Source: an uncultured Bacteroidales bacterium
Lineage (GTDB): Bacteria > Bacteroidota > Bacteroidia > Bacteroidales > UBA932
Reading direction: 5' to 3'
Length of the DNA: 53,154 nucleotides
Assembly (NCBI GenBank): GCA_944326315.1
Contig: CALVDP010000010.1
Span: 1-53,154 of the forward strand
Positions 1 through 53,154 of the stretch are shown here, piece by piece. The notes under the pieces are model-generated. The model was not told where the DNA came from and did no database searches. It worked only from the letters and a program-made list of their open reading frames with translations. The first letter of the stretch is position 1; each line of letters begins with the position of its first letter. Position numbers and translations under genes: made by a program.

Positions 1-79
1 ACCGTCCTTACGCCGGACTTCGTCCGCTATAGAGGTAATTCTCTTAAATTCATTCCATTCATTTCATCGAATTCACGCT
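1..79 (-). repeat. Copy A of the dispersed element (long-form type, cut by window edge)
   Basis: These bases match the distal end of the 471-bp copy at 29623-30093 read on the opposite strand. They share the variants that separate that copy from the 199-bp ones: GTCCTTACGCC instead of the CTCCCC hairpin junction, CTATAGCGG-type instead of TATAGAGG, and CTCTTAAATT instead of CTATGAAATT. The inner part lies beyond base 1. Orientation implies that the gene it serves is on the minus strand to the left of the window. Confidence 0.85.
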
Positions 80-263
80 ATTATTTCATGCTATCCGGCA
101 AATTTAATAAAAATTCCGGCTATACAGAAACGTTCCGGCATATTTGCCCGGCAGGATCGGACAGGCAGGACCGGCATTAGGACCGCACCGGGCATGATAT
201 TCTGGCCGGTATGGCCGGTACAATTTTTTTCTCACGGTTTTCACTATTTATGATAATTTTACG

Positions 264-271
264 TAGTTTTG
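264..271 (+). promoter_or_regulatory. Candidate -7 box for the clostripain-like gene
   Basis: TAGTTTTG fits the Bacteroidota TAnnTTTG consensus and lies 26 bases before the preferred ATG at 298. No clear -33 TTTG is seen at the usual 19-21 base spacing. The 78-263 stretch otherwise holds GC-rich inverted repeats (GCCCGG near 149, CCGGGC near 189) and a small direct repeat of GGCCGGTA; no gene is seen there. Confidence 0.4.
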
Positions 272-297
272 TCCGGATAAAAATTTTGCATATTGCA

Positions 298-1533
298 ATG
301 AGACATACGTCACACTCGCCATTACTCCTACTTACCGGCTTGCTGGCAGCAGCCGTACTCGCCATTTCCTGCGACAAGGGGAACAGCACACCTGAGCAGG
401 ACGGGCCGGTACGTACACTTCTGCTCTATTCGGCCGGATTCAACTCGCTGTCGACCGATCTCCAGGCTGACATAAACGACATCTGCCGCAGCTATGTACC
501 TGAAGGAAACGGGGACGGATGCGACAACCTGTTCATCCTTGCCCACCACACGTCATCGACGGGAAACTACAGAGACAAAAAACCGCCTTGCCTCATCAAG
601 ATATACAGGGACAGTGAGAGGCATACAATCCGTGATACAATCTACACATACCCGGAAGGTACAAGCGCAATAGACACCGCGGTAATGACTGACGTGCTCA
701 AATATATAAGGGACAACTACAAAAGCGACGAATACGGGATGATATTCTCATCCCATGCATCAGGCTGGCTTCCTCCGAACTTCCCTCTGACCGGAGGGTA
801 CTATACTCTCGCCTCAAGCGATTCAGGCGGACAGGAACGCAGCATAGGACAGGATGCCGGGACGGGAGACGAGTTCGATGTCAAGGATTTCGCGAAGGCC
901 ATTCCGATGAAACTGGACTACATCATATTCGACGCCTGCCTTGTAGGAGGCATTGAAGTGGCGTATGAACTCAAGGATATCTGTGACTACCTGGTGGTCT
1001 CACAAGAGGAGATACTCGCAGACGGCATGGTCTATACAAACATCTCACGCAGGCTGCTTGAAGAAAATCCGACCAATCTGGTCGGAGTCGCCGAAGACTT
1101 CTTCAACCATTACAATTCGATGAGCGGGCAGTACAAATCGGCGACAGTCTCCGTGATCGACTGCTCCAAGCTTCAGGACCTCGCGGAAGTGTGCAGCGGC
1201 ATATTCGCCAATCACAGGGAAGAGCTTGATGCAATAGACCCGGACCAGGTGCAGCAGATGCGTTATCTGTTCGAGTATTTCTACGACTTCAGGGACATCA
1301 TCACACATGCCGGAATAGATGCGGATGAGACCGAAGCCCTGGACAATGCACTTTCAGGCTGCATAGTCTACAAGGCCAACACGGACTATTTCATAGATAC
1401 GGAGCTGAAGACCTTCTCAGGACTGAGCATGTACCTTCCGACTGCGGTAAGCTCCGCAGGGAACCGGACTGTCCTGGACAATTATTACAAGGAATTCCAG
1501 TGGAATCAGGAGACCGGATATATCCCGGAATAG
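298..1533 (+). CDS. Clostripain-family (C11) cysteine peptidase lipoprotein
   Basis: A 411-residue protein of the clostripain/C11 family, cysteine peptidases that cut after basic residues. The ATG at 298 is preferred over one at 211 because it gives a lipoprotein signal directly: a hydrophobic stretch and then Cys25 in AISC. The expected catalytic pair is visible as His153 in SSHASGW and Cys214 in IIFDACL, in the usual order and spacing. After lipidation it would sit on the outer membrane or periplasmic face. No PQQ-type or polymorphic-toxin partner is adjacent; it is monocistronic ahead of the bL25 promoter. Substrate is unknown. The family is confident; proteolytic activity is inferred from the intact dyad. 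Confidence 0.85.
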   Translation: MRHTSHSPLLLLTGLLAAAVLAISCDKGNSTPEQDGPVRTLLLYSAGFNSLSTDLQADINDICRSYVPEGNGDGCDNLFILAHHTSSTGNYRDKKPPCLIKIYRDSERHTIRDTIYTYPEGTSAIDTAVMTDVLKYIRDNYKSDEYGMIFSSHASGWLPPNFPLTGGYYTLASSDSGGQERSIGQDAGTGDEFDVKDFAKAIPMKLDYIIFDACLVGGIEVAYELKDICDYLVVSQEEILADGMVYTNISRRLLEENPTNLVGVAEDFFNHYNSMSGQYKSATVSVIDCSKLQDLAEVCSGIFANHREELDAIDPDQVQQMRYLFEYFYDFRDIITHAGIDADETEALDNALSGCIVYKANTDYFIDTELKTFSGLSMYLPTAVSSAGNRTVLDNYYKEFQWNQETGYIPE

Positions 1534-1555
1534 GTTCATGCCCGGATTATTGTGC

Positions 1556-1580
1556 CCGGATTATTGCCGGAAAATTTTTT
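1556..1580 (+). terminator. Weak hairpin plus T run after the clostripain gene
   Basis: CCGG-ATTATTG-CCGG is followed by AAAATTTTTT. The stem is only four pairs. The sequence TGCCCGGATTAT occurs twice in a row here (1539 and 1553). Confidence 0.35.
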
Positions 1581-1597
1581 CTGTCGCATTATTTTGC

Positions 1598-1605
1598 TAT
1601 ATTTG
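1598..1605 (+). promoter_or_regulatory. Promoter -7 box for bL25-pth
   Basis: TATATTTG is a full match to TAnnTTTG, 79 bases before the bL25 start. Two hairpins follow in the leader: AAAAGCC/GGCTTTT at 1614-1631 and GTCCG-GAAA-CGGAC at 1643-1656, the second closed by a GNRA tetraloop. Confidence 0.7.
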
Positions 1606-1684
1606 CAGCCCCTAAAAGCCGGGCGGCTTTTGGTGCAATGGGGTCCGGAAACGGACTGAGTAACACATTTTCAAAACTACAAAA

Positions 1685-2260
1685 ATGAAACACATTGAAT
1701 TGAAAGGAGTTATCCGTGAGACGGGTAACAAGGCGGTAGTCAAGAGCATCCGCAAACAGGGGCTTGTACCTTGCAACATTTACGGGTCAGGCATCAAAAA
1801 CGTAATCTTCACAGTGTCTGCCAAGGACCTGAAGTCACTTACACATACACCGAATTCATACATAATCGACCTTGAACTCAGTGACGGCCAGAAATTCCTT
1901 GCTGTCCTCCATGAGGTACAGTGGCATCCTGTGACAGACGAGGCTCTCCACGTGGACTTCCTCGCAGTCACTGAAGACAAGCCGGTGGTGATCGACGTAC
2001 CGGTAGTCATCACGGGACACTCTGAAGGTGTGAAACTCGGAGGTAAGCTGCTCGTTTCAAGCCGCAAGCTCCGCGTCAGCGCCCTGATGGAGAATCTCCC
2101 TGACACACTTGAAGTTGACGTGACCAACCTCATGATAGGCAAGCAGATCGTCGCAGGAGACCTTCACTATGACAACATCAACATAGTATCTCCTAAGGCT
2201 ACAATCATCTGCTCTGTAAGGGCTACACGTGCTACAGCAATGGCACAGAACAACGCATAA
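1685..2260 (+). CDS. rplY: Large-subunit ribosomal protein bL25 (Ctc/TL5 form)
   Basis: A 191-residue protein that binds 5S rRNA in the large subunit. The start carries the conserved opening IELKGVIRETGNKAVVKSIR and RKQGLVPCNIYG. It is the long two-domain Ctc type: an N-terminal 5S-binding domain to about residue 90 and a C-terminal beta domain. The tail is short and lacks the acidic extension seen in some relatives. The peptidyl-tRNA hydrolase gene follows after 16 bases, the common bacterial pairing of ctc and pth, so the two are probably one transcript. The leader has two stable stem-loops, which could be a site of autogenous control; that part is inference. Confidence 0.95.
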   Translation: MKHIELKGVIRETGNKAVVKSIRKQGLVPCNIYGSGIKNVIFTVSAKDLKSLTHTPNSYIIDLELSDGQKFLAVLHEVQWHPVTDEALHVDFLAVTEDKPVVIDVPVVITGHSEGVKLGGKLLVSSRKLRVSALMENLPDTLEVDVTNLMIGKQIVAGDLHYDNINIVSPKATIICSVRATRATAMAQNNA

Positions 2261-2276
2261 CCTGACTGTCTGGAGT

Positions 2277-2903
2277 ATGGACCAGTTTCTGGTAGCCGGT
2301 CTCGGTAATATCGGCGCAGAATATTCGGACACCCGACACAACATGGGTTTTATGGTATTGGATGCCTGGGCCAAGGCATCCAATACTGTTTTCAGGACAG
2401 AACGGTACGGGAGCATAGCCGAAATACAGTTCAAGGGACGCAAGTTCACACTGCTGAAGCCATCCACTTACATGAACCTGAGCGGGAAGGCCGTGAGGTA
2501 CTGGATGAGCGAGCTCAAGCTTCCCATCGAGAAACTGATAGTGATATCAGACGACCTCAACCTGCCTTTCGGGACATTGAGAATGCGCAAGAACGGAAGC
2601 GCAGGAGGACACAACGGTCTTGCCAACATCACGGAACTTCTCGGCAGCCAGGACTATGCACGCATCCGTGTAGGCATCGGCAACAATTTCAGCCGTGGCG
2701 GACAGATAGATTTCGTTCTGGGCACGCTTGATGAAGAAGAGATGAAGCAGATGCCAGGGATATGTGACAAGGTCATCGAAGGAATCAAGGCATTTGCCAC
2801 AATCGGGCCTGACAGGGCCATGAATACATTCAATACCAGGCCCAAAAATTCAACGGTAGATACGTCTCATGACAGCCAGGCACCAACGCCTGACACGATA
2901 TAG
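2277..2903 (+). CDS. pth: Peptidyl-tRNA hydrolase
   Basis: Releases peptides from peptidyl-tRNA that has dropped off the ribosome. I chose the ATG at 2277, which opens directly with FLVAGLGNIG, rather than an earlier in-frame ATG at 2229 inside bL25. Catalytic His21 is in the TRHNMG motif; the substrate-binding YMNLSG, the ISDDLNLPFG segment and the GSAGGHNGL signature are all present. The family normally ends near AMNTFNTR; here about 20 extra residues follow, encoded in a tail-to-tail overlap of 54 bases with the minus-strand peptidase gene. Housekeeping and essential in most bacteria. Confidence 0.95.
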   Translation: MDQFLVAGLGNIGAEYSDTRHNMGFMVLDAWAKASNTVFRTERYGSIAEIQFKGRKFTLLKPSTYMNLSGKAVRYWMSELKLPIEKLIVISDDLNLPFGTLRMRKNGSAGGHNGLANITELLGSQDYARIRVGIGNNFSRGGQIDFVLGTLDEEEMKQMPGICDKVIEGIKAFATIGPDRAMNTFNTRPKNSTVDTSHDSQAPTPDTI

Positions 2904-3335
2904 CCGCATCCATGCGGACGAGCAGAACCTCCAGGAAGCTGTACTGCACCGCCATTCCCTTCCTGACGGGGAAATCCTTGACACCATGACACCGGATATA
3001 TCACCGGCACGGGCATATTCCATTCCCCTGACATTGCCGTCTCCCATTGTACGGTACAGAAGCGAGCCGTCAGGGGTGGTCGATATCCCGTATATACGGT
3101 GCAGGATATGCTTTCCATGATATCTGAACAAAATCACATCACCTTCAGACAGCTTTCCGCCGTCGTATTTCTCCAGACAGACTTTGTCCTTGCCGTTTCT
3201 CATGAAAGGGAACATGCTGTAGCCCTTGACCGTCAGCACCACATCCGTACCGGCGGAAAGAGTCTCGGTCACACTGTTGAAAAACACATCGTTGGGTATT
3301 ACCAATACCTTTGAGTCATCCTTTTCTGACATCAC
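2850..3335 (-). CDS. S24/S26-superfamily signal-peptidase-like protein (Ser/His type)
   Basis: A 161-residue protein with the signal-peptidase fold signature. GYSMFPFMRNG (Ser40) matches box B of S24/S26 peptidases and LSEGDVILF matches the following GD box. Where bacterial SipS or LexA has a catalytic Lys, this protein reads HILHRI, with His79 in the position used by archaeal and ER Sec11-type (S26B) peptidases. No N-terminal membrane anchor is evident, unlike true leader peptidases. It is the last gene of a four-gene cassette (PqqD-like, ABC exporter, HprK-like, this), 14 bases after the kinase gene, so leader removal from an exported peptide is a reasonable guess. The basic C-terminus overlaps pth. 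Confidence 0.75.
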   Translation of the reverse strand: MMSEKDDSKVLVIPNDVFFNSVTETLSAGTDVVLTVKGYSMFPFMRNGKDKVCLEKYDGGKLSEGDVILFRYHGKHILHRIYGISTTPDGSLLYRTMGDGNVRGMEYARAGDISGVMVSRISPSGREWRCSTASWRFCSSAWMRLYRVRRWCLAVMRRIYR

Positions 3336-3349
3336 AGCCTCCTTGCCTG

Positions 3350-4255
3350 TCAGGCATTGTCCACACTCCTGCGGTCTGTTCCGAACACAGTATTGTAAGA
3401 AAGCTCAGCAGCAGCAGTGTCCGGCAAACACTCAAGATGGTAAAGGGATACTGACGACACCACATCCGAAACAAGGCTGCATATCATGTCGGATGTCACC
3501 TCCACATATCCGAACGCCGGAGGACAGGAAGGGAGCATGGCACCGATAGCCTGGAGGGGAGGCAGGACTGCCATCCTGTTGTAAGGAGCCTGGCTGAGCC
3601 GCACCATGGCCTTCAGAGGCCATTTTTCCTGTCTGTAGCATGGCGTCTTGCCGCTCCACGGCGAGCCGTAGACCAATGTCCTGCCGTCATCCATGACCCT
3701 TACGAACGGGCTGTCGTCATTGAGCAGGTGCATCTCCGGATACCTCTCACGCAGAAGTCTTGTATGAGTGCTCTTGCCTGTGCCGGATTCCCCGAGAAAC
3801 ATGACAGCCGCTCCGTTGCAGACATTGACAGAGCTGTGTATTGCCGCGCACTTTCTGGGTATGCACAGCATATTCACTGCCATCCACAGGCCGAATCTCG
3901 ACATTGAAGGCGAATAATCCCCGTCAGTGGCCTTCACCGTCACATCGCCCGGAGTCCACAACAGGACCAGCGTAGAAGCCTTGTCCGGTGACTTCATGTC
4001 GAAATAGATGGACTCCCCGGCCGTACCGAAAGAGCAGTCTATACCCTCGAAACTTATTTCATAGCATACCTTCCTGCCGGAATATGTCCCGGACTGCAGG
4101 ACTTCCGCTTCCGACAAGTCAGAAACGATGCTGAAATCCGCCTCCGCTTCCGTGAAAAAATTCTGAAAGGCACCTGAATGCATCAGAAAACCAAGAAACG
4201 ACCGTCCAGTCACCGAAAAGGTGAAATCCGCCACTCTTATTCTTTTCTCTGTCAT
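3350..4255 (-). CDS. HprK-like P-loop kinase of a PqqD/ABC cassette
   Basis: A 301-residue protein resembling the C-terminal catalytic domain of HPr kinase/phosphorylase. Seen: His140 in AAIHSS, Walker A GESGTGKST at 155-163, and the paired acids LLNDDSP at 178-183, the layout of HprK-type serine kinases. The N-terminal 120 residues are not recognisable. Relatives of this kind are found in lasso-peptide and other RiPP clusters next to PqqD-like proteins, and some phosphorylate a serine of the precursor peptide. No HPr/PTS gene is in the window, so carbon-catabolite control is unlikely. It lies 44 bases after the ABC gene and 14 before the peptidase gene. Substrate unknown. Confidence 0.75.
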   Translation of the reverse strand: MTEKRIRVADFTFSVTGRSFLGFLMHSGAFQNFFTEAEADFSIVSDLSEAEVLQSGTYSGRKVCYEISFEGIDCSFGTAGESIYFDMKSPDKASTLVLLWTPGDVTVKATDGDYSPSMSRFGLWMAVNMLCIPRKCAAIHSSVNVCNGAAVMFLGESGTGKSTHTRLLRERYPEMHLLNDDSPFVRVMDDGRTLVYGSPWSGKTPCYRQEKWPLKAMVRLSQAPYNRMAVLPPLQAIGAMLPSCPPAFGYVEVTSDMICSLVSDVVSSVSLYHLECLPDTAAAELSYNTVFGTDRRSVDNA

Positions 4256-4299
4256 GATTCTTCATTATGTAAATTTAACCGGTAATCCAAAATATCTTA

Positions 4300-6006
4300 T
4301 CACTTATGACTGTTTCCGACATCAGGACCGCTGCAGTACGATGGATACCCCGCATCTGCCATGAGCCTGTCCAGGTCAATAAGTCTGGAACAAGAATCCA
4401 AAGTCTCCTGTCTGTGGGCTATCACAATGACAGTCAGAGAGTCATCTTCCTCTGAAAGCTCCGTTATGAACCTGTTGATCTCGACCTCGGCCCGGATGTC
4501 TACAGACGATGTGGCCTCATCGAAAAACAGGACCGACGCCCCCTTGTACAAAGCCCTTGCTATCCCGATACGCTGTTTCTGCCCTCCGGATATGGAGTTG
4601 CCGGCTTCCGCGAGCAATGTATCCATTCCGTCAGGCAGGCCGGAAATCCAGTCCCACAGCCCGACCTTCCTGAAAATATGTTCGATCTTCCCACGGTCAG
4701 CCCCGGATGCATCCTGTCCGAAAGCCACATTCTCGACAAATGTCCCGTTTACAAGAAAAACGTCCTGAGGCACATACCCGACAAGGGCCTGCCATGACAG
4801 GACATTCTCCCCTGTAATTTCAGTGTCATCCACGAAGAGTCCTCCGGCTTCCGGCCTGTAGAACCCCATCAGCAGATTGAACAAAGTCGTCTTACCTGCG
4901 CCTGAATGTCCCTTGATACCGACATACTCCCCTTTTCTGATTTCAAGACTGAAATCCTTGAAGAGGAACGGTCCCGCATCATCATAACGGAATGACACGG
5001 ACCTGAGAGATAATGACCTGTTGAAATCCATAGGTCCGGCTGCCTTCGGAGCATCCGTATCCGGGGCCTCAAGTATCTCCTTGAGCACGCCGATACTGTA
5101 CTCTGACGACTGGACAGACTGCCAGCATGCCACTATTGACCTGACGGACGGCAGGATTTTCATGGCCGACAGGGCAAATATCCCGAACGTCATGGATATC
5201 CCCCAGGATGTGGACATGGAAAGGAGCATAAGGAGTATTATCGACAGCATCATTGTCAGCTCCATAAAGCCGGAAGACGCGGCGGAATAAGATTCTGACC
5301 TTACCCTCACATCGCTCACCCTGGAAATGCTGTCTCCGAACACATCCGTCTGATGGCCGACAGCACCGTTTATGCAATATTCGGGATAGCCTCTGAAAAG
5401 CTCCAGTACAGAACGTATCTGATCTTTCCTGGCCTGGTTTTCCATCGCCCCAAGCGCCTTGACCCTGTTCCTTACGAAAAAGGAATAAAAGAACAGGAAG
5501 GGCCCGATGACAAATATCAGGGCAAGTGTAGGAAGCGGCTCATATATGAACAGCGCGACAAGGATGATTACCAGCAGGATTACCGCAGAGGCAGCATTCA
5601 AAAGAGAAAGCATCACGCCGGAAATGAAAGTCATGGTGACTGCATTCACCTTGTTGGCAAGATCCACGCTGTTGGACTGTCTGATGAACAGGAGTCCCCT
5701 GCTCACGAATTTCTTCAGCACAGTATCGGCAAGCGTCCCGTAAAGTGAAAAGACGAAACGGCTTCTGTACCTTGTAAGTCCGATGACAGCCATGCTTTTC
5801 ACCAGAATGAAGGCCATGGCCCCTGCGGCCACCGGCAGGACGGACAATATATTTCCTTCTTGTTCAAGTACTCTGGAGAGGACAGGTATGAACACCACCA
5901 CACCTGCAAAATCAAGGACAGCCCTGAGGAATAGGGAAAGCGATACCAGAATGCCTTTCTTCCGATAACTTTCCGGTATCAGGGAATATATATCCTTGAT
6001 TTTCAT
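4300..6006 (-). CDS. ABC exporter, fused membrane and ATPase domains
   Basis: A 568-residue half-transporter. Residues 1-300 form an ABC type I exporter membrane domain with about six segments; residues 330-560 are the ATPase, with Walker A GHSGAGKTT at 366-374, signature ISGGQKQRIGIAR, Walker B VLFFDEATSS and an H-loop in IVIAHR. It resembles the PglK/MsbA/lantibiotic-exporter group and has no C39 leader-peptidase domain, so any leader cleavage must come from elsewhere, for example the Ser/His peptidase downstream. It starts three bases after the PqqD-like stop, which points to translational coupling. The cargo is inferred to be a peptide because of its neighbours; lipid or glycan export cannot be excluded. 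Confidence 0.85.
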   Translation of the reverse strand: MKIKDIYSLIPESYRKKGILVSLSLFLRAVLDFAGVVVFIPVLSRVLEQEGNILSVLPVAAGAMAFILVKSMAVIGLTRYRSRFVFSLYGTLADTVLKKFVSRGLLFIRQSNSVDLANKVNAVTMTFISGVMLSLLNAASAVILLVIILVALFIYEPLPTLALIFVIGPFLFFYSFFVRNRVKALGAMENQARKDQIRSVLELFRGYPEYCINGAVGHQTDVFGDSISRVSDVRVRSESYSAASSGFMELTMMLSIILLMLLSMSTSWGISMTFGIFALSAMKILPSVRSIVACWQSVQSSEYSIGVLKEILEAPDTDAPKAAGPMDFNRSLSLRSVSFRYDDAGPFLFKDFSLEIRKGEYVGIKGHSGAGKTTLFNLLMGFYRPEAGGLFVDDTEITGENVLSWQALVGYVPQDVFLVNGTFVENVAFGQDASGADRGKIEHIFRKVGLWDWISGLPDGMDTLLAEAGNSISGGQKQRIGIARALYKGASVLFFDEATSSVDIRAEVEINRFITELSEEDDSLTVIVIAHRQETLDSCSRLIDLDRLMADAGYPSYCSGPDVGNSHK

Positions 6007-6009
6007 CCG

Positions 6010-6279
6010 TCAGCCTTCAAGAAGCCCGCATTCCGACAGCTTGTCGCACCATGCCTTCGCATCATGGGCGGCAAGTTCCTTGTCAATACCGTACTTGTCC
6101 ATAAGCGCCTGTGCGGCATCGTCGGCTCCGAATTCACGTCCCTGCATCGTGTTCCAGAGAAACAGGGAGGATTCGTTGAGTGATATGATTCTGGTCATGT
6201 CTTCCCCGTGTTTTCCCTGGATGATCACGACATGCTGGCCTGCCATTTCGCGGACCTTATATTTGTCTGAAATTTTCAT
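6010..6279 (-). CDS. PqqD-like RiPP recognition element protein
   Basis: An 89-residue protein matching the PqqD/RRE fold: a beta-rich first half (YKVREMAGQHVVII), then the typical ISLNESSLFLWNTMQG helix start, and C-terminal helices with DDAAQALMDKYGID. PqqD-type domains bind the leader of a ribosomally made peptide and hand it to a modifying enzyme. It opens the cassette, 3 bases before the ABC exporter gene, behind its own promoter at 6311-6318. No radical SAM, cyclase or obvious precursor gene accompanies it. An alternative role is as a carrier or adaptor for the HprK-like kinase. Family assignment is good, biochemical role is inferred. Confidence 0.8.
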   Translation of the reverse strand: MKISDKYKVREMAGQHVVIIQGKHGEDMTRIISLNESSLFLWNTMQGREFGADDAAQALMDKYGIDKELAAHDAKAWCDKLSECGLLEG

Positions 6280-6310
6280 AAGTTCTGTTGTCTATATGGT
6301 GAAAACCTTA

Positions 6311-6318
6311 CAAAGATA
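6311..6318 (-). promoter_or_regulatory. Promoter -7 box for the PqqD-ABC-kinase-peptidase cassette
   Basis: Minus strand reads TATCTTTG, a full match to TAnnTTTG, 32 bases before the PqqD-like ATG. It lies just downstream of the terminator hairpin of the pectinesterase gene, so the cassette appears to be its own transcription unit. Confidence 0.65.
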
Positions 6319-6325
6319 ATAAGAA

Positions 6326-6352
6326 GGTCCGGATTTGTCATAAATCCGGACC
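6326..6352 (-). terminator. Hairpin terminator after the pectinesterase gene
   Basis: A perfect 11-bp stem GGTCCGGATTT/AAATCCGGACC with a five-base loop. On the minus strand it is followed by TTCTTATTATCTTT, a loose T-rich run; on the plus strand by ATTAAAAAAG. Confidence 0.7.
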
Positions 6353-6401
6353 ATTAAAAAAGAAAAACTTCATGCTGAAAAAGAAAATTAATGCAGATAC
6401 C

Positions 6402-7949
6402 CTATTCCGCCCATGATGTCCCGTGCGGGCACTCAGAAAACACTGCGGCAGCATCCTTATACAAGGCTTCACAGTCGGACTGTGACAGTTCCGCGCTGCC
6501 CTGGTAACGGGATGACAGGTCAAGCGGCACTCCGGACAGGTTCATGCTCCTGTATTCCTTCCATCCTTGCGAGGATGTGGCTGAAGAAGGATTCGGGGCC
6601 GGATTTGAATACCATCCGGCATCTGAGATATGGGAAGACATCCTGCATGAAATGTAAGAAACATTGTCATAATAATCCCTGCTGCCTCCGGATCTTGCGA
6701 GGTAGACAGACCCTTCTTCCGTTCCCCCCTCTGAAGTAAGGGTGCAGTCAAGGAAGACGAATCCACGGTCTCCGGCAGCGCAGCGTGCCTGGACCACGTA
6801 CCCGCCACCGTCATTGCTGCATGAACATATTTCGCAGGAATCGAAAAGGGCAGCTTTCGCATATCCCCAGATGAAATCCACGTCGCCTGTCACCTTGCAG
6901 CCACGGAAAAGACACCACCCTTTCAGCTCAATGGTATCCTGTTCGCTGGTGAAATTGCATCCAGACGCTATCAGACGCCCGTTGTCGCAGTTGAAATATA
7001 TTGTCTCCGCCTGACTTCCATGCCCATGAGTGTTCTCAATCGAAAGATCTTCCAGCCGCAGCATGTCACAGTTCTCCACGAGCACCACAGACCGTCCGCC
7101 TGTCCTGGACACCGGCTCACCTATTTCCGGGACTGAAGTCACGCCGCTGCCGACACCGTTCACGTAATCATTGCAGTTGTCAGCCCTGATGACAGTATTT
7201 CCCTTGCCGGCACCTTTTATTGTCAGGTTGTTCTTCGAACGAATGTAAAGCTGCTCTTCATAGATACCGGCTGCAACAGAGATTGTCAGTTCATGGCTCT
7301 GCCCGCAGCTGTTGGCGAAATTCACAGCCCCCTGTATTGTCATGAAATCGCTGTCCCTGCCGCCTGCCGTGACTTCGGCATCCTTTTCGGGGCTCTGCAT
7401 CACTGAAAAGGTCCATTCTCCGGACGCAATACCGTCAAAGCCGTCAGCAAGTATTACCCCGTCGTCTATCTCCACCGAATATTCTTCACCGTAGTCGAGT
7501 CTGTCGGAATGCAGCCTGACGGTCACCGTATTGCCGTCAACCGTGACCGGATCATACCAGACAATCCTGTAATATCCTGTCGCCCCGGACCCTATCGCAT
7601 CCATAGCCGTATTGAAAAGAGTCTCACCCGTCATCTGCGGTCTGTCTGCCGCTGCTGCCACATCCGCCATGTCTATCATGTCCGCGACCGTGCCGTCGGC
7701 CCGGATTATCCTGATCTGTCCGGATGTCCCTGTCTCGGGGACAGTGCCGAATTCAATCGTCAGGTATGAATCCACGCAGGCGTTCTTTCCGTACGGATAG
7801 GCCCTGTAGACTTCAGTGACAAGTTCCGTCGGGCGCTCCACGGGCTGCGCCGTATCCTGATTTTCATCTGCAGCACTGCCCTTCTCGCAGGCTGACACGG
7901 CAAGGAGCACTGTCATTGCCGCTGCTATTCTTTCACGAGATATCTTCAT
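6402..7949 (-). CDS. Pectinesterase (CE8) lipoprotein
   Basis: A 515-residue secreted lipoprotein (signal ending LLAVSAC, Cys21). An Ig-like/Big_5-type segment (residues about 45-190, ending in SGEWTFSV) precedes the right-handed beta-helix esterase domain that opens at DFMTIQGAVNFA. Pectin methylesterase active-site motifs are visible: the SEQDTI segment and GDVDFIWG, carrying the two catalytic aspartates. It would remove methyl esters from homogalacturonan at the cell surface so that lyases can act. No SusC/SusD, lyase or other pectin gene is adjacent, so it is not part of a full PUL in this window. It has its own promoter and a strong terminator. Confidence 0.9.
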   Translation of the reverse strand: MKISRERIAAAMTVLLAVSACEKGSAADENQDTAQPVERPTELVTEVYRAYPYGKNACVDSYLTIEFGTVPETGTSGQIRIIRADGTVADMIDMADVAAAADRPQMTGETLFNTAMDAIGSGATGYYRIVWYDPVTVDGNTVTVRLHSDRLDYGEEYSVEIDDGVILADGFDGIASGEWTFSVMQSPEKDAEVTAGGRDSDFMTIQGAVNFANSCGQSHELTISVAAGIYEEQLYIRSKNNLTIKGAGKGNTVIRADNCNDYVNGVGSGVTSVPEIGEPVSRTGGRSVVLVENCDMLRLEDLSIENTHGHGSQAETIYFNCDNGRLIASGCNFTSEQDTIELKGWCLFRGCKVTGDVDFIWGYAKAALFDSCEICSCSNDGGGYVVQARCAAGDRGFVFLDCTLTSEGGTEEGSVYLARSGGSRDYYDNVSYISCRMSSHISDAGWYSNPAPNPSSATSSQGWKEYRSMNLSGVPLDLSSRYQGSAELSQSDCEALYKDAAAVFSECPHGTSWAE

Positions 7950-8005
7950 CTTGTCAGTTGTTTATGTGGTTTATGATCGTTCAGGTCCTGTATAAATGAC
8001 GGAAT

Positions 8006-8013
8006 CAAATATA
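8006..8013 (-). promoter_or_regulatory. Promoter -7 box for pectinesterase
   Basis: Minus strand TATATTTG, about 57 bases upstream of the ATG. TTTG motifs upstream are at 16 or 27 bases spacing, not the ideal 19-21. Confidence 0.5.
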
Positions 8014-8223
8014 CCGCAAAGTATCCCGGCAAATATGGACAAATCTTCAAAAAACCTGTAAAATTCGCATATCTGCCCGCACCGGTACAGCCGGGGTCCA
8101 GGTATAAGGCATTTCAATCCTTTCCTTTAGTCCGGCACATCATGCAAATACATCAGTAAAAGCATCATGTAAAAATGGTAACAAATACCGTAATACGGGC
8201 AAGCCAGGCTCTGCAAAACAATA

Positions 8224-8231
8224 TAATTTTG
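8224..8231 (+). promoter_or_regulatory. Promoter -7 box for the DUF362 gene remnant
   Basis: TAATTTTG, 27 bases before the ATG at 8258. The promoter appears intact although the gene behind it is not. Confidence 0.55.
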
Positions 8232-8257
8232 CAGTCTGAACAATTATATACTGTCAT

Positions 8258-9063
8258 ATGAAAAGAATTCTTTTCTCAATCATGGTGCTCGGACTTGCGA
8301 CAGCATGTTCAAGCCATCCCAAAGAAGCGGGACAGGCCGGGGCCAAAGTCTATATGACGAGGGAAATCACGCCTGAAGCGCTTGTGAAAGTCTATGAAGC
8401 CACCGGACGTCCTGCAGAAGGACGGGTAGCTGTAAAGATCAGTACCGGAGAGCCAGGAGGCCATAATTTCCTCCAGCCTGCCCTGATAGGAGACCTCGTC
8501 CATAAGGTGAACGGGACAATCGTATCGTAGGCACACATCTTAAGAACTACGACTTCATGATAAACCTCGCCCATTTCAAGGGACATGCGATGGCCGGCTT
8601 CGGCGGGGTCATCAAGAACCAGTCCATAGGGGTGGCCTCCGCAAACGGCAAGGCATATATCCACAGCGCAGGACGCACCCAGGAAGTCGGGGAACTCTGG
8701 TCCAATGTGGATGACCAGGACGGATTCCTTGAATCCATGGCCGCAGCCGCACAGGGAGTAGCAGATTATTTCGGAGACAAGATACTTTATATCAATGTAA
8801 TGAACAATATCTCCGTCGACTGTGACTGCGATTCACACCCGGCCGATCCGGAAATGCTCGATGTAGGGATTTTCGCATCCACGGATCCTGTCGCCCTTGA
8901 CCAGGCATGCCTTGACTACGTGTATAATATGAAACCTGAGGAAGGAAACGACAACAGACCGCTGATAGAACGTATAGAAAGCCGCAACGGAAGACATACG
9001 GTCGAATATGCCGAGAAGATAGGACTTGGCACAAGGGACTACGAACTTGTGGAAATCGACTGA
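8258..9063 (+). pseudogene. DUF362-family gene with internal deletion and frameshift
   Basis: Two pieces of one DUF362 (4Fe-4S-associated) protein lie in different frames. The first, 8258-8530, has a lipoprotein signal (LATACSS) and runs through VAVKISTGEPGGHNFLQP to VNGTIVS then a stop. The second resumes in another frame at 8524 with IVGTHLKNYDFMINLAHFKGH and runs to 9063, ending normally. In family members a segment including a CNTAYGG-type motif lies between these two blocks; here it is missing, by my estimate 50-60 residues. The junction reads ATCGTATCGTA, overlapping copies of ATCGTA, as left by deletion between short repeats. A sequencing or assembly error is possible, but a one-base error would not remove the conserved middle. 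Confidence is for the deletion reading. Confidence 0.8.
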
Positions 9064-9076
9064 CAGTCCGGGACCG

Positions 9077-10486
9077 TCACTTGAGCCATTTGCGGCGGTA
9101 AAGACGGACCAGGAAGATGGCTCCGCGGAAGCATAACTCCACGCACATGGCTATCCAGACGCCTGTAAGGCCGTATTCCGGTGCAAGTACAGCCGCCAGA
9201 GTAAGCCTGACCGCCCATATGCTGCCCAGGTTCATTATGCTCGGCACCAGGGTGTCACCCACTCCTACAAACACACCGTAAACCACTATTGATGCTGCAT
9301 ACATCGGCTCGGCGAACGCCTCTATCCTGAGGATTCTGGCCCCGAGCTCCTGTACTGCAGCATCAGGTGTCATTATACCCATCATACCGTGTGCAGTGAC
9401 ATACATGACAGTCCCCATGACTGTCATCACGGCCATTCCCATGAGTACGGAAATGTGGGCGAAACGCCAGGTAAGGTCACGCCGGCGGGCGCCCATGCTC
9501 TGCCCCACCAGTGTGGTGGCAGCGTTCGATACACCGTGGCCCGGCATATAGCACAGGCTCTCCACCGTAATGGCAAATGAATTGGCGGCTATCGCCACTG
9601 TACCAAGAGGGGCGATGATGACTGTAGACATTATCTGGGCACCGCACATTATTATCCTCTCGCACCCCATCGGCAGGGCTATGCCTACAGCATTCCTGAA
9701 ACACTGCATTGTCGGTCTGAAACTGCCTTTCTCCTGGACAAGGTTCAGTTCAGGAGACCTGACACACAGGGAATAAAGCAGCATGCCAGCGACTATCATA
9801 GAGGCAAGGGCCGTACCTATGGCCGCCCCTGTCACCCCGAGCCCGGCTCCGGGCATATACAGGTCCATCCCCAGCAGATCCACGTGACGGGACGGGAAAA
9901 TCAGGAAGTAATTGAATATCACATCGAGCAGGCACATCAGAACATTGAGCATGCTCGGCGTATACATGTTGCCGCTGCTTCTCAGCATGCCGCTGGAAAG
10001 CATATTGAGCTGCAGGAACGGCAATGACATCATGTATATCAGGAAATACATAGAAGCATCATGCCTTATGGCCTCGTCACCGCCCAGCCATCCGGGAAGA
10101 GGCCCGCTGACGGCGCATCCTACGGCCGACACGACTATGCTGAACGCAAGGACCATCACCAGCGACTGTCTGAGCACGCTGCGGGCGTTGGCAGTGTCCT
10201 TGGATCCCAGAAGATGCGATACCTGTACGTAAAAACCGGTGGCGCAGGCCACAGAGATTCCCGCAAACAGCCATGTCGTGGTAGACACGAGCCCTATCGA
10301 TGCAGAAGCTTCGGCTCCAAGCGATCCCACCATAGAAGCATCTATGAACTGCATCAGTATGGATGAAAGCTGAGATATGATAGCAGGAATACTGAGCTGG
10401 ACGGTAAGCTTGAGCTGCTGTCCGAGTGTCATCGGCAGCCCGTCCTGCACCATCTTCAACAGCCTGTTCTGTCCTTTCCCTGGCAT
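9077..10486 (-). CDS. MATE-family multidrug/Na+ or H+ antiporter
   Basis: A 469-residue inner-membrane transporter with about twelve hydrophobic segments in the two-lobe MATE layout. Conserved features include LSIPAIISQLSSILMQFIDASMVG near the start, the middle LPMGCERIIMCGAQIM block and the NAATTLVGQSMGARR segment that matches VGQNLGA in family members. It exports cationic drugs or metabolites. The start codon lies seven bases downstream of the partial element copy B, and the upstream gene is the copper ATPase on the same strand; no other promoter is obvious, so it may be read through from there. Substrate not predictable. Confidence 0.92.
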   Translation of the reverse strand: MPGKGQNRLLKMVQDGLPMTLGQQLKLTVQLSIPAIISQLSSILMQFIDASMVGSLGAEASASIGLVSTTTWLFAGISVACATGFYVQVSHLLGSKDTANARSVLRQSLVMVLAFSIVVSAVGCAVSGPLPGWLGGDEAIRHDASMYFLIYMMSLPFLQLNMLSSGMLRSSGNMYTPSMLNVLMCLLDVIFNYFLIFPSRHVDLLGMDLYMPGAGLGVTGAAIGTALASMIVAGMLLYSLCVRSPELNLVQEKGSFRPTMQCFRNAVGIALPMGCERIIMCGAQIMSTVIIAPLGTVAIAANSFAITVESLCYMPGHGVSNAATTLVGQSMGARRRDLTWRFAHISVLMGMAVMTVMGTVMYVTAHGMMGIMTPDAAVQELGARILRIEAFAEPMYAASIVVYGVFVGVGDTLVPSIMNLGSIWAVRLTLAAVLAPEYGLTGVWIAMCVELCFRGAIFLVRLYRRKWLK

Positions 10487-10493
10487 ATTACAT

Positions 10494-10572
10494 TAACGAT
10501 TTCTTCGAAATCTCTTTTCCTTTTTCGTGTCACCCTCTTAAATTCTCCCCTGCATATGGGAGAACTTACATC
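10494..10572 (-). repeat. Copy B of the dispersed element (partial, 79 bp)
   Basis: Contains the GATTTC-TTC-GAAATC palindrome, the CTTTTTCGTGTCACCCTCTTAAATT block and the CTCCCC..GGGAG hairpin, ending in GAGAACTTACATC like copy C. Both ends of the full element are absent. The palindrome side faces the MATE start codon seven bases away, the same orientation as all other copies. It fills the gap between the copper ATPase stop and the MATE gene. Confidence 0.85.
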
Positions 10573-10579
10573 CTATACG

Positions 10580-13120
10580 TCATTCGTGCAGGATATATTC
10601 GCCAGCCTCTTCACTTACCTGCTTCTGCAGTTCGTCCAGGGTGTATGATTTGCCGTTCTCAAACTCGACCACAGCTACAGGAGGGTCGAGAGTGACAGAT
10701 GCAGTTACCCCTTCAAGAGCATTCAATGCCTTTTCTACATGTTTGCGGCAATTGTTGCACATCATGCCGTCTACCTTATATTCCTTCCTCATAATAATAT
10801 TATTATTGGTTTTCGTGATATTATTGGTTTTCGGTTGTTTGTCTTCACATAGTCCATCCTGACACCGTACTTCACTGACGGCACGGTCCATACCGAGGCT
10901 TTTTCCTTTCAACCTCAAGCTGTTGCTTACGACACTCACACTGCTGAATGCCATTGCCGCTCCGGCAATCATCGGATTAAGGAGGAAACCGTTCAACGGA
11001 TACAGCACACCGGCAGCTATCGGCACGCCTATAATATTATATATGAATGCCCAGAAAAGATTCTGCCTGATAGTACGCACTGTCAGCCGGGAAAGCTGCA
11101 GGGCCTCGGGAATTTTGGAAAGATCGGAGGAAATGATTGTCATGTTGGCCACATCCATGGCTATATCGCTGCCGTTCCCCATCGCTATGCTGAGATCAGC
11201 CATGGCAAGGGCGGCACTGTCATTTATCCCGTCACCGGCCATAGCCACCTTATGTCCCTGCTTCTGGAGCGAGGCGACAAAACCGGCCTTGTCCTGCGGC
11301 AGGATTCCGGCCTTGTAATGCCTTATGCCTGTCATCGACGCCACTGCAGCAGCTGTCTTCTCATTGTCGCCGGTAAGCATCCATACATCGATACCCTGTT
11401 TCTGCAGCAATGACACAGCCTCTGCAGAGCCCTGCTTGACCTTGTCTGTGACACCTGCCACGGCCAGTGCCTTTCCGTTCCCTGCAAACCATATTACAGT
11501 GTTGGCTTCCTCCTCCATCGCGGAGGCCGCCTCGTCAAGCATGGTGTCTATCATGACTCCATTGTCTGTCATGAGTTTCCTGTTTCCGGCAAGATACATT
11601 TCACTTCCATGCATGGCACTTATACCTGCGCCGGTAATACTCCGGAACCCGTCAAGAGATACATTTCCGGCAGAAGCCAGATACCGGGACACGGCATCGG
11701 CAAGCGGATGCTCAGACATCTTCTCCATGCCGGACAGAATGCCTTCAAGTATGCCGCGCCTCCCGTCTGTCACGTCCGGAGCCCAGACAAGCCTGGAGAC
11801 TTCCGGCCTGCCTTCCGTCAATGTCCCTGTCTTGTCGACGACCAACACATCCACTTTCCTGGCCGTCTCAAGGCTCTCCGCATCCTTGATCAGTATTCCG
11901 AGTCCGGCTCCCTTGCCAATACCGGTCATGATGGCGGTAGGGGTCGCAAGGCCGAGGGCGCACGGACATGCAATAATCAGCACTGTCACCATGGCGAGAA
12001 GACCGTGTGTGAAACCGTTCTCGGGATCAAGGAGAATCCACATTACCAGAGACAGGACCGATATTCCCATAATGACAGGTACGAATACTGCCGCTATCCT
12101 GTCCACGAGTTTCTGCACAGGGGCCTTGCTGCCCTGGGCATCCTGCACCATGGCGATTATCCTGGACAGAAGCGTGTCCGCCCCGACCTTGTCCGCCCTG
12201 AAGCGGAAACTTCCCTTCTGGTTTATCGTGCCGGCATATACTCTGGCACCTTCTTCCTTGAGCACCGGGACCGGCTCACCGCTGAGCATGCTCTCGTCCA
12301 GATATGAAGCTCCCGAGGTCACCGTTCCGTCCACAGCCACCCGTTCGCCCGGTCTCACGACAATGATGTCTCCAGCACATATCGCGGAGACCGGTATCTC
12401 GCGGTATCCGTCACCGTCCACGACCGAGACCGTCCTCGGCTGCAGTCCCATAAGCTTTTTCACGGCATCAGACGTGCTGCCTTTCGCACGTTCTTCCAGA
12501 AGCCTGCCAAGAAGTATGAAGGCAATAATCACACTTGATGCCTCGAAATAGACGTGAGGCTCGATGCCTCTTGACAGCCAGAAATCCGGATAAAGCATGT
12601 TGAATACACTGAACAGATATGCTATGCCAGTACTGCATGCCACCAGAGTGTCCATGTTGGCGGTACGGTGCTTCAGCTGTTTCCATGCACCGGCATAGAA
12701 GCCTCTTCCGAGCCAGAAGACAACAGGTGTTGACAATACCCACATCACAAGATTCGCATAAGGCCTGTCCATGAAAAACATCCCCGTTACGGCTACAGGA
12801 AGGGAAAGCAGGATGGCCCATACAGTCCTGCGCCTTAGTGAGACATACCTCTTCCTGCGGGCCTTCTCCGCCTCATCTTCCATGTCTGCCCCACTGTCCA
12901 CGAGAAGGTCGTATCCGGCGTCGCGGACAGCCTTTTTCAAGGTTTCAGGACTGCATAAAGTGCTGTCATACTCCACAGAAGCCACGGATGAAGCATAATT
13001 CACCGATGCGCACACCACTCCCGGCTGCTGCCCGAGAGTCTTCTCCACCCGGGAGGCACAGGCTGCGCAACTCATTCCCAGAACAGGGAAGTTACCCTTT
13101 CCCATTTTCTTTTCAGCCAT
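10580..13120 (-). CDS. Copper P1B-type ATPase fused to a C-terminal CopZ-like domain
   Basis: An 846-residue protein. N-terminal metal-binding domain (MSCAACASR, residues about 16-24), then a P1B ATPase with the CPCALGLATP membrane motif, DKTGTLTEG phosphorylation site, HPLAD and GDGINDSAAL: a copper exporter in the CopA group. After the usual end (LRLKGKSLGM) a linker rich in Asn, Ile and Thr leads in frame to MRKEYKVDGMMCNNCRKHVE, a complete 70-residue CopZ-like domain that in related bacteria is a separate gene. The linker DNA holds a tandem duplication (AAAACCAATAAT twice) and an internal ATG at 10792-10790, so separate translation of the last 70 residues is also possible. Promoter box at 13143-13150. 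Confidence 0.9.
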   Translation of the reverse strand: MAEKKMGKGNFPVLGMSCAACASRVEKTLGQQPGVVCASVNYASSVASVEYDSTLCSPETLKKAVRDAGYDLLVDSGADMEDEAEKARRKRYVSLRRRTVWAILLSLPVAVTGMFFMDRPYANLVMWVLSTPVVFWLGRGFYAGAWKQLKHRTANMDTLVACSTGIAYLFSVFNMLYPDFWLSRGIEPHVYFEASSVIIAFILLGRLLEERAKGSTSDAVKKLMGLQPRTVSVVDGDGYREIPVSAICAGDIIVVRPGERVAVDGTVTSGASYLDESMLSGEPVPVLKEEGARVYAGTINQKGSFRFRADKVGADTLLSRIIAMVQDAQGSKAPVQKLVDRIAAVFVPVIMGISVLSLVMWILLDPENGFTHGLLAMVTVLIIACPCALGLATPTAIMTGIGKGAGLGILIKDAESLETARKVDVLVVDKTGTLTEGRPEVSRLVWAPDVTDGRRGILEGILSGMEKMSEHPLADAVSRYLASAGNVSLDGFRSITGAGISAMHGSEMYLAGNRKLMTDNGVMIDTMLDEAASAMEEEANTVIWFAGNGKALAVAGVTDKVKQGSAEAVSLLQKQGIDVWMLTGDNEKTAAAVASMTGIRHYKAGILPQDKAGFVASLQKQGHKVAMAGDGINDSAALAMADLSIAMGNGSDIAMDVANMTIISSDLSKIPEALQLSRLTVRTIRQNLFWAFIYNIIGVPIAAGVLYPLNGFLLNPMIAGAAMAFSSVSVVSNSLRLKGKSLGMDRAVSEVRCQDGLCEDKQPKTNNITKTNNNIIMRKEYKVDGMMCNNCRKHVEKALNALEGVTASVTLDPPVAVVEFENGKSYTLDELQKQVSEEAGEYILHE

Positions 13121-13142
13121 TGTCCTATTGTCAAAAACATTG

Positions 13143-13150
13143 CAAAATTA
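13143..13150 (-). promoter_or_regulatory. Promoter -7 box for the copper ATPase
   Basis: Minus strand TAATTTTG, 22 bases before the ATG. No clear metal-regulator operator is seen nearby. Confidence 0.5.
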
Positions 13151-13237
13151 ATCAAAAAGTCCTGCAACCAGGTTTTATCATGTAGGTGACTCCCCACCAG
13201 TAAACATCAGGAAACAGACAGTACGGGTGCGACAGAC

Positions 13238-13274
13238 AAAAAATATGGGACCGGCTGTCCTCAGCCAATCCCAT
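13238..13274 (-). terminator. Rho-independent terminator of the Hc1-like gene
   Basis: Minus strand: ATGGGA-tt-GGCTG, loop AGGA, CAGCC-gg-TCCCAT, followed by ATTTTTTG. A two-part stem with a clean T run, 26 bases after the stop of the histone-like gene. Confidence 0.9.
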
Positions 13275-13299
13275 AGAAATAAATTTCGTTGCGGAAAAG

Positions 13300-13473
13300 T
13301 TATTTAGAACTCTCGACAGAGACTTTTCTAAATTCTTTCATCATCTTCATGATGTTCAAGGCTGCCTTGCGTGCACGTGCTCCCGCTGCCTTGTTGCCTT
13401 TCTCAACCTGAGCATCAGCATTTGCTGCAAATACCTCATACTCTGCCTTGATCTGATCTACAAGCTCTTTCAT
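13300..13473 (-). CDS. Histone H1-like (Hc1) DNA-binding protein
   Basis: A 57-residue ORF too short for common length cut-offs. It starts MKELVDQIKAEYEVF, has the family's EKGNKAAGARARKAAL core and ends FRKVSVESSK. This is the Hc1-like nucleoid protein found in most Bacteroidota. The small basic centre flanked by helical segments is expected to bind DNA without sequence preference. It is followed by a strong terminator and preceded by an inverted repeat that overlaps its likely promoter, so it is a single-gene unit. Assignment rests on recognising the family sequence; the reading frame is complete and closed by TAA. Confidence 0.9.
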   Translation of the reverse strand: MKELVDQIKAEYEVFAANADAQVEKGNKAAGARARKAALNIMKMMKEFRKVSVESSK

Positions 13474-13510
13474 TTCTGTTTAAAATTATTATGTTAAACT
13501 TTAAGTTCCA

Positions 13511-13527
13511 TAACTTTCCGAAAGTTA
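13511..13527 (-). promoter_or_regulatory. Inverted repeat overlapping the likely Hc1 -7 box
   Basis: TAACTTT-CCG-AAAGTTA is a perfect 7-bp inverted repeat. Its minus-strand reading TAACTTTC (13527-13520) matches TAnnTTTG in seven of eight bases, 46 bases before the ATG. It could be an operator or a leader hairpin. Confidence 0.35.
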
Positions 13528-13581
13528 GGCAATAAAAACCGAAAAACCAAATAAAAATGTGCTGACAGTCTGTCCGATACG

Positions 13582-14343
13582 TCAAAATGTCCATTTGAGC
13601 GCAATTGTCGGAATGACAAAAAAACCGGACTGTACGAAATTACTGCTTATTTCCACTTCCGTACCGATACTCAGGTTGAAATCCTGCAGACCTTCAAGCG
13701 TATTGAAGTTATACCACAGCTGCGGTTCGGCAAGGAATATGAAATCTGTCCCGTCCGCCCCGCTGTGTGCAGTGACCTGCCACGGTCTGTTCTCCATCCA
13801 GAAGTCTGCAAAACCGCTGAACAGGAAGCGTCCCTGCCAGAAATTCACGTTCCAGGTAGCCGTCACCTGGAAATTGTGAGGGTTTTTCATATTTCTCGGG
13901 ATTGCCTTATACATGACAGCCAGAGAGAATGTGCGGCTCATGTCCCTGCTCGCAAGCTGCCAGTCCGGACCGGCAAGCCAGGCATCGTCATATGCACCTG
14001 TACCGGATCCGGGTCCCTGGATGTCAAGGCCGCCATTGTATTCAACATGTACGGAAACAGGTATGTCCCAGAACCTGAGATTCCTCGAAATCTCCCAATA
14101 TGCACCGAGCACGCCACCGTCCCCTGTCTTGCTGCCATAGTTCATGTCCACGAAGAAAAATGTGCTGCCCCACTTGTCCGGGCGAAACATTTCCACTGTT
14201 GTGGTCATCCGGGGACGGTATTCCGTAATGTTCCCTCCCCTGCCGTAAAGCAATTTGCCGAAATCGTAGTGAAACTGGATATCCTGCGCTGAAGACGATA
14301 CAGCTCCTGCCAGGATGGCTGAAATAAAAAGAACTTTTTTCAT
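13582..14343 (-). CDS. DUF5020-family outer-membrane protein
   Basis: A 253-residue protein with a signal peptide (LAGAVSSSAQ) and then alternating aromatic/polar strands ending in a C-terminal Phe (ALKWTF), the mark of an outer-membrane beta barrel. Sequence features such as IQFHYDFGKLLY and FFFVDMNYG recall DUF5020, which is distantly related to the nucleoside channel Tsx. It follows the porin gene after 57 bases on the same strand, with a GTGCAG/CTGCAC hairpin between, so both barrels are likely co-transcribed and may serve uptake of a common small solute. Substrate unknown. Confidence 0.8.
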   Translation of the reverse strand: MKKVLFISAILAGAVSSSAQDIQFHYDFGKLLYGRGGNITEYRPRMTTTVEMFRPDKWGSTFFFVDMNYGSKTGDGGVLGAYWEISRNLRFWDIPVSVHVEYNGGLDIQGPGSGTGAYDDAWLAGPDWQLASRDMSRTFSLAVMYKAIPRNMKNPHNFQVTATWNVNFWQGRFLFSGFADFWMENRPWQVTAHSGADGTDFIFLAEPQLWYNFNTLEGLQDFNLSIGTEVEISSNFVQSGFFVIPTIALKWTF

Positions 14344-14400
14344 AAATGGTGTTTTGATTGTTTATGTGCAGGTTCCCCGACTGCACCTTTATGTCTGCCG

Positions 14401-15828
14401 TCAGAAGGTGAATCTCACCATCATCTGGATGCGGTGGTTCGTGACCCAGTGAAGGTTGTCCCTTGCAAGCCCCGTGTCGGCATCCAGATACTTCTTCCCC
14501 GGAGTATCTTCGAAGACCGTGTATTCGCCATATCTGGCACTTGTGATATTCCATTCGAGGGCCAGCGTGAATTTCCCTATGTTATAAGCGACGGTAGGGA
14601 TTACACGCCACATCTCATTCAGATTGGAGAATCCGTTTCCATTGAAATACAGGTTGTCTGCATCCGTATAGTTTCTGCCGCCCGACGTCTTGTCTGTCAC
14701 TAAAGAAGCATTGTTGTCGTAAAGAGGATTGTCCGTACCCAGATTCTTGATATAACCGCCCATCAGCATGACCTGCCATTTTTTTCCGTATGATACCGAA
14801 GCCCATGTTGACGAAGCATATAGCGGAACATATTCCCAGTGGCCGTCAACTCCGTTGTCTCTGTACGAGACTCCGTATCCGCTCATTATATTCATATGTT
14901 CGCCTCCCTCGCTCAGCACGCTCTTGGCCTTGGCCTCGAACTTGCCCTTCCTGTACTGGAGGAAAAGATAATAGCTCATGGTAGTGATCCTGTCGGAAAC
15001 CTTGACCGTCACCCCCTGGCTGTTGAGGCCTGTCCTCCGCGGCTTGATGCTGAGGATGTCCACTCCGGCCCTTGCCAGGAAGCCGCCTGCAGTCTTGTAT
15101 GTCAGGCCGATATAAGCCTCAGGAGTGCATGAATATTTAATGTATTTGGCAGAAGCGCCGTCCGGACCTGCCGACTGGTACTGCATCTGCCACAATGCAG
15201 CCGCAGAAATCATGAAATGGCTGCCCAATGATGCATCCATGAGCACCTGCGGGGTGCGGCTGAACGGATTGAACGGGGCTCCGGTCTCCAGTGAAGTCAC
15301 ATGAGGCTGGTCTGCCGCCATCGGATGCCATGCCTGGCCCATCTTCAGGGCCACGGCCGCCCTGTTCTCCCTGCCCATCGGAAGGTCATCCCAGCCGATT
15401 GTAAGATATGCCTGACGGAGACGGAGCTGCGCCGTACCGTTTATCTTGTCTGTAAGGCCGGCGTAGAAGTCTGTCTCCACCTTGCCGCCGAAGCTTGTAT
15501 GTCCGATCCTGTAGCCGCCGATATCCACCCCGAGCCTTGTAGTAAGGGCCAGGAATCTGAAGGAGGTCTGGCTGTTCAGGTCCTGTGACCCGTCCTCGTT
15601 CATGTCCACGTCCTTCGGCAGATAATAGAAAAGGTCACCCGTACCTGCGACGCTTTCCCTCGTATCGAATGCGAAAAAGTTGCGGACGAACCCGTAGAAC
15701 TTGAAATGGTTTTTCAATTCACCGGACACAGGATTGTTCCCCTCCCTGGTTTCCGGAATTTCCCCGGCACGCACCGCCATGCAGGATACTGATGCGGTCA
15801 GCAGCAATACAGCAATTATCCTTTTCAT
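14401..15828 (-). CDS. Outer-membrane porin-like beta-barrel protein
   Basis: A 475-residue barrel: signal peptide (IIAVLLLTASVSCMAVRAGE), then FKFYGFVRNFFAFDTR and repeated amphipathic strands, closing with a terminal Phe (MMVRFTF). It resembles the DcaP-like/phosphate-selective-porin group of Bacteroidota. I chose the ATG at 15828; an upstream in-frame ATG (15876) lies inside the mobile element and would only add the translated hairpin. The start is 12 bases from copy C, which was inserted between this gene and its promoter at 16109-16116. Likely forms an operon with the DUF5020 gene. Specific cargo cannot be told. Confidence 0.8.
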   Translation of the reverse strand: MKRIIAVLLLTASVSCMAVRAGEIPETREGNNPVSGELKNHFKFYGFVRNFFAFDTRESVAGTGDLFYYLPKDVDMNEDGSQDLNSQTSFRFLALTTRLGVDIGGYRIGHTSFGGKVETDFYAGLTDKINGTAQLRLRQAYLTIGWDDLPMGRENRAAVALKMGQAWHPMAADQPHVTSLETGAPFNPFSRTPQVLMDASLGSHFMISAAALWQMQYQSAGPDGASAKYIKYSCTPEAYIGLTYKTAGGFLARAGVDILSIKPRRTGLNSQGVTVKVSDRITTMSYYLFLQYRKGKFEAKAKSVLSEGGEHMNIMSGYGVSYRDNGVDGHWEYVPLYASSTWASVSYGKKWQVMLMGGYIKNLGTDNPLYDNNASLVTDKTSGGRNYTDADNLYFNGNGFSNLNEMWRVIPTVAYNIGKFTLALEWNITSARYGEYTVFEDTPGKKYLDADTGLARDNLHWVTNHRIQMMVRFTF

Positions 15829-15840
15829 TTCCTGTTTGTT

Positions 15841-16039
15841 AACGTCAGTTCGACGAATTATTATGTTCAGTATCAAAGATTCCGTCGAACTGACGTTACG
15901 ATTTCTTCGAAATCCATTTCCTTTTTCGTGTCACCCCTCTTAAATTCTCCCCTGCGTAGGGGAGAACTTACATCGGACTTCGTCCTCCATAGAGGTAATT
16001 CTATGAAATTCATTCCATTCATTTCATCGAATTCACGTT
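15841..16039 (-). repeat. Copy C of the dispersed element (complete, 199 bp)
   Basis: Plus strand opens with AACGTCAGTTCGAC, 29 bases, GTCGAACTGACGTT (a 14-bp inverted repeat), then GATTTCTTCGAAATC, the TTCTCCCCT-GCGT-AGGGGAGAA hairpin, GGACTTCGTCC, and ends CATCGAATTCACGTT. GTTTGTT stands directly on both sides (15834-15840 and 16040-16046), a 7-bp target duplication. The element separates the porin start from its promoter. Confidence 0.95.
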
Positions 16040-16054
16040 GTTTGTTATATACAT

Positions 16055-16108
16055 CACAAGACACGGGACCGAGCCGAAATCCAATTCGACACAGCCCCGT
16101 GTCTTGTG
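16055..16108 (-). other. Large stem-loop between the SLC13 stop and element copy C
   Basis: A perfect 13-bp stem (CACAAGACACGGG/CCCGTGTCTTGTG) around a 28-base interior with a second stem (GTCGAA/TTCGGC on the minus strand). It directly follows the -7 box at 16109-16116, so it would form the 5' end of the porin mRNA; no T run follows it, so a terminator role for the SLC13 operon is less likely but possible. Confidence 0.6.
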
Positions 16109-16116
16109 CAAAGATA
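16109..16116 (-). promoter_or_regulatory. Promoter -7 box for porin-DUF5020
   Basis: Minus strand TATCTTTG, a full consensus match. Without the 199-bp insertion it would be about 75 bases before the porin ATG; with it the leader is about 270 bases. Confidence 0.6.
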
Positions 16117-16127
16117 GGGTATTTTTT

Positions 16128-17576
16128 CTAAATCCCGATAAAAAAGAGCATCACATAACCGAGCACATAGCCTATGACGCCTATCAGAATCCCGACCTTG
16201 GCCATATCCTTGGTCGTCACCAGCCCGGTAGAATGCGCAAGGGCATTCGGAGGTGTACTGATAGGGAACAGCATGGCAAGCGAAGTACACAATGCCACTC
16301 CGACAAGAAGGGTCTTGAGTCCTCCTGCGGCAGCCAGGGAATCCCCCATTCCCACTCCGACGGCACTCATTATAGGCACCAGCAGATTCGCTGCAGCCGT
16401 ATTCGAGATGAAGTTCGAAATGAAATAGCCGATGAAGCCTGAGACAAGTATCACGACCAGAGGCAGCCACTGGCCGAACGGTATGGAATTGACCAGATGC
16501 TCGGCAAGACCGGTACTCTGCAAGGCAATACCGAGGGCGAAACCGCCGGCCACCATCCAGAGCACGCTCCAGTTGATTTCCTTCAGGTCTTCCTTCGTCA
16601 GTATGCCTGTCACGGCGAAGACTCCGACCGGAATCATGGCCACCACATTGGAATTTATGCCGGTCACCCTGTCAAGCATCCACAGGAGGATTGTGACGGC
16701 GAACGTGACATAAACGACGTATGTCTGCCATGTCTTCTGGTGAGTATTCTCAATCCGCAGCTCGATCGTCTTCTGCTTGAACGGGAAGAAAAGCAGCAGC
16801 AGCCCCCATGATATCAGAAGCATCACAAGCACATACGGCACCATCACAAGCATCCATTCACCGAAGCCCACGCCCATGTGGAGGGAATCATTCAGATAGC
16901 CGAGGGCAATAGCATTCGGAGGGGTGCCGATAGGTGTTCCGATACCGCCCAGATTGGCTGCTATCGGAATGGACAGCGCCAGGCCTATCCTGCCCTTGCC
17001 GTCCGGAGGCAGAGTACGCAGCACCGGAGCAAGGAATGTAAGCATCATGGCAGCCGTGGCCGTATTGCTCATGAACATGGAAAAAAGACCTATCACGAAC
17101 AGGAAGCCGAGCAGCACGAATTCCGACCTCTTGCCGAACGGCTTGAGCAAGGCTTTCGCGAGCTGGACGTCAAGCCCGACCTTCGTGGTGGCTATAGCCA
17201 GTACGAAACCGCCCAGGAAAAGCATTATCACCGGATCGGCAAAAGTTGCAAGAATTGCCTTGTAGCTGACAAACGTCCCCATCTCTGCCGGGATTCCGGA
17301 TCCTTTCATGAACCAGATGCAGCTGTCCGATATGGTCAGAAGCATGATCACGATCGAGATTACAGACGTGGTCCATGTCGGGATTATCTCGAACATCCAC
17401 ATCAGAGCTGTGAACACGAATATGGCGATAGTACGCTGTTCCACGACCGTGAGCCCTTCAATACCGTAGAAGTCCGTAGGGACAAGCCACAGGAAAAGGG
17501 TCACAGCAATGACCAACGGAAGCAGCACTGCACGCTTCACGTTGGTCTTTTCTGCCAAATGCCCGAAATGTGCCAT
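16128..17576 (-). CDS. SLC13/DASS-family dicarboxylate transporter
   Basis: A 482-residue inner-membrane carrier with the two repeated SNT motifs of DASS proteins: SNTATAAMMLTFLAPV in the first half and SNTAAANLLVPI in the second, with PIGTPPNAIALGYL and ISTPPNALAHSTG as the paired Pro-rich loops. Family members import succinate, fumarate, malate, 2-oxoglutarate or citrate with Na+. It starts seven bases after gdhA and ends a run korA-korB-gdhA-this on one strand, which fits supply of C4 or C5 dicarboxylates to the enzymes upstream. The operon context is seen; the exact substrate is inferred. Confidence 0.9.
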   Translation of the reverse strand: MAHFGHLAEKTNVKRAVLLPLVIAVTLFLWLVPTDFYGIEGLTVVEQRTIAIFVFTALMWMFEIIPTWTTSVISIVIMLLTISDSCIWFMKGSGIPAEMGTFVSYKAILATFADPVIMLFLGGFVLAIATTKVGLDVQLAKALLKPFGKRSEFVLLGFLFVIGLFSMFMSNTATAAMMLTFLAPVLRTLPPDGKGRIGLALSIPIAANLGGIGTPIGTPPNAIALGYLNDSLHMGVGFGEWMLVMVPYVLVMLLISWGLLLLFFPFKQKTIELRIENTHQKTWQTYVVYVTFAVTILLWMLDRVTGINSNVVAMIPVGVFAVTGILTKEDLKEINWSVLWMVAGGFALGIALQSTGLAEHLVNSIPFGQWLPLVVILVSGFIGYFISNFISNTAAANLLVPIMSAVGVGMGDSLAAAGGLKTLLVGVALCTSLAMLFPISTPPNALAHSTGLVTTKDMAKVGILIGVIGYVLGYVMLFFIGI

Positions 17577-17583
17577 AGGCCTC

Positions 17584-18921
17584 CTATATCACGCCTTGTT
17601 CAAGCATCGCAGTGGCCACTTTCATGAACCCTGCGATATTTGCGCCCTTGAGATAATTGATATATCCGTCCGGCTGGGTTCCGTAGCGTACACATGAGTG
17701 ATGGATGTTGGACATGATCTCGTGGAGTTTCTTGTCCACCTCTTCGGCACTCCAGCTAATGTGCATGGCATTCTGGGTCATTTCAAGACCTGAAGTGGCC
17801 ACGCCGCCCGCATTGACGGCCTTTCCAGGAGCGAAGAGTATCTTTGCCTTCTGGAATTCCGCTATCGCCTCAGGAGTACATCCCATGTTGGATACCTCGG
17901 CGCAGCACCATGTACCGTTGTCCAGAAGCTCCCTGGCATCCTCGCCGGTCAGTTCATTCTGGTATGCACACGGCATTGCAATGTCACACTTGATGCTCCA
18001 GGCCTTCTTCCCCGGATAGAATACGGCATCAGGGAACTTGTCTGCAAACGGAGCCACCACATCATTGTTCGAGCTGCGAAGCTCAAGCATATATGCGATC
18101 TTCTCGTCTGTCATTCCGTTCGGATTATATATGACACCGTCAGGGCCGGATATTGCAATGACATGTGCGCCGAGCTGTGTAGCCTTCATGGCCGCGCCCC
18201 ATGCGACATTTCCGAAGCCGGAAATGGCCACTTTTTTGTCCTTGATGTCCTTGCCCTGGACGTGAAGCATGTGCTGTACGAAATATACTGCGCCGAAACC
18301 GGTGGCCTCAGGGCGTATCAGTGAGCCTCCCCACGTCATTCCCTTCCCTGTCAACACGCCTGTATGCTCGCGTGCAAGCTTCTTGTACATTCCGAAAAGA
18401 TATCCGATCTCACGTCCGCCTACGCCCACATCGCCTGCCGGCACATCAGTGTCAGGCCCGATGTTTCTCCAGAGTTCCAGCATGAAAGCCTGGCAGAAAC
18501 GCATGATTTCCGCATCCGACTTCCCTTTCGGGTTGAAATCCGAGCCGCCCTTTCCGCCGCCCATAGGGAGCGTAGTCAGCGCGTTCTTGAAAATCTGCTC
18601 GAAACCCAGGAACTTGAGGATAGAGACATTCACCGAAGGATGGAAGCGCAGTCCGCCTTTGTACGGACCTATGGCAGAATTGAACTGTACGCGGTAACCG
18701 GTATTGGTCTGTATCTCGCCATTGTCATCCACCCACGTCACCTTGAAAGTGAAAATCCTGTCCGGCTCCACAAGCCGTTCGATGATCTTGGCTTCCTCAA
18801 ACTCAGGATGCTGGTTATATACATCCTCTATGGTTTCGAGTACTTCCTGAACTGCCTGCAAATATTCTTTCTCATTTGCATGCTTGACCTTCAGTCTGGC
18901 CATTATTTCTGATGTGTTCAT
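17584..18921 (-). CDS. gdhA: NADP-type glutamate dehydrogenase
   Basis: A 445-residue hexameric-type enzyme catalysing 2-oxoglutarate + ammonia + NAD(P)H to glutamate. Seen: substrate-binding GGLRFHPSVN, the catalytic Lys in PMGGGKGGSDF, GPDTDVPAGDVGVGGREIGY, and the nucleotide fold with ISGFGNVAWGAA. Length matches the 445-450 residue class I bacterial enzyme that uses NADP for assimilation. It stands 41 bases after the 2-oxoacid:ferredoxin oxidoreductase beta gene and 7 before the transporter. The arrangement suggests that 2-oxoglutarate made or imported by its neighbours is turned directly into glutamate. Cofactor preference is by family resemblance. Confidence 0.95.
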   Translation of the reverse strand: MNTSEIMARLKVKHANEKEYLQAVQEVLETIEDVYNQHPEFEEAKIIERLVEPDRIFTFKVTWVDDNGEIQTNTGYRVQFNSAIGPYKGGLRFHPSVNVSILKFLGFEQIFKNALTTLPMGGGKGGSDFNPKGKSDAEIMRFCQAFMLELWRNIGPDTDVPAGDVGVGGREIGYLFGMYKKLAREHTGVLTGKGMTWGGSLIRPEATGFGAVYFVQHMLHVQGKDIKDKKVAISGFGNVAWGAAMKATQLGAHVIAISGPDGVIYNPNGMTDEKIAYMLELRSSNNDVVAPFADKFPDAVFYPGKKAWSIKCDIAMPCAYQNELTGEDARELLDNGTWCCAEVSNMGCTPEAIAEFQKAKILFAPGKAVNAGGVATSGLEMTQNAMHISWSAEEVDKKLHEIMSNIHHSCVRYGTQPDGYINYLKGANIAGFMKVATAMLEQGVI

Positions 18922-18962
18922 AAAATGTGATTATTTTTATTGCCCGTTACAGGCTGGTTGTG

Positions 18963-19982
18963 TCATTTCACTTCCCAGACGGACCCGCTCTTCAGCAGGT
19001 CGTCCACGGACCTAATCCTTGACCTCGCAGTGACCTCATCCACCTGGGCTTTGACGGCCTCATCGTACGTGACATCAGCCACATCTCTGATGATGCCGAG
19101 CGCGACAGGGAAATCCGGATACTTCATGTCGGCAAGCATGGTATGGAGACCGATGTTGTCGCTGTGCGCATCGTGGGTGAGTATGTCATCCTCCGTAACT
19201 CCGTTCTCTCCGATTGTCACCACCTTGAGCCTGAGCCCGTCAAGTACGATACCCTTGTCCCTGTTGCTTCCGAATATCATCTTCTCCCCGTGTCTCAGTA
19301 CAATAGTCCTGTCCGCCCTTGTGGCCCTGTCAGATATGGCCTTGTGGGCGCCGTCGTTGAAGATGACGCAGTTCGTCAGCATCTCCATCACTGATGTCCC
19401 CTTGTGCAGTGCCGCGGCATACATTATCTCTTCATTGAGCTTCAGCTCGCTGTCCAGGCTCCTTGCGAAGAAAGTGCCCTTTGACCCGAGGACAAGGCTT
19501 CCCGGATTGAAAGGATGCTCCACGGTCCCGTACGGGGATGTCTTGGTTATAGCCCCGAACTTGGATGTAGGTGAATACTGGCCCTTGGTCAGACCGTAAA
19601 TCTGATTGTTGAACAATATGATATTGAGATCTACGTTTCTCCTTACCGCATGTATGAAATGATTGCCTCCGATAGCCAGCGCATCACCGTCACCGCAGGC
19701 CTGCCATACTACCAGGTCCGGGTTAGCGACCTTTATGCCGGTGGCGATGGCCGTGGCCCTGCCATGTATGCTGTGAAAACCATAGGTGTTCATATAGTAA
19801 GGCAGACGGGATGAACATCCGATCCCCGAGACTACCACAAAATCCTCTTTTTCGCAGCCCAATGCCTCACTTACCTTGGGCATGACACGCTGCAATGCGG
19901 CCAGCACGGCATGGTCACCGCATCCTGGGCACCATCTGACCTCCTGGTCGCTCTTGAAATCCTGAAATGTATATTTAGCCAT
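18963..19982 (-). CDS. korB: 2-oxoacid:ferredoxin oxidoreductase, beta subunit (2-oxoglutarate type)
   Basis: A 339-residue thiamine-diphosphate subunit. VRWCPGCGDHAVLAAL near the start and the TPP motif ACGDGDALAIGGNHF (around residue 95) are clear. I chose the ATG at 19982, which follows the korA stop by 13 bases; an earlier in-frame ATG overlaps korA. With the alpha/gamma fusion it converts 2-oxoglutarate to succinyl-CoA with reduced ferredoxin, or the reverse. The adjacent gdhA favours the 2-oxoglutarate form over pyruvate, but the substrate cannot be proved from sequence read by eye. Confidence 0.9.
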   Translation of the reverse strand: MAKYTFQDFKSDQEVRWCPGCGDHAVLAALQRVMPKVSEALGCEKEDFVVVSGIGCSSRLPYYMNTYGFHSIHGRATAIATGIKVANPDLVVWQACGDGDALAIGGNHFIHAVRRNVDLNIILFNNQIYGLTKGQYSPTSKFGAITKTSPYGTVEHPFNPGSLVLGSKGTFFARSLDSELKLNEEIMYAAALHKGTSVMEMLTNCVIFNDGAHKAISDRATRADRTIVLRHGEKMIFGSNRDKGIVLDGLRLKVVTIGENGVTEDDILTHDAHSDNIGLHTMLADMKYPDFPVALGIIRDVADVTYDEAVKAQVDEVTARSRIRSVDDLLKSGSVWEVK

Positions 19983-19995
19983 GATTGTCATCCGG

Positions 19996-21837
19996 TTAAT
20001 TCTGTAACACATCCATTATCGCATCCACTATCTCCTGGACAAGGAAAGGCTGTCCCTGCACCTTGTTGCACTGGATATAGTCATGTCCGGGATACCTGGA
20101 CCTGAGCCAGTCGGCGAACTGACCGCTGTTCAGCTCGCATACCAGGATCTTCCGGAATCCGGAAAGCACCTCGCCGGTATTCGACGGCAGAGGATTGATA
20201 TAGTCAAAATGCACCTGGCTGACCTCCCTGCCGGACTTGCGGACTTCATGCACCGCAGACAGGATATGTCCGTAGGTACCGCCCCAGCCGACAACAAGAA
20301 GTTCTCCGGCAGCAGGACCGTCTATCTCAAGAGGAGGGATGACATCAGCCACACGGGCCACTTTTTCAGCCCTGGACTTCACCATAAGTTCATGATTCTC
20401 CGGATCGGACGACAATACTCCCTGCGGAGACTTCTCCAGACCTCCGACCCTGTGTTCAAGGCCTTTCTGTCCCGGGAAAGCCCATTTGCGGACATAGGTC
20501 TTCCCATCACGGACAAACGGTCTGAACGGTGTCTCCCCGGCATCCGCATACGGAGGCTTAATCTCCGGATAATCAGCCATGGACGGTATGCACCAAGGCT
20601 CCGATCCGTTCCCGAGGAAGCCCTCGGAAAGGAGTGCGACAGGCATCATGTGCTCCAGAGCAAGCTTCGAGGCCATGAATGCGGCATCAAAGCAGTGGGC
20701 AGGGGAATGCGCCGCCATCACTACCATAGGACACTCCCCGTTCCTGCCGTACAGGGCCTGCGCAAGGTCTGTCTGCTCGGTCTTGGTAGGGATACCGGTA
20801 GACGGGCCGGCACGCTGCACGTCCACGACCACGAGCGGAAGCTCTGTCATGACGGCAAGGCCGAGGGCCTCTGACTTGAGTGAAAGGCCTGGCCCCGATG
20901 TGGTGGTCACTGCAAGATCTCCTGCAAATGCTGCCCCGATCGCCGTACATATGCCGGCAATCTCGTCCTCTGCCTGGACAGTCCTGGCTCCTAGATATTT
21001 ATGAATTGCAAGCTCTTCGAGTATTCCCGTAGCGGGGGTGATAGGGTAAGAACCGCAGAAGAGAGGCCTTCCGGACTTCTCGGATGCGGCAAGGAAACCC
21101 CATGCTATCGCCTGGTTGCCGGTAATATTACGGTACAGCCCTTTTTTCAGATGAGCCGGCACGACTGTATATGTATTGGCTATCGCCTGTATGTTCGAGG
21201 CGTAGTTGTAGCCATCGTTAAGCACCTTCTTGTTCGGTGCGATGAGTTCCGGATGCTTCCTGCCGAATTTCCTTTCAAGATAGCCGTATATATGCTCGAC
21301 AGGCCTGCTGTATATGAAAGAGGCCATCCCGAGGATAAACATGTTCTTGCACTTGTGGACAGTCTTCATGTCAAGACCGCTGTCCTTAAGGCTTTCCGCC
21401 GTAAGCGTGGTGACCGGGGCCACTATGATGGTCCTGTCATCAATCCGCAGTTCGGAAAACGGGTCCATGGTCTTGAATCCGGCCTTCTTCATCCCTTCCT
21501 CGTCAAACGTATCTTCGTCCACAAGGACAAGAGCCGTACGTTTGAGCCATTTCGCGTTTGACTTCAGGGCAGCCGGATTCATCGCCACAAGCATGTCACA
21601 AAAATCTCCGGGCGTGGTCACGTGGCCTGACCCGAAATGCACCTGGAAGCCGGAAACACCTGAGACTGTCCCATGGGGAGCCCTGATTTCAGCCGGGAAA
21701 TCCGGGAAAGTGGACAGTTCGTTCCCGTAGATAGCCGACATGTCCGCGAAAAGTGAACCGGTCAGCTGCATGCCGTCACCCGAATCACCAGCGAAACGGA
21801 TGACAACATCTTCTACATCAATCACTTTGTGTTGCAT
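19996..21837 (-). CDS. korA: 2-oxoacid:ferredoxin oxidoreductase, fused gamma-alpha subunit
   Basis: A 613-residue fusion of gamma and alpha domains. The gamma part opens VVIRFAGDSGDGMQLTGSLFA and contains IRAPHGTVSGVSGFQVHFGS; the alpha part starts near residue 235 with GNQAIAWGFLAASEKSG, then SYPITPATGILEELA and TTTSGPGLSLKSE. This arrangement is usual for the KorAB enzyme of Bacteroidota, which lacks its own ferredoxin-like subunit. It is the first gene of the kor-gdhA-SLC13 run, behind a TAnnTTTG promoter at 21886-21893. Reductive carboxylation of succinyl-CoA to feed glutamate synthesis is the inferred direction in an anaerobe. Confidence 0.92.
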   Translation of the reverse strand: MQHKVIDVEDVVIRFAGDSGDGMQLTGSLFADMSAIYGNELSTFPDFPAEIRAPHGTVSGVSGFQVHFGSGHVTTPGDFCDMLVAMNPAALKSNAKWLKRTALVLVDEDTFDEEGMKKAGFKTMDPFSELRIDDRTIIVAPVTTLTAESLKDSGLDMKTVHKCKNMFILGMASFIYSRPVEHIYGYLERKFGRKHPELIAPNKKVLNDGYNYASNIQAIANTYTVVPAHLKKGLYRNITGNQAIAWGFLAASEKSGRPLFCGSYPITPATGILEELAIHKYLGARTVQAEDEIAGICTAIGAAFAGDLAVTTTSGPGLSLKSEALGLAVMTELPLVVVDVQRAGPSTGIPTKTEQTDLAQALYGRNGECPMVVMAAHSPAHCFDAAFMASKLALEHMMPVALLSEGFLGNGSEPWCIPSMADYPEIKPPYADAGETPFRPFVRDGKTYVRKWAFPGQKGLEHRVGGLEKSPQGVLSSDPENHELMVKSRAEKVARVADVIPPLEIDGPAAGELLVVGWGGTYGHILSAVHEVRKSGREVSQVHFDYINPLPSNTGEVLSGFRKILVCELNSGQFADWLRSRYPGHDYIQCNKVQGQPFLVQEIVDAIMDVLQN

Positions 21838-21885
21838 TTTCTAAAATTTTAAATTACTGTTACAGTCCGTTTTTCACAAATTACA

Positions 21886-21893
21886 CAAATTTA
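21886..21893 (-). promoter_or_regulatory. Promoter -7 box for kor-gdhA-SLC13
   Basis: Minus strand TAAATTTG, 48 bases before the korA ATG. Confidence 0.55.
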
Positions 21894-21962
21894 GAAAATT
21901 TTTCAGAAGCTCCTCTGCAGGAAATGAAAACTTTTCCACATTCCAGAAGACAAAATGAAAGA

Positions 21963-22046
21963 CGCTCCCCGAAGGGAGCGAAAGAAGAGTATTGCCTTTC
22001 GCAAAAAAACGATTGGGGGCGGCCAAATTTGGTCACCCCCAATCGT
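21963..22046 (-). terminator. Double hairpin terminator after skp
   Basis: Minus strand: ACGATTGGGGG, inner CCAAATTTGG, CCCCAATCGT (22046-22009), followed by seven T, then a second hairpin GCTCCC-TTCG-GGGAGC (21978-21963). A third small stem, CCCTGATTCAGGG, lies nearer the gene. A strong, bipartite stop for the nadK-uppS-bamA-skp run and insulation from korA. Confidence 0.9.
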
Positions 22047-22102
22047 CTTTGCCCTGAATCAGGGTTTCTTTCCCGACATTCTCCGGATCACCGGAAACGG
22101 CG

Positions 22103-22678
22103 TCACTGCTGTGCCGAAGCCGTCTGCTGTGCGGCAGCCTGGCGTGAAGCCATCACGGACTCGATAGTCTTGTCTGCAGGAATATTCAAAGCCGTGCGCG
22201 CCTCTGAAGTAAGGTCTATGCTCTGTGTGTCATCCACATAAAGCAGTGTTGAAGAATCAAAGACATATATCACACCCTTGGCCTGGGCAAGACTCCTGAC
22301 AGTATCCTGCGCCTTCTGGTATATAGGAGACATCAAGGTGTTCTGAAGCTGGTTCAGGTCCTGCTGGATAGCCTGCTGGAATTCCTGTACCCTGGTCTGT
22401 ATATCCATCAGCTCCTTCTGCTTGCTCTCCCTTACGGCAGGCGTCCAGGTAGCCTGTTTCTGCTCGAACTGGTCATATTTCGACTGGAATTCAGACACCA
22501 TGCTGGAGTAGGTCTCCTGTGCCTCGTTATTGGCAGCCTCAAGCTGGACCATGGCAGAATCCGCCTCTGGCATCAGCTGGACAAGCTCCCCGAAGTTCAC
22601 ATGTGCAAATTTGGTCTGTGCTGTGGCAGCAACGCTGAACAAAGCGGCAGCGGCTGCAATCAATAGTGTTTTCTTCAT
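22103..22678 (-). CDS. OmpH/Skp-family periplasmic chaperone
   Basis: A 191-residue protein: signal peptide (LLIAAAAALFSVAATAQ), KFAHVNFGELVQLMPE opening and a long Gln-rich coiled coil (residues about 55-125), as in the tentacles of the Skp trimer. It holds outer-membrane proteins unfolded in the periplasm and delivers them to BamA, whose gene is immediately upstream. The start at 22678 is preferred over one at 22834 because only it yields a signal peptide. A Gln/Ala-rich tail follows the fold. A second member is encoded at 27877. Confidence 0.9.
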   Translation of the reverse strand: MKKTLLIAAAAALFSVAATAQTKFAHVNFGELVQLMPEADSAMVQLEAANNEAQETYSSMVSEFQSKYDQFEQKQATWTPAVRESKQKELMDIQTRVQEFQQAIQQDLNQLQNTLMSPIYQKAQDTVRSLAQAKGVIYVFDSSTLLYVDDTQSIDLTSEARTALNIPADKTIESVMASRQAAAQQTASAQQ

Positions 22679-22767
22679 ATCTAAAGTCTGTTGTTTATTT
22701 CCGTTCAAACCGTGCAGGACCGGGCCTGCTTCCGAATATTCTGCTAATATAATAAAAATTATCCATA

Positions 22768-25368
22768 TCAGAACTGCTGTCCTATCACGAAATGGAACTG
22801 GCTGCCTCCGTTGACAGGATCGTCGAAGCCCCATCCCCAGTCCACACCGAGCAGGCCGACCACAGGAAGATAGACCCTCACGCCGACTCCGGCCGACCGT
22901 TTGATCTGGAACGGATTGAAATCCCTGATGTCCGACCAGCAGTTACCGCCTTCAAGGAAGATGAGGGCGAATATGGTGGACTGCGGCTGCAGTATCACAG
23001 GATAACGGAGCTCCACCGTGAACTTGTCATAGACATTACCTGACATATATGTTCCCTGGGAACTGTACTGGGTGAGGGCATACGGAGTAAGCGAGTAGTT
23101 CTCATAGCCCCTCAGTGCTATCACCTCCTGTCCGTACGTGTTATATCCCGACATACCGTCACCTCCGACAAGGAAGCCTTCGAACGGAGAATAGCCCCAG
23201 TTCCTGTTGTAGTAGCCGAGATATCCGAACTGCGCCCTGGCCATGAGCACGAGGTCTCCGACAAGCTTGGTATAGACAGTCCCCTTGAATGACCACTTGT
23301 GATATTCGATCCACCGGTATCTGTCGCTTGAACTCTGGAGATTGTAGTCGATATCCCTCCATGACGAGACTCTGGTAGGTCTGCCGTTCTCGTCAAGCAC
23401 ACCCTTGTTCTTTTTTCTGAGCAACGAATAAGGAGGGGTCAGCTGCAGTGACAGACTGAACTCCGATCCCTGGCGCGGATATATTATCTGGTCCGTAGAG
23501 TTCCTGGAAAGGCTTATCGTGTAGCTGAGGTTATGTGAAATACCTGTATCGAAGATGAAGCTTCCCGGCCATTGCTGAAGCCTGTATGTCTGCCAGCTGA
23601 GCTGGTTATACAGCACGAAATAGTTGTCCGGCCATTTGAGCCTGTTACCGATGCCGGCAGCCACACCGTATACCTCGAAGAACTCGTCATTGTTGAATAC
23701 ATCGAATATAGGATATGAGTTGGTCTGCCTTGAATAATATGCTGAAATGCTCAGTGAAGTCGGCTTCTTGCCGAAAAGCCAAGGCTCCATGAAGCTTGCG
23801 GAAAGGCTGGTGTAGTATGTACCGTTGGTCTGGAAACGGATCGCCAGGTTCTGGGCATCTCCCAGAGGCACAGGTCTCCATGCGGATTTGTCGAAGAATC
23901 TCCTGGTAGAGAAATTGTTGAAGCTGACTCCGACCGTGGCCACGAAAGTGTTTCCGCCCCATCCTCCGGAAAGTTCAAGCTGGCTGGACGGCTTCTCAGT
24001 GACATTGTAGACAAGGTCCACGGTATTGTCAAGCTGGTTCGGGATTATGGAGTAGCCCTTGGTCGGATCGGCTATGGCCTCCGGATCGAACTGCCCCATG
24101 GATGCAATCTCCCTGATGGACCGCTCGAAGTCTGTCTGGCTGAAAAGGTATCCCGGACGGGTGAAGACCTGGCGGCGGACCACCCTCTCGTTCGTCAGGT
24201 CATTGCCGTTTATTATAATATTGTTGAGCGTGGCAGGCTTGCCCTCGACTATCCTCATCTCCACATCCACGGAATCCCCGTCGATGTTCAGCTCCACAGG
24301 CTGGATATTGAAGAACAGATAGCCATGGTCGCGGTACAGCTTGGACACGTCGTATTCGTTCTGCTTTCCACCTCCGAAAAGCCTGTGCTCCATGGTGACG
24401 ACATCATACACATCGCCCTTGTTGATCATGAGCACGCTGTTCAGATCGTCTGTGGAATATACGGAGTTCCCGGTCCAGGTAATGTTCCGGAAATAATATT
24501 TCTTGCCTTCATCGATGGTGAAGTCGATTTCAAGGCGTCCTGGCTCTATATAATATATTGTATCCTTGATGATCCTCGCATCACGGTATCCCGCCTCGTT
24601 GAACGCGCTTATGAGGTTCTTCTTGTCGTTCTCGTATTCCTTCTCGTTGAATTTCTTGGAACTGAAGAAATTGATCAGCCTCTTGTCCTTCGTCTTCTTC
24701 ATGGAGCGGACGAGCTTCCCTTCCTTGACGCTGAGGCTGTCGCCGAAAGTTATCTTCTGGATTTTCACCTTGGGGCCGCGGTTTATCCCGAAATTGACGG
24801 TAATCGCGCTTTTGATGAGGGAATCGCGGCGTGTAGTGACCTTGACCTCGGTCTGCAGGAAACCTTTCTCCTTGTAGTACCGCTTGATGATATCTGTGGA
24901 AGTCTTGGCGACATAGTCGGAGAACTCGCCTCCCCGCTTGAGGTTCAGCCTCTCCTGAAGTTCCTTCTGCTCCCCAGACTTGACACCCGAATATGTCCAG
25001 CGGGAAACCCTCGGACGCTCTACGACGCATATCTTGAAGTAAGCCGTATCCTGTGATGGAGTGATGGAATCTATGACCATCGTCACATCCTCGAAATACC
25101 TCTGGAGCCACAGCCTGTCAACCACTGCCGAGAACTCCTCGCCCGGTACGGTAACTTCAAAACCGGGCTGCAGTCCTGAAATTTTCAGTATCTGGTCCGA
25201 ATTGATATATTTGTTCCCTTCGACAGAGACTCCGCCCACTATGTATTCCTTGGGATTGTTATAATCCACTGTTATCTTCTCCTTGCTCTCCTGGGCTACC
25301 GAATGCAACCCGCATATACCGGAAAATGCCATGAAAAGCATTAAAGAAAAGAATCGCCCCATTCTCAT
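22768..25368 (-). CDS. bamA: BamA outer-membrane protein assembly factor
   Basis: An 866-residue outer-membrane insertase. Signal peptide to about residue 25, then five POTRA-like modules (YIVGGVSVEGNKYIN, VKIQKITFGD, YYFRNITWTGN, ATLNNIIINGN among their first strands) and a C-terminal 16-strand barrel. The barrel shows FEGFLVGGDGMSGY, an LRGY motif in place of the classical VRGF loop, and the final aromatic QQF. It lies between uppS and skp, the standard Bacteroidota order, and has a promoter of its own at 25393-25400 as well as possible read-through from nadK-uppS. Essential. Confidence 0.96.
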   Translation of the reverse strand: MRMGRFFSLMLFMAFSGICGLHSVAQESKEKITVDYNNPKEYIVGGVSVEGNKYINSDQILKISGLQPGFEVTVPGEEFSAVVDRLWLQRYFEDVTMVIDSITPSQDTAYFKICVVERPRVSRWTYSGVKSGEQKELQERLNLKRGGEFSDYVAKTSTDIIKRYYKEKGFLQTEVKVTTRRDSLIKSAITVNFGINRGPKVKIQKITFGDSLSVKEGKLVRSMKKTKDKRLINFFSSKKFNEKEYENDKKNLISAFNEAGYRDARIIKDTIYYIEPGRLEIDFTIDEGKKYYFRNITWTGNSVYSTDDLNSVLMINKGDVYDVVTMEHRLFGGGKQNEYDVSKLYRDHGYLFFNIQPVELNIDGDSVDVEMRIVEGKPATLNNIIINGNDLTNERVVRRQVFTRPGYLFSQTDFERSIREIASMGQFDPEAIADPTKGYSIIPNQLDNTVDLVYNVTEKPSSQLELSGGWGGNTFVATVGVSFNNFSTRRFFDKSAWRPVPLGDAQNLAIRFQTNGTYYTSLSASFMEPWLFGKKPTSLSISAYYSRQTNSYPIFDVFNNDEFFEVYGVAAGIGNRLKWPDNYFVLYNQLSWQTYRLQQWPGSFIFDTGISHNLSYTISLSRNSTDQIIYPRQGSEFSLSLQLTPPYSLLRKKNKGVLDENGRPTRVSSWRDIDYNLQSSSDRYRWIEYHKWSFKGTVYTKLVGDLVLMARAQFGYLGYYNRNWGYSPFEGFLVGGDGMSGYNTYGQEVIALRGYENYSLTPYALTQYSSQGTYMSGNVYDKFTVELRYPVILQPQSTIFALIFLEGGNCWSDIRDFNPFQIKRSAGVGVRVYLPVVGLLGVDWGWGFDDPVNGGSQFHFVIGQQF

Positions 25369-25392
25369 GTTCTTAATCCAAATTCAAAATTG

Positions 25393-25400
25393 CAAATATA
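25393..25400 (-). promoter_or_regulatory. Promoter -7 box for bamA-skp
   Basis: Minus strand TATATTTG in the 37-base gap between uppS and bamA, 24 bases before the ATG. Confidence 0.6.
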
Positions 25401-25405
25401 AGCAT

Positions 25406-26128
25406 TTATTTCACTTTTCCATAGCGCCTGTCCCTTTTTGAATAGGCTTCAAGCGCTTCCGCAAATTCACGTTTCCTGAAATCAGGCCACAGGACATCGC
25501 TGAAAAGAAGTTCTGAGTAGGCCGCCTGCCAAAGAAGATAATTGCTGAGCCGCATTTCTCCCGACGTCCTTATGATAAGGTCCGGATCCGGGATACCTGC
25601 AGTCACAAGATACCGGCTGAAGCCGTCCGGTTCCATTTCCAGAAGTTCGTCAGCCTTGTCGGGATGGCGCAGGACATCTTCGGCGTACCGTCTTGCCGCC
25701 TGCATTATGTCCCATTTCCCGCTGTAGCTGAGGAATATTATCAATGTAAGGCGGCTGTTGGACGCCGTCTTCTCCATACACGCATCAATAGCCTCGTTAA
25801 GGCTGCTGTCAAGCCGGTCCCTGTGACCGAGGACCATGAAGCGGATCCCGTTGTCCATGAAGTTCTGCAGCTCACCCAACATGGACTTGAACATCAATGA
25901 CATCAAAGAACTGACCTCACCCTTTGGTCTTCCCCAGTTTTCTTCCGAAAATGCATAGAGCGAAAGATACTTCACCCCGTATTCGACAGCCGCTTCAGTA
26001 CAGGCACGGACACTTTCCACACCCTCGATATGACCGGCAGAACGATCCAGCCCGCGTTCGCCGGCCCATCTGCCATTCCCGTCCATGATTATCGACACAT
26101 GGACAGGCACTTTTCCGATATTTTCCAT
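25406..26128 (-). CDS. uppS: Isoprenyl transferase (undecaprenyl diphosphate synthase)
   Basis: A 240-residue cis-prenyltransferase. The diagnostic start HVSIIMDGNGRWAGERGL carries the catalytic Asp and the isopentenyl-PP-binding residues; further on SLYAFSEENWGRP and the C-terminal DLIIRTSGEMRLSNYLLWQ with the conserved Arg-Ser residues are present. It builds the C55 lipid carrier for peptidoglycan and O-antigen-like glycans. It sits between nadK and bamA, a usual Bacteroidales order. Confidence 0.96.
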   Translation of the reverse strand: MENIGKVPVHVSIIMDGNGRWAGERGLDRSAGHIEGVESVRACTEAAVEYGVKYLSLYAFSEENWGRPKGEVSSLMSLMFKSMLGELQNFMDNGIRFMVLGHRDRLDSSLNEAIDACMEKTASNSRLTLIIFLSYSGKWDIMQAARRYAEDVLRHPDKADELLEMEPDGFSRYLVTAGIPDPDLIIRTSGEMRLSNYLLWQAAYSELLFSDVLWPDFRKREFAEALEAYSKRDRRYGKVK

Positions 26129-26160
26129 AAGATAATATAATGCCTTCCGCTATATATGCA

Positions 26161-26982
26161 CTATCGTCCGTTTCTGATGTCCTCTCCCCAAAACAATTTA
26201 GTGGTCAAGGCCTTTATGAAGCTGGATCCGTTCAGGCGGATACGCTTAAGCGAAAATTGTGCCATCGACACGTTCATTCTCAACTCAGTAGACACTTCAA
26301 GGCTCCTGTTGTCTATGGTCAGGAACACTTTTTCATCCCTGGCCCTCAATGACAGGCTGATCTCGGATGTATCAGGCAGCACAAGAGGCCTTACATTAAG
26401 GTTATGCGGAGAAATCGGAGACACGATCAGCACCTTCGAATCCGGCATCACGATAGGCCCTCCGACGCTCAGGGAATAGGCCGTGGATCCGGAACTTGTG
26501 GCTACAAGGAGGCCGTCCGCCCAATATGTCGGAAGAGGGTTGCCGTCTATGCTGACATCCACGCCAAGCATCGCCGGCCCTGCCCTGTGTACCGTAATCT
26601 CATTCAACGCATAAGGATATATGCTCTCCAGCCCGTGGTCCATATTGCCGAAAGATGCCTTGAGCAGCTTCCGTTCCTCCACCGAATACGCTCCCGAAAG
26701 CACTGCCGACACCACCTCGTCCGGTGTGTTCTCCGAAAGGAAACCGAGCCGTCCGAGATTGACGCCGACCACCGGGATTCCGCTGTCGCCCACCAGCACG
26801 GCTGATGACAGGAAAGTTCCGTCACCCCCTACGCTGACACAGATGTCTGTCCCCGGGCCGATACCGCCGCTGTCCCTCACCTCATACACCTCGCAGCCTC
26901 CCGACCTGAACTTCTCTATCAGGCCAAGATACCGCGAGTCATTGTCGAGACTCCTGTTCCTCAAAAAGACTGCAATTTTCAT
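26161..26982 (-). CDS. nadK: NAD kinase
   Basis: A 273-residue enzyme making NADP from NAD and ATP. The GGDGTFLSSAV motif (residues about 53-63), the NLGRLGFLSE segment and the LNEITVHR and SSGSTAYSLSVGGP motifs are the family signatures in order. First gene of the nadK-uppS-bamA-skp run and divergent from pdxJ across a 103-base gap. The upstream gap has no clear TAnnTTTG on this strand. Confidence 0.95.
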   Translation of the reverse strand: MKIAVFLRNRSLDNDSRYLGLIEKFRSGGCEVYEVRDSGGIGPGTDICVSVGGDGTFLSSAVLVGDSGIPVVGVNLGRLGFLSENTPDEVVSAVLSGAYSVEERKLLKASFGNMDHGLESIYPYALNEITVHRAGPAMLGVDVSIDGNPLPTYWADGLLVATSSGSTAYSLSVGGPIVMPDSKVLIVSPISPHNLNVRPLVLPDTSEISLSLRARDEKVFLTIDNRSLEVSTELRMNVSMAQFSLKRIRLNGSSFIKALTTKLFWGEDIRNGR

Positions 26983-27053
26983 AAACGGATTCTAATCAGA
27001 CCTCAAAATTACATTTATTTCCAAGATGCCGGGCAATTTTTCTAACTATTTTG

Positions 27054-27061
27054 TATTTTTG
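27054..27061 (+). promoter_or_regulatory. Promoter -7 box for pdxJ
   Basis: TATTTTTG, 24 bases before the pdxJ ATG. Confidence 0.55.
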
Positions 27062-27085
27062 CCGACCGTCAAAACATAAAAGGCC

Positions 27086-27805
27086 ATGACAAGACTTAGC
27101 GTGAACATAAACAAGATAGCCACTCTGAGAAACTCAAGGGGAGGCAATATGCCGGATGTGGAGAAAGCAGCCGTGGACTGCGAGAAATTCGGGGCCGAGG
27201 GAATCACGGTACATCCGCGGCCGGACGAAAGGCACATCAGATACTCCGATGTCAGGGCGATAAAGCCGCTCCTGCACACCGAGATGAACATAGAGGGCAA
27301 CCCCATACCGTCTTTCGTGGACCTGGTGCTGGAAACAAGGCCGGCTCAGGTCACACTTGTACCGGATGCAGCTGACGCCATCACGTCAAACGCAGGATGG
27401 GACACTGTCGGCAACAGAGAATTCCTGACCGGGATCTGCGCCGAATTCAAAAGACACGGCATACGGACATCCATATTCGTGGATCCGGTGCCTGAAATGG
27501 TGGAAGGGGCAGCCGCATGCGGATGTGACAGGGTCGAGCTGTATACTGAAGGATATGCGAGGAACTATCATGCCGGAAGGGAAGCCGCCATAGCCCCTTA
27601 CGTGAAAGCTGCAGAGAAAGCCAGGGAATGCGGCATAGGGCTGAACGCCGGGCATGACCTGAATCTGGAAAACCTTGAATATTATATAAGGTGCATACCT
27701 TGGACGGACGAGGTATCGATAGGGCATGCGATAATATGCGATGCGCTTTACATGGGATTGGAAAAGACAATCAAGGCATATCTTTCGAGGATACGGATTT
27801 TTTGA
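27086..27805 (+). CDS. pdxJ: Pyridoxine 5'-phosphate synthase
   Basis: A 239-residue TIM-barrel enzyme that condenses 1-deoxyxylulose 5-phosphate with 3-amino-2-oxopropyl phosphate to pyridoxine phosphate. Seen: RLSVNINKIATLRNSRGG, ITVHPRPDERHIRYSDV, FVDPVPEM and the phosphate-binding end GLNAGHDLNLENL with EVSIGHAI. Divergent from nadK, a pairing common in this order. The next gene has its own promoter overlapping the pdxJ stop region. Confidence 0.96.
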   Translation: MTRLSVNINKIATLRNSRGGNMPDVEKAAVDCEKFGAEGITVHPRPDERHIRYSDVRAIKPLLHTEMNIEGNPIPSFVDLVLETRPAQVTLVPDAADAITSNAGWDTVGNREFLTGICAEFKRHGIRTSIFVDPVPEMVEGAAACGCDRVELYTEGYARNYHAGREAAIAPYVKAAEKARECGIGLNAGHDLNLENLEYYIRCIPWTDEVSIGHAIICDALYMGLEKTIKAYLSRIRIF

Positions 27806-27806
27806 C

Positions 27807-27814
27807 TATATTTG
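27807..27814 (+). promoter_or_regulatory. Promoter -7 box for the second Skp gene
   Basis: TATATTTG right after the pdxJ stop. An 11-base gap then leads to a hairpin GCGCCG-ACAGC-CGGCGC (27825-27841) that would sit near the 5' end of the mRNA. Confidence 0.65.
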
Positions 27815-27876
27815 CACGATATGCGCGCCGACAGCCGGCGCAGGACTACTTTTAATAGAAAATAAAACTCATTCAA

Positions 27877-28500
27877 ATGAAAAACGCACCTCTTATTATC
27901 AGCATCATCGCTGTTGTAATCGCTGTTGCAGGCGGGGTCTGGACCGTAGTCCGGGTCCCTGGTTCCGAAAAAATCTCATCGGCAGACGCTTCCGACTCCA
28001 CTTCCGTAGCCAAGGCCACTTCCGGTATCGTATATGTGGACCTGGACAGGATAGTGCAGGAATATGACATGGCAAGCGACCTTGGAGCCGTGGTCGAGAC
28101 CAAAGTGAAGAACATCCAGGATGAAGTCAACAGAAGGGGCAAGCAGCTTGAGAATGAAATGATGGACTTCCAGAACAAGATAAACAAGGGACTCATCACC
28201 CGCTCGGTAGCCGAAGTCCAGGGCCAGGACCTTCAGGAGAAGCAGGCCAAGTTCAATGAATACGCCAACCAGAAGAACAACGAGGTCATCGAAGAGCAGA
28301 CTGTCATGATGAACCAGATAGCCGATGCCATCCAGACATTCATGGACAAGTACAACCAGGAGAAGAAATACACGATGATCCTCACCAACCAGAGCGGAGT
28401 ACCTGTAATTACGGCAGACCCGTCACTTGACATCACCGATGATGTGATAGCCAGGCTGAACGAGGAATATATCAAGGAAAAGAACAAAAACAACAAATAA
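27877..28500 (+). CDS. OmpH/Skp-like protein with N-terminal membrane anchor
   Basis: A 207-residue protein. An uncleaved-looking N-terminal hydrophobic segment (IISIIAVVIAVAGGVWTVV) is followed by IVYVDLDRIVQEYDMASDL, the OmpH/Skp opening, and a long charged coiled coil (residues about 70-165), then a short C-terminal beta segment with YTMILTNQSGVP. The fold is that of Skp; the anchor suggests tethering to the inner membrane. It is followed without spacing by a glycosyltransferase gene (TTG directly after the TAA). Role probably in envelope protein handling; not interchangeable with the copy by bamA as far as sequence shows. Confidence 0.85.
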   Translation: MKNAPLIISIIAVVIAVAGGVWTVVRVPGSEKISSADASDSTSVAKATSGIVYVDLDRIVQEYDMASDLGAVVETKVKNIQDEVNRRGKQLENEMMDFQNKINKGLITRSVAEVQGQDLQEKQAKFNEYANQKNNEVIEEQTVMMNQIADAIQTFMDKYNQEKKYTMILTNQSGVPVITADPSLDITDDVIARLNEEYIKEKNKNNK

Positions 28501-29619
28501 TTGAAAATAGCCATACTGTCCTGCTTCTATCCCTACAGGGGTGGGATTTCCCAGTTCAATGCCTGTCTGTATGAAGAACTGGGGAAGGAAAATGTCGTGA
28601 AAGCCTTCAATTTCAGCCGGCAATATCCCGAGTTCCTTTTCCCTGGCAAGACACAGTATGTCACAGACGATGACCAGGCCGCGAAGATCGACAGCGAAAG
28701 ACTGCTCGACACGGCCTGGCCTTTTTCGTATGCCTCCACACTGAAAAGGATCAGGGAATGGGGTCCCGACTTGCTTGTCGTCAGGTACTGGATGTCATGG
28801 TTCGCCCCTTCGCTCGGGTATGTGACCAGAGGAATGAAAGGCAGATGCAAAGTCATATCGATACTTGACAATGTCGTGCCTCACGAGCCGAGATTCTTCG
28901 ACAAACCATTCACAAAGTATTTCCTGAAAGGGAGCGACGGATATGTCACGTTGTGCGAAGCCGTGGCTGAAGACCTGCTCAGGCTGAAACCCGATGCCAG
29001 ATACAAGGTGCTTCCCCACCCTCTCTATTCACATTTCGGAGCCAGGAAGGACCGTCTGGAGGCAGAGAATGAACTCGGGCTTGAACACGGGAAGAAGAAC
29101 ATTCTTTTCTTCGGTCTGATACGGGAATACAAGGGGCTTGACATTCTGATAGACGCCTTCTCCGGACTTGATGACAGCTACAGGCTGATCATCGCAGGCG
29201 AACCGTACGGCCCGTTCGACCGGTATGAAGCCATGATAGAAAAGGCCGGCAGAGATCGGATACACACGTTCCTGCGCTACATCAAGGACTCAGACGTATC
29301 CGTGTTCTTCTCGGCGGCCGATGTATCCGTGCTTCCATACAGAAGCGCGACGCAAAGCGGCATCAGCTCCGTTTCGTACCATTTTGAGGTACCCATGATA
29401 GTGACATCGGTCGGAGGACTGAAGGAGACCATCGGGGACAGGGGGACAGGCATTGTCACCCCGGAAATATCGGCCGAAGCAATAAGAGATGCCATCACCA
29501 TGTATTTCGGCAATCCGGAAATACGTGAAAATTGTATAAACAATATCAGGAAGGTGAAAAAGGAGCTGTCCTGGGAAACTTTCTGCGCAGGACTGCTCGA
29601 TTTCTGCAAAACACTATAA
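28501..29619 (+). CDS. GT4-family glycosyltransferase
   Basis: A 372-residue GT-B enzyme. The frame opens with TTG at 28501, abutting the previous stop; KIAILSCFYPYRGGISQFN is the usual GT4 beginning so the start is secure despite the rare codon. The C-terminal donor domain shows ILFFGLIREYKGLDILIDAF and the SATQSGISSVSYHFEVPMI segment where EX7E-type enzymes carry the first Glu; here that position is not Glu in an obvious way, so activity needs care. Before the long element was inserted, its stop would have been only about ten bases from the LysM gene, giving a skp-GT-LysM operon. Confidence 0.8.
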   Translation: MKIAILSCFYPYRGGISQFNACLYEELGKENVVKAFNFSRQYPEFLFPGKTQYVTDDDQAAKIDSERLLDTAWPFSYASTLKRIREWGPDLLVVRYWMSWFAPSLGYVTRGMKGRCKVISILDNVVPHEPRFFDKPFTKYFLKGSDGYVTLCEAVAEDLLRLKPDARYKVLPHPLYSHFGARKDRLEAENELGLEHGKKNILFFGLIREYKGLDILIDAFSGLDDSYRLIIAGEPYGPFDRYEAMIEKAGRDRIHTFLRYIKDSDVSVFFSAADVSVLPYRSATQSGISSVSYHFEVPMIVTSVGGLKETIGDRGTGIVTPEISAEAIRDAITMYFGNPEIRENCINNIRKVKKELSWETFCAGLLDFCKTL

Positions 29620-29622
29620 AAT

Positions 29623-30093
29623 AACGTGAATTCGATGAAATGAATGGAATGAATTTAAGAGAATTACCTCTATAGCGGACGAAGTCCGGCGTAAGGACGG
29701 TGTGTCCTTAAAGGGGCTGGGTCAATTCGGGGGGCACCCCGAAGGGACCGCGACCGGAGGAAGCGAAACCGACGACAAACCGAATGGAATACCAAATTTA
29801 TTTGGATATTCCTGAGGTGCGAAGGAGGAAAACCTGTCAAGGTTAATCCCCAGGGTGCAGGGGGTTAGGATGAATTCAGGTTAAACTGAAGTTTTTCCAT
29901 ATCCTCACCTCGGCAATTTGTGCAGGCACAATTGCACTCTGTTCGTCAATGGTTTCGCTGAAAGACGTTCGGGGGTGACCAAAAGTCACTTTTGAGTCAC
30001 CCTCACGAAAAAGGAAAGGGATTTCGAAGAAATCGTAACGTCAGTTCGACGGAATCTCTGATAATGAACAGAATAATTCGTCGAACTGACGTT
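29623..30093 (+). repeat. Copy D of the dispersed element (long form, 471 bp)
   Basis: Begins AACGTGAATTCGATGAA and ends TTCGTCGAACTGACGTT like the 199-bp copies, with the same 14-bp inverted repeat at its gene-side end (30037-30093). The direct repeat AAAAT flanks it (29618-29622 and 30094-30098). Between GGCGTAAG and CACGAAAAAGG the short form's CTCCCC hairpin is replaced by a roughly 300-base structured module. The gene-side end is 12 bases before the LysM ATG. Confidence 0.93.
29692..30002 (+). ncRNA. Candidate structured RNA inside the long element
   Basis: Pairings found by eye: TAAGGAC 29692/GTCCTTA 29704; GGTC+TTCGGGG 29720-29732/CCCCGAA+GACC 29737-29749; AGCGAAACC 29762/GGTTTCGCT 29951 (9-bp long-range stem); GGAATA+CCAAA 29786-29796/TTTGG+TATTCC 29801-29812; GAGGTG 29814/CACCTC 29906; AACCT 29831/AGGTT 29840; AATCCCC 29845/GGGGGTT 29860; AGGAT 29867/ATCCT 29901 with TTCAG/CTGAA inside; GCAATT.GTG 29913-29922/CAC AATTGC 29927-29935; GGGTGAC+CAAAAG 29973-29985/CTTTTG+GTCACCC 29989-30002. 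The stems nest without conflict into a multibranch fold. No ORF spans it. It resembles no RNA family I can name with certainty. Confidence 0.7.
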
Positions 30094-30105
30094 AAAATAC
30101 AACTG

Positions 30106-31740
30106 ATGAAACATCTGTTTTATACTCTATTGATCGTAATTCTTGCATCAGGAGGTGCCACGGTGCTTCATGCACAGGAATACACCCCTGTACCGGTAGT
30201 CGTGTCCAAGGAAAAAGTCAGGGTGGACGGAAAACTCTACTATTCGCATATTGTCACAGAAAGACAGACCTTATATTCGATAAGCAAGGCCTACAATGTG
30301 CCGATCGGGGAGATTTACGAGGCCAATCCTTCCGTCAAGTCAGAAGGTCTGAAGAAAAACGCCATACTGCTCATCCCATGCAAAGGACAGCAACAACAGA
30401 AGAAGGCCGAGGTGAAGAAGAAGACCGTAGCGGAAGACGATGAATACGTCATCCATACGGTAAAATGGTATGAGGACCTGGACGCCATATCCGAGAAATA
30501 CGGTGTGCCTGTCAACGCCATAATGGATGCCAACGGGCTGACAGGACGCAAACTCACAAGACGGCAGAAACTGAAGATACCTCTCCGGGCTGCAGGTTCG
30601 GAGACCGGTACGGAGAACGTGGCGGAGACTGCAATGAATGCTGCGGACGTGCAGACAGATTCAATACCTGCGGCAATGCAGGGAAGGGATGAGAAAGACA
30701 AGATCAACGCCATCCTCCTGATGCCATTCAACACACACGGGGAGAAGCCGAGAAGCGGCAGCATAGACTTCTACTGCGGTGCACTGATGGCAGTGAAGCA
30801 GGCCGGAGACAAAGGCATGAACATCGACCTGAGCGTATATGACGTGGAAGGTGACGTGATACCTGTCACGAAAGACAAATTCGGCGATACCGACCTCGTG
30901 ATAGGCCCTGTCTCACCGGCCGCACTTGCGGAGGTCCTTGCAAGATGCCCGGAAGGCACAGACGTGATATCCCCGCTTGACCACAAGGCCGAATACCTTG
31001 CGGCAGGACACACGAACTTCATCCAGGCGCCGACATCATCCATGGTACTCTACAGCGACCTGGCCGAATGGATCAGGACAGAAAAACGCGACAGCGAGGA
31101 AAAGGTGATAGTGATATATGAGAAAGGGTCGCGGGACATACAGGAACTGGCGGCCATGAACACCATCCTGCAGAAAGACGGCATCAAGTTCAGCTCGTTC
31201 TCGTACAGCATCCTCGAAGGGAGGGACATACAGGGTCCGCTGACTGCCATGATGTCCAAAGACGCGGCCAACCGTGTCCTTGTGATGTCGGAAAGCGAGG
31301 CCTTCGTGAATGATGTTGTAAGGAACCTGAACCTCATAATACACTCGGAGTATGAAGTCATACTGTACGGCCCATCCAAGATACGGAGTTTCGACACGAT
31401 TGAAGTGGACAACCTCCACAATGCCAGACTGCATACGTCCCTGGCGTATTACGTCGATTATGAAGACGAGACCGTCAAGGATTTCGTAAGGAAATACAGG
31501 GCGCTCTACAATACCGAGCCTACCCCGTATGCATTCCAGGGATACGACATAGCCGCATATTTCCTCAGCCTGTACGCCGGACACGGCAGTTCATGGAAAG
31601 AGTACCTCGGTTCGGAAGGACGGGACATGCTCCAGGCTGACTTTGATTTCAGGCAGGAAGATGATGGCGGATATGTGAACTATGGTGTAAGACGTATAGT
31701 ATATGGACCGGACTATTCCATAACACTGGTCCAGGAATGA
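30106..31740 (+). CDS. LysM-domain lipoprotein-like protein with periplasmic binding fold
   Basis: A 544-residue secreted protein. Signal peptide (TLLIVILASGGATVLHAQ), first LysM about residues 40-90 (HIVTERQTLYSISKAYNVPIGEIYEANP), a second about 105-155 (HTVKWYEDLDAISEKYGVP), and a C-terminal half resembling periplasmic binding protein/LpoA-type receptors (INAILLMPFN, DLVIGPVSPAAL, GYDIAAYFLSLY). It probably binds peptidoglycan and regulates or supports cell-wall synthesis. ATG 30106 is chosen; an in-frame start at 29992 lies within the element and would prefix an unrelated translated hairpin. The LysM gene now depends on transcription through the 471-bp element. It ends three bases from recN, which converges. 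Confidence 0.85.
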   Translation: MKHLFYTLLIVILASGGATVLHAQEYTPVPVVVSKEKVRVDGKLYYSHIVTERQTLYSISKAYNVPIGEIYEANPSVKSEGLKKNAILLIPCKGQQQQKKAEVKKKTVAEDDEYVIHTVKWYEDLDAISEKYGVPVNAIMDANGLTGRKLTRRQKLKIPLRAAGSETGTENVAETAMNAADVQTDSIPAAMQGRDEKDKINAILLMPFNTHGEKPRSGSIDFYCGALMAVKQAGDKGMNIDLSVYDVEGDVIPVTKDKFGDTDLVIGPVSPAALAEVLARCPEGTDVISPLDHKAEYLAAGHTNFIQAPTSSMVLYSDLAEWIRTEKRDSEEKVIVIYEKGSRDIQELAAMNTILQKDGIKFSSFSYSILEGRDIQGPLTAMMSKDAANRVLVMSESEAFVNDVVRNLNLIIHSEYEVILYGPSKIRSFDTIEVDNLHNARLHTSLAYYVDYEDETVKDFVRKYRALYNTEPTPYAFQGYDIAAYFLSLYAGHGSSWKEYLGSEGRDMLQADFDFRQEDDGGYVNYGVRRIVYGPDYSITLVQE

Positions 31741-31743
31741 CCG

Positions 31744-33423
31744 TCAGGAACGGCTTCCATCGAGAAGCGACCTGGCATTCGCGATTGCGGCATCCGTCAG
31801 TTCGGAGCCGCTGAGCATTCTGGCAATTTCCATGACTCTCTGCGTGTCGGAGAGTCTTTTCATTTCAGAGACGGCCCTGCCGCCTTCGTTGGACCTGGTC
31901 ACGAGATAGTGGGCAGAGCCTTTTGCGGCGACCTGTGGAAGATGTGTTATGGCAAATACCTGCATGTACTTTCCCATCCCGCAGATGACAGATCCCATTC
32001 TGTCAGCAACGCTTCCCGACACACCCGTATCTATCTCGTCAAAAATCATTGTAGGCATGTTGGCGTATCTTGCCATCACGGATTTGAGGGCAAGCATTAT
32101 CCTGGACATCTCACCGCCGGATGCACACCTGGAGACATCAGAGAGATTCTTCCCTGTCGAAGAGAAAAGGTAAGAGACGACATCGGCTCCGTCCGGAGTC
32201 ATTTCGCCTGCTGCAAGTCCGATCGTGAATTCCGCTTCCGGAAGCTCCATATAACGCACCGTATCACGGATTTCGCGAGAAAGCCTGACCGCGGCGGAAC
32301 GTCTCGCCTCCGTCAATGCCGAAGCGGCTTCGGACATCCGCTCCTTTTCGGCAAGCAGCTCGGCCCTGAGGGCTTCACGGCGCTCGTCCGACAAGGCGAT
32401 GCCTGATATGGATGCAGAAAGGTTATCCCTGACAGAGACAAGCTCCTGCAATGTCCGGCATGAATATGAGCGCAGAAGGGAATACAGCAGAGAAAGCCTG
32501 TCCTCAACCTCCTGCAGGCGGGATTCCGATACCTCGGTATCAGAATTCACCAAAGAAAGTTCCGAGCAGATATCATCCAACTCAAGGCGGCAGCTTTCGA
32601 GCCGCTCGGCAAGGGTTGCCGCTGCCGGAACATAGCGGGAAACGCGTTCAAGATGCCTTGAAGCATCACGCAGCAGGGATGGCACGGTTGTCTCCCCGTC
32701 ACGCGACGTCACTGAATTGAGCAGGTCTTCCGCAGAACACAGCCCTTCCTTGATCTCTTCGGCATTGGCAAGCTGCTTCTGCTCGGCCTCCAGCTCCTCC
32801 AGTTCATTCTCTTTCAGACCGGCGGCTTCAAGCCTGTCAAGACGGGACCTGTTGTACTCGTATTCCGACCGGGCTTTCTCCAGGGACTTCTCAAGCTCTT
32901 CAAGCTCCCTGGCAAGACTTCCACATTTCCTGTAATGTGCCCTGTATGTCTCAAGAAGTGCTGCATCCGAAGCGAAGTGATCAAGAAGCGAAAGCTGGAA
33001 ACGCCTGTCGGACAGCAACATGGTCTGATGCTGCGAATGGATGTCAACAAGATGCGAAGACAGGGTGGCAAGAAACTGTACCGACACAGGGGAATCATTG
33101 ACGAATGATCTGGAGCGCCCTGTCGGATTGACTACACGCCGTATTGTCAGGGTCCCGCCGTCCCAATCCACATCATTCTCTTCCAGCATTTCCTTCATGG
33201 CGTCGTCATCAGGCACCTGGAATTCACCTTCGACCACACAGTTGTCTGACGAACCGCCGATCATGGATGCGTCAGCCTTGGCGCCGAGAAGCAGGGACAA
33301 TGCTCCGAGCAATATCGACTTGCCGGCTCCGGTCTGTCCCGTAATGATGACAAGACCCTCCGGAAATTCCGTATCCAGAGAGTCTATCAGTACATAGTTC
33401 CTGACGCTTAGTCTTCTGAGCAT
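31744..33423 (-). CDS. recN: DNA repair protein RecN
   Basis: A 559-residue SMC-like ATPase for double-strand-break repair. Walker A GQTGAGKSILLGAL at about residue 29, long coiled-coil arms (residues about 150-370), then the ABC-type signature CASGGEMSRIMLAL and Walker B TMIFDEIDTGVSG, ending with QVFAITHLPQVAA. The ATG context and the RRLSVRNYVLIDSL opening fit the family. It begins eight bases after the rpoZ stop and converges on the LysM gene. In related genomes other genes often stand between rpoZ and recN; here none do. Confidence 0.96.
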   Translation of the reverse strand: MLRRLSVRNYVLIDSLDTEFPEGLVIITGQTGAGKSILLGALSLLLGAKADASMIGGSSDNCVVEGEFQVPDDDAMKEMLEENDVDWDGGTLTIRRVVNPTGRSRSFVNDSPVSVQFLATLSSHLVDIHSQHQTMLLSDRRFQLSLLDHFASDAALLETYRAHYRKCGSLARELEELEKSLEKARSEYEYNRSRLDRLEAAGLKENELEELEAEQKQLANAEEIKEGLCSAEDLLNSVTSRDGETTVPSLLRDASRHLERVSRYVPAAATLAERLESCRLELDDICSELSLVNSDTEVSESRLQEVEDRLSLLYSLLRSYSCRTLQELVSVRDNLSASISGIALSDERREALRAELLAEKERMSEAASALTEARRSAAVRLSREIRDTVRYMELPEAEFTIGLAAGEMTPDGADVVSYLFSSTGKNLSDVSRCASGGEMSRIMLALKSVMARYANMPTMIFDEIDTGVSGSVADRMGSVICGMGKYMQVFAITHLPQVAAKGSAHYLVTRSNEGGRAVSEMKRLSDTQRVMEIARMLSGSELTDAAIANARSLLDGSRS

Positions 33424-33431
33424 CTTATAAT

Positions 33432-33752
33432 TTATTCTTCCTCTTCCCTCTTGGCCATTCTGTAATAGATATCGCCGTCCTCGAACTCGGAAATGGCCAC
33501 AAGAGTAGGCTTAGGCTGCTTCTCGTAGAATTTCGAGATTTCTATCTGCTCCCTGTTCTCGAAAACCTCTTCCATGGTATCCCTGTCATTCTTGAAATCC
33601 TCAAGCTTCTTGGTGAGCTCTTTCTTCTCGGCGATGGCTATCTGGTTCGCCCTTTTCGCGAGGATTACCACAGATTCGTAAATGTTCCCTGTAGGCGCAG
33701 CGATGTCACAGAGATTCCTTGTAATGGTGTTGGTAGGTATTTTCTTGGTCAT
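33432..33752 (-). CDS. rpoZ: RNA polymerase omega subunit family protein
   Basis: A 106-residue small subunit: NLCDIAAPTGNIYESVVILAKRANQIA is the Bacteroidota form of the omega fold, here with an extended charged helix and an acidic end (YRMAKREEEE). It helps assemble and stabilise RNA polymerase through beta-prime. It lies between bamD and recN on the same strand, the expected neighbourhood in Bacteroidales. Confidence 0.9.
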   Translation of the reverse strand: MTKKIPTNTITRNLCDIAAPTGNIYESVVILAKRANQIAIAEKKELTKKLEDFKNDRDTMEEVFENREQIEISKFYEKQPKPTLVAISEFEDGDIYYRMAKREEEE

Positions 33753-33854
33753 AATAAAATATTTTCTCTATTTAATTATACAGCAGGTTTCTGTCAGGGT
33801 TTCAAAAAAATTCACGACGGAACCGCACTTTTTCTCTTTTTTAATATTTCCCGT

Positions 33855-34733
33855 TCAACTTTTTCTTTTTCCGGAAGAATCCTTTTCCGATTTCCGGATT
33901 TCCTTCTTCAGTTCCTTGCCTATCTTCTCGCTTTCTGTTCCTTCATACCTGCCGAGCGCACGCTGTGCCCTGCGGTACAGAAGATCCAGTTCCCTGCAAT
34001 AGTCGGAATCCGGATACTCTCCCTTGAAGTTCAGATAGTCGTCCACGAACACCATGTACCTCTCTTTCTGCTTCTGATGCACGCTCAGCTGGGCGTACTT
34101 GTAGGATGACATGGCTATATAATACAATATGTCCTCCCTGAAGATATTCTCGGCATCATCCTTAAGGACATTACGGAAGGCCACCCTGGAAGCTATGTAA
34201 TCCTCCATCTTGTAATACAGGCGGGCGGCTTCAAACGCCTTGGTGTCCAGTCGGTCCTCCAGATCCTTGAGCATGAGTCCGCATGTCTCCGAATGCACGG
34301 AATTCGGGTACTCCTGCATGTATTCGGATATGGCATTTATGGCCTTGTATGTCGGATTCTGGTCCAGCTCATAGCGCAGAGTGGAGCGGTACAGACAATC
34401 AAGCCTGAGGAATCTTGCCTCCGGGGCGAACGGACTGCGCGGAAAGTATTCGAGGAAATGGTCGAAATTGGTCTCCGCAGTATAGTAGTCACGGAATCTG
34501 TAGTTGCTCAATCCCCAGTAATACTGGACTGTATCATCCCTCTCCGTTCCGGTCGTCAATACCGACAAGGATTCGAACAATGCCGCAGCCTTGGAATATT
34601 TCCTGTTGTTGTAATATTCGAAAGCAGCCTCATACTTAAGGTCGGCGTCATTGCTGTTCAGCAGCATTTCATACTGTGACTTGCACGAAAGCAGGCTCAT
34701 CGCCCCAATGAATAAAATCAGGATTCTTTTCAT
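33855..34733 (-). CDS. bamD: BamD outer-membrane assembly lipoprotein
   Basis: A 292-residue lipoprotein (IGAMSLLSC, Cys17) with TPR-like helical repeats: YEAAFEYYNNRKYSKAAALFESL, YWGLSNYRFRDYYTAETNFDHFL and AARLYYKMEDYIASRVAFRNVL. This is the BamD partner of BamA; the family is longer here than the 245-residue E. coli protein, with a basic tail rich in Lys and Ser. ATG 34733 is preferred over 34886, which lies inside trxB. It follows trxB by 23 bases. Confidence 0.93.
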   Translation of the reverse strand: MKRILILFIGAMSLLSCKSQYEMLLNSNDADLKYEAAFEYYNNRKYSKAAALFESLSVLTTGTERDDTVQYYWGLSNYRFRDYYTAETNFDHFLEYFPRSPFAPEARFLRLDCLYRSTLRYELDQNPTYKAINAISEYMQEYPNSVHSETCGLMLKDLEDRLDTKAFEAARLYYKMEDYIASRVAFRNVLKDDAENIFREDILYYIAMSSYKYAQLSVHQKQKERYMVFVDDYLNFKGEYPDSDYCRELDLLYRRAQRALGRYEGTESEKIGKELKKEIRKSEKDSSGKRKS

Positions 34734-34756
34734 CTGATCTTTGGCTCTGAAAGGTT

Positions 34757-35680
34757 TTACTGGAGATTCAGGAATTTTTCGGCATCCAGGGCCGCCATAC
34801 AGCCGGAAGCAGCGGCAGTCACAGCCTGTCTGTAGAGAGGATCCCGGACATCGCCTGCGGCAAATACGCCCTCGACATTGGTGCATGAAGTCTTGCCTTC
34901 CGTGATGATATAGCCGTTGGCGTCAGTATTCACCCACTTGGCGAAAACCTCCGAATTCGGATGATGGCCTATCGCAAGGAAGAAGCCGTCTATCGCGATA
35001 TCGAAGACCTCTCCGTCCTTTCTGGCAATGCGGACACCGGTCACCCCGGACAGGTCTCCGAGTATCTCCTGCGTATTGCAGTTCCACAATATTTCAATGT
35101 TCGGTGTGCTGAGCACCTTGTTCTGCATGGCTATGGAAGCCCTGAGGACATCCCTGCGGACGATCATGTAAACCTTCTCGCATATATTGGAAAGGTAGGC
35201 AGCCTCCTCGCATGCCGTGTCTCCGCCGCCGACAACGGCTACCTTCCTGTTCCGGTAGAAAAAGCCGTCGCATGTCGCGCATGCCGATACACCCATTCCC
35301 TTGAACTTCTCCTCGGATTCCAAACCGAGATATCTGGCAGTGGCCCCAGTGGCTATTATCAGAGCTTCCGCACACACTTCCTCTCCACTGTCCAGGGTGA
35401 TACGGAACGGCCTTGAAGACAGGTCGGCTCCTGTGGCTATACCTCTGCGGATGTCAGCGCCGAGACGTACCGCCTGGGCTCTCATGGCATCCATCAGGGA
35501 CTGTCCCGCAATACCGTTCTCGAAGCCGGGATAATTCTCGATATCCGTAGTCATGGTAAGCTGTCCGCCCGGCTGTATGCCTTCATAGAGGACAGGTGAA
35601 AGATTCGCGCGCGAAGCGTATATGGCGGCCGTATATCCTGCCGGACCTCCGCCTATTATCAGACATCTTATCTTTTCCAT
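34757..35680 (-). CDS. trxB: Thioredoxin-disulfide reductase
   Basis: A 307-residue FAD/NADPH enzyme that reduces thioredoxin. FAD fold CLIIGGGPAGYTAAIYASR at the start, redox-active ACATCDGFF (Cys-Ala-Thr-Cys), NADPH fold VAVVGGGDTACEEA, and the C-terminal GVFAAGDVRDPLYRQ. ATG 35680 gives the normal start; an in-frame 35833 start would run back into the SDR gene. Own promoter at 35699-35706. First gene of trxB-bamD-rpoZ-recN. Confidence 0.97.
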   Translation of the reverse strand: MEKIRCLIIGGGPAGYTAAIYASRANLSPVLYEGIQPGGQLTMTTDIENYPGFENGIAGQSLMDAMRAQAVRLGADIRRGIATGADLSSRPFRITLDSGEEVCAEALIIATGATARYLGLESEEKFKGMGVSACATCDGFFYRNRKVAVVGGGDTACEEAAYLSNICEKVYMIVRRDVLRASIAMQNKVLSTPNIEILWNCNTQEILGDLSGVTGVRIARKDGEVFDIAIDGFFLAIGHHPNSEVFAKWVNTDANGYIITEGKTSCTNVEGVFAAGDVRDPLYRQAVTAAASGCMAALDAEKFLNLQ

Positions 35681-35698
35681 CTGAAGAATTTTAACTCG

Positions 35699-35706
35699 CA
35701 AATATA
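35699..35706 (-). promoter_or_regulatory. Promoter -7 box for trxB-bamD-rpoZ-recN
   Basis: Minus strand TATATTTG, 18 bases before the trxB ATG, in the 34-base gap after the SDR gene. Confidence 0.6.
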
Positions 35707-35714
35707 TGAATTTT

Positions 35715-36560
35715 TCAGAGATTATGGACGTGCTTTCTGACAAGTCCGTACACCGGGCCCACAATCCAGTCCGGAAGAATTGCCACGACAGGCCTGAAAA
35801 TATGGTTGACAAGACCGGGCAGCAGGCTTGCACGCCTTCTGAACATGGCCTTCAGCGCCTTCCGCGCCGCCTTTTCAGGAGGAATCATCACATAGATATG
35901 GACGGCGAGCTTCCGAAGTGAGGGCTTGAGCGGATAAAGCGGAGTATCCACAGCCCCGAAATATGCCGTGGTCACACTTACACCCGAGCCGCGGCATTCA
36001 AGTCGCAGAGAACGGGAGAAAGCCTTGATGAAACGTTTGGTGTTCGCATACATCCCGAGTGCCGGCCACGGCATCCATGCAGCCAGGGAAGATATGTTAA
36101 GGATGTAGCCGTGGCCGCGCTCTTTCATGCCAGGCAGGAATTCCCTGCAAAGCATGAGTGGCGTATAATTATGGACCATCATTATGGCAGACAGCATCTT
36201 CCTGTCAGCCGAGGCTGTCTCCTTCACGAAGAACAGGCCGGCGTTGTTTATTAGTATGTCCACAACAAGTCCTGCCGAACTGACAGCAGCGGCTATCTTC
36301 TGTGCCGCATCCATTTCCGAAAGGTCCTGTGCCAGAGGCAATACTCTGAACTTTTCGCTGTCAGGGAGTCCGGATTCAGATGCCTCCCGCACCGCTTCGT
36401 CCGCCGTATCGGCAAGTTTTCCGGCAGAGATGTCCACCAGCACAAGGTTGTATCCATGTCCGGCGAGTATCCTGGCATAAATCCGTCCCATCCCGCCAGC
36501 CGCGCCGGTTATGAGTGCCGCAGTCTCAAAATTCCCCAAAGGTATTCCTTCGATTCTCAT
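35715..36560 (-). CDS. Short-chain dehydrogenase/reductase
   Basis: A 281-residue SDR. Cofactor loop TGAAGGMG at about residues 18-25 (TGxxxGxG), NNAG at about 106, catalytic Ser in NISSLAAW and the YANTK (YxxxK) pair. The C-terminal extension after residue 210 is hydrophobic (LPGLVNHIFRPVVAILPDWIVG), hinting at membrane association as in the sterol/acyl-lipid-type SDRs. Aspartate in LVDIS after the second strand suggests NAD rather than NADP. Substrate unknown. Divergent from the Fur-family gene. Confidence 0.85.
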   Translation of the reverse strand: MRIEGIPLGNFETAALITGAAGGMGRIYARILAGHGYNLVLVDISAGKLADTADEAVREASESGLPDSEKFRVLPLAQDLSEMDAAQKIAAAVSSAGLVVDILINNAGLFFVKETASADRKMLSAIMMVHNYTPLMLCREFLPGMKERGHGYILNISSLAAWMPWPALGMYANTKRFIKAFSRSLRLECRGSGVSVTTAYFGAVDTPLYPLKPSLRKLAVHIYVMIPPEKAARKALKAMFRRRASLLPGLVNHIFRPVVAILPDWIVGPVYGLVRKHVHNL

Positions 36561-36622
36561 GAAAGATTTTAATTATAATTTTGAATATTTCAATTTTATT
36601 TTGTGTTGGGCCCAATTTTTTA

Positions 36623-36630
36623 TAATTTTG
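36623..36630 (+). promoter_or_regulatory. Promoter -7 box for the Fur-family gene
   Basis: TAATTTTG, 19 bases before the ATG at 36650. The surrounding 80 bases are very AT-rich, which could hide an autoregulatory site. Confidence 0.6.
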
Positions 36631-36649
36631 CGCCATATTTTGAGTATAT

Positions 36650-37099
36650 ATGACTACCCAGACCGCCAAAAACAGCTTGGAACAGTTCAGGAATGTACTG
36701 AAGTCGCATTCTCTGAAAGCCACACCTCAAAGGATAGCCGTACACGAAGCTATGCTGAAACTTGGTCATGCTTCGGCAGATATGGTCACCGAAGAAATCC
36801 AGAAAAGCAGCAATACCAAAGTGACGGTCGCATCAGTATACAATATCCTTACCAATATGGCTCTGCTCGGCATATATCATCACCGGCTCAGCGCCAACAA
36901 CAAGATGTATTTCGATGTCAACACTTTCAAGCATCTGCACATATACGACTGCGAGAACCACGAATACAAGGACGTCATCGACAATGAGCTGATGGAACTC
37001 GTGGAGAATTATTTCGTGAAACGCAGATTCCGCGGCTACAGCATAGAGCACATAGACATCCAGCTTGTAGGAAGACCTACCCGAAAGAAAAGAGCCTGA
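36650..37099 (+). CDS. Fur-family metal- or peroxide-responsive regulator
   Basis: A 149-residue winged-helix protein of the Fur/PerR family: LKATPQRIAVHEAMLKLGHASADMV and VTVASVYNILTNMALLGI form the DNA-binding half; the second half starts MYFDVNTFKHLHIYDCENHEY. The His-x-His regulatory site region is present but the CxxC pairs of the structural zinc site found in many members are absent, so it may be a zinc-site-poor PerR-like variant. The metal sensed and targets are not readable. It converges with cstA and diverges from the SDR gene. Confidence 0.85.
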   Translation: MTTQTAKNSLEQFRNVLKSHSLKATPQRIAVHEAMLKLGHASADMVTEEIQKSSNTKVTVASVYNILTNMALLGIYHHRLSANNKMYFDVNTFKHLHIYDCENHEYKDVIDNELMELVENYFVKRRFRGYSIEHIDIQLVGRPTRKKRA

Positions 37100-37153
37100 C
37101 CGGATATGATATGTCCAGGACTTTCGGACTAAGACGTCTGATGTGACCGAAAA

Positions 37154-38629
37154 TCATTTTAAGTCGCACCTTCTTGTCTTACGGTCCGTCACAATGCAGA
37201 ATGCGAGGGCAGCCATAGCAACCAGGGCCCCTGCCACATATCCGATGACCGGATCAAGATGCAATCCGCCGGAGCGGTAAGGAGCCATGAGGAAATAGCT
37301 GACACAGACAAAGGTCAGGAATGTCGCAGGTACTGACGCCATCCAGTGGGGCTTTCCCGATTTCATCAGATATGCAGTCACAGTCCACAAGACAAGGGCC
37401 GCAAGCAGCTGGTTGCATATCCCGACATAATTCCAAATTGTCGAAAAATCAGCCATGCAGCAGAAATAGGCCAGCAGGAATACCGGCACCGATATCACCA
37501 GCCTGTGGGAAATCTTCTTCTGGTCATACCTAAACAGGTCGGCAAGCGTCAGCCTCATGCTGCGGAATGCCGTATCGCCTGAAGTTATCGGGCAGACCAC
37601 CACGCCTATTACAGCTATCACTGCCCCCACCTGGCCGAGCCAGCTCTTGCAGATCATGTCCACGGCTATCGCAGGCGTGACTTTGGTCAGGACGCCGTTC
37701 ACCATGATACCTTCGGATGCTGCCCTGTTCAGACCTTCCGGACCGCCGAAATACGCCATCGCAGCACTTGCCCAGATCATGGCCACAATACCCTCGGCCA
37801 CCATCGCGCCATAGAATACAGGTCTGCCGTATTTCTCGTTTTTCAGGCATCTCGACATCAATGGAGACTGTGTGGAATGGAATCCGGATATTGCTCCGCA
37901 GGAAATGACGATGAAAAGCATCGGTATGAGGATATTGTCCTGAGGGTCGTAGTGGAAGTTCCTGAGCATGTCAGGCGTAAGTTCCGGCATCGAGACCGTG
38001 CCTGCAAGTGCTCCCCACAGCATGGCGCCGCCCACACCCACAGCCATGAACAGAAGCGCCGCACCCATAAACGGGTAGATGGAACCTATTATCTTGTCTA
38101 TAGGCAGCAGCGTGGCAAGTATATAATAGAAGAATATGATATAGAGCCACCATGTCTTGTCCCAGCCTGTAAGGGACTGCATGAGGTCCGCCGGGCCTGT
38201 CACGAAAGAGACTCCTATCGCCAGCAGGAGAAAAGGCACGACTATGGACATTACGGTCTTTCCTGCCTTGCCCAGATATTTTCCTGCGACGTCAGGCATG
38301 TTCACCCCGTCATTACGCAATGAAAGCATCCCCGAGAAATAATCATGCACGGCTCCCATGAAAATGCATCCGAAGACTATCCACAGATATGCCGCCGGGC
38401 CGTAGGCCGCACCCATTATCGCTCCGAATATCGGACCGAGTCCGGCAATGTTCAGGAACTGTATCACGAAAACCTTCCATGTCGGCATCACCTTGTAGTC
38501 CACCTTGTCCGCCTTCGTCACTGCAGGGGTAGGCCTGCCCGGATCCGAGCCGAAAAATCTGTCCACGAATTTTCCATACAGGAAATATCCTGCCACCAAT
38601 GCGGCAATTGCCAAACAGAACGTAATCAT
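37154..38629 (-). CDS. cstA: CstA-family peptide/pyruvate transporter
   Basis: A 491-residue membrane protein with many hydrophobic segments and the CstA signatures: FLNIAGLGPIFGAIMGAAYGPAAYLWI, VFGCIFMGAVHDYFSGMLSLRNDG, CGAISGFHSTQSPLMSRCLKNE and SGDTAFRSMRLTLAD. Family members import pyruvate or peptides in starvation. It is the short form, lacking the C-terminal part of E. coli CstA, and no YbdD-type partner is adjacent. Its start overlaps a 24-codon upstream ORF by ATGA. The promoter is at 38995-39002, beyond element copy E, so the leader is nearly 370 bases long. Confidence 0.93.
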   Translation of the reverse strand: MITFCLAIAALVAGYFLYGKFVDRFFGSDPGRPTPAVTKADKVDYKVMPTWKVFVIQFLNIAGLGPIFGAIMGAAYGPAAYLWIVFGCIFMGAVHDYFSGMLSLRNDGVNMPDVAGKYLGKAGKTVMSIVVPFLLLAIGVSFVTGPADLMQSLTGWDKTWWLYIIFFYYILATLLPIDKIIGSIYPFMGAALLFMAVGVGGAMLWGALAGTVSMPELTPDMLRNFHYDPQDNILIPMLFIVISCGAISGFHSTQSPLMSRCLKNEKYGRPVFYGAMVAEGIVAMIWASAAMAYFGGPEGLNRAASEGIMVNGVLTKVTPAIAVDMICKSWLGQVGAVIAVIGVVVCPITSGDTAFRSMRLTLADLFRYDQKKISHRLVISVPVFLLAYFCCMADFSTIWNYVGICNQLLAALVLWTVTAYLMKSGKPHWMASVPATFLTFVCVSYFLMAPYRSGGLHLDPVIGYVAGALVAMAALAFCIVTDRKTRRCDLK

Positions 38630-38700
38630 AACCTTGAGTTTTCCTGTCTTCTCCGGCCCTGCAAGCTGCCGTTCTTTCCCGGCATGCCTTCGCGGACCAT
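38626..38700 (-). CDS. Possible 24-codon upstream ORF coupled to cstA
   Basis: ATG at 38700-38698 opens a reading frame (MVREGMPGKNGSLQGRRRQE...) that stops with TGA at 38628-38626, overlapping the cstA ATG as ATGA. It begins 23 bases from element copy E, the same distance range at which the element precedes other genes. The peptide is basic and resembles nothing I know. It may be a coupled leader ORF or chance. Confidence 0.3.
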   Translation of the reverse strand: MVREGMPGKNGSLQGRRRQENSRL

Positions 38701-38723
38701 TGTTCCATTGAATTATTGTAGTT

Positions 38724-38922
38724 AACGTCAGTTCGACGAATTATTCTGTTCAATATCAGAGATTCCGTCGAACTGACGTTACGATTTCTTCGAAATCCCT
38801 TTCCTTTTTCGTGTCACCCCTCTTAAATTCTCCCCTGCGTAGGGGAGAACTTACGCCGGACTTCGTCCTCTATAGAGGTAATTCTATGAAATTCATTCCA
38901 TTCATTTCATCGAATTCACGTT
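38724..38922 (-). repeat. Copy E of the dispersed element (complete, 199 bp)
   Basis: Same order as copy C with few base changes. AGTT stands on both sides (38720-38723 and 38923-38926). The inverted-repeat end faces cstA. Confidence 0.95.
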
Positions 38923-38939
38923 AGTTATCAGTCTTAATG

Positions 38940-38987
38940 CAGCCGGGGTACGAGCCATGGACATGCATTGCTCCCCCGCAGAGGCTG
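38940..38987 (-). other. Leader hairpin at the 5' end of the cstA transcript
   Basis: Minus strand CAGCC, bulge, GGGG and GAGC pair with GCTC, CCCC and GGCTG across a 14-base loop, starting eight bases after the -7 box. Confidence 0.6.
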
Positions 38988-38994
38988 GATTTTG

Positions 38995-39002
38995 CAAAAA
39001 TA
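38995..39002 (-). promoter_or_regulatory. Promoter -7 box for cstA
   Basis: Minus strand TATTTTTG, a full consensus match, upstream of the hairpin and of element copy E. Confidence 0.55.
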
Positions 39003-39351
39003 ACAAATTTCCGGGAAAGATGTACCTGCTGACTTCACCTGTCACCTACATTTTCCGGAAAATCCGCATCCGGACCCGACCGTCAGCGCGGCATACATCA
39101 AGGATACCACAGCATTCAGTACTTCCGGCAGCTCTGTCCCGACTTCCGTCTCACACGGCGGAGCAGGATTCCTGATTCCGTCAGCATCGAGGCTTTATGT
39201 TGGGGCAATCGCTGGGGCATGTTTTCCGGTTCTTGTGCAAAGGTATCGATTAAATCGGACAATGCATACGGTCTTTTGCATGCCCCAAGCCGGACTTCAG
39301 GACATTTTTCACTGCTTTTCCTGAAAAAAGGCCTGAAAAAAGCAAAAAAAA

Positions 39352-39382
39352 TTTGCAGGATAACAAATGTTGTGTATCTTTG
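39352..39382 (+). promoter_or_regulatory. Promoter of tRNA-Val
   Basis: TTTG at 39352-39355, then exactly 19 bases, then TATCTTTG at 39375-39382: the best -33/-7 pair in the window. Transcription should start about 39 bases before the tRNA. Confidence 0.8.
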
Positions 39383-39427
39383 CAATCCCAAAACAAAACG
39401 GGGAGTTCTTTAAAAGAAATCAATGAC

Positions 39428-39505
39428 GGGAGCATAGCTCAGTTGGTTCAGAGCGTCTGCCTTACAAGCAGAGGGTCGGGGGTTCGACTCCCTCTGCTCC
39501 CACCA
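39428..39505 (+). tRNA. tRNA-Val (anticodon UAC)
   Basis: Acceptor GGGAGCA pairs with TGCTCCC; D arm AGCTCAGTTGGTTCAGAGC; anticodon stem TCTGC/GCAGA around loop CTTACAA, anticodon TAC; T arm GGGGGTTCGACTCCC; discriminator A and an encoded CCA. Followed by a perfect 15-bp terminator stem. Confidence 0.97.
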
Positions 39506-39517
39506 CGAAACAGAAAT

Positions 39518-39556
39518 GGGGCTGCATCAAAACACTTATTTTGATGCAGCCCCTTT
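39518..39556 (+). terminator. Terminator of tRNA-Val
   Basis: GGGGCTGCATCAAAA/TTTTGATGCAGCCCC, a perfect 15-bp stem with a six-base loop, followed by TTT. It lies 28 bases from the end of the converging alpha-2-macroglobulin gene and may serve both. Confidence 0.9.
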
Positions 39557-39583
39557 AAGATTACATCGAATCCACGTTAATTG

Positions 39584-42500
39584 CTACTCATGGGAGACCT
39601 CCTGACATGGATTGGCTTCCGCATTTGCCCTGTAATGAGGGGCGTACATACACTCCACCTCTGCTGCAGGACAAGTGAAGGCACCGGCCTGAGTCACGAC
39701 AAAGGTTTCAGTCAGCCTCGTATCTTCCTCTGCCAGAACATCCATATACCAAATGCTTCTGTCAGCTTTCACCTCCCTGTAGGAATACGGATAGAACTGC
39801 CTCAGACCCGTTCTGTAAAGCGGGCGGAAATGCAGCCCGTAAGGTCCTGACAACTGGTCTTCCGGCCTCATGGCAGCATATCTCGGAGCCGAGAAACGGA
39901 CAAAGCTGCGGTTTTCAGCACTCCAGATATCATAAACGGCAAGTATCCGGTCCCCTACCTCAAGCGCTTCTCCTTCAGCTATCTCCCTGTAGCCTTCGAT
40001 CTCAGAATCAGAGACCGAGCTGTCCTCCTTGAAATACCGGACATCCACTGAAACATCATTGCCTGCCGCCTTAATTTCAGAGAAAGGCTTTTCGTATTTC
40101 TGTGTCAGCACAAGGACTTTTGCAGACAGGAGCTCCTGCGAACCGCCGGACACTGCTTCAAGTGCAAGAAGATATGCCGGGTCTTCATCCCAGTCCTGTG
40201 TCTCTTTCTGCACCATTATCCACAGCCTGATGCCGTCCGCAATCTCCGCAGCCTCACGGTCCCCTGCATAGTCAGCGTATTCCGAAAGAAGTCTGCAGAG
40301 CGCGGAATGGGCGTAAAGTTCATTTTCGAGAAGACCCCTGAACGGCATGACGGCATTCGGATAATATTTCCCTCCGGATCTGTGGTCGGCCGCATATTCT
40401 TTCAGGGAGACCATATACCTGTCAATGGATGACTCCAGCTTGCGGTTGGCCTTCAGCCCGACAGTCTCCAGGAAAATATCGGAGTCAGTATCTGCCGACA
40501 GAATGAAGTTCAATGCCGTATTCGCCCTGCGGGCCTTATAGAGAATATATCCCGGAGCATCGGTCTCCCTGTCGTACAGGTATTTCTTCACCTGCCCGCG
40601 GAAAGCCTTCAGTTCCTTGCGTCCAGGCTCTGCTGCCAGAGGTTCGTCCGCATAAAGCGACCGGACATAAAGATATTGTCCGAGACTGATTCCTCCAGCC
40701 CATCCCATAAGCCTGTCACCGGAGAAATAATACTCGTCAAGATAGCCCACAGCCTTTGAGGCGGCCTCGGCAAGCTCCGTGGCGGTACCTTCTGCAGCAT
40801 ACCTGTCCATGGCCGCGATATATTCGAGTATGACAGCGGTAACCAGCGGTGAGGACGGCCCTCCTTTCAGCCAGGCGAATCCTCCGCCCGTATTCTGGTA
40901 CGAAAGAAGTATCTCATCAAGATGCGCAGTGTCCGCACCGGCCACATCGCCGCGCAATGCTCCTGCAAGCCTTGACGAGAAACAAGCCCTGGCTACCGAT
41001 ATGGCATCGGAGGCTGATGTTGCAGATACAGTGTCAGGGACTGCATCGATCAACATGTCATATATTGAAATCTCCCTGGATACGGCACCATAGCCGGATA
41101 CATTCACGAACTCGGACTGCAATGCCCTGTAAAGGGAATCACGGGACATGCCGGACATGAGCAGCGATGAATGGGACTCATAAAGCGTCTGGACAGGCGC
41201 CGACACTGGCACTGCCACGAAAATGCCGTCAGAAGCACCGGAAGAAGTCCGGTAAAGGACCTTGATACCCAACGTGTCAATATCATACGGAACATCTGTA
41301 ATGAACGATTCCGCGCGTGAGGAATTGACCGGGACTCCGGCCGGACGGCTCATCACCATCAAAGGAACAGCATCCTGATAATCCTTCCCGTCATAGAAAT
41401 AGGCTGTCAGCACGCCTTCCGCATCGGCTTCGGACTGGTTGGACAATGCGACCTGAAGCACATATCTGTCCCCAGAGTACAGATAGGCGGGCTGCATCAC
41501 GGATACCGTGACAGGCAGAGATACCTGCATCGTCTTGCGCAGGACATTGTTGGACATCGACTTGTCATGTGCGAAAAGCGACACATAGTATTCCGAAAGC
41601 TTGTCTCCTGCCTTGAAGCTAAACGAGATCTTGCCCTGCGCATCCGCACGGAGGAAAGGATAGAATGCAAGCGCTTCGGAAAAGTCTTCCCTTACAGCGA
41701 CATCCGCAGGCAAAGCCTGGGCGGCTCCCGCGACAGACTTGGTCATGACGGCATTGTCTGCCACCTCCTCCACCGCCATATCTCCTGACACACTGTTTCT
41801 TGAAAAACGCGGAGCCGCACTTACAAGCTGGAACGGAACAGCCTCTGCCTCGTACGGAGGTCTGTACCATTGTGAACGTCCGCGGCCGGAAACTTCTCCC
41901 GGGACACAGTTGCTCCATACATACGAGCGGCTTACGGCAGGCATAAGCCTGTTCCACCTGCCGGAGGCAATCGTCTCGGTCGTCACGTCAAATACGGAGA
42001 CCGCGCATTCGGCTCCAGGCAAAGTCATGATCTCATACACGCAATCTTCTCCCGGCCAGGCCTTGTCAGTAAATCTGGTGAATGAAAGCGGGAGTTCCAG
42101 ATTTGCACTCTTGCGGTCAAAATCATGGCTGAAAGTGTAGAATCTGGCATTTCTGAAATATGTCACAAGCATCTGCACGGCATCAGGATAATTGTCCTTG
42201 AATCCATATTCCAATGTCCTGAGAGAGCCGCTTTCTCCGCTGACGCCATCCAGATGCACGATTTCAGAATAAAGGCATGTATTCCGGCCTCCGAAGAGCT
42301 GGACAACGGCCCATACAGGTCCGTCGGAAGCCCCGAACTGCACCTTGATGTCCCCGCCTGACGGAATTACCCTGAAGAAATTCTCCAGAGGCATATACAA
42401 TGTGCCGTCGTCTTCATCAGCCTTTATGAGGTCGCAGACACATGTCCGTGTCCTGCCTCCGGCACAGGCGGATGCGCTGACACGATACACGCCGGACGGC

Positions 42501-44944
42501 CACGAAGAAAGATCCACCCATATCTTTTCTCCAGGCGCCGTATCCCCTTCACAGACAATCCTGTCACCGTATCTCACGGCATAAGATATTTTCCCGTCTT
42601 GCACCGGGGTATAGCCGGCATCGGAGAGATCAAACGACAAGACTGCGAAATTGCCTTCAACAGCCTTGACAGTATACACATCAGCAGAATCCGCTTCTGT
42701 GTCCGGAATCCTGTCTTCAGGCAGAGTTATCGAAGCCTCGGCATCATTCTCAAGATTTACAGCCAGATGGAAATCATTGATCACCACGCCCTTGGTGAAT
42801 TCATGACTTTCCCCTGTAGCGTCAGTGACCTTGACCGAGACATTATAATAGAGGTAGCTGCCGACGTTCTTTCCGTCCCGGGCAACGAATGACAGGGCGA
42901 AAGTCCCGTCCGAAGCGACATCAAGTGTACCCTCGTCTGCAGGCTCGCCCCAGAGAGAAACACTGTAAGTCACTGCCGCGGCAGAAAGAGACTGTCCGGC
43001 GTAGCTTTTCAGCCGTCCCCTGACAGTCACCGTGTCTCCAGGAAAGTATATCTTGCCGGACGGTTCGAATTCCAGTGTAAATGACGGAAGTACAAATTCA
43101 TCGACAGTCAGGAAACTTGTCCCGAGCACGCGGCCGTCATGCAGTATCTTCAGAGAATAGCGGCCGTTGACCCTGTCCCCGTCTATCGGGAAAGCACCTG
43201 CAGCAGAGCCGAAATCATTTACATGCAAAGTATCCCGCGCCACCGTCCTGCCCGAGACATCCGCAAGCTCCGCAATGACCGGAGTATCCCCTGTCCACAC
43301 CTTATAGACAGACTTCGGCCATCCTGACAGGCTGTCACGCATTGTTTCGTACAATATGGTCTTGAACTTCAGCGTGTCGCCCGGATTGAAGGCACTCCTG
43401 TCCTTGAGGATCATGCATGACAGCATGTTTCCATCCCCTGCACCAGTCCAGGTAGAAGCCTGCCACACCGATTGTTCCCGGCTCATCCTCAACACGCCGA
43501 GACTGTCGGTATAGCTGCACTGTATCATGAAGCGGCCGTCGGCTTCTTCCGGAAGCCCGGGATCCACAAGAGTGAATCCGTCAAGGCATACGTCAGTGAT
43601 GCGCCTCACAAGGCTGTCCTTGTAAAAAATGGATATGTCAGCCTTCCCGACAGGCTTTCCACTGTCATAATCTGCAAGATATACCGCCAGCCCCTTGTCC
43701 TGCATCTGCGTGGCGGCAGAAAGAGTATATCTGTCGTACCGGAAAGATGCCTTCACATCCCCGCTGCGGCATATGGCATTGAAGCGTCCGTCATTCAGAG
43801 CCGGCATGACAATCTCAAGCGTGTCAAACACATAATAGCTCCCGACAGTATTCTCCAGATGCGTCCCGAACACCTCCACACTGTCCTTGTCCTGTATCCT
43901 GACGTCCACACCAGGAAGATTTCTCAGGCATATCCTCAATGTGTCGCTGCCATTGACGGTACCGGCATCTATCATCGGGAAGTCCATCCTGTCGATAAGC
44001 CCGGACGGATACATGCAACATTCTCCTGCAAGTGCGGCGTCAGACTTCATGGCCTTCTTCGCCTTGACGAATGCCTCGCACCGGTCTCTCAACGCGCGGT
44101 AATCATCCGATGTCCCTCCGTCCCTTTCCAGAGAATTGAACGTCATCCTGACAAGCTCTTCCTCGGCATAGAGGCCTATGCCTTTGCCAGCATATTTGTC
44201 GCGGAAGGCTTCAAGGGAGGAAGCTTTCATCTCCAGACTGTCAGACGTGTCATGCATGATTCTGACAAATTCCACGAATGCCTCTTCCGGATACCGTCCT
44301 GAATAATATTCCTCAAGGGCATCTGCCGCAGTATCAAACTTGCCGGAGACATCAGACGCGGCATTCGCCGAACTGAACATGAAGAAAGACCACATCAGAT
44401 ACTCCTTATCATTGGACAAGGATTCCAGAACAGCCTCAGGGAACGCGATGTGACCTCCGGACAGATACCTGTCCCGGGAATAGAACTGGCTGTTCTTCTC
44501 GTGGCGAAGCCTGCCATCCCCAAGGATATCTTCTATGGAAGGGGCCTCGACAGACCATAATCCGTAATAAGCGAGATTCCATGAAACTACCGGAGAATCA
44601 TAGTCTTCCACGCGTTTCTTCAAGGCTTCGGCCACATCGCCCGCCTTCTTCCAGTCGTATGAGCGGACAGCGTAATAATATTTCCTGGACGCATCATAGA
44701 AATCCCATGACAGCCTGGATGCTTCCGCCTTGTCGATCAGCTTCCCGAGTATCTTCTCCTGGCTCTGCGGCCTGTCGTCCTTCAGCGCCTCCCGGTAATC
44801 TTTCCATTCCTTGACAAGGACATGTCCGTCATTGTCCCGTCTGACGTCCTTTGCAGACATGCCTGATGCTGCCAGGAAAACGGCTGCCGTCATTGTGATG
44901 ATTTTGACTGCGGATAAGAATCCGCCGGTACCAGATTTTCTCAT
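39584..44944 (-). CDS. Alpha-2-macroglobulin family protein
   Basis: A very large secreted protein of 1786 residues. Signal region VKIITMTAAVFLAASGMSA; macroglobulin (MG) modules through the first 1000 residues, including FNPGDTLKFKTILYET and YFPGDTVTVRGRLKSYAGQ of the MG2 type; the A2M domain around LSFKAGDKLSEYYVSLFAHD; then the helical thioester-domain region with YQNTGGGFAWLKGG. No CxEQ thioester motif is seen, so it would not trap proteases covalently. Bacterial members are thought to shield the envelope together with a PBP1c; none is adjacent here. ATG 44944 gives the signal peptide; 45007 is too early. Followed upstream by folC with a 4-base-scale gap relative to the longer frame. Confidence 0.85.
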   Translation of the reverse strand: MRKSGTGGFLSAVKIITMTAAVFLAASGMSAKDVRRDNDGHVLVKEWKDYREALKDDRPQSQEKILGKLIDKAEASRLSWDFYDASRKYYYAVRSYDWKKAGDVAEALKKRVEDYDSPVVSWNLAYYGLWSVEAPSIEDILGDGRLRHEKNSQFYSRDRYLSGGHIAFPEAVLESLSNDKEYLMWSFFMFSSANAASDVSGKFDTAADALEEYYSGRYPEEAFVEFVRIMHDTSDSLEMKASSLEAFRDKYAGKGIGLYAEEELVRMTFNSLERDGGTSDDYRALRDRCEAFVKAKKAMKSDAALAGECCMYPSGLIDRMDFPMIDAGTVNGSDTLRICLRNLPGVDVRIQDKDSVEVFGTHLENTVGSYYVFDTLEIVMPALNDGRFNAICRSGDVKASFRYDRYTLSAATQMQDKGLAVYLADYDSGKPVGKADISIFYKDSLVRRITDVCLDGFTLVDPGLPEEADGRFMIQCSYTDSLGVLRMSREQSVWQASTWTGAGDGNMLSCMILKDRSAFNPGDTLKFKTILYETMRDSLSGWPKSVYKVWTGDTPVIAELADVSGRTVARDTLHVNDFGSAAGAFPIDGDRVNGRYSLKILHDGRVLGTSFLTVDEFVLPSFTLEFEPSGKIYFPGDTVTVRGRLKSYAGQSLSAAAVTYSVSLWGEPADEGTLDVASDGTFALSFVARDGKNVGSYLYYNVSVKVTDATGESHEFTKGVVINDFHLAVNLENDAEASITLPEDRIPDTEADSADVYTVKAVEGNFAVLSFDLSDAGYTPVQDGKISYAVRYGDRIVCEGDTAPGEKIWVDLSSWPSGVYRVSASACAGGRTRTCVCDLIKADEDDGTLYMPLENFFRVIPSGGDIKVQFGASDGPVWAVVQLFGGRNTCLYSEIVHLDGVSGESGSLRTLEYGFKDNYPDAVQMLVTYFRNARFYTFSHDFDRKSANLELPLSFTRFTDKAWPGEDCVYEIMTLPGAECAVSVFDVTTETIASGRWNRLMPAVSRSYVWSNCVPGEVSGRGRSQWYRPPYEAEAVPFQLVSAAPRFSRNSVSGDMAVEEVADNAVMTKSVAGAAQALPADVAVREDFSEALAFYPFLRADAQGKISFSFKAGDKLSEYYVSLFAHDKSMSNNVLRKTMQVSLPVTVSVMQPAYLYSGDRYVLQVALSNQSEADAEGVLTAYFYDGKDYQDAVPLMVMSRPAGVPVNSSRAESFITDVPYDIDTLGIKVLYRTSSGASDGIFVAVPVSAPVQTLYESHSSLLMSGMSRDSLYRALQSEFVNVSGYGAVSREISIYDMLIDAVPDTVSATSASDAISVARACFSSRLAGALRGDVAGADTAHLDEILLSYQNTGGGFAWLKGGPSSPLVTAVILEYIAAMDRYAAEGTATELAEAASKAVGYLDEYYFSGDRLMGWAGGISLGQYLYVRSLYADEPLAAEPGRKELKAFRGQVKKYLYDRETDAPGYILYKARRANTALNFILSADTDSDIFLETVGLKANRKLESSIDRYMVSLKEYAADHRSGGKYYPNAVMPFRGLLENELYAHSALCRLLSEYADYAGDREAAEIADGIRLWIMVQKETQDWDEDPAYLLALEAVSGGSQELLSAKVLVLTQKYEKPFSEIKAAGNDVSVDVRYFKEDSSVSDSEIEGYREIAEGEALEVGDRILAVYDIWSAENRSFVRFSAPRYAAMRPEDQLSGPYGLHFRPLYRTGLRQFYPYSYREVKADRSIWYMDVLAEEDTRLTETFVVTQAGAFTCPAAEVECMYAPHYRANAEANPCQEVSHE

Positions 44945-45011
44945 AATGTCACTGTCTTTCACTGAATACACATTCCTGCCATAATCCACCGGGACCTGCC
45001 ACAACACCTGG

Positions 45012-46469
45012 TCAGCACCCGGGCACTTTGTCTTTCACCGAAGAAACGGCCTCAGCCACTACATAAGTGCTTCCGCCTATGTACACAAGCGGTTTTGCGC
45101 CACCATGCGACGCAGTAATCTCTCCGGCACGTGCAACCGCTCTCCTGACGGCCTTCTCCACACTTTCCAAGCACTCCGTCCTGCACGGCTGCCTTCCAGA
45201 AGAGTGGCAGAATGTCAAATATCGTTCCATCAGCTCCCCGGCAGGCATGGCCCGGCTGCCTTCCGCCTGGGTGAAAATATATTCGGCCTTGTCCGGCATA
45301 AGAGGGAATATCGCTTCCACATCCTTGTCTGAAGCCGCACCGTATACTATTATCAGATCCGTGCATGTCCCGTCATCCAGATATTTCTGCAGCTGGGCGA
45401 AATTATACCGGAGACCGTGCGCGTTATGGCCGATGTCCGCTATCGTCACCGGATCGGACGAGAGTCTTTCCCATCTTCCATGAAAATCCATCCTCCCGGC
45501 CGTGTGGACAATGGCATCCGCCACCGCATCTTCCCCCGAATCATCCTGCATCATGCGCGACAGGGAAGAGAAAATGTCGCCGGCAGAGGCCGGATGATGC
45601 CGGCACAACACGTCAACCGCAGACAGGACCGTACGCAGGTTCTTTTCCTGATAAGAGCCCTGCAGATCCATGTCAGCAAGTATCCGGTCCTTCTTCTGCC
45701 ACATGGACGGCTCGGTCTTGCCGGCAAAGGTGAGCAGGGATATTATCTTCTGCCTGTCACCCATATACATGGGATCCTGGAGATTGGTATATAGCACCTT
45801 GCGTTCAAAGACAGGGTCCGTATCAGGTGAAGACTCCCCTATCACGACCGGGGTCTCCGGCTTGATTATCCCGGCCTTCTCGAAAGCGATTTCTGCCTCG
45901 GTATTGCCCAGCATGGCGCAATGGTCAAGACCGATATTGGTAATGATGCTTATCGCCGGAGAAATGATGTTGGTACTGTCAAGCCGGCCTCCCAGGCCTG
46001 TCTCTATGACGGCCACATCGACATTGCGTGAAGCGAACCAGTCGAATGCCATCATTGTCGTAATCTCGAAAAACGAAAGGTCAAGATGTCCGAAGGTGCT
46101 GTTCCAGTGCTCCACGAAATCCCAGACTTCCTCCTTCCCGATATACTCCACCGTCTGTTTTCCGGTCTTCCCGTCGATAATACGCATCCTTTCCCTGAAA
46201 TCGAGGATATGGGGTGACGTGTAAAGCCCCGTCCTGAGCCCTGAGGCAGCAAGAACCGAAGCCAGCATGTTGGAGACTGAACCTTTTCCGTTCGTCCCTG
46301 CTATATGGAGCGTAACGTATTTCCTGTGCGGGTGCCCTGTCAGTTGGTCGAAAAAGAGCATGTTGTCTATCCCCGGCTTATATGCTTTCCCTCCGATTTT
46401 CTGAAAAGACGGGAACCTTGAGAAAAGTCTCCCGATCATTGCATCATATTCCGTTTCCGAATATTCCAT
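45012..46469 (-). CDS. folC: Folylpolyglutamate/dihydrofolate synthase
   Basis: A 485-residue Mur-ligase-type enzyme that makes dihydrofolate and adds glutamate residues. P-loop HIAGTNGKGSVSNMLASVL at about residue 54, TSPHILDFRERM, the EITTMMAFDWFA and ETGLGGRLDSTN segments, and LDHCAMLGNTEAEIAFEKAGIIK complete the family pattern. Somewhat longer than the usual 420-430 residues. Same strand as the alpha-2-macroglobulin gene downstream, with 67 bases between its stop and the preferred start of that gene. Promoter at 46498-46505. Confidence 0.94.
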   Translation of the reverse strand: MEYSETEYDAMIGRLFSRFPSFQKIGGKAYKPGIDNMLFFDQLTGHPHRKYVTLHIAGTNGKGSVSNMLASVLAASGLRTGLYTSPHILDFRERMRIIDGKTGKQTVEYIGKEEVWDFVEHWNSTFGHLDLSFFEITTMMAFDWFASRNVDVAVIETGLGGRLDSTNIISPAISIITNIGLDHCAMLGNTEAEIAFEKAGIIKPETPVVIGESSPDTDPVFERKVLYTNLQDPMYMGDRQKIISLLTFAGKTEPSMWQKKDRILADMDLQGSYQEKNLRTVLSAVDVLCRHHPASAGDIFSSLSRMMQDDSGEDAVADAIVHTAGRMDFHGRWERLSSDPVTIADIGHNAHGLRYNFAQLQKYLDDGTCTDLIIVYGAASDKDVEAIFPLMPDKAEYIFTQAEGSRAMPAGELMERYLTFCHSSGRQPCRTECLESVEKAVRRAVARAGEITASHGGAKPLVYIGGSTYVVAEAVSSVKDKVPGC

Positions 46470-46497
46470 AAATTATCTCAATACATCTGTTCCAACA

Positions 46498-46505
46498 CAA
46501 AAATA
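46498..46505 (-). promoter_or_regulatory. Promoter -7 box for folC
   Basis: Minus strand TATTTTTG, 29 bases before the ATG. Confidence 0.5.
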
Positions 46506-46564
46506 GCAATTTATTGCAACATTTTTCCGGCATCGTTCATCTTCTCAGAGGACAATAATTATTT

Positions 46565-46763
46565 AACGTGAATTCGATGAAATGAATGGAATGAATTTCA
46601 TAGAATTACCTCTATAGAGGACGAAGTCCGGCGTAAGTTCTCCCCTACGCAGGGGAGAATTTAAGAGGGGTGACACGAAAAAGGAAAGGGATTTCGAAGA
46701 AATCGTAACGTCAGTTCGACGGAATCTCTGATATTGAACAGAATAATTCGTCGAACTGACGTT
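46565..46763 (+). repeat. Copy F of the dispersed element (complete, 199 bp)
   Basis: Reads AACGTGAATTCGATGAA to TTCGTCGAACTGACGTT on the plus strand. ATTT flanks it (46561-46564 and 46764-46767). It is followed immediately by the partial copy G. Confidence 0.95.
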
Positions 46764-46767
46764 ATTT

Positions 46768-46859
46768 AACGTGAATTCGTTGAAATGAATGAAATGAATG
46801 GAATGAATTTAAGAGGGGGTGACACGAAAAAGAAATGGGATTTCGAAGAAATCGTAACG
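46768..46859 (+). repeat. Copy G of the dispersed element (partial, 92 bp)
   Basis: Begins AACGTGAATTCGTTGAA, then jumps from the ATGGAATGAATTTAAGAGG block to GTGACACGAAAAAG and the GATTTCGAAGAAATC palindrome. It lacks the CTCCCC hairpin, the CCTCTATAGAGG palindrome and the gene-side inverted repeat. It runs into the lipoprotein gene three to eighteen bases before its start. Confidence 0.9.
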
Positions 46860-46862
46860 GTT

Positions 46863-47306
46863 ATGGTCACTGGTTTTATGGCACGGTTATCAAGATGGGG
46901 ACTATCCTTGCTTGGTTTCGGCATCGCTGTATCCTGCAGAGTCGAATACGGCTCACCTTACACCACGTTCCAAGTGAGCGGGAAAGTCACTGACGAAAAC
47001 AATGTCCCTGTACAGAATATAGAAGTATCGACTATGGAGACTATGAACAAGACCGTGACAGGGAAAGACGGGAGCTTTGCAATCGAAGGCACGAACTCCT
47101 TACATTTCGAACAGGTCGAGATATTCTTCACGGACACGGACGGGGAAGAAAACGGTGGTGATTTCGGTACAACAAGCCGTATCGTACACCTCACGAAAAC
47201 GGAAGAACCCGGAAAGAAAGACGACAGCTGGTATCAGGGGAAATATGAGGGCTCTGTCGATGTAGTCCTTGAGACCGTTGGCGGAACTTCCGGTGAAATG
47301 AAATAA
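46863..47306 (+). CDS. Radical-SAM-associated-type putative lipoprotein
   Basis: A 147-residue secreted protein. MARLSRWGLSLLGFGIAVSC is a lipoprotein-like signal; after it VEYGSPYTTFQVSGKVTDENNVP matches the small lipoproteins of the rSAM/lipoprotein system of Bacteroidota, which carry a Tyr-Gly-x-Pro motif and a carboxypeptidase-regulatory-like beta domain (VTGKDGSFAIEG). ATG 46863 or 46878 are both possible; the frame remains open back to 46785 inside element copy G, so an N-terminal extension translated from the repeat cannot be excluded. The partner radical SAM gene is not nearby, so this copy is an orphan here. A GGGAGGG/CCCTCTCCC hairpin follows. Confidence 0.65.
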   Translation: MVTGFMARLSRWGLSLLGFGIAVSCRVEYGSPYTTFQVSGKVTDENNVPVQNIEVSTMETMNKTVTGKDGSFAIEGTNSLHFEQVEIFFTDTDGEENGGDFGTTSRIVHLTKTEEPGKKDDSWYQGKYEGSVDVVLETVGGTSGEMK

Positions 47307-47646
47307 GTTGAGGGAGGGTCCAGTTTCCCGGCCCTCTCCCCATCATCGTACACAGACACATCTGTTTTTCTTTTCAGGATTTTTCGCAAATTTATCTTGC
47401 ATGGCATTACGTCAGGTCTCATTTTCGAAAAACGAAGGTATCAGAATCCGAAAAACTGGCGGACGGGGACGCGGACGGGATTTTTCCTGTCTTGCAGCAA
47501 TACATTGCTAACCACATTATGGCTAAGAACATTCTTTGAAATGACCGGCATATTTCAAATCTTCCCGGATAAATTGCCTGAAAAATTTTCTTTTTTTGAC
47601 GGTTCGATTCCTGAATTTTTGTAACTTTAACGAAAATTCGATTTCT
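47307..47646. other. Intergenic stretch between lipoprotein and AIR-synthase-like genes
   Basis: About 340 bases. A GC-rich hairpin just after the stop (47311-47340) may terminate the lipoprotein transcript. Near the far end TTTG at 47595 and TAACTTTA at 47622 are a poor promoter match for the next gene. No coding sequence is seen between. Confidence 0.5.
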
Positions 47647-48804
47647 ATGAAACGTTCAGTATCGGCCTTGTATTCACCTTATATCATAGACGGTGTACAG
47701 ATGGATTATACGCCGGCACAGATGCTTGATGACTGCATGCCGGCAGAGTTCCGGAACACGGAAGCCTATGCAGAGAGACATGACAGCATCGTGGACGAAA
47801 TTGTGGATCCGGAGCCGAAGAAGACTGTATATGACGGCAATGCCGTGACAGCCTATACGGAAAAGATACTGGCAAGAGGATGTGCGCCGGCCCCGGGAGC
47901 TGAACAATATCCCAAATCATATACCCGCCGCAAGCTGGCTGGCACCTTGCTGTCTGCGCTATGGAAGAAGGGACATTTCGCCATGGATGACCTGATTCTT
48001 AAGGCTTCATGGAAATGGAACTGTATCCCGCTCGGCAACATGGCCTCATTCTACTTCTCGGCAGAAGCCGCGAGCCAGTACATATTCGACCTCGGGCTGA
48101 AACTGTGCGGATATTCTTTCGAGAAGACAGGGGAAGTATCGGACGTGGACTTCGAGGTGTCCGTCGAAGGGACCAAGGACGAGACTGCGGAGAATGAATA
48201 CGACTTCTTCAACGAACAGGAGCCGAAAGACCTGCACTACTGCTGGATGTCCGACGAGGCAAAATGCGGGAACAGGCTTGTGGCGGATCCGGACTCGTGG
48301 CTGATATACATACCTTTCGACACATGCGGCTACCGCCTCGGCAATTCGCTGCTGGAGAAAGTGGCCGGGACCAGCGGAGACAAGGCACCGTCGATACTGG
48401 ACCCCGACTATTTCATAGACTGCTACGAGGTGGTGAGGGAACTCATCGAAGACGGGGTGATAATATCTGGGACATCAACCGGCCCTGGAGGACTGGCTGC
48501 CGCCGCAGCATCAATGTGCGGCGACTGCGGGATAAGCATAGACATAAGCGGCATCATACGCGCCTCCGGTGAAAGCGACCCTGTCAGAATATTGTTTTCA
48601 GAAGTGCCTGGAGTGCTGATACAGATTACTGACGATGACTATGACTATATCGACTCGCAGATGCTTCTCCAGGACATAGCCTATTTTCCTGTAGGGCATC
48701 CTTCTGAGGAACCGGGCTTCAGGATACTCAACGGGAGGCATCCGCAGGTATCCGACATCCTTGCATCACTGGTCCAGGGACATTGCTCGGAAGGCGAAGA
48801 CTGA
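47647..48804 (+). CDS. AIR-synthase/PurL-like domain protein, degenerate
   Basis: A 385-residue protein of unsettled function. The C-terminal half follows the PurL/PurM pattern: YEVVRELIEDGVIISGTSTGPGGLAAAAASMCGD corresponds to the GGLA helix of FGAM synthase, and ILFSEVPGVLIQI to its LFSE strand. The N-terminal half does not show the usual AIR-synthase nucleotide loops and the GG motif is preceded by STGP rather than DxSD, so purine-synthesis activity is doubtful. It looks like a stand-alone paralogue with another role. ATG 47647 is preferred. It lies 17 bases before phoH and is likely co-transcribed with it. Confidence 0.6.
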   Translation: MKRSVSALYSPYIIDGVQMDYTPAQMLDDCMPAEFRNTEAYAERHDSIVDEIVDPEPKKTVYDGNAVTAYTEKILARGCAPAPGAEQYPKSYTRRKLAGTLLSALWKKGHFAMDDLILKASWKWNCIPLGNMASFYFSAEAASQYIFDLGLKLCGYSFEKTGEVSDVDFEVSVEGTKDETAENEYDFFNEQEPKDLHYCWMSDEAKCGNRLVADPDSWLIYIPFDTCGYRLGNSLLEKVAGTSGDKAPSILDPDYFIDCYEVVRELIEDGVIISGTSTGPGGLAAAAASMCGDCGISIDISGIIRASGESDPVRILFSEVPGVLIQITDDDYDYIDSQMLLQDIAYFPVGHPSEEPGFRILNGRHPQVSDILASLVQGHCSEGED

Positions 48805-48821
48805 TCATTAGATTTAGAGAT

Positions 48822-50189
48822 ATGGGAACCGATTCTGAAAAACGCGCAAGGAAACCGAAGATATTCGTCCTTGACACGAACATCATCCTGCATGACTTCA
48901 TGGCCATCAGGAAATTCCAGGACAATGACATTGTCATTCCCATGGCCGTGCTTGAAGAACTTGACAAGTTCAAGAAAGGGAATGACAACCTGAGCTTCAA
49001 CGCCAGAGGTTTCATGAGGGAGCTCGACAGGCTGAGCGGAGACAACATGTTCGGGGAAGAGGGTGTGCCGATCGGGAAGAAGCTCGGAAAAATCAAGGTC
49101 GAACTCAACCATCCTTTCCCGGACAGCCTTACAGGATGTTTCCAGGATGACACCCAGGACCACAGGATACTGGCGACAGCCATGTGGGTCAGGGACCGGC
49201 ATCCTGACAGATTCGTCGCCCTCGTGACCAAGGACATCAACCTGCGCATGAAATCCAAGGCTGTAGGCATGGAGGCGCAGGACTACCTGACAGACAAGAT
49301 CGAGGAATCCAGGGTGGAATACACCCGCAACGAGGTCGTGACAGTCGAAAATCCTGACTGGAACGCACTCCAGGGCCTTGCATTCGGACAGGGCAGCACC
49401 CCGTACGAAAGCCTGTGCAAGGAAAAGCCAATGCCCAACCAGCTGTACAAGTTCCGGATGGACAAGAACGGCCAGAAAAGCACGGTGTGTGCAAGGTATG
49501 ACGACAGGAGCAGGAAGATTGTGCTTGTGAAGTCCAGGTACGCATACGGGATATCGCCCCGGAATGACGAACAGAAATTCGCCCTTGACGCCTGTCTGAA
49601 TCCTGAGATAAAACTTGTCTCACTGACCGGGGGAGCAGGTACCGGAAAGACATTGCTTGCACTTGCCGCCGCCCTTGAACAGGAGAGGGATTTCGGGCAG
49701 ATCATATTGTCCAGGCCGACAGTCATCCTCGGCAATCAGGACATAGGCTTCCTGCCCGGTGACCAGAAGAGCAAGATGGGACCTTTCGTCCAGCCGCTCA
49801 TGGACAACCTGGACGTCATCAGGCATTGTTTCAAACCTGGAAGCAAGCAGGCCGCCAAAATAGACGAGATGCTCAAGGAAGAGAAGCTTCTGATCTCGCC
49901 TCTGGCCTACATCCGTGGAAGAAGTCTTGGAAGAGTGTTCTTCATAGTGGATGAAGCGCAGAACCTTACGCCGCACGAGATCAAGACCATCATCACAAGG
50001 GCCGGGGAAGATACCAAGATAGTCTTCACCGGTGATATTTTCCAGATAGACCAGCCTTACCTGGACATGTATTCCAACGGACTGACGCACCTCGGCGAAA
50101 AGATGGCAGGACAACAGCTGTTCGAGCATGTGAACCTCACGAAAGGAGAAAGAAGCGAGCTGTCGGAGATAGCCAGCAGGCTCCTGTAA
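48822..50189 (+). CDS. PIN-PhoH family ATPase/nuclease
   Basis: A 455-residue two-domain protein. Residues about 12-150 are a PIN ribonuclease domain (IFVLDTNIILHDFMAI, AVLEELDKFK, DHRILATAMWV, VTKDINLRMKS supply its acidic residues); residues about 240-455 are a PhoH ATPase with TGGAGTGKTLLALAAAL and RVFFIVDEAQNLTPHEIK. Such PhoH2-type proteins unwind and cut RNA. The role in Bacteroidota is not well defined. No antitoxin-like PhoAT gene precedes it; the AIR-synthase-like gene does. Confidence 0.9.
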   Translation: MGTDSEKRARKPKIFVLDTNIILHDFMAIRKFQDNDIVIPMAVLEELDKFKKGNDNLSFNARGFMRELDRLSGDNMFGEEGVPIGKKLGKIKVELNHPFPDSLTGCFQDDTQDHRILATAMWVRDRHPDRFVALVTKDINLRMKSKAVGMEAQDYLTDKIEESRVEYTRNEVVTVENPDWNALQGLAFGQGSTPYESLCKEKPMPNQLYKFRMDKNGQKSTVCARYDDRSRKIVLVKSRYAYGISPRNDEQKFALDACLNPEIKLVSLTGGAGTGKTLLALAAALEQERDFGQIILSRPTVILGNQDIGFLPGDQKSKMGPFVQPLMDNLDVIRHCFKPGSKQAAKIDEMLKEEKLLISPLAYIRGRSLGRVFFIVDEAQNLTPHEIKTIITRAGEDTKIVFTGDIFQIDQPYLDMYSNGLTHLGEKMAGQQLFEHVNLTKGERSELSEIASRLL

Positions 50190-50386
50190 CAGGCGGATGA
50201 TTAACGTTTTTAACCTGCAAGTGTCGATTTTCTTGTATTTGACACATATTTTCCCGGATTTTATCACAATAGATTTCATATATAGGAAAATTTATATTAT
50301 TTTCGCACTCCACGCCCGGATAACTGACGTGGAGTGTTTTTCATTGGAAATTCAACATAAAACATTCTAAAACATAATTTTTTCTT
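50190..50386 (+). promoter_or_regulatory. Leader region of ppdK with promoter and hairpin
   Basis: TATTTTCG at 50298-50305 matches the -7 consensus in seven of eight positions. At once follows CACTCCACG/CGTGGAGTG (50306-50336), a perfect 9-bp stem with a 13-base loop, then five T. The structure looks like a terminator or attenuator at the very start of the transcript, or a protective 5' hairpin. Start codon is 45 bases further on. Confidence 0.55.
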
Positions 50387-53110
50387 ATGGAAGATAACAA
50401 GAAAAGGGTCTACCGTTTCGGAGGCAAGACTGCTGAAGGAGACGGTACTATGCGTAATTTGCTCGGGGGCAAGGGTGCCAATCTGGCTGAAATGTGCAGG
50501 CTCGGCATACCTGTACCGGCAGGCTTCACCATTACGACTGAATGCTGCGCCGAATATTATGAGCTCGGCGGCGGATATACTGACGCACTGAAAGCTGAAG
50601 TGACAGAGGCGATGAGGGCCACGGAGAAGATCATGGGCATGAAATTCGGAGACAAGGACAATCCTCTCCTGGTAAGCTGCCGTTCCGGTGCCAGAAGTTC
50701 GATGCCTGGCATGATGGATACCATCCTGAACATAGGACTCTGCTCTGAAACTATTCCGGGCATGATCAAGAAGACTGGCAATCCGCGTTTCGTATATGAC
50801 GCCTACCGCCGTCTCATCATGATGTATTCGGATGTTGTGATGGAGAAGGCCGAGGGTATCGAACCCGCTGACGGCCAGGGCATCCGCCAACAGCTGGACA
50901 GAATGATGGAAGAGCTCAAGAAAGAAAAAGGCTACAAATCAGATACAGATATCACGGCTGAAGAACTGGAAGTCCTCTGCGGCAAGTTCAAGACAAGGAT
51001 CAAGGAAGTGCTCGGAGTGGAATTCCCGGATTCTGCCGAAGCCCAGCTTTGGGGAAGTATTGGCGGCGTATTCAAGTCATGGAACGGGAAACGTGCCATC
51101 GCATACAGGAAAATCGAAAGGATACCTGACGACTGGGGGACAGCGGTAAATGTCCAGTCCATGGTATTCGGAAACATGGGCAATACGTCAGCTACAGGCG
51201 TGGCATTCTCAAGGAATCCGGCAAACGGAGACAACAGGTTCTATGGAGAATGGCTGATCAATGCACAGGGAGAAGATGTCGTGGCCGGTATCCGCACTCC
51301 TAACCCGCTGAACGAGGCCACCAAGAATCCGCATAACGCCAATCTCGAATCCCTTGAAAAGGCAATGCCTGGGGTCTACAAGGAGCTTGACGCCATAAGG
51401 CTGCACCTCGAGGAGCATTTCAAGGACATGCAGGACATCGAATTCACTATCCAGGACGGAAAGCTGTGGATGCTTCAGTGCCGTATCGGCAAGAGGACAG
51501 GGCTTGCCGCCCTCAACATGGCGATGGACATGCTCGATGAAGGCATGATCGATGAGAAGACAGCAGTGATGCGCGTCTCCCCTGCCCAGCTGGATGAAAT
51601 CCTCCACCCTATCCTCGATGCCTCATCGGAGAAAAAGGCAGAAGTGATAGCCAACGGTCTTCCGGCAAGCCCGGGCGGAGCGGTAGGAAAGGCCGTGTTC
51701 ACATCGGAAGACGCCATGCAGGCTAATGCAAAGGGCATCAAGGTCATACTTATCCGTGAAGAGACATCTCCCGAAGATGTGGAAGGCATGCGGGCAGCAG
51801 CCGGTATCCTCACCCAGAGAGGAGGTATGACTTCCCACGCTGCACTTGTTGCAAGGGGCTGGGGGAAATGCTGCATCGTCGGATGTGAAAGCATGCACAT
51901 AGACCTGGAGAAGAAGACGGCCAAGTTCAAGGGCGGCGCAGTGATCCATGAAGGGGACATTGTCAGCCTCAACGGCGCGAAAGGCCTTGTGTATGCAAGC
52001 GAGATAGACACAATGGACGCATCTGAAAACCCTCGCTTCATAAAATTCATGAATATCGTGGACAAATACCGCAAGCTCGGGGTAAGGACAAATGCCGATA
52101 CTCCTGAAGACGCCCAGAGGGCATTGAGCTTCGGCGCCGAGGGCATAGGACTCTTCCGCATAGAGCACATGTTCTATGGAAAGAATTCCGAGACTCCTCT
52201 GGCTAAGCTCCGCAAGATGATCCTCTCAAGGAGCGATGAAGAAAGGAGGGCTGCCCTCAACGAACTCGAACCATATATCAAGGCATCAGTCAAGAGTACG
52301 CTGAAAGTCATGGACGGCAAGCCGGTGACCTTCCGTCTGCTCGACCCGCCGCTCCATGAATTCGTGCCTCAGACACATGACAAGAAAGAGGAACTTGCAC
52401 AGGAGCTTGGCATAAGCGAGGGAGAAATCGAGAAGAGAGGAGAATCCCTACACGAGGTAAACCCTATGATGGGACACCGCGGAGTGCGTCTCCACATCAC
52501 ATACCCGATGATCTCAGAGACCCAGTTCAGAGCCATCTTCACCGCAGCGGCCGAGCTGCAGGCTGAAGGGATGCACCCGATGCCGGAGATAATGATTCCT
52601 GTCACAGTATCGGAGCGCGAGCTCAGGTTCCAGAAGGCAATATGCGTAAGGGTCAAGGCTGAAGTGGAAGCTGCGACAAACCAGCATATAGACTACAAGT
52701 TCGGTACAATGATCGAGATTCCACGTGCCGCGCTGACAGCCGACAGGATGGCTAAAACAGCCGAATTCTTCTCATTCGGCACCAATGACCTGACCCAGAT
52801 GACATTCGGCTTTTCAAGGGACGATGTCGGGACATTCATGGGTGACTATCTCGGCAACAAGATACTTGACAGTGACCCGTTCCAGACACTTGACACGAAG
52901 GCAGTGGGCAAGCTCATCAAGTATGCTGTAAATTCCGGCCGCGAGACCCGTCCTGAGCTCAAGTGCGGTATCTGCGGCGAGCACGGCGGCGACCCTGCTT
53001 CAGTGGAATTCTGCTACAAGATCGGACTGAACTACGTCTCATGCTCTCCATTCAGGGTACCTATCGCACGCCTCGCCGCGGCGCAGGCGGCTGTAGAGGA
53101 TACTCTCTAA
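50387..53110 (+). CDS. ppdK: Pyruvate, phosphate dikinase
   Basis: A 907-residue enzyme interconverting pyruvate + ATP + Pi with PEP + AMP + PPi. N-terminal ATP-grasp half (LLGGKGANLAEMCRLGIPVPAGFTI, LVSCRSGARSSMPGMMDT), central phospho-histidine domain (GGMTSHAALVARGWGKCCIVG), and C-terminal PEP/pyruvate barrel ending with LKCGICGEHGGDP that holds the catalytic Cys. All hallmark residues are present and length is normal. In anaerobic Bacteroidota it works in glycolysis or gluconeogenesis linked to pyrophosphate. The last 44 bases of the window after its stop hold nothing recognisable. Confidence 0.97.
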   Translation: MEDNKKRVYRFGGKTAEGDGTMRNLLGGKGANLAEMCRLGIPVPAGFTITTECCAEYYELGGGYTDALKAEVTEAMRATEKIMGMKFGDKDNPLLVSCRSGARSSMPGMMDTILNIGLCSETIPGMIKKTGNPRFVYDAYRRLIMMYSDVVMEKAEGIEPADGQGIRQQLDRMMEELKKEKGYKSDTDITAEELEVLCGKFKTRIKEVLGVEFPDSAEAQLWGSIGGVFKSWNGKRAIAYRKIERIPDDWGTAVNVQSMVFGNMGNTSATGVAFSRNPANGDNRFYGEWLINAQGEDVVAGIRTPNPLNEATKNPHNANLESLEKAMPGVYKELDAIRLHLEEHFKDMQDIEFTIQDGKLWMLQCRIGKRTGLAALNMAMDMLDEGMIDEKTAVMRVSPAQLDEILHPILDASSEKKAEVIANGLPASPGGAVGKAVFTSEDAMQANAKGIKVILIREETSPEDVEGMRAAAGILTQRGGMTSHAALVARGWGKCCIVGCESMHIDLEKKTAKFKGGAVIHEGDIVSLNGAKGLVYASEIDTMDASENPRFIKFMNIVDKYRKLGVRTNADTPEDAQRALSFGAEGIGLFRIEHMFYGKNSETPLAKLRKMILSRSDEERRAALNELEPYIKASVKSTLKVMDGKPVTFRLLDPPLHEFVPQTHDKKEELAQELGISEGEIEKRGESLHEVNPMMGHRGVRLHITYPMISETQFRAIFTAAAELQAEGMHPMPEIMIPVTVSERELRFQKAICVRVKAEVEAATNQHIDYKFGTMIEIPRAALTADRMAKTAEFFSFGTNDLTQMTFGFSRDDVGTFMGDYLGNKILDSDPFQTLDTKAVGKLIKYAVNSGRETRPELKCGICGEHGGDPASVEFCYKIGLNYVSCSPFRVPIARLAAAQAAVEDTL

Positions 53111-53154
53111 GATTAGAAACCCTCAGGCAGAATAGCAATTAAAATTTGTATCAG

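Follow-up and report, generated by a model that had tools for sequence, protein, structure and literature searches.

The window, by which we mean the whole stretch of 53,154 nucleotides analyzed here, carries a small transposon (copy D) between a glycosyltransferase open reading frame (ORF) and a gene for a LysM protein. The features of the locus are listed below.

28501-29619: glycosyltransferase ORF (Pfam Glycos_transf_1)
29617..29623, + strand: left target-site duplication TAAAATA, the first three bases of which are the glycosyltransferase stop codon
29624..30092, + strand: copy D, a MITE of 469 bp with the ends ACGTGAATTCGATGAA and TTCGTCGAACTGACGT, which were compared with those of ISPg3, MITE239 and MITE700
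29624..29695, + strand: MITE left end, common to the short forms
29692..29743, + strand: 5' part of the module, with the hairpin TAAGGACGGTGTGTCCTTA (29692-29710), the GGGGCTGGGTCAA segment and the hairpin TTCGGGG..CCCCGAA (29726-29743)
29744..29765, + strand: core, comprising a remnant of hairpin 1 and hairpin 2 (GGGACCGCGACCGGAGGAAGCG)
29766..29846, + strand: inserted module M1, with its own hairpin at 29786-29812
29847..29879, + strand: core, comprising a remnant of hairpin 3 and the end segment GGGGGTTAGGATG
29880..29957, - strand: inserted module M4, homologous to M1 and in the opposite orientation
29973..30002, no strand assigned: closing hairpin GGGTGACCAAAAGTCACTTTTGAGTCACCC
30004..30092, + strand: MITE right end, with the hairpin GATTTCGAAGAAATC and the terminal palindrome AACGTCAGTTCGACG..CGTCGAACTGACGTT
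30093..30099, + strand: right target-site duplication TAAAATA

The gap between the right duplication and the ATG of the LysM gene (30106; LysM by Pfam) is six bases. Copy D was therefore inserted between two closely spaced genes. Direct repeats of 6-9 bp, mostly of the form TA-N2..5-TA, were present outside the ends of 27 of the 29 distinct full copies of the MITE (53 rows in the copy table, in which most copies are listed on both strands). The 18-base left end was found at 87 places among the matches listed at one mismatch or fewer, 64 of them exact, in the 2.42-Mb genome; at up to three mismatches it was found at 190 places, right ends included, and a reversed-pattern control gave 0. No ORF of at least 60 aa lies inside copy D, except for an overlap with the LysM frame, and the element is thus without a transposase of its own. 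Its terminal inverted repeats match those of ISPg3 (by eye, against a printed table), and the target-site duplication is present. As judged from the sequence, copy D would therefore be classed as an ISPg3-type MITE (IS5 family) that is non-autonomous and has, in place of its central hairpin, a member of a second repeat family. The MITE as a whole was likely transposed by an IS5-type transposase acting in trans, and the module in it was probably moved along as a passenger.

Where copy D has the module, the short forms of the element, such as that at 46564-46764, have a small hairpin in the centre, as had been described in the original prediction, which regarded 29692-30002 as a structured RNA unit carried by a long form. 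A structured unit does lie on a mobile element; the module is not unique to copy D, as it has relatives elsewhere in the genome, and the true ends of the unit are the transposon ends, 29624 and 30092. Further full, partial or degenerate MITE copies are present in the window at 1-82, 10496-10572, 15838-16040, 38722-38923, 39541-39582, 46564-46764 and 46767-46859, those at 46564 and 46767 being arranged head to tail. Five contigs of genome G000 (C9, C49, C53, C65 and C87) start about 60-77 bases from the MITE left end; therefore, the repeat probably breaks the assembly.

The insert is an independent second repeat family of palindromic nature, composed of a three-hairpin core, optional nested palindromic modules at fixed positions and a strong closing hairpin. 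The minimal core (loci L016 and L021) consists of hairpin 1 (GTCCCGAAGGGAC), hairpin 2, hairpin 3 (CCCCCTAATAGGGGG), the GGGGGTTAGGATG segment, hairpin 5 (GTCTTTCGAAGAAAGAC) and the closing hairpin. In the 23 regions compared (copy D and 22 loci), hairpin 3 could have M2 in its loop and M3 following it, M1 separated it from hairpin 2, and M4 sat within hairpin 5. Each module was present independently, and the order M1-M2-M3-core end-M4-hairpin 5-closing hairpin was kept except in L010 and L013, which hold copies in tandem, and in L018, a MITE copy in which M4 is reversed. Copy D contains M1 and M4, and the core model R1 matches it at 29732-29873 with 29.1 bits; its hairpin TTCGGGG..CCCCGAA resembles the junctions of tandem copies in L010, L013 and L049. 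Alignment of M1 with the reverse complement of M4 gave a local score of 40, reached in 0 of 2000 shuffles that preserve base composition only, and both modules match repeats in L032 (a genome of another family) and L033 (another genome of the same genus). The 9-bp stem joining bases 190 apart, to which the original prediction had drawn attention (AGCGAAACC, 29762-29770, with GGTTTCGCT, 29951-29959), is indeed present in the sequence, and it owes its existence to the homology of M1 and M4, which lie in opposite orientations. The hairpins noted at 29786-29812 (in M1) and 29973-30002 are present as well. Many partial relatives of the modules occur in the same genome, within and outside MITE ends, where a search with the D element, in which 40 of 185 initial candidates were scored, yielded at least 108 matching pieces.

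An exact core pattern was found in seven stretches of five named Bacteroidales MAGs, one of which is called Candidatus Cryptobacteroides, and we infer that this is the genus of the window genome. Within the genus, the core was detected by blastn in 25 of 250 genomes and by the covariance model R1, under strict filters and with up to 20 candidates scored per genome, in 73 of 250. In an order-wide sample, 4 of 393 genomes matched the core model, three of them from the same genus (the window genome included) and one marginal. As a whole, the palindromic element is confined almost wholly to one Bacteroidales genus in the genomes searched. Viral contigs gave no match to the exact core pattern. Carriage by phages or plasmids was rejected as an explanation, since blastn of window positions 29640-30100 against phage and plasmid records gave no match. 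No description of the core repeat family was found in searches of the open-licence literature of PubMed Central.

The insertion sites of the core were compared in 116 of 155 nhmmer hits, those dropped having short flanks or being duplicates, and 57 of 64 rows were kept in alignment A2. A strong hairpin was present within 110 nt downstream of the core in 77 of the 116 distinct copies, against 2 of 348 shuffles preserving base composition only, and upstream of the core in 13; 39 copies had no closing hairpin at the threshold. The distance from the core end to the closing hairpin was 6 nt or less in 28 copies, 7-30 nt in 42 and above 30 nt in 7. In 46 of the 77, the closing hairpin was formed by a recurrent sequence, GGGTGACC/GGGATGAAC-like, and these hairpins, being of one type, are not site-specific; the other 31 differed. 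The 3' end of the core is nearly fixed and its 5' linker variable. A copy of the 5' arm of the closing hairpin was also found upstream of the core (score of at least 12) in 15 of the 77, compared with 1.4% of swapped pairs, and a copy of the 3' arm in 0 of 77; 62 were without a clear upstream arm copy. Ten of these 15 belong to the 31 differing hairpins (L230, L232, L222, L217, L234, L062, L244, L135, L144 and L207), and the remaining five form one near-identical group in genome G065 (L056, L119, L188, L189 and L190). Plain direct repeats (score of at least 20) flanked 19 of the 116 copies and 1.3% of swapped pairs; 8 of the 19 lie in arrays of another tandem repeat, and one is due to the hairpin-5 sequence.

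At L217 the closing hairpin extends into a tRNA-Gln gene. This locus (genome G134) has two tandem cores that are set apart by copies of a sequence matching a tRNA-Gln 3' end and trailer, in the layout arm-core-arm-core-arm-loop-arm. Gene strands were counted in 81 of 106 copies, with genes called by ORF heuristics. By these calls in copies that are not independent, the ORF downstream of the core ran opposite to it in 59 of 81 (p 5e-5), and that upstream, with the same heuristic calls and related copies, was unbiased (44 of 81); among the 45 copies with a same-strand upstream ORF, the stop codon of that ORF was within 60 nt of the core in 22. Heuristic ORFs enclosed 22 of the 106 copies, among which only the lpxB cases described below are trusted. 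An ffh query for an empty version of the L062 site matched relatives, and none of the five places read was a close empty copy; after the gene, these had hairpins of their own or other sequence. True empty sites for the core were recovered nowhere outside lpxB. A second repeat family beside the core (units like GGATATGTGGCGAAGCCAAATATCGCAGAAGCCGAGAGC..) flanks it at L008, L009, L020, L061, L123, L215, L218 and L219, and at L061 the core sits within copies of that family. At L053 the core breaks a reading frame resembling, as read by eye, a low-molecular-weight phosphatase; this frame has in-frame stops and was seemingly incomplete before.

In three genes, the core is located in frame within lpxB (Pfam LpxB) and the frame remains open: in genome G127 (L232), in a contig of a named MAG (L045) and in genome G201 (L231). 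Each of these genes carries, beside the core, an inverted copy of its HYKDG/HYKEG codons. Among 30 lpxB loci (the best 30 of 72 genomes matched), the core and the inverted copy were found in one, that of G127, and the inverted codon copy was found in 0 of 28 core-less orthologues, L296 being left out of the comparison. The arms of G127 and L045 differ at two sites, and they do so in all three arm copies, with changes of residue in the two inverted copies and silent changes in the native codons, a pattern that arm homogenisation by template switching would give. The simplest reading of lpxB is that the core was inserted with creation of the arm, the rival reading being hairpin-targeted insertion followed by loss. 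In L280 (genome G026) and L281, the variable stretch of lpxB contains other insertions and no core at the site, that of L280 having a 21-bp inverted repeat; this stretch seems to be tolerant of palindromic inserts.

We infer that spread and growth of the core take place at the tips of hairpins, by either template switching or hairpin-tip insertion. Template switching during replication, at hairpins in single-stranded DNA, is the more likely of the two; such a switch would write an inverted copy of the neighbouring sequence and homogenise the arms. Alternatively, an enzyme might cut the hairpin in a staggered way, so that the 5' arm and the loop would be duplicated. Put as a full account, a hairpin-recognising nuclease or integrase would cut an existing hairpin at the tip on one strand and at the base on the other, with duplication of about 20-35 bp of arm and loop. 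The layout [arm+loop][linker][core][arm+loop][3' arm], observed in L230, L232, L222, L062, L244, L135 and others, is what this account would produce, and the account also suits the relatives in which an ffh-like gene is followed by terminator-like hairpins of its own. However, the arms in lpxB and at L217 are inverted copies of native coding or tRNA sequence, which are unlikely to have been hairpins beforehand, no such enzyme was found, and the duplication is missing from most copies, so that we regard the nuclease or integrase as possible but rather unlikely.

The original prediction rested on the folding of the stretch 29692-30002, which it held to be far beyond that of the surrounding DNA, and this was borne out. 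The z-scores for folding were -6.3 (+ strand) and -7.7 (- strand), and in the comparison with 60 random pieces of 311 bases each from the + strand of the window the module scored -6.9 and -7.7, beyond all of the pieces (mean, -0.5; sd, 1.2; minimum, -4.3). The two strands fold alike. That no ORF covers the module also holds for 29692-29990, over which none of the listed ORFs of at least 60 aa extends; the ORF starting with TTG at 29992 is that of LysM, whose ATG is at 30106. The only Rfam match at the gathering score in the whole window was a tRNA outside the element. At E values up to 10, five matches were obtained in the element, all of them far under the family cut-offs, in agreement with the view that the module is assignable to no known family.

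Covariation had been named as a check of the RNA prediction, and the stems pass it in alignments of 15 and of 53 sequences. With 15 sequences, cells changed on both sides numbered 16, a value that none of 500 shuffles reached (4.9 in the shuffles), and neither the pairs with a double change (5 versus 3.3; 60 of 500 shuffles) nor the pair types (11 versus 9.3; 107 of 500 shuffles) were clearly above the shuffles. In the larger alignment, made of the 53 distinct sequences among 64 model matches and fitted to the model, the number of cells changed on both sides was 79, whereas the shuffles gave 23.6 (sd, 3.5) and none of 500 came as high; pairs with a double change numbered 10, compared with 6.4 (1 of 500), and controls with a slid structure gave at most 10 such cells. 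Unpaired cells amounted to 89 of 793 in this alignment, and one-sided changes totalled 7. Such covariation is also compatible with selection on RNA.

As regards a structured RNA family, covariation of the stems was thus found, and a G-U frequency at the level of tRNAs was not. G-U pairs made up 7 of 704 paired cells (1.0%) in the core stems versus 54 of 656 (8.2%) in 30 tRNAs from the loci and the window (Fisher p 2e-11), a control that is not blind because its stems were taken as drawn by ARAGORN and are all paired. The loop of hairpin 5 was C(GNA)G in all 52 copies matching the stem pattern, with exceptions outside this set in L070 (TCC) and L020 (AAA); in hairpin 1, C(GNA)G was found in 21 of the 43 distinct sequences with the stem. 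Elsewhere in the window, 0 of 16 triloop hairpins had C(GNA)G. In part of PMC4686876, GNA and GNNA loops are described as giving very stable DNA mini-hairpins. The loop type, the scarcity of G-U pairs, the equal folding of the strands and the in-frame copies in lpxB all favour hairpins at the DNA level, and we take it as likely that the hairpins form, or are copied, as DNA, their arms possibly being copied from a template. The reading that we prefer for the structured stretch is that of DNA hairpin repeats, one nested inside another on a small transposon, and not that of a new RNA.

On the same grounds, the new RNA class entertained in the original prediction is disfavoured, as are RNA readings of the module in general. 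A regulatory leader of the LysM gene can be dismissed as an ancestral feature, because copy D is an insertion with target duplication. More developed is the idea of a mobile class of structured non-coding RNA (SINE-like, or as a 3'-end RNA motif) with its stems under RNA selection. The strong covariation speaks for it, as do the near-fixed 3' end with a variable 5' linker, which would be expected from target-primed reverse transcription, and the many copies near the 3' ends of genes; but the near absence of G-U pairs, the like folding of both strands, the unbiased strand of the upstream gene and the lack of an Rfam match in the element all argue against it. A reverse transcriptase domain (RVT_1) was detected in only 6 of 20 strong carriers and, in the searches made, neither in the window genome nor in G065 and G162 (97% and 99% complete), and spread driven by reverse transcriptase is accordingly unlikely. 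We consider a mobile RNA class improbable.

The repeats are small and palindromic, and 181 of 250 genomes of the genus have the Y1 tyrosine transposase domain (Y1_Tnp), two features that would suit REP/BIME-like sequences moved by RAYT. The domain was found in 54 of 73 carriers defined by R1 and in 127 of 177 other genomes, which is no difference, and in 7 of 25 carriers defined by blastn and 174 of 225 others; the outcome changes with the definition of a carrier, and no association in either direction is firm. Such movement is unsupported and very unlikely, because no Y1_Tnp was detected in the window genome and the Y1 loci lack the core hairpins, six module and core signatures having given only 4 weak 15-base matches in 10 Y1 loci. 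No enzyme could be assigned to the core from the Y1_Tnp and RVT_1 searches. The mobile-element setting, the size and the nested stems would suit a HEARO or omega-RNA belonging to a system of the IscB/TnpB type, as they would a retron or a derivative of a group II intron. These readings can be given almost no credence, as Rfam had no such match, whether in the whole window at the gathering score or in the element with E values as high as 10, and the window genome gave no RVT_1 match. The guide-system RNA or ribozyme originally suggested is not supported.

Taken together, copy D is probably an ISPg3-type MITE that captured a genus-restricted, nested palindromic DNA repeat, the hairpins of which would act as DNA and which would spread via events at their tips. 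The carrier is a further member of the known MITEs, and the insert is a variant of known palindromic repeats; the site signature at a minority of copies could be a new mode of spread. A bolder proposal, which we put forward only tentatively and with considerable doubt, is that the core represents a novel kind of mobile DNA hairpin, one that has neither terminal inverted repeats nor its own transposase or reverse transcriptase. It would spread by the joining of its nearly fixed 3' end to a snap-back (inverted) copy of the target, so that [arm][linker][core][arm][loop][native arm] results, and it would grow by the nesting of hairpins in hairpins. If the site signature is correctly read, bacterial genomes could gain palindromic repeats through back-copying of the target, with no dedicated transposase and even inside lpxB, a gene of lipid A synthesis, and this would offer a testable route for the origin and nesting of REP- and RPE-like palindromes. 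Covariation alone is no proof of RNA, because template-driven copying of arms could give compensatory changes without G-U intermediates; before a new RNA class is declared, it is therefore useful to check the loop type and how often G-U pairs occur.

A table of PMC4596501 gives the ends of ISPg3, MITE239 and MITE700 from Porphyromonas gingivalis, and those of copy D match them: the right end, TCGAACTGACGT, is identical to that of ISPg3 (IS5 family), and the left end, ACGTGAATTCGA, agrees at 10 of 12 positions with ISPg3 and at 11 of 12 with MITE239. Unlike these elements, copy D belongs to another genus, its family has duplications of mostly TA-N2..5-TA, and it carries a modular palindromic insert. 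BrickBuilt of P. gingivalis, as presented in part of the same paper (PMC4596501), is likewise a Bacteroidales MITE with a variable internal repeat block, but this block is a 23-nt tandem minisatellite instead of nested hairpins, and the ends are different. Rickettsia palindromic elements (RPE) are characterized in a portion of PMC2229807 as palindromes of about 105-146 bp situated in frame in genes for conserved proteins; the core is similarly in frame in a conserved gene (lpxB), a likeness that concerns its position, and differs from RPE in its modular nesting, closing hairpin and arm copies. Template-switch mutations at quasipalindromes homogenise arms and produce inverted copies, according to excerpts of PMC8604942 and PMC7202029, whereas the case of the core would couple a template switch to the insertion of a dispersed repeat. 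The palindromes of REP/BIME with RAYT are present in many copies, as is the core, which is larger and modular and has no RAYT in its own genome and no repeat-flanked RAYT among the 10 loci. BOX elements of pneumococcus are modular repeats with variable middle parts, and in this they resemble the core.
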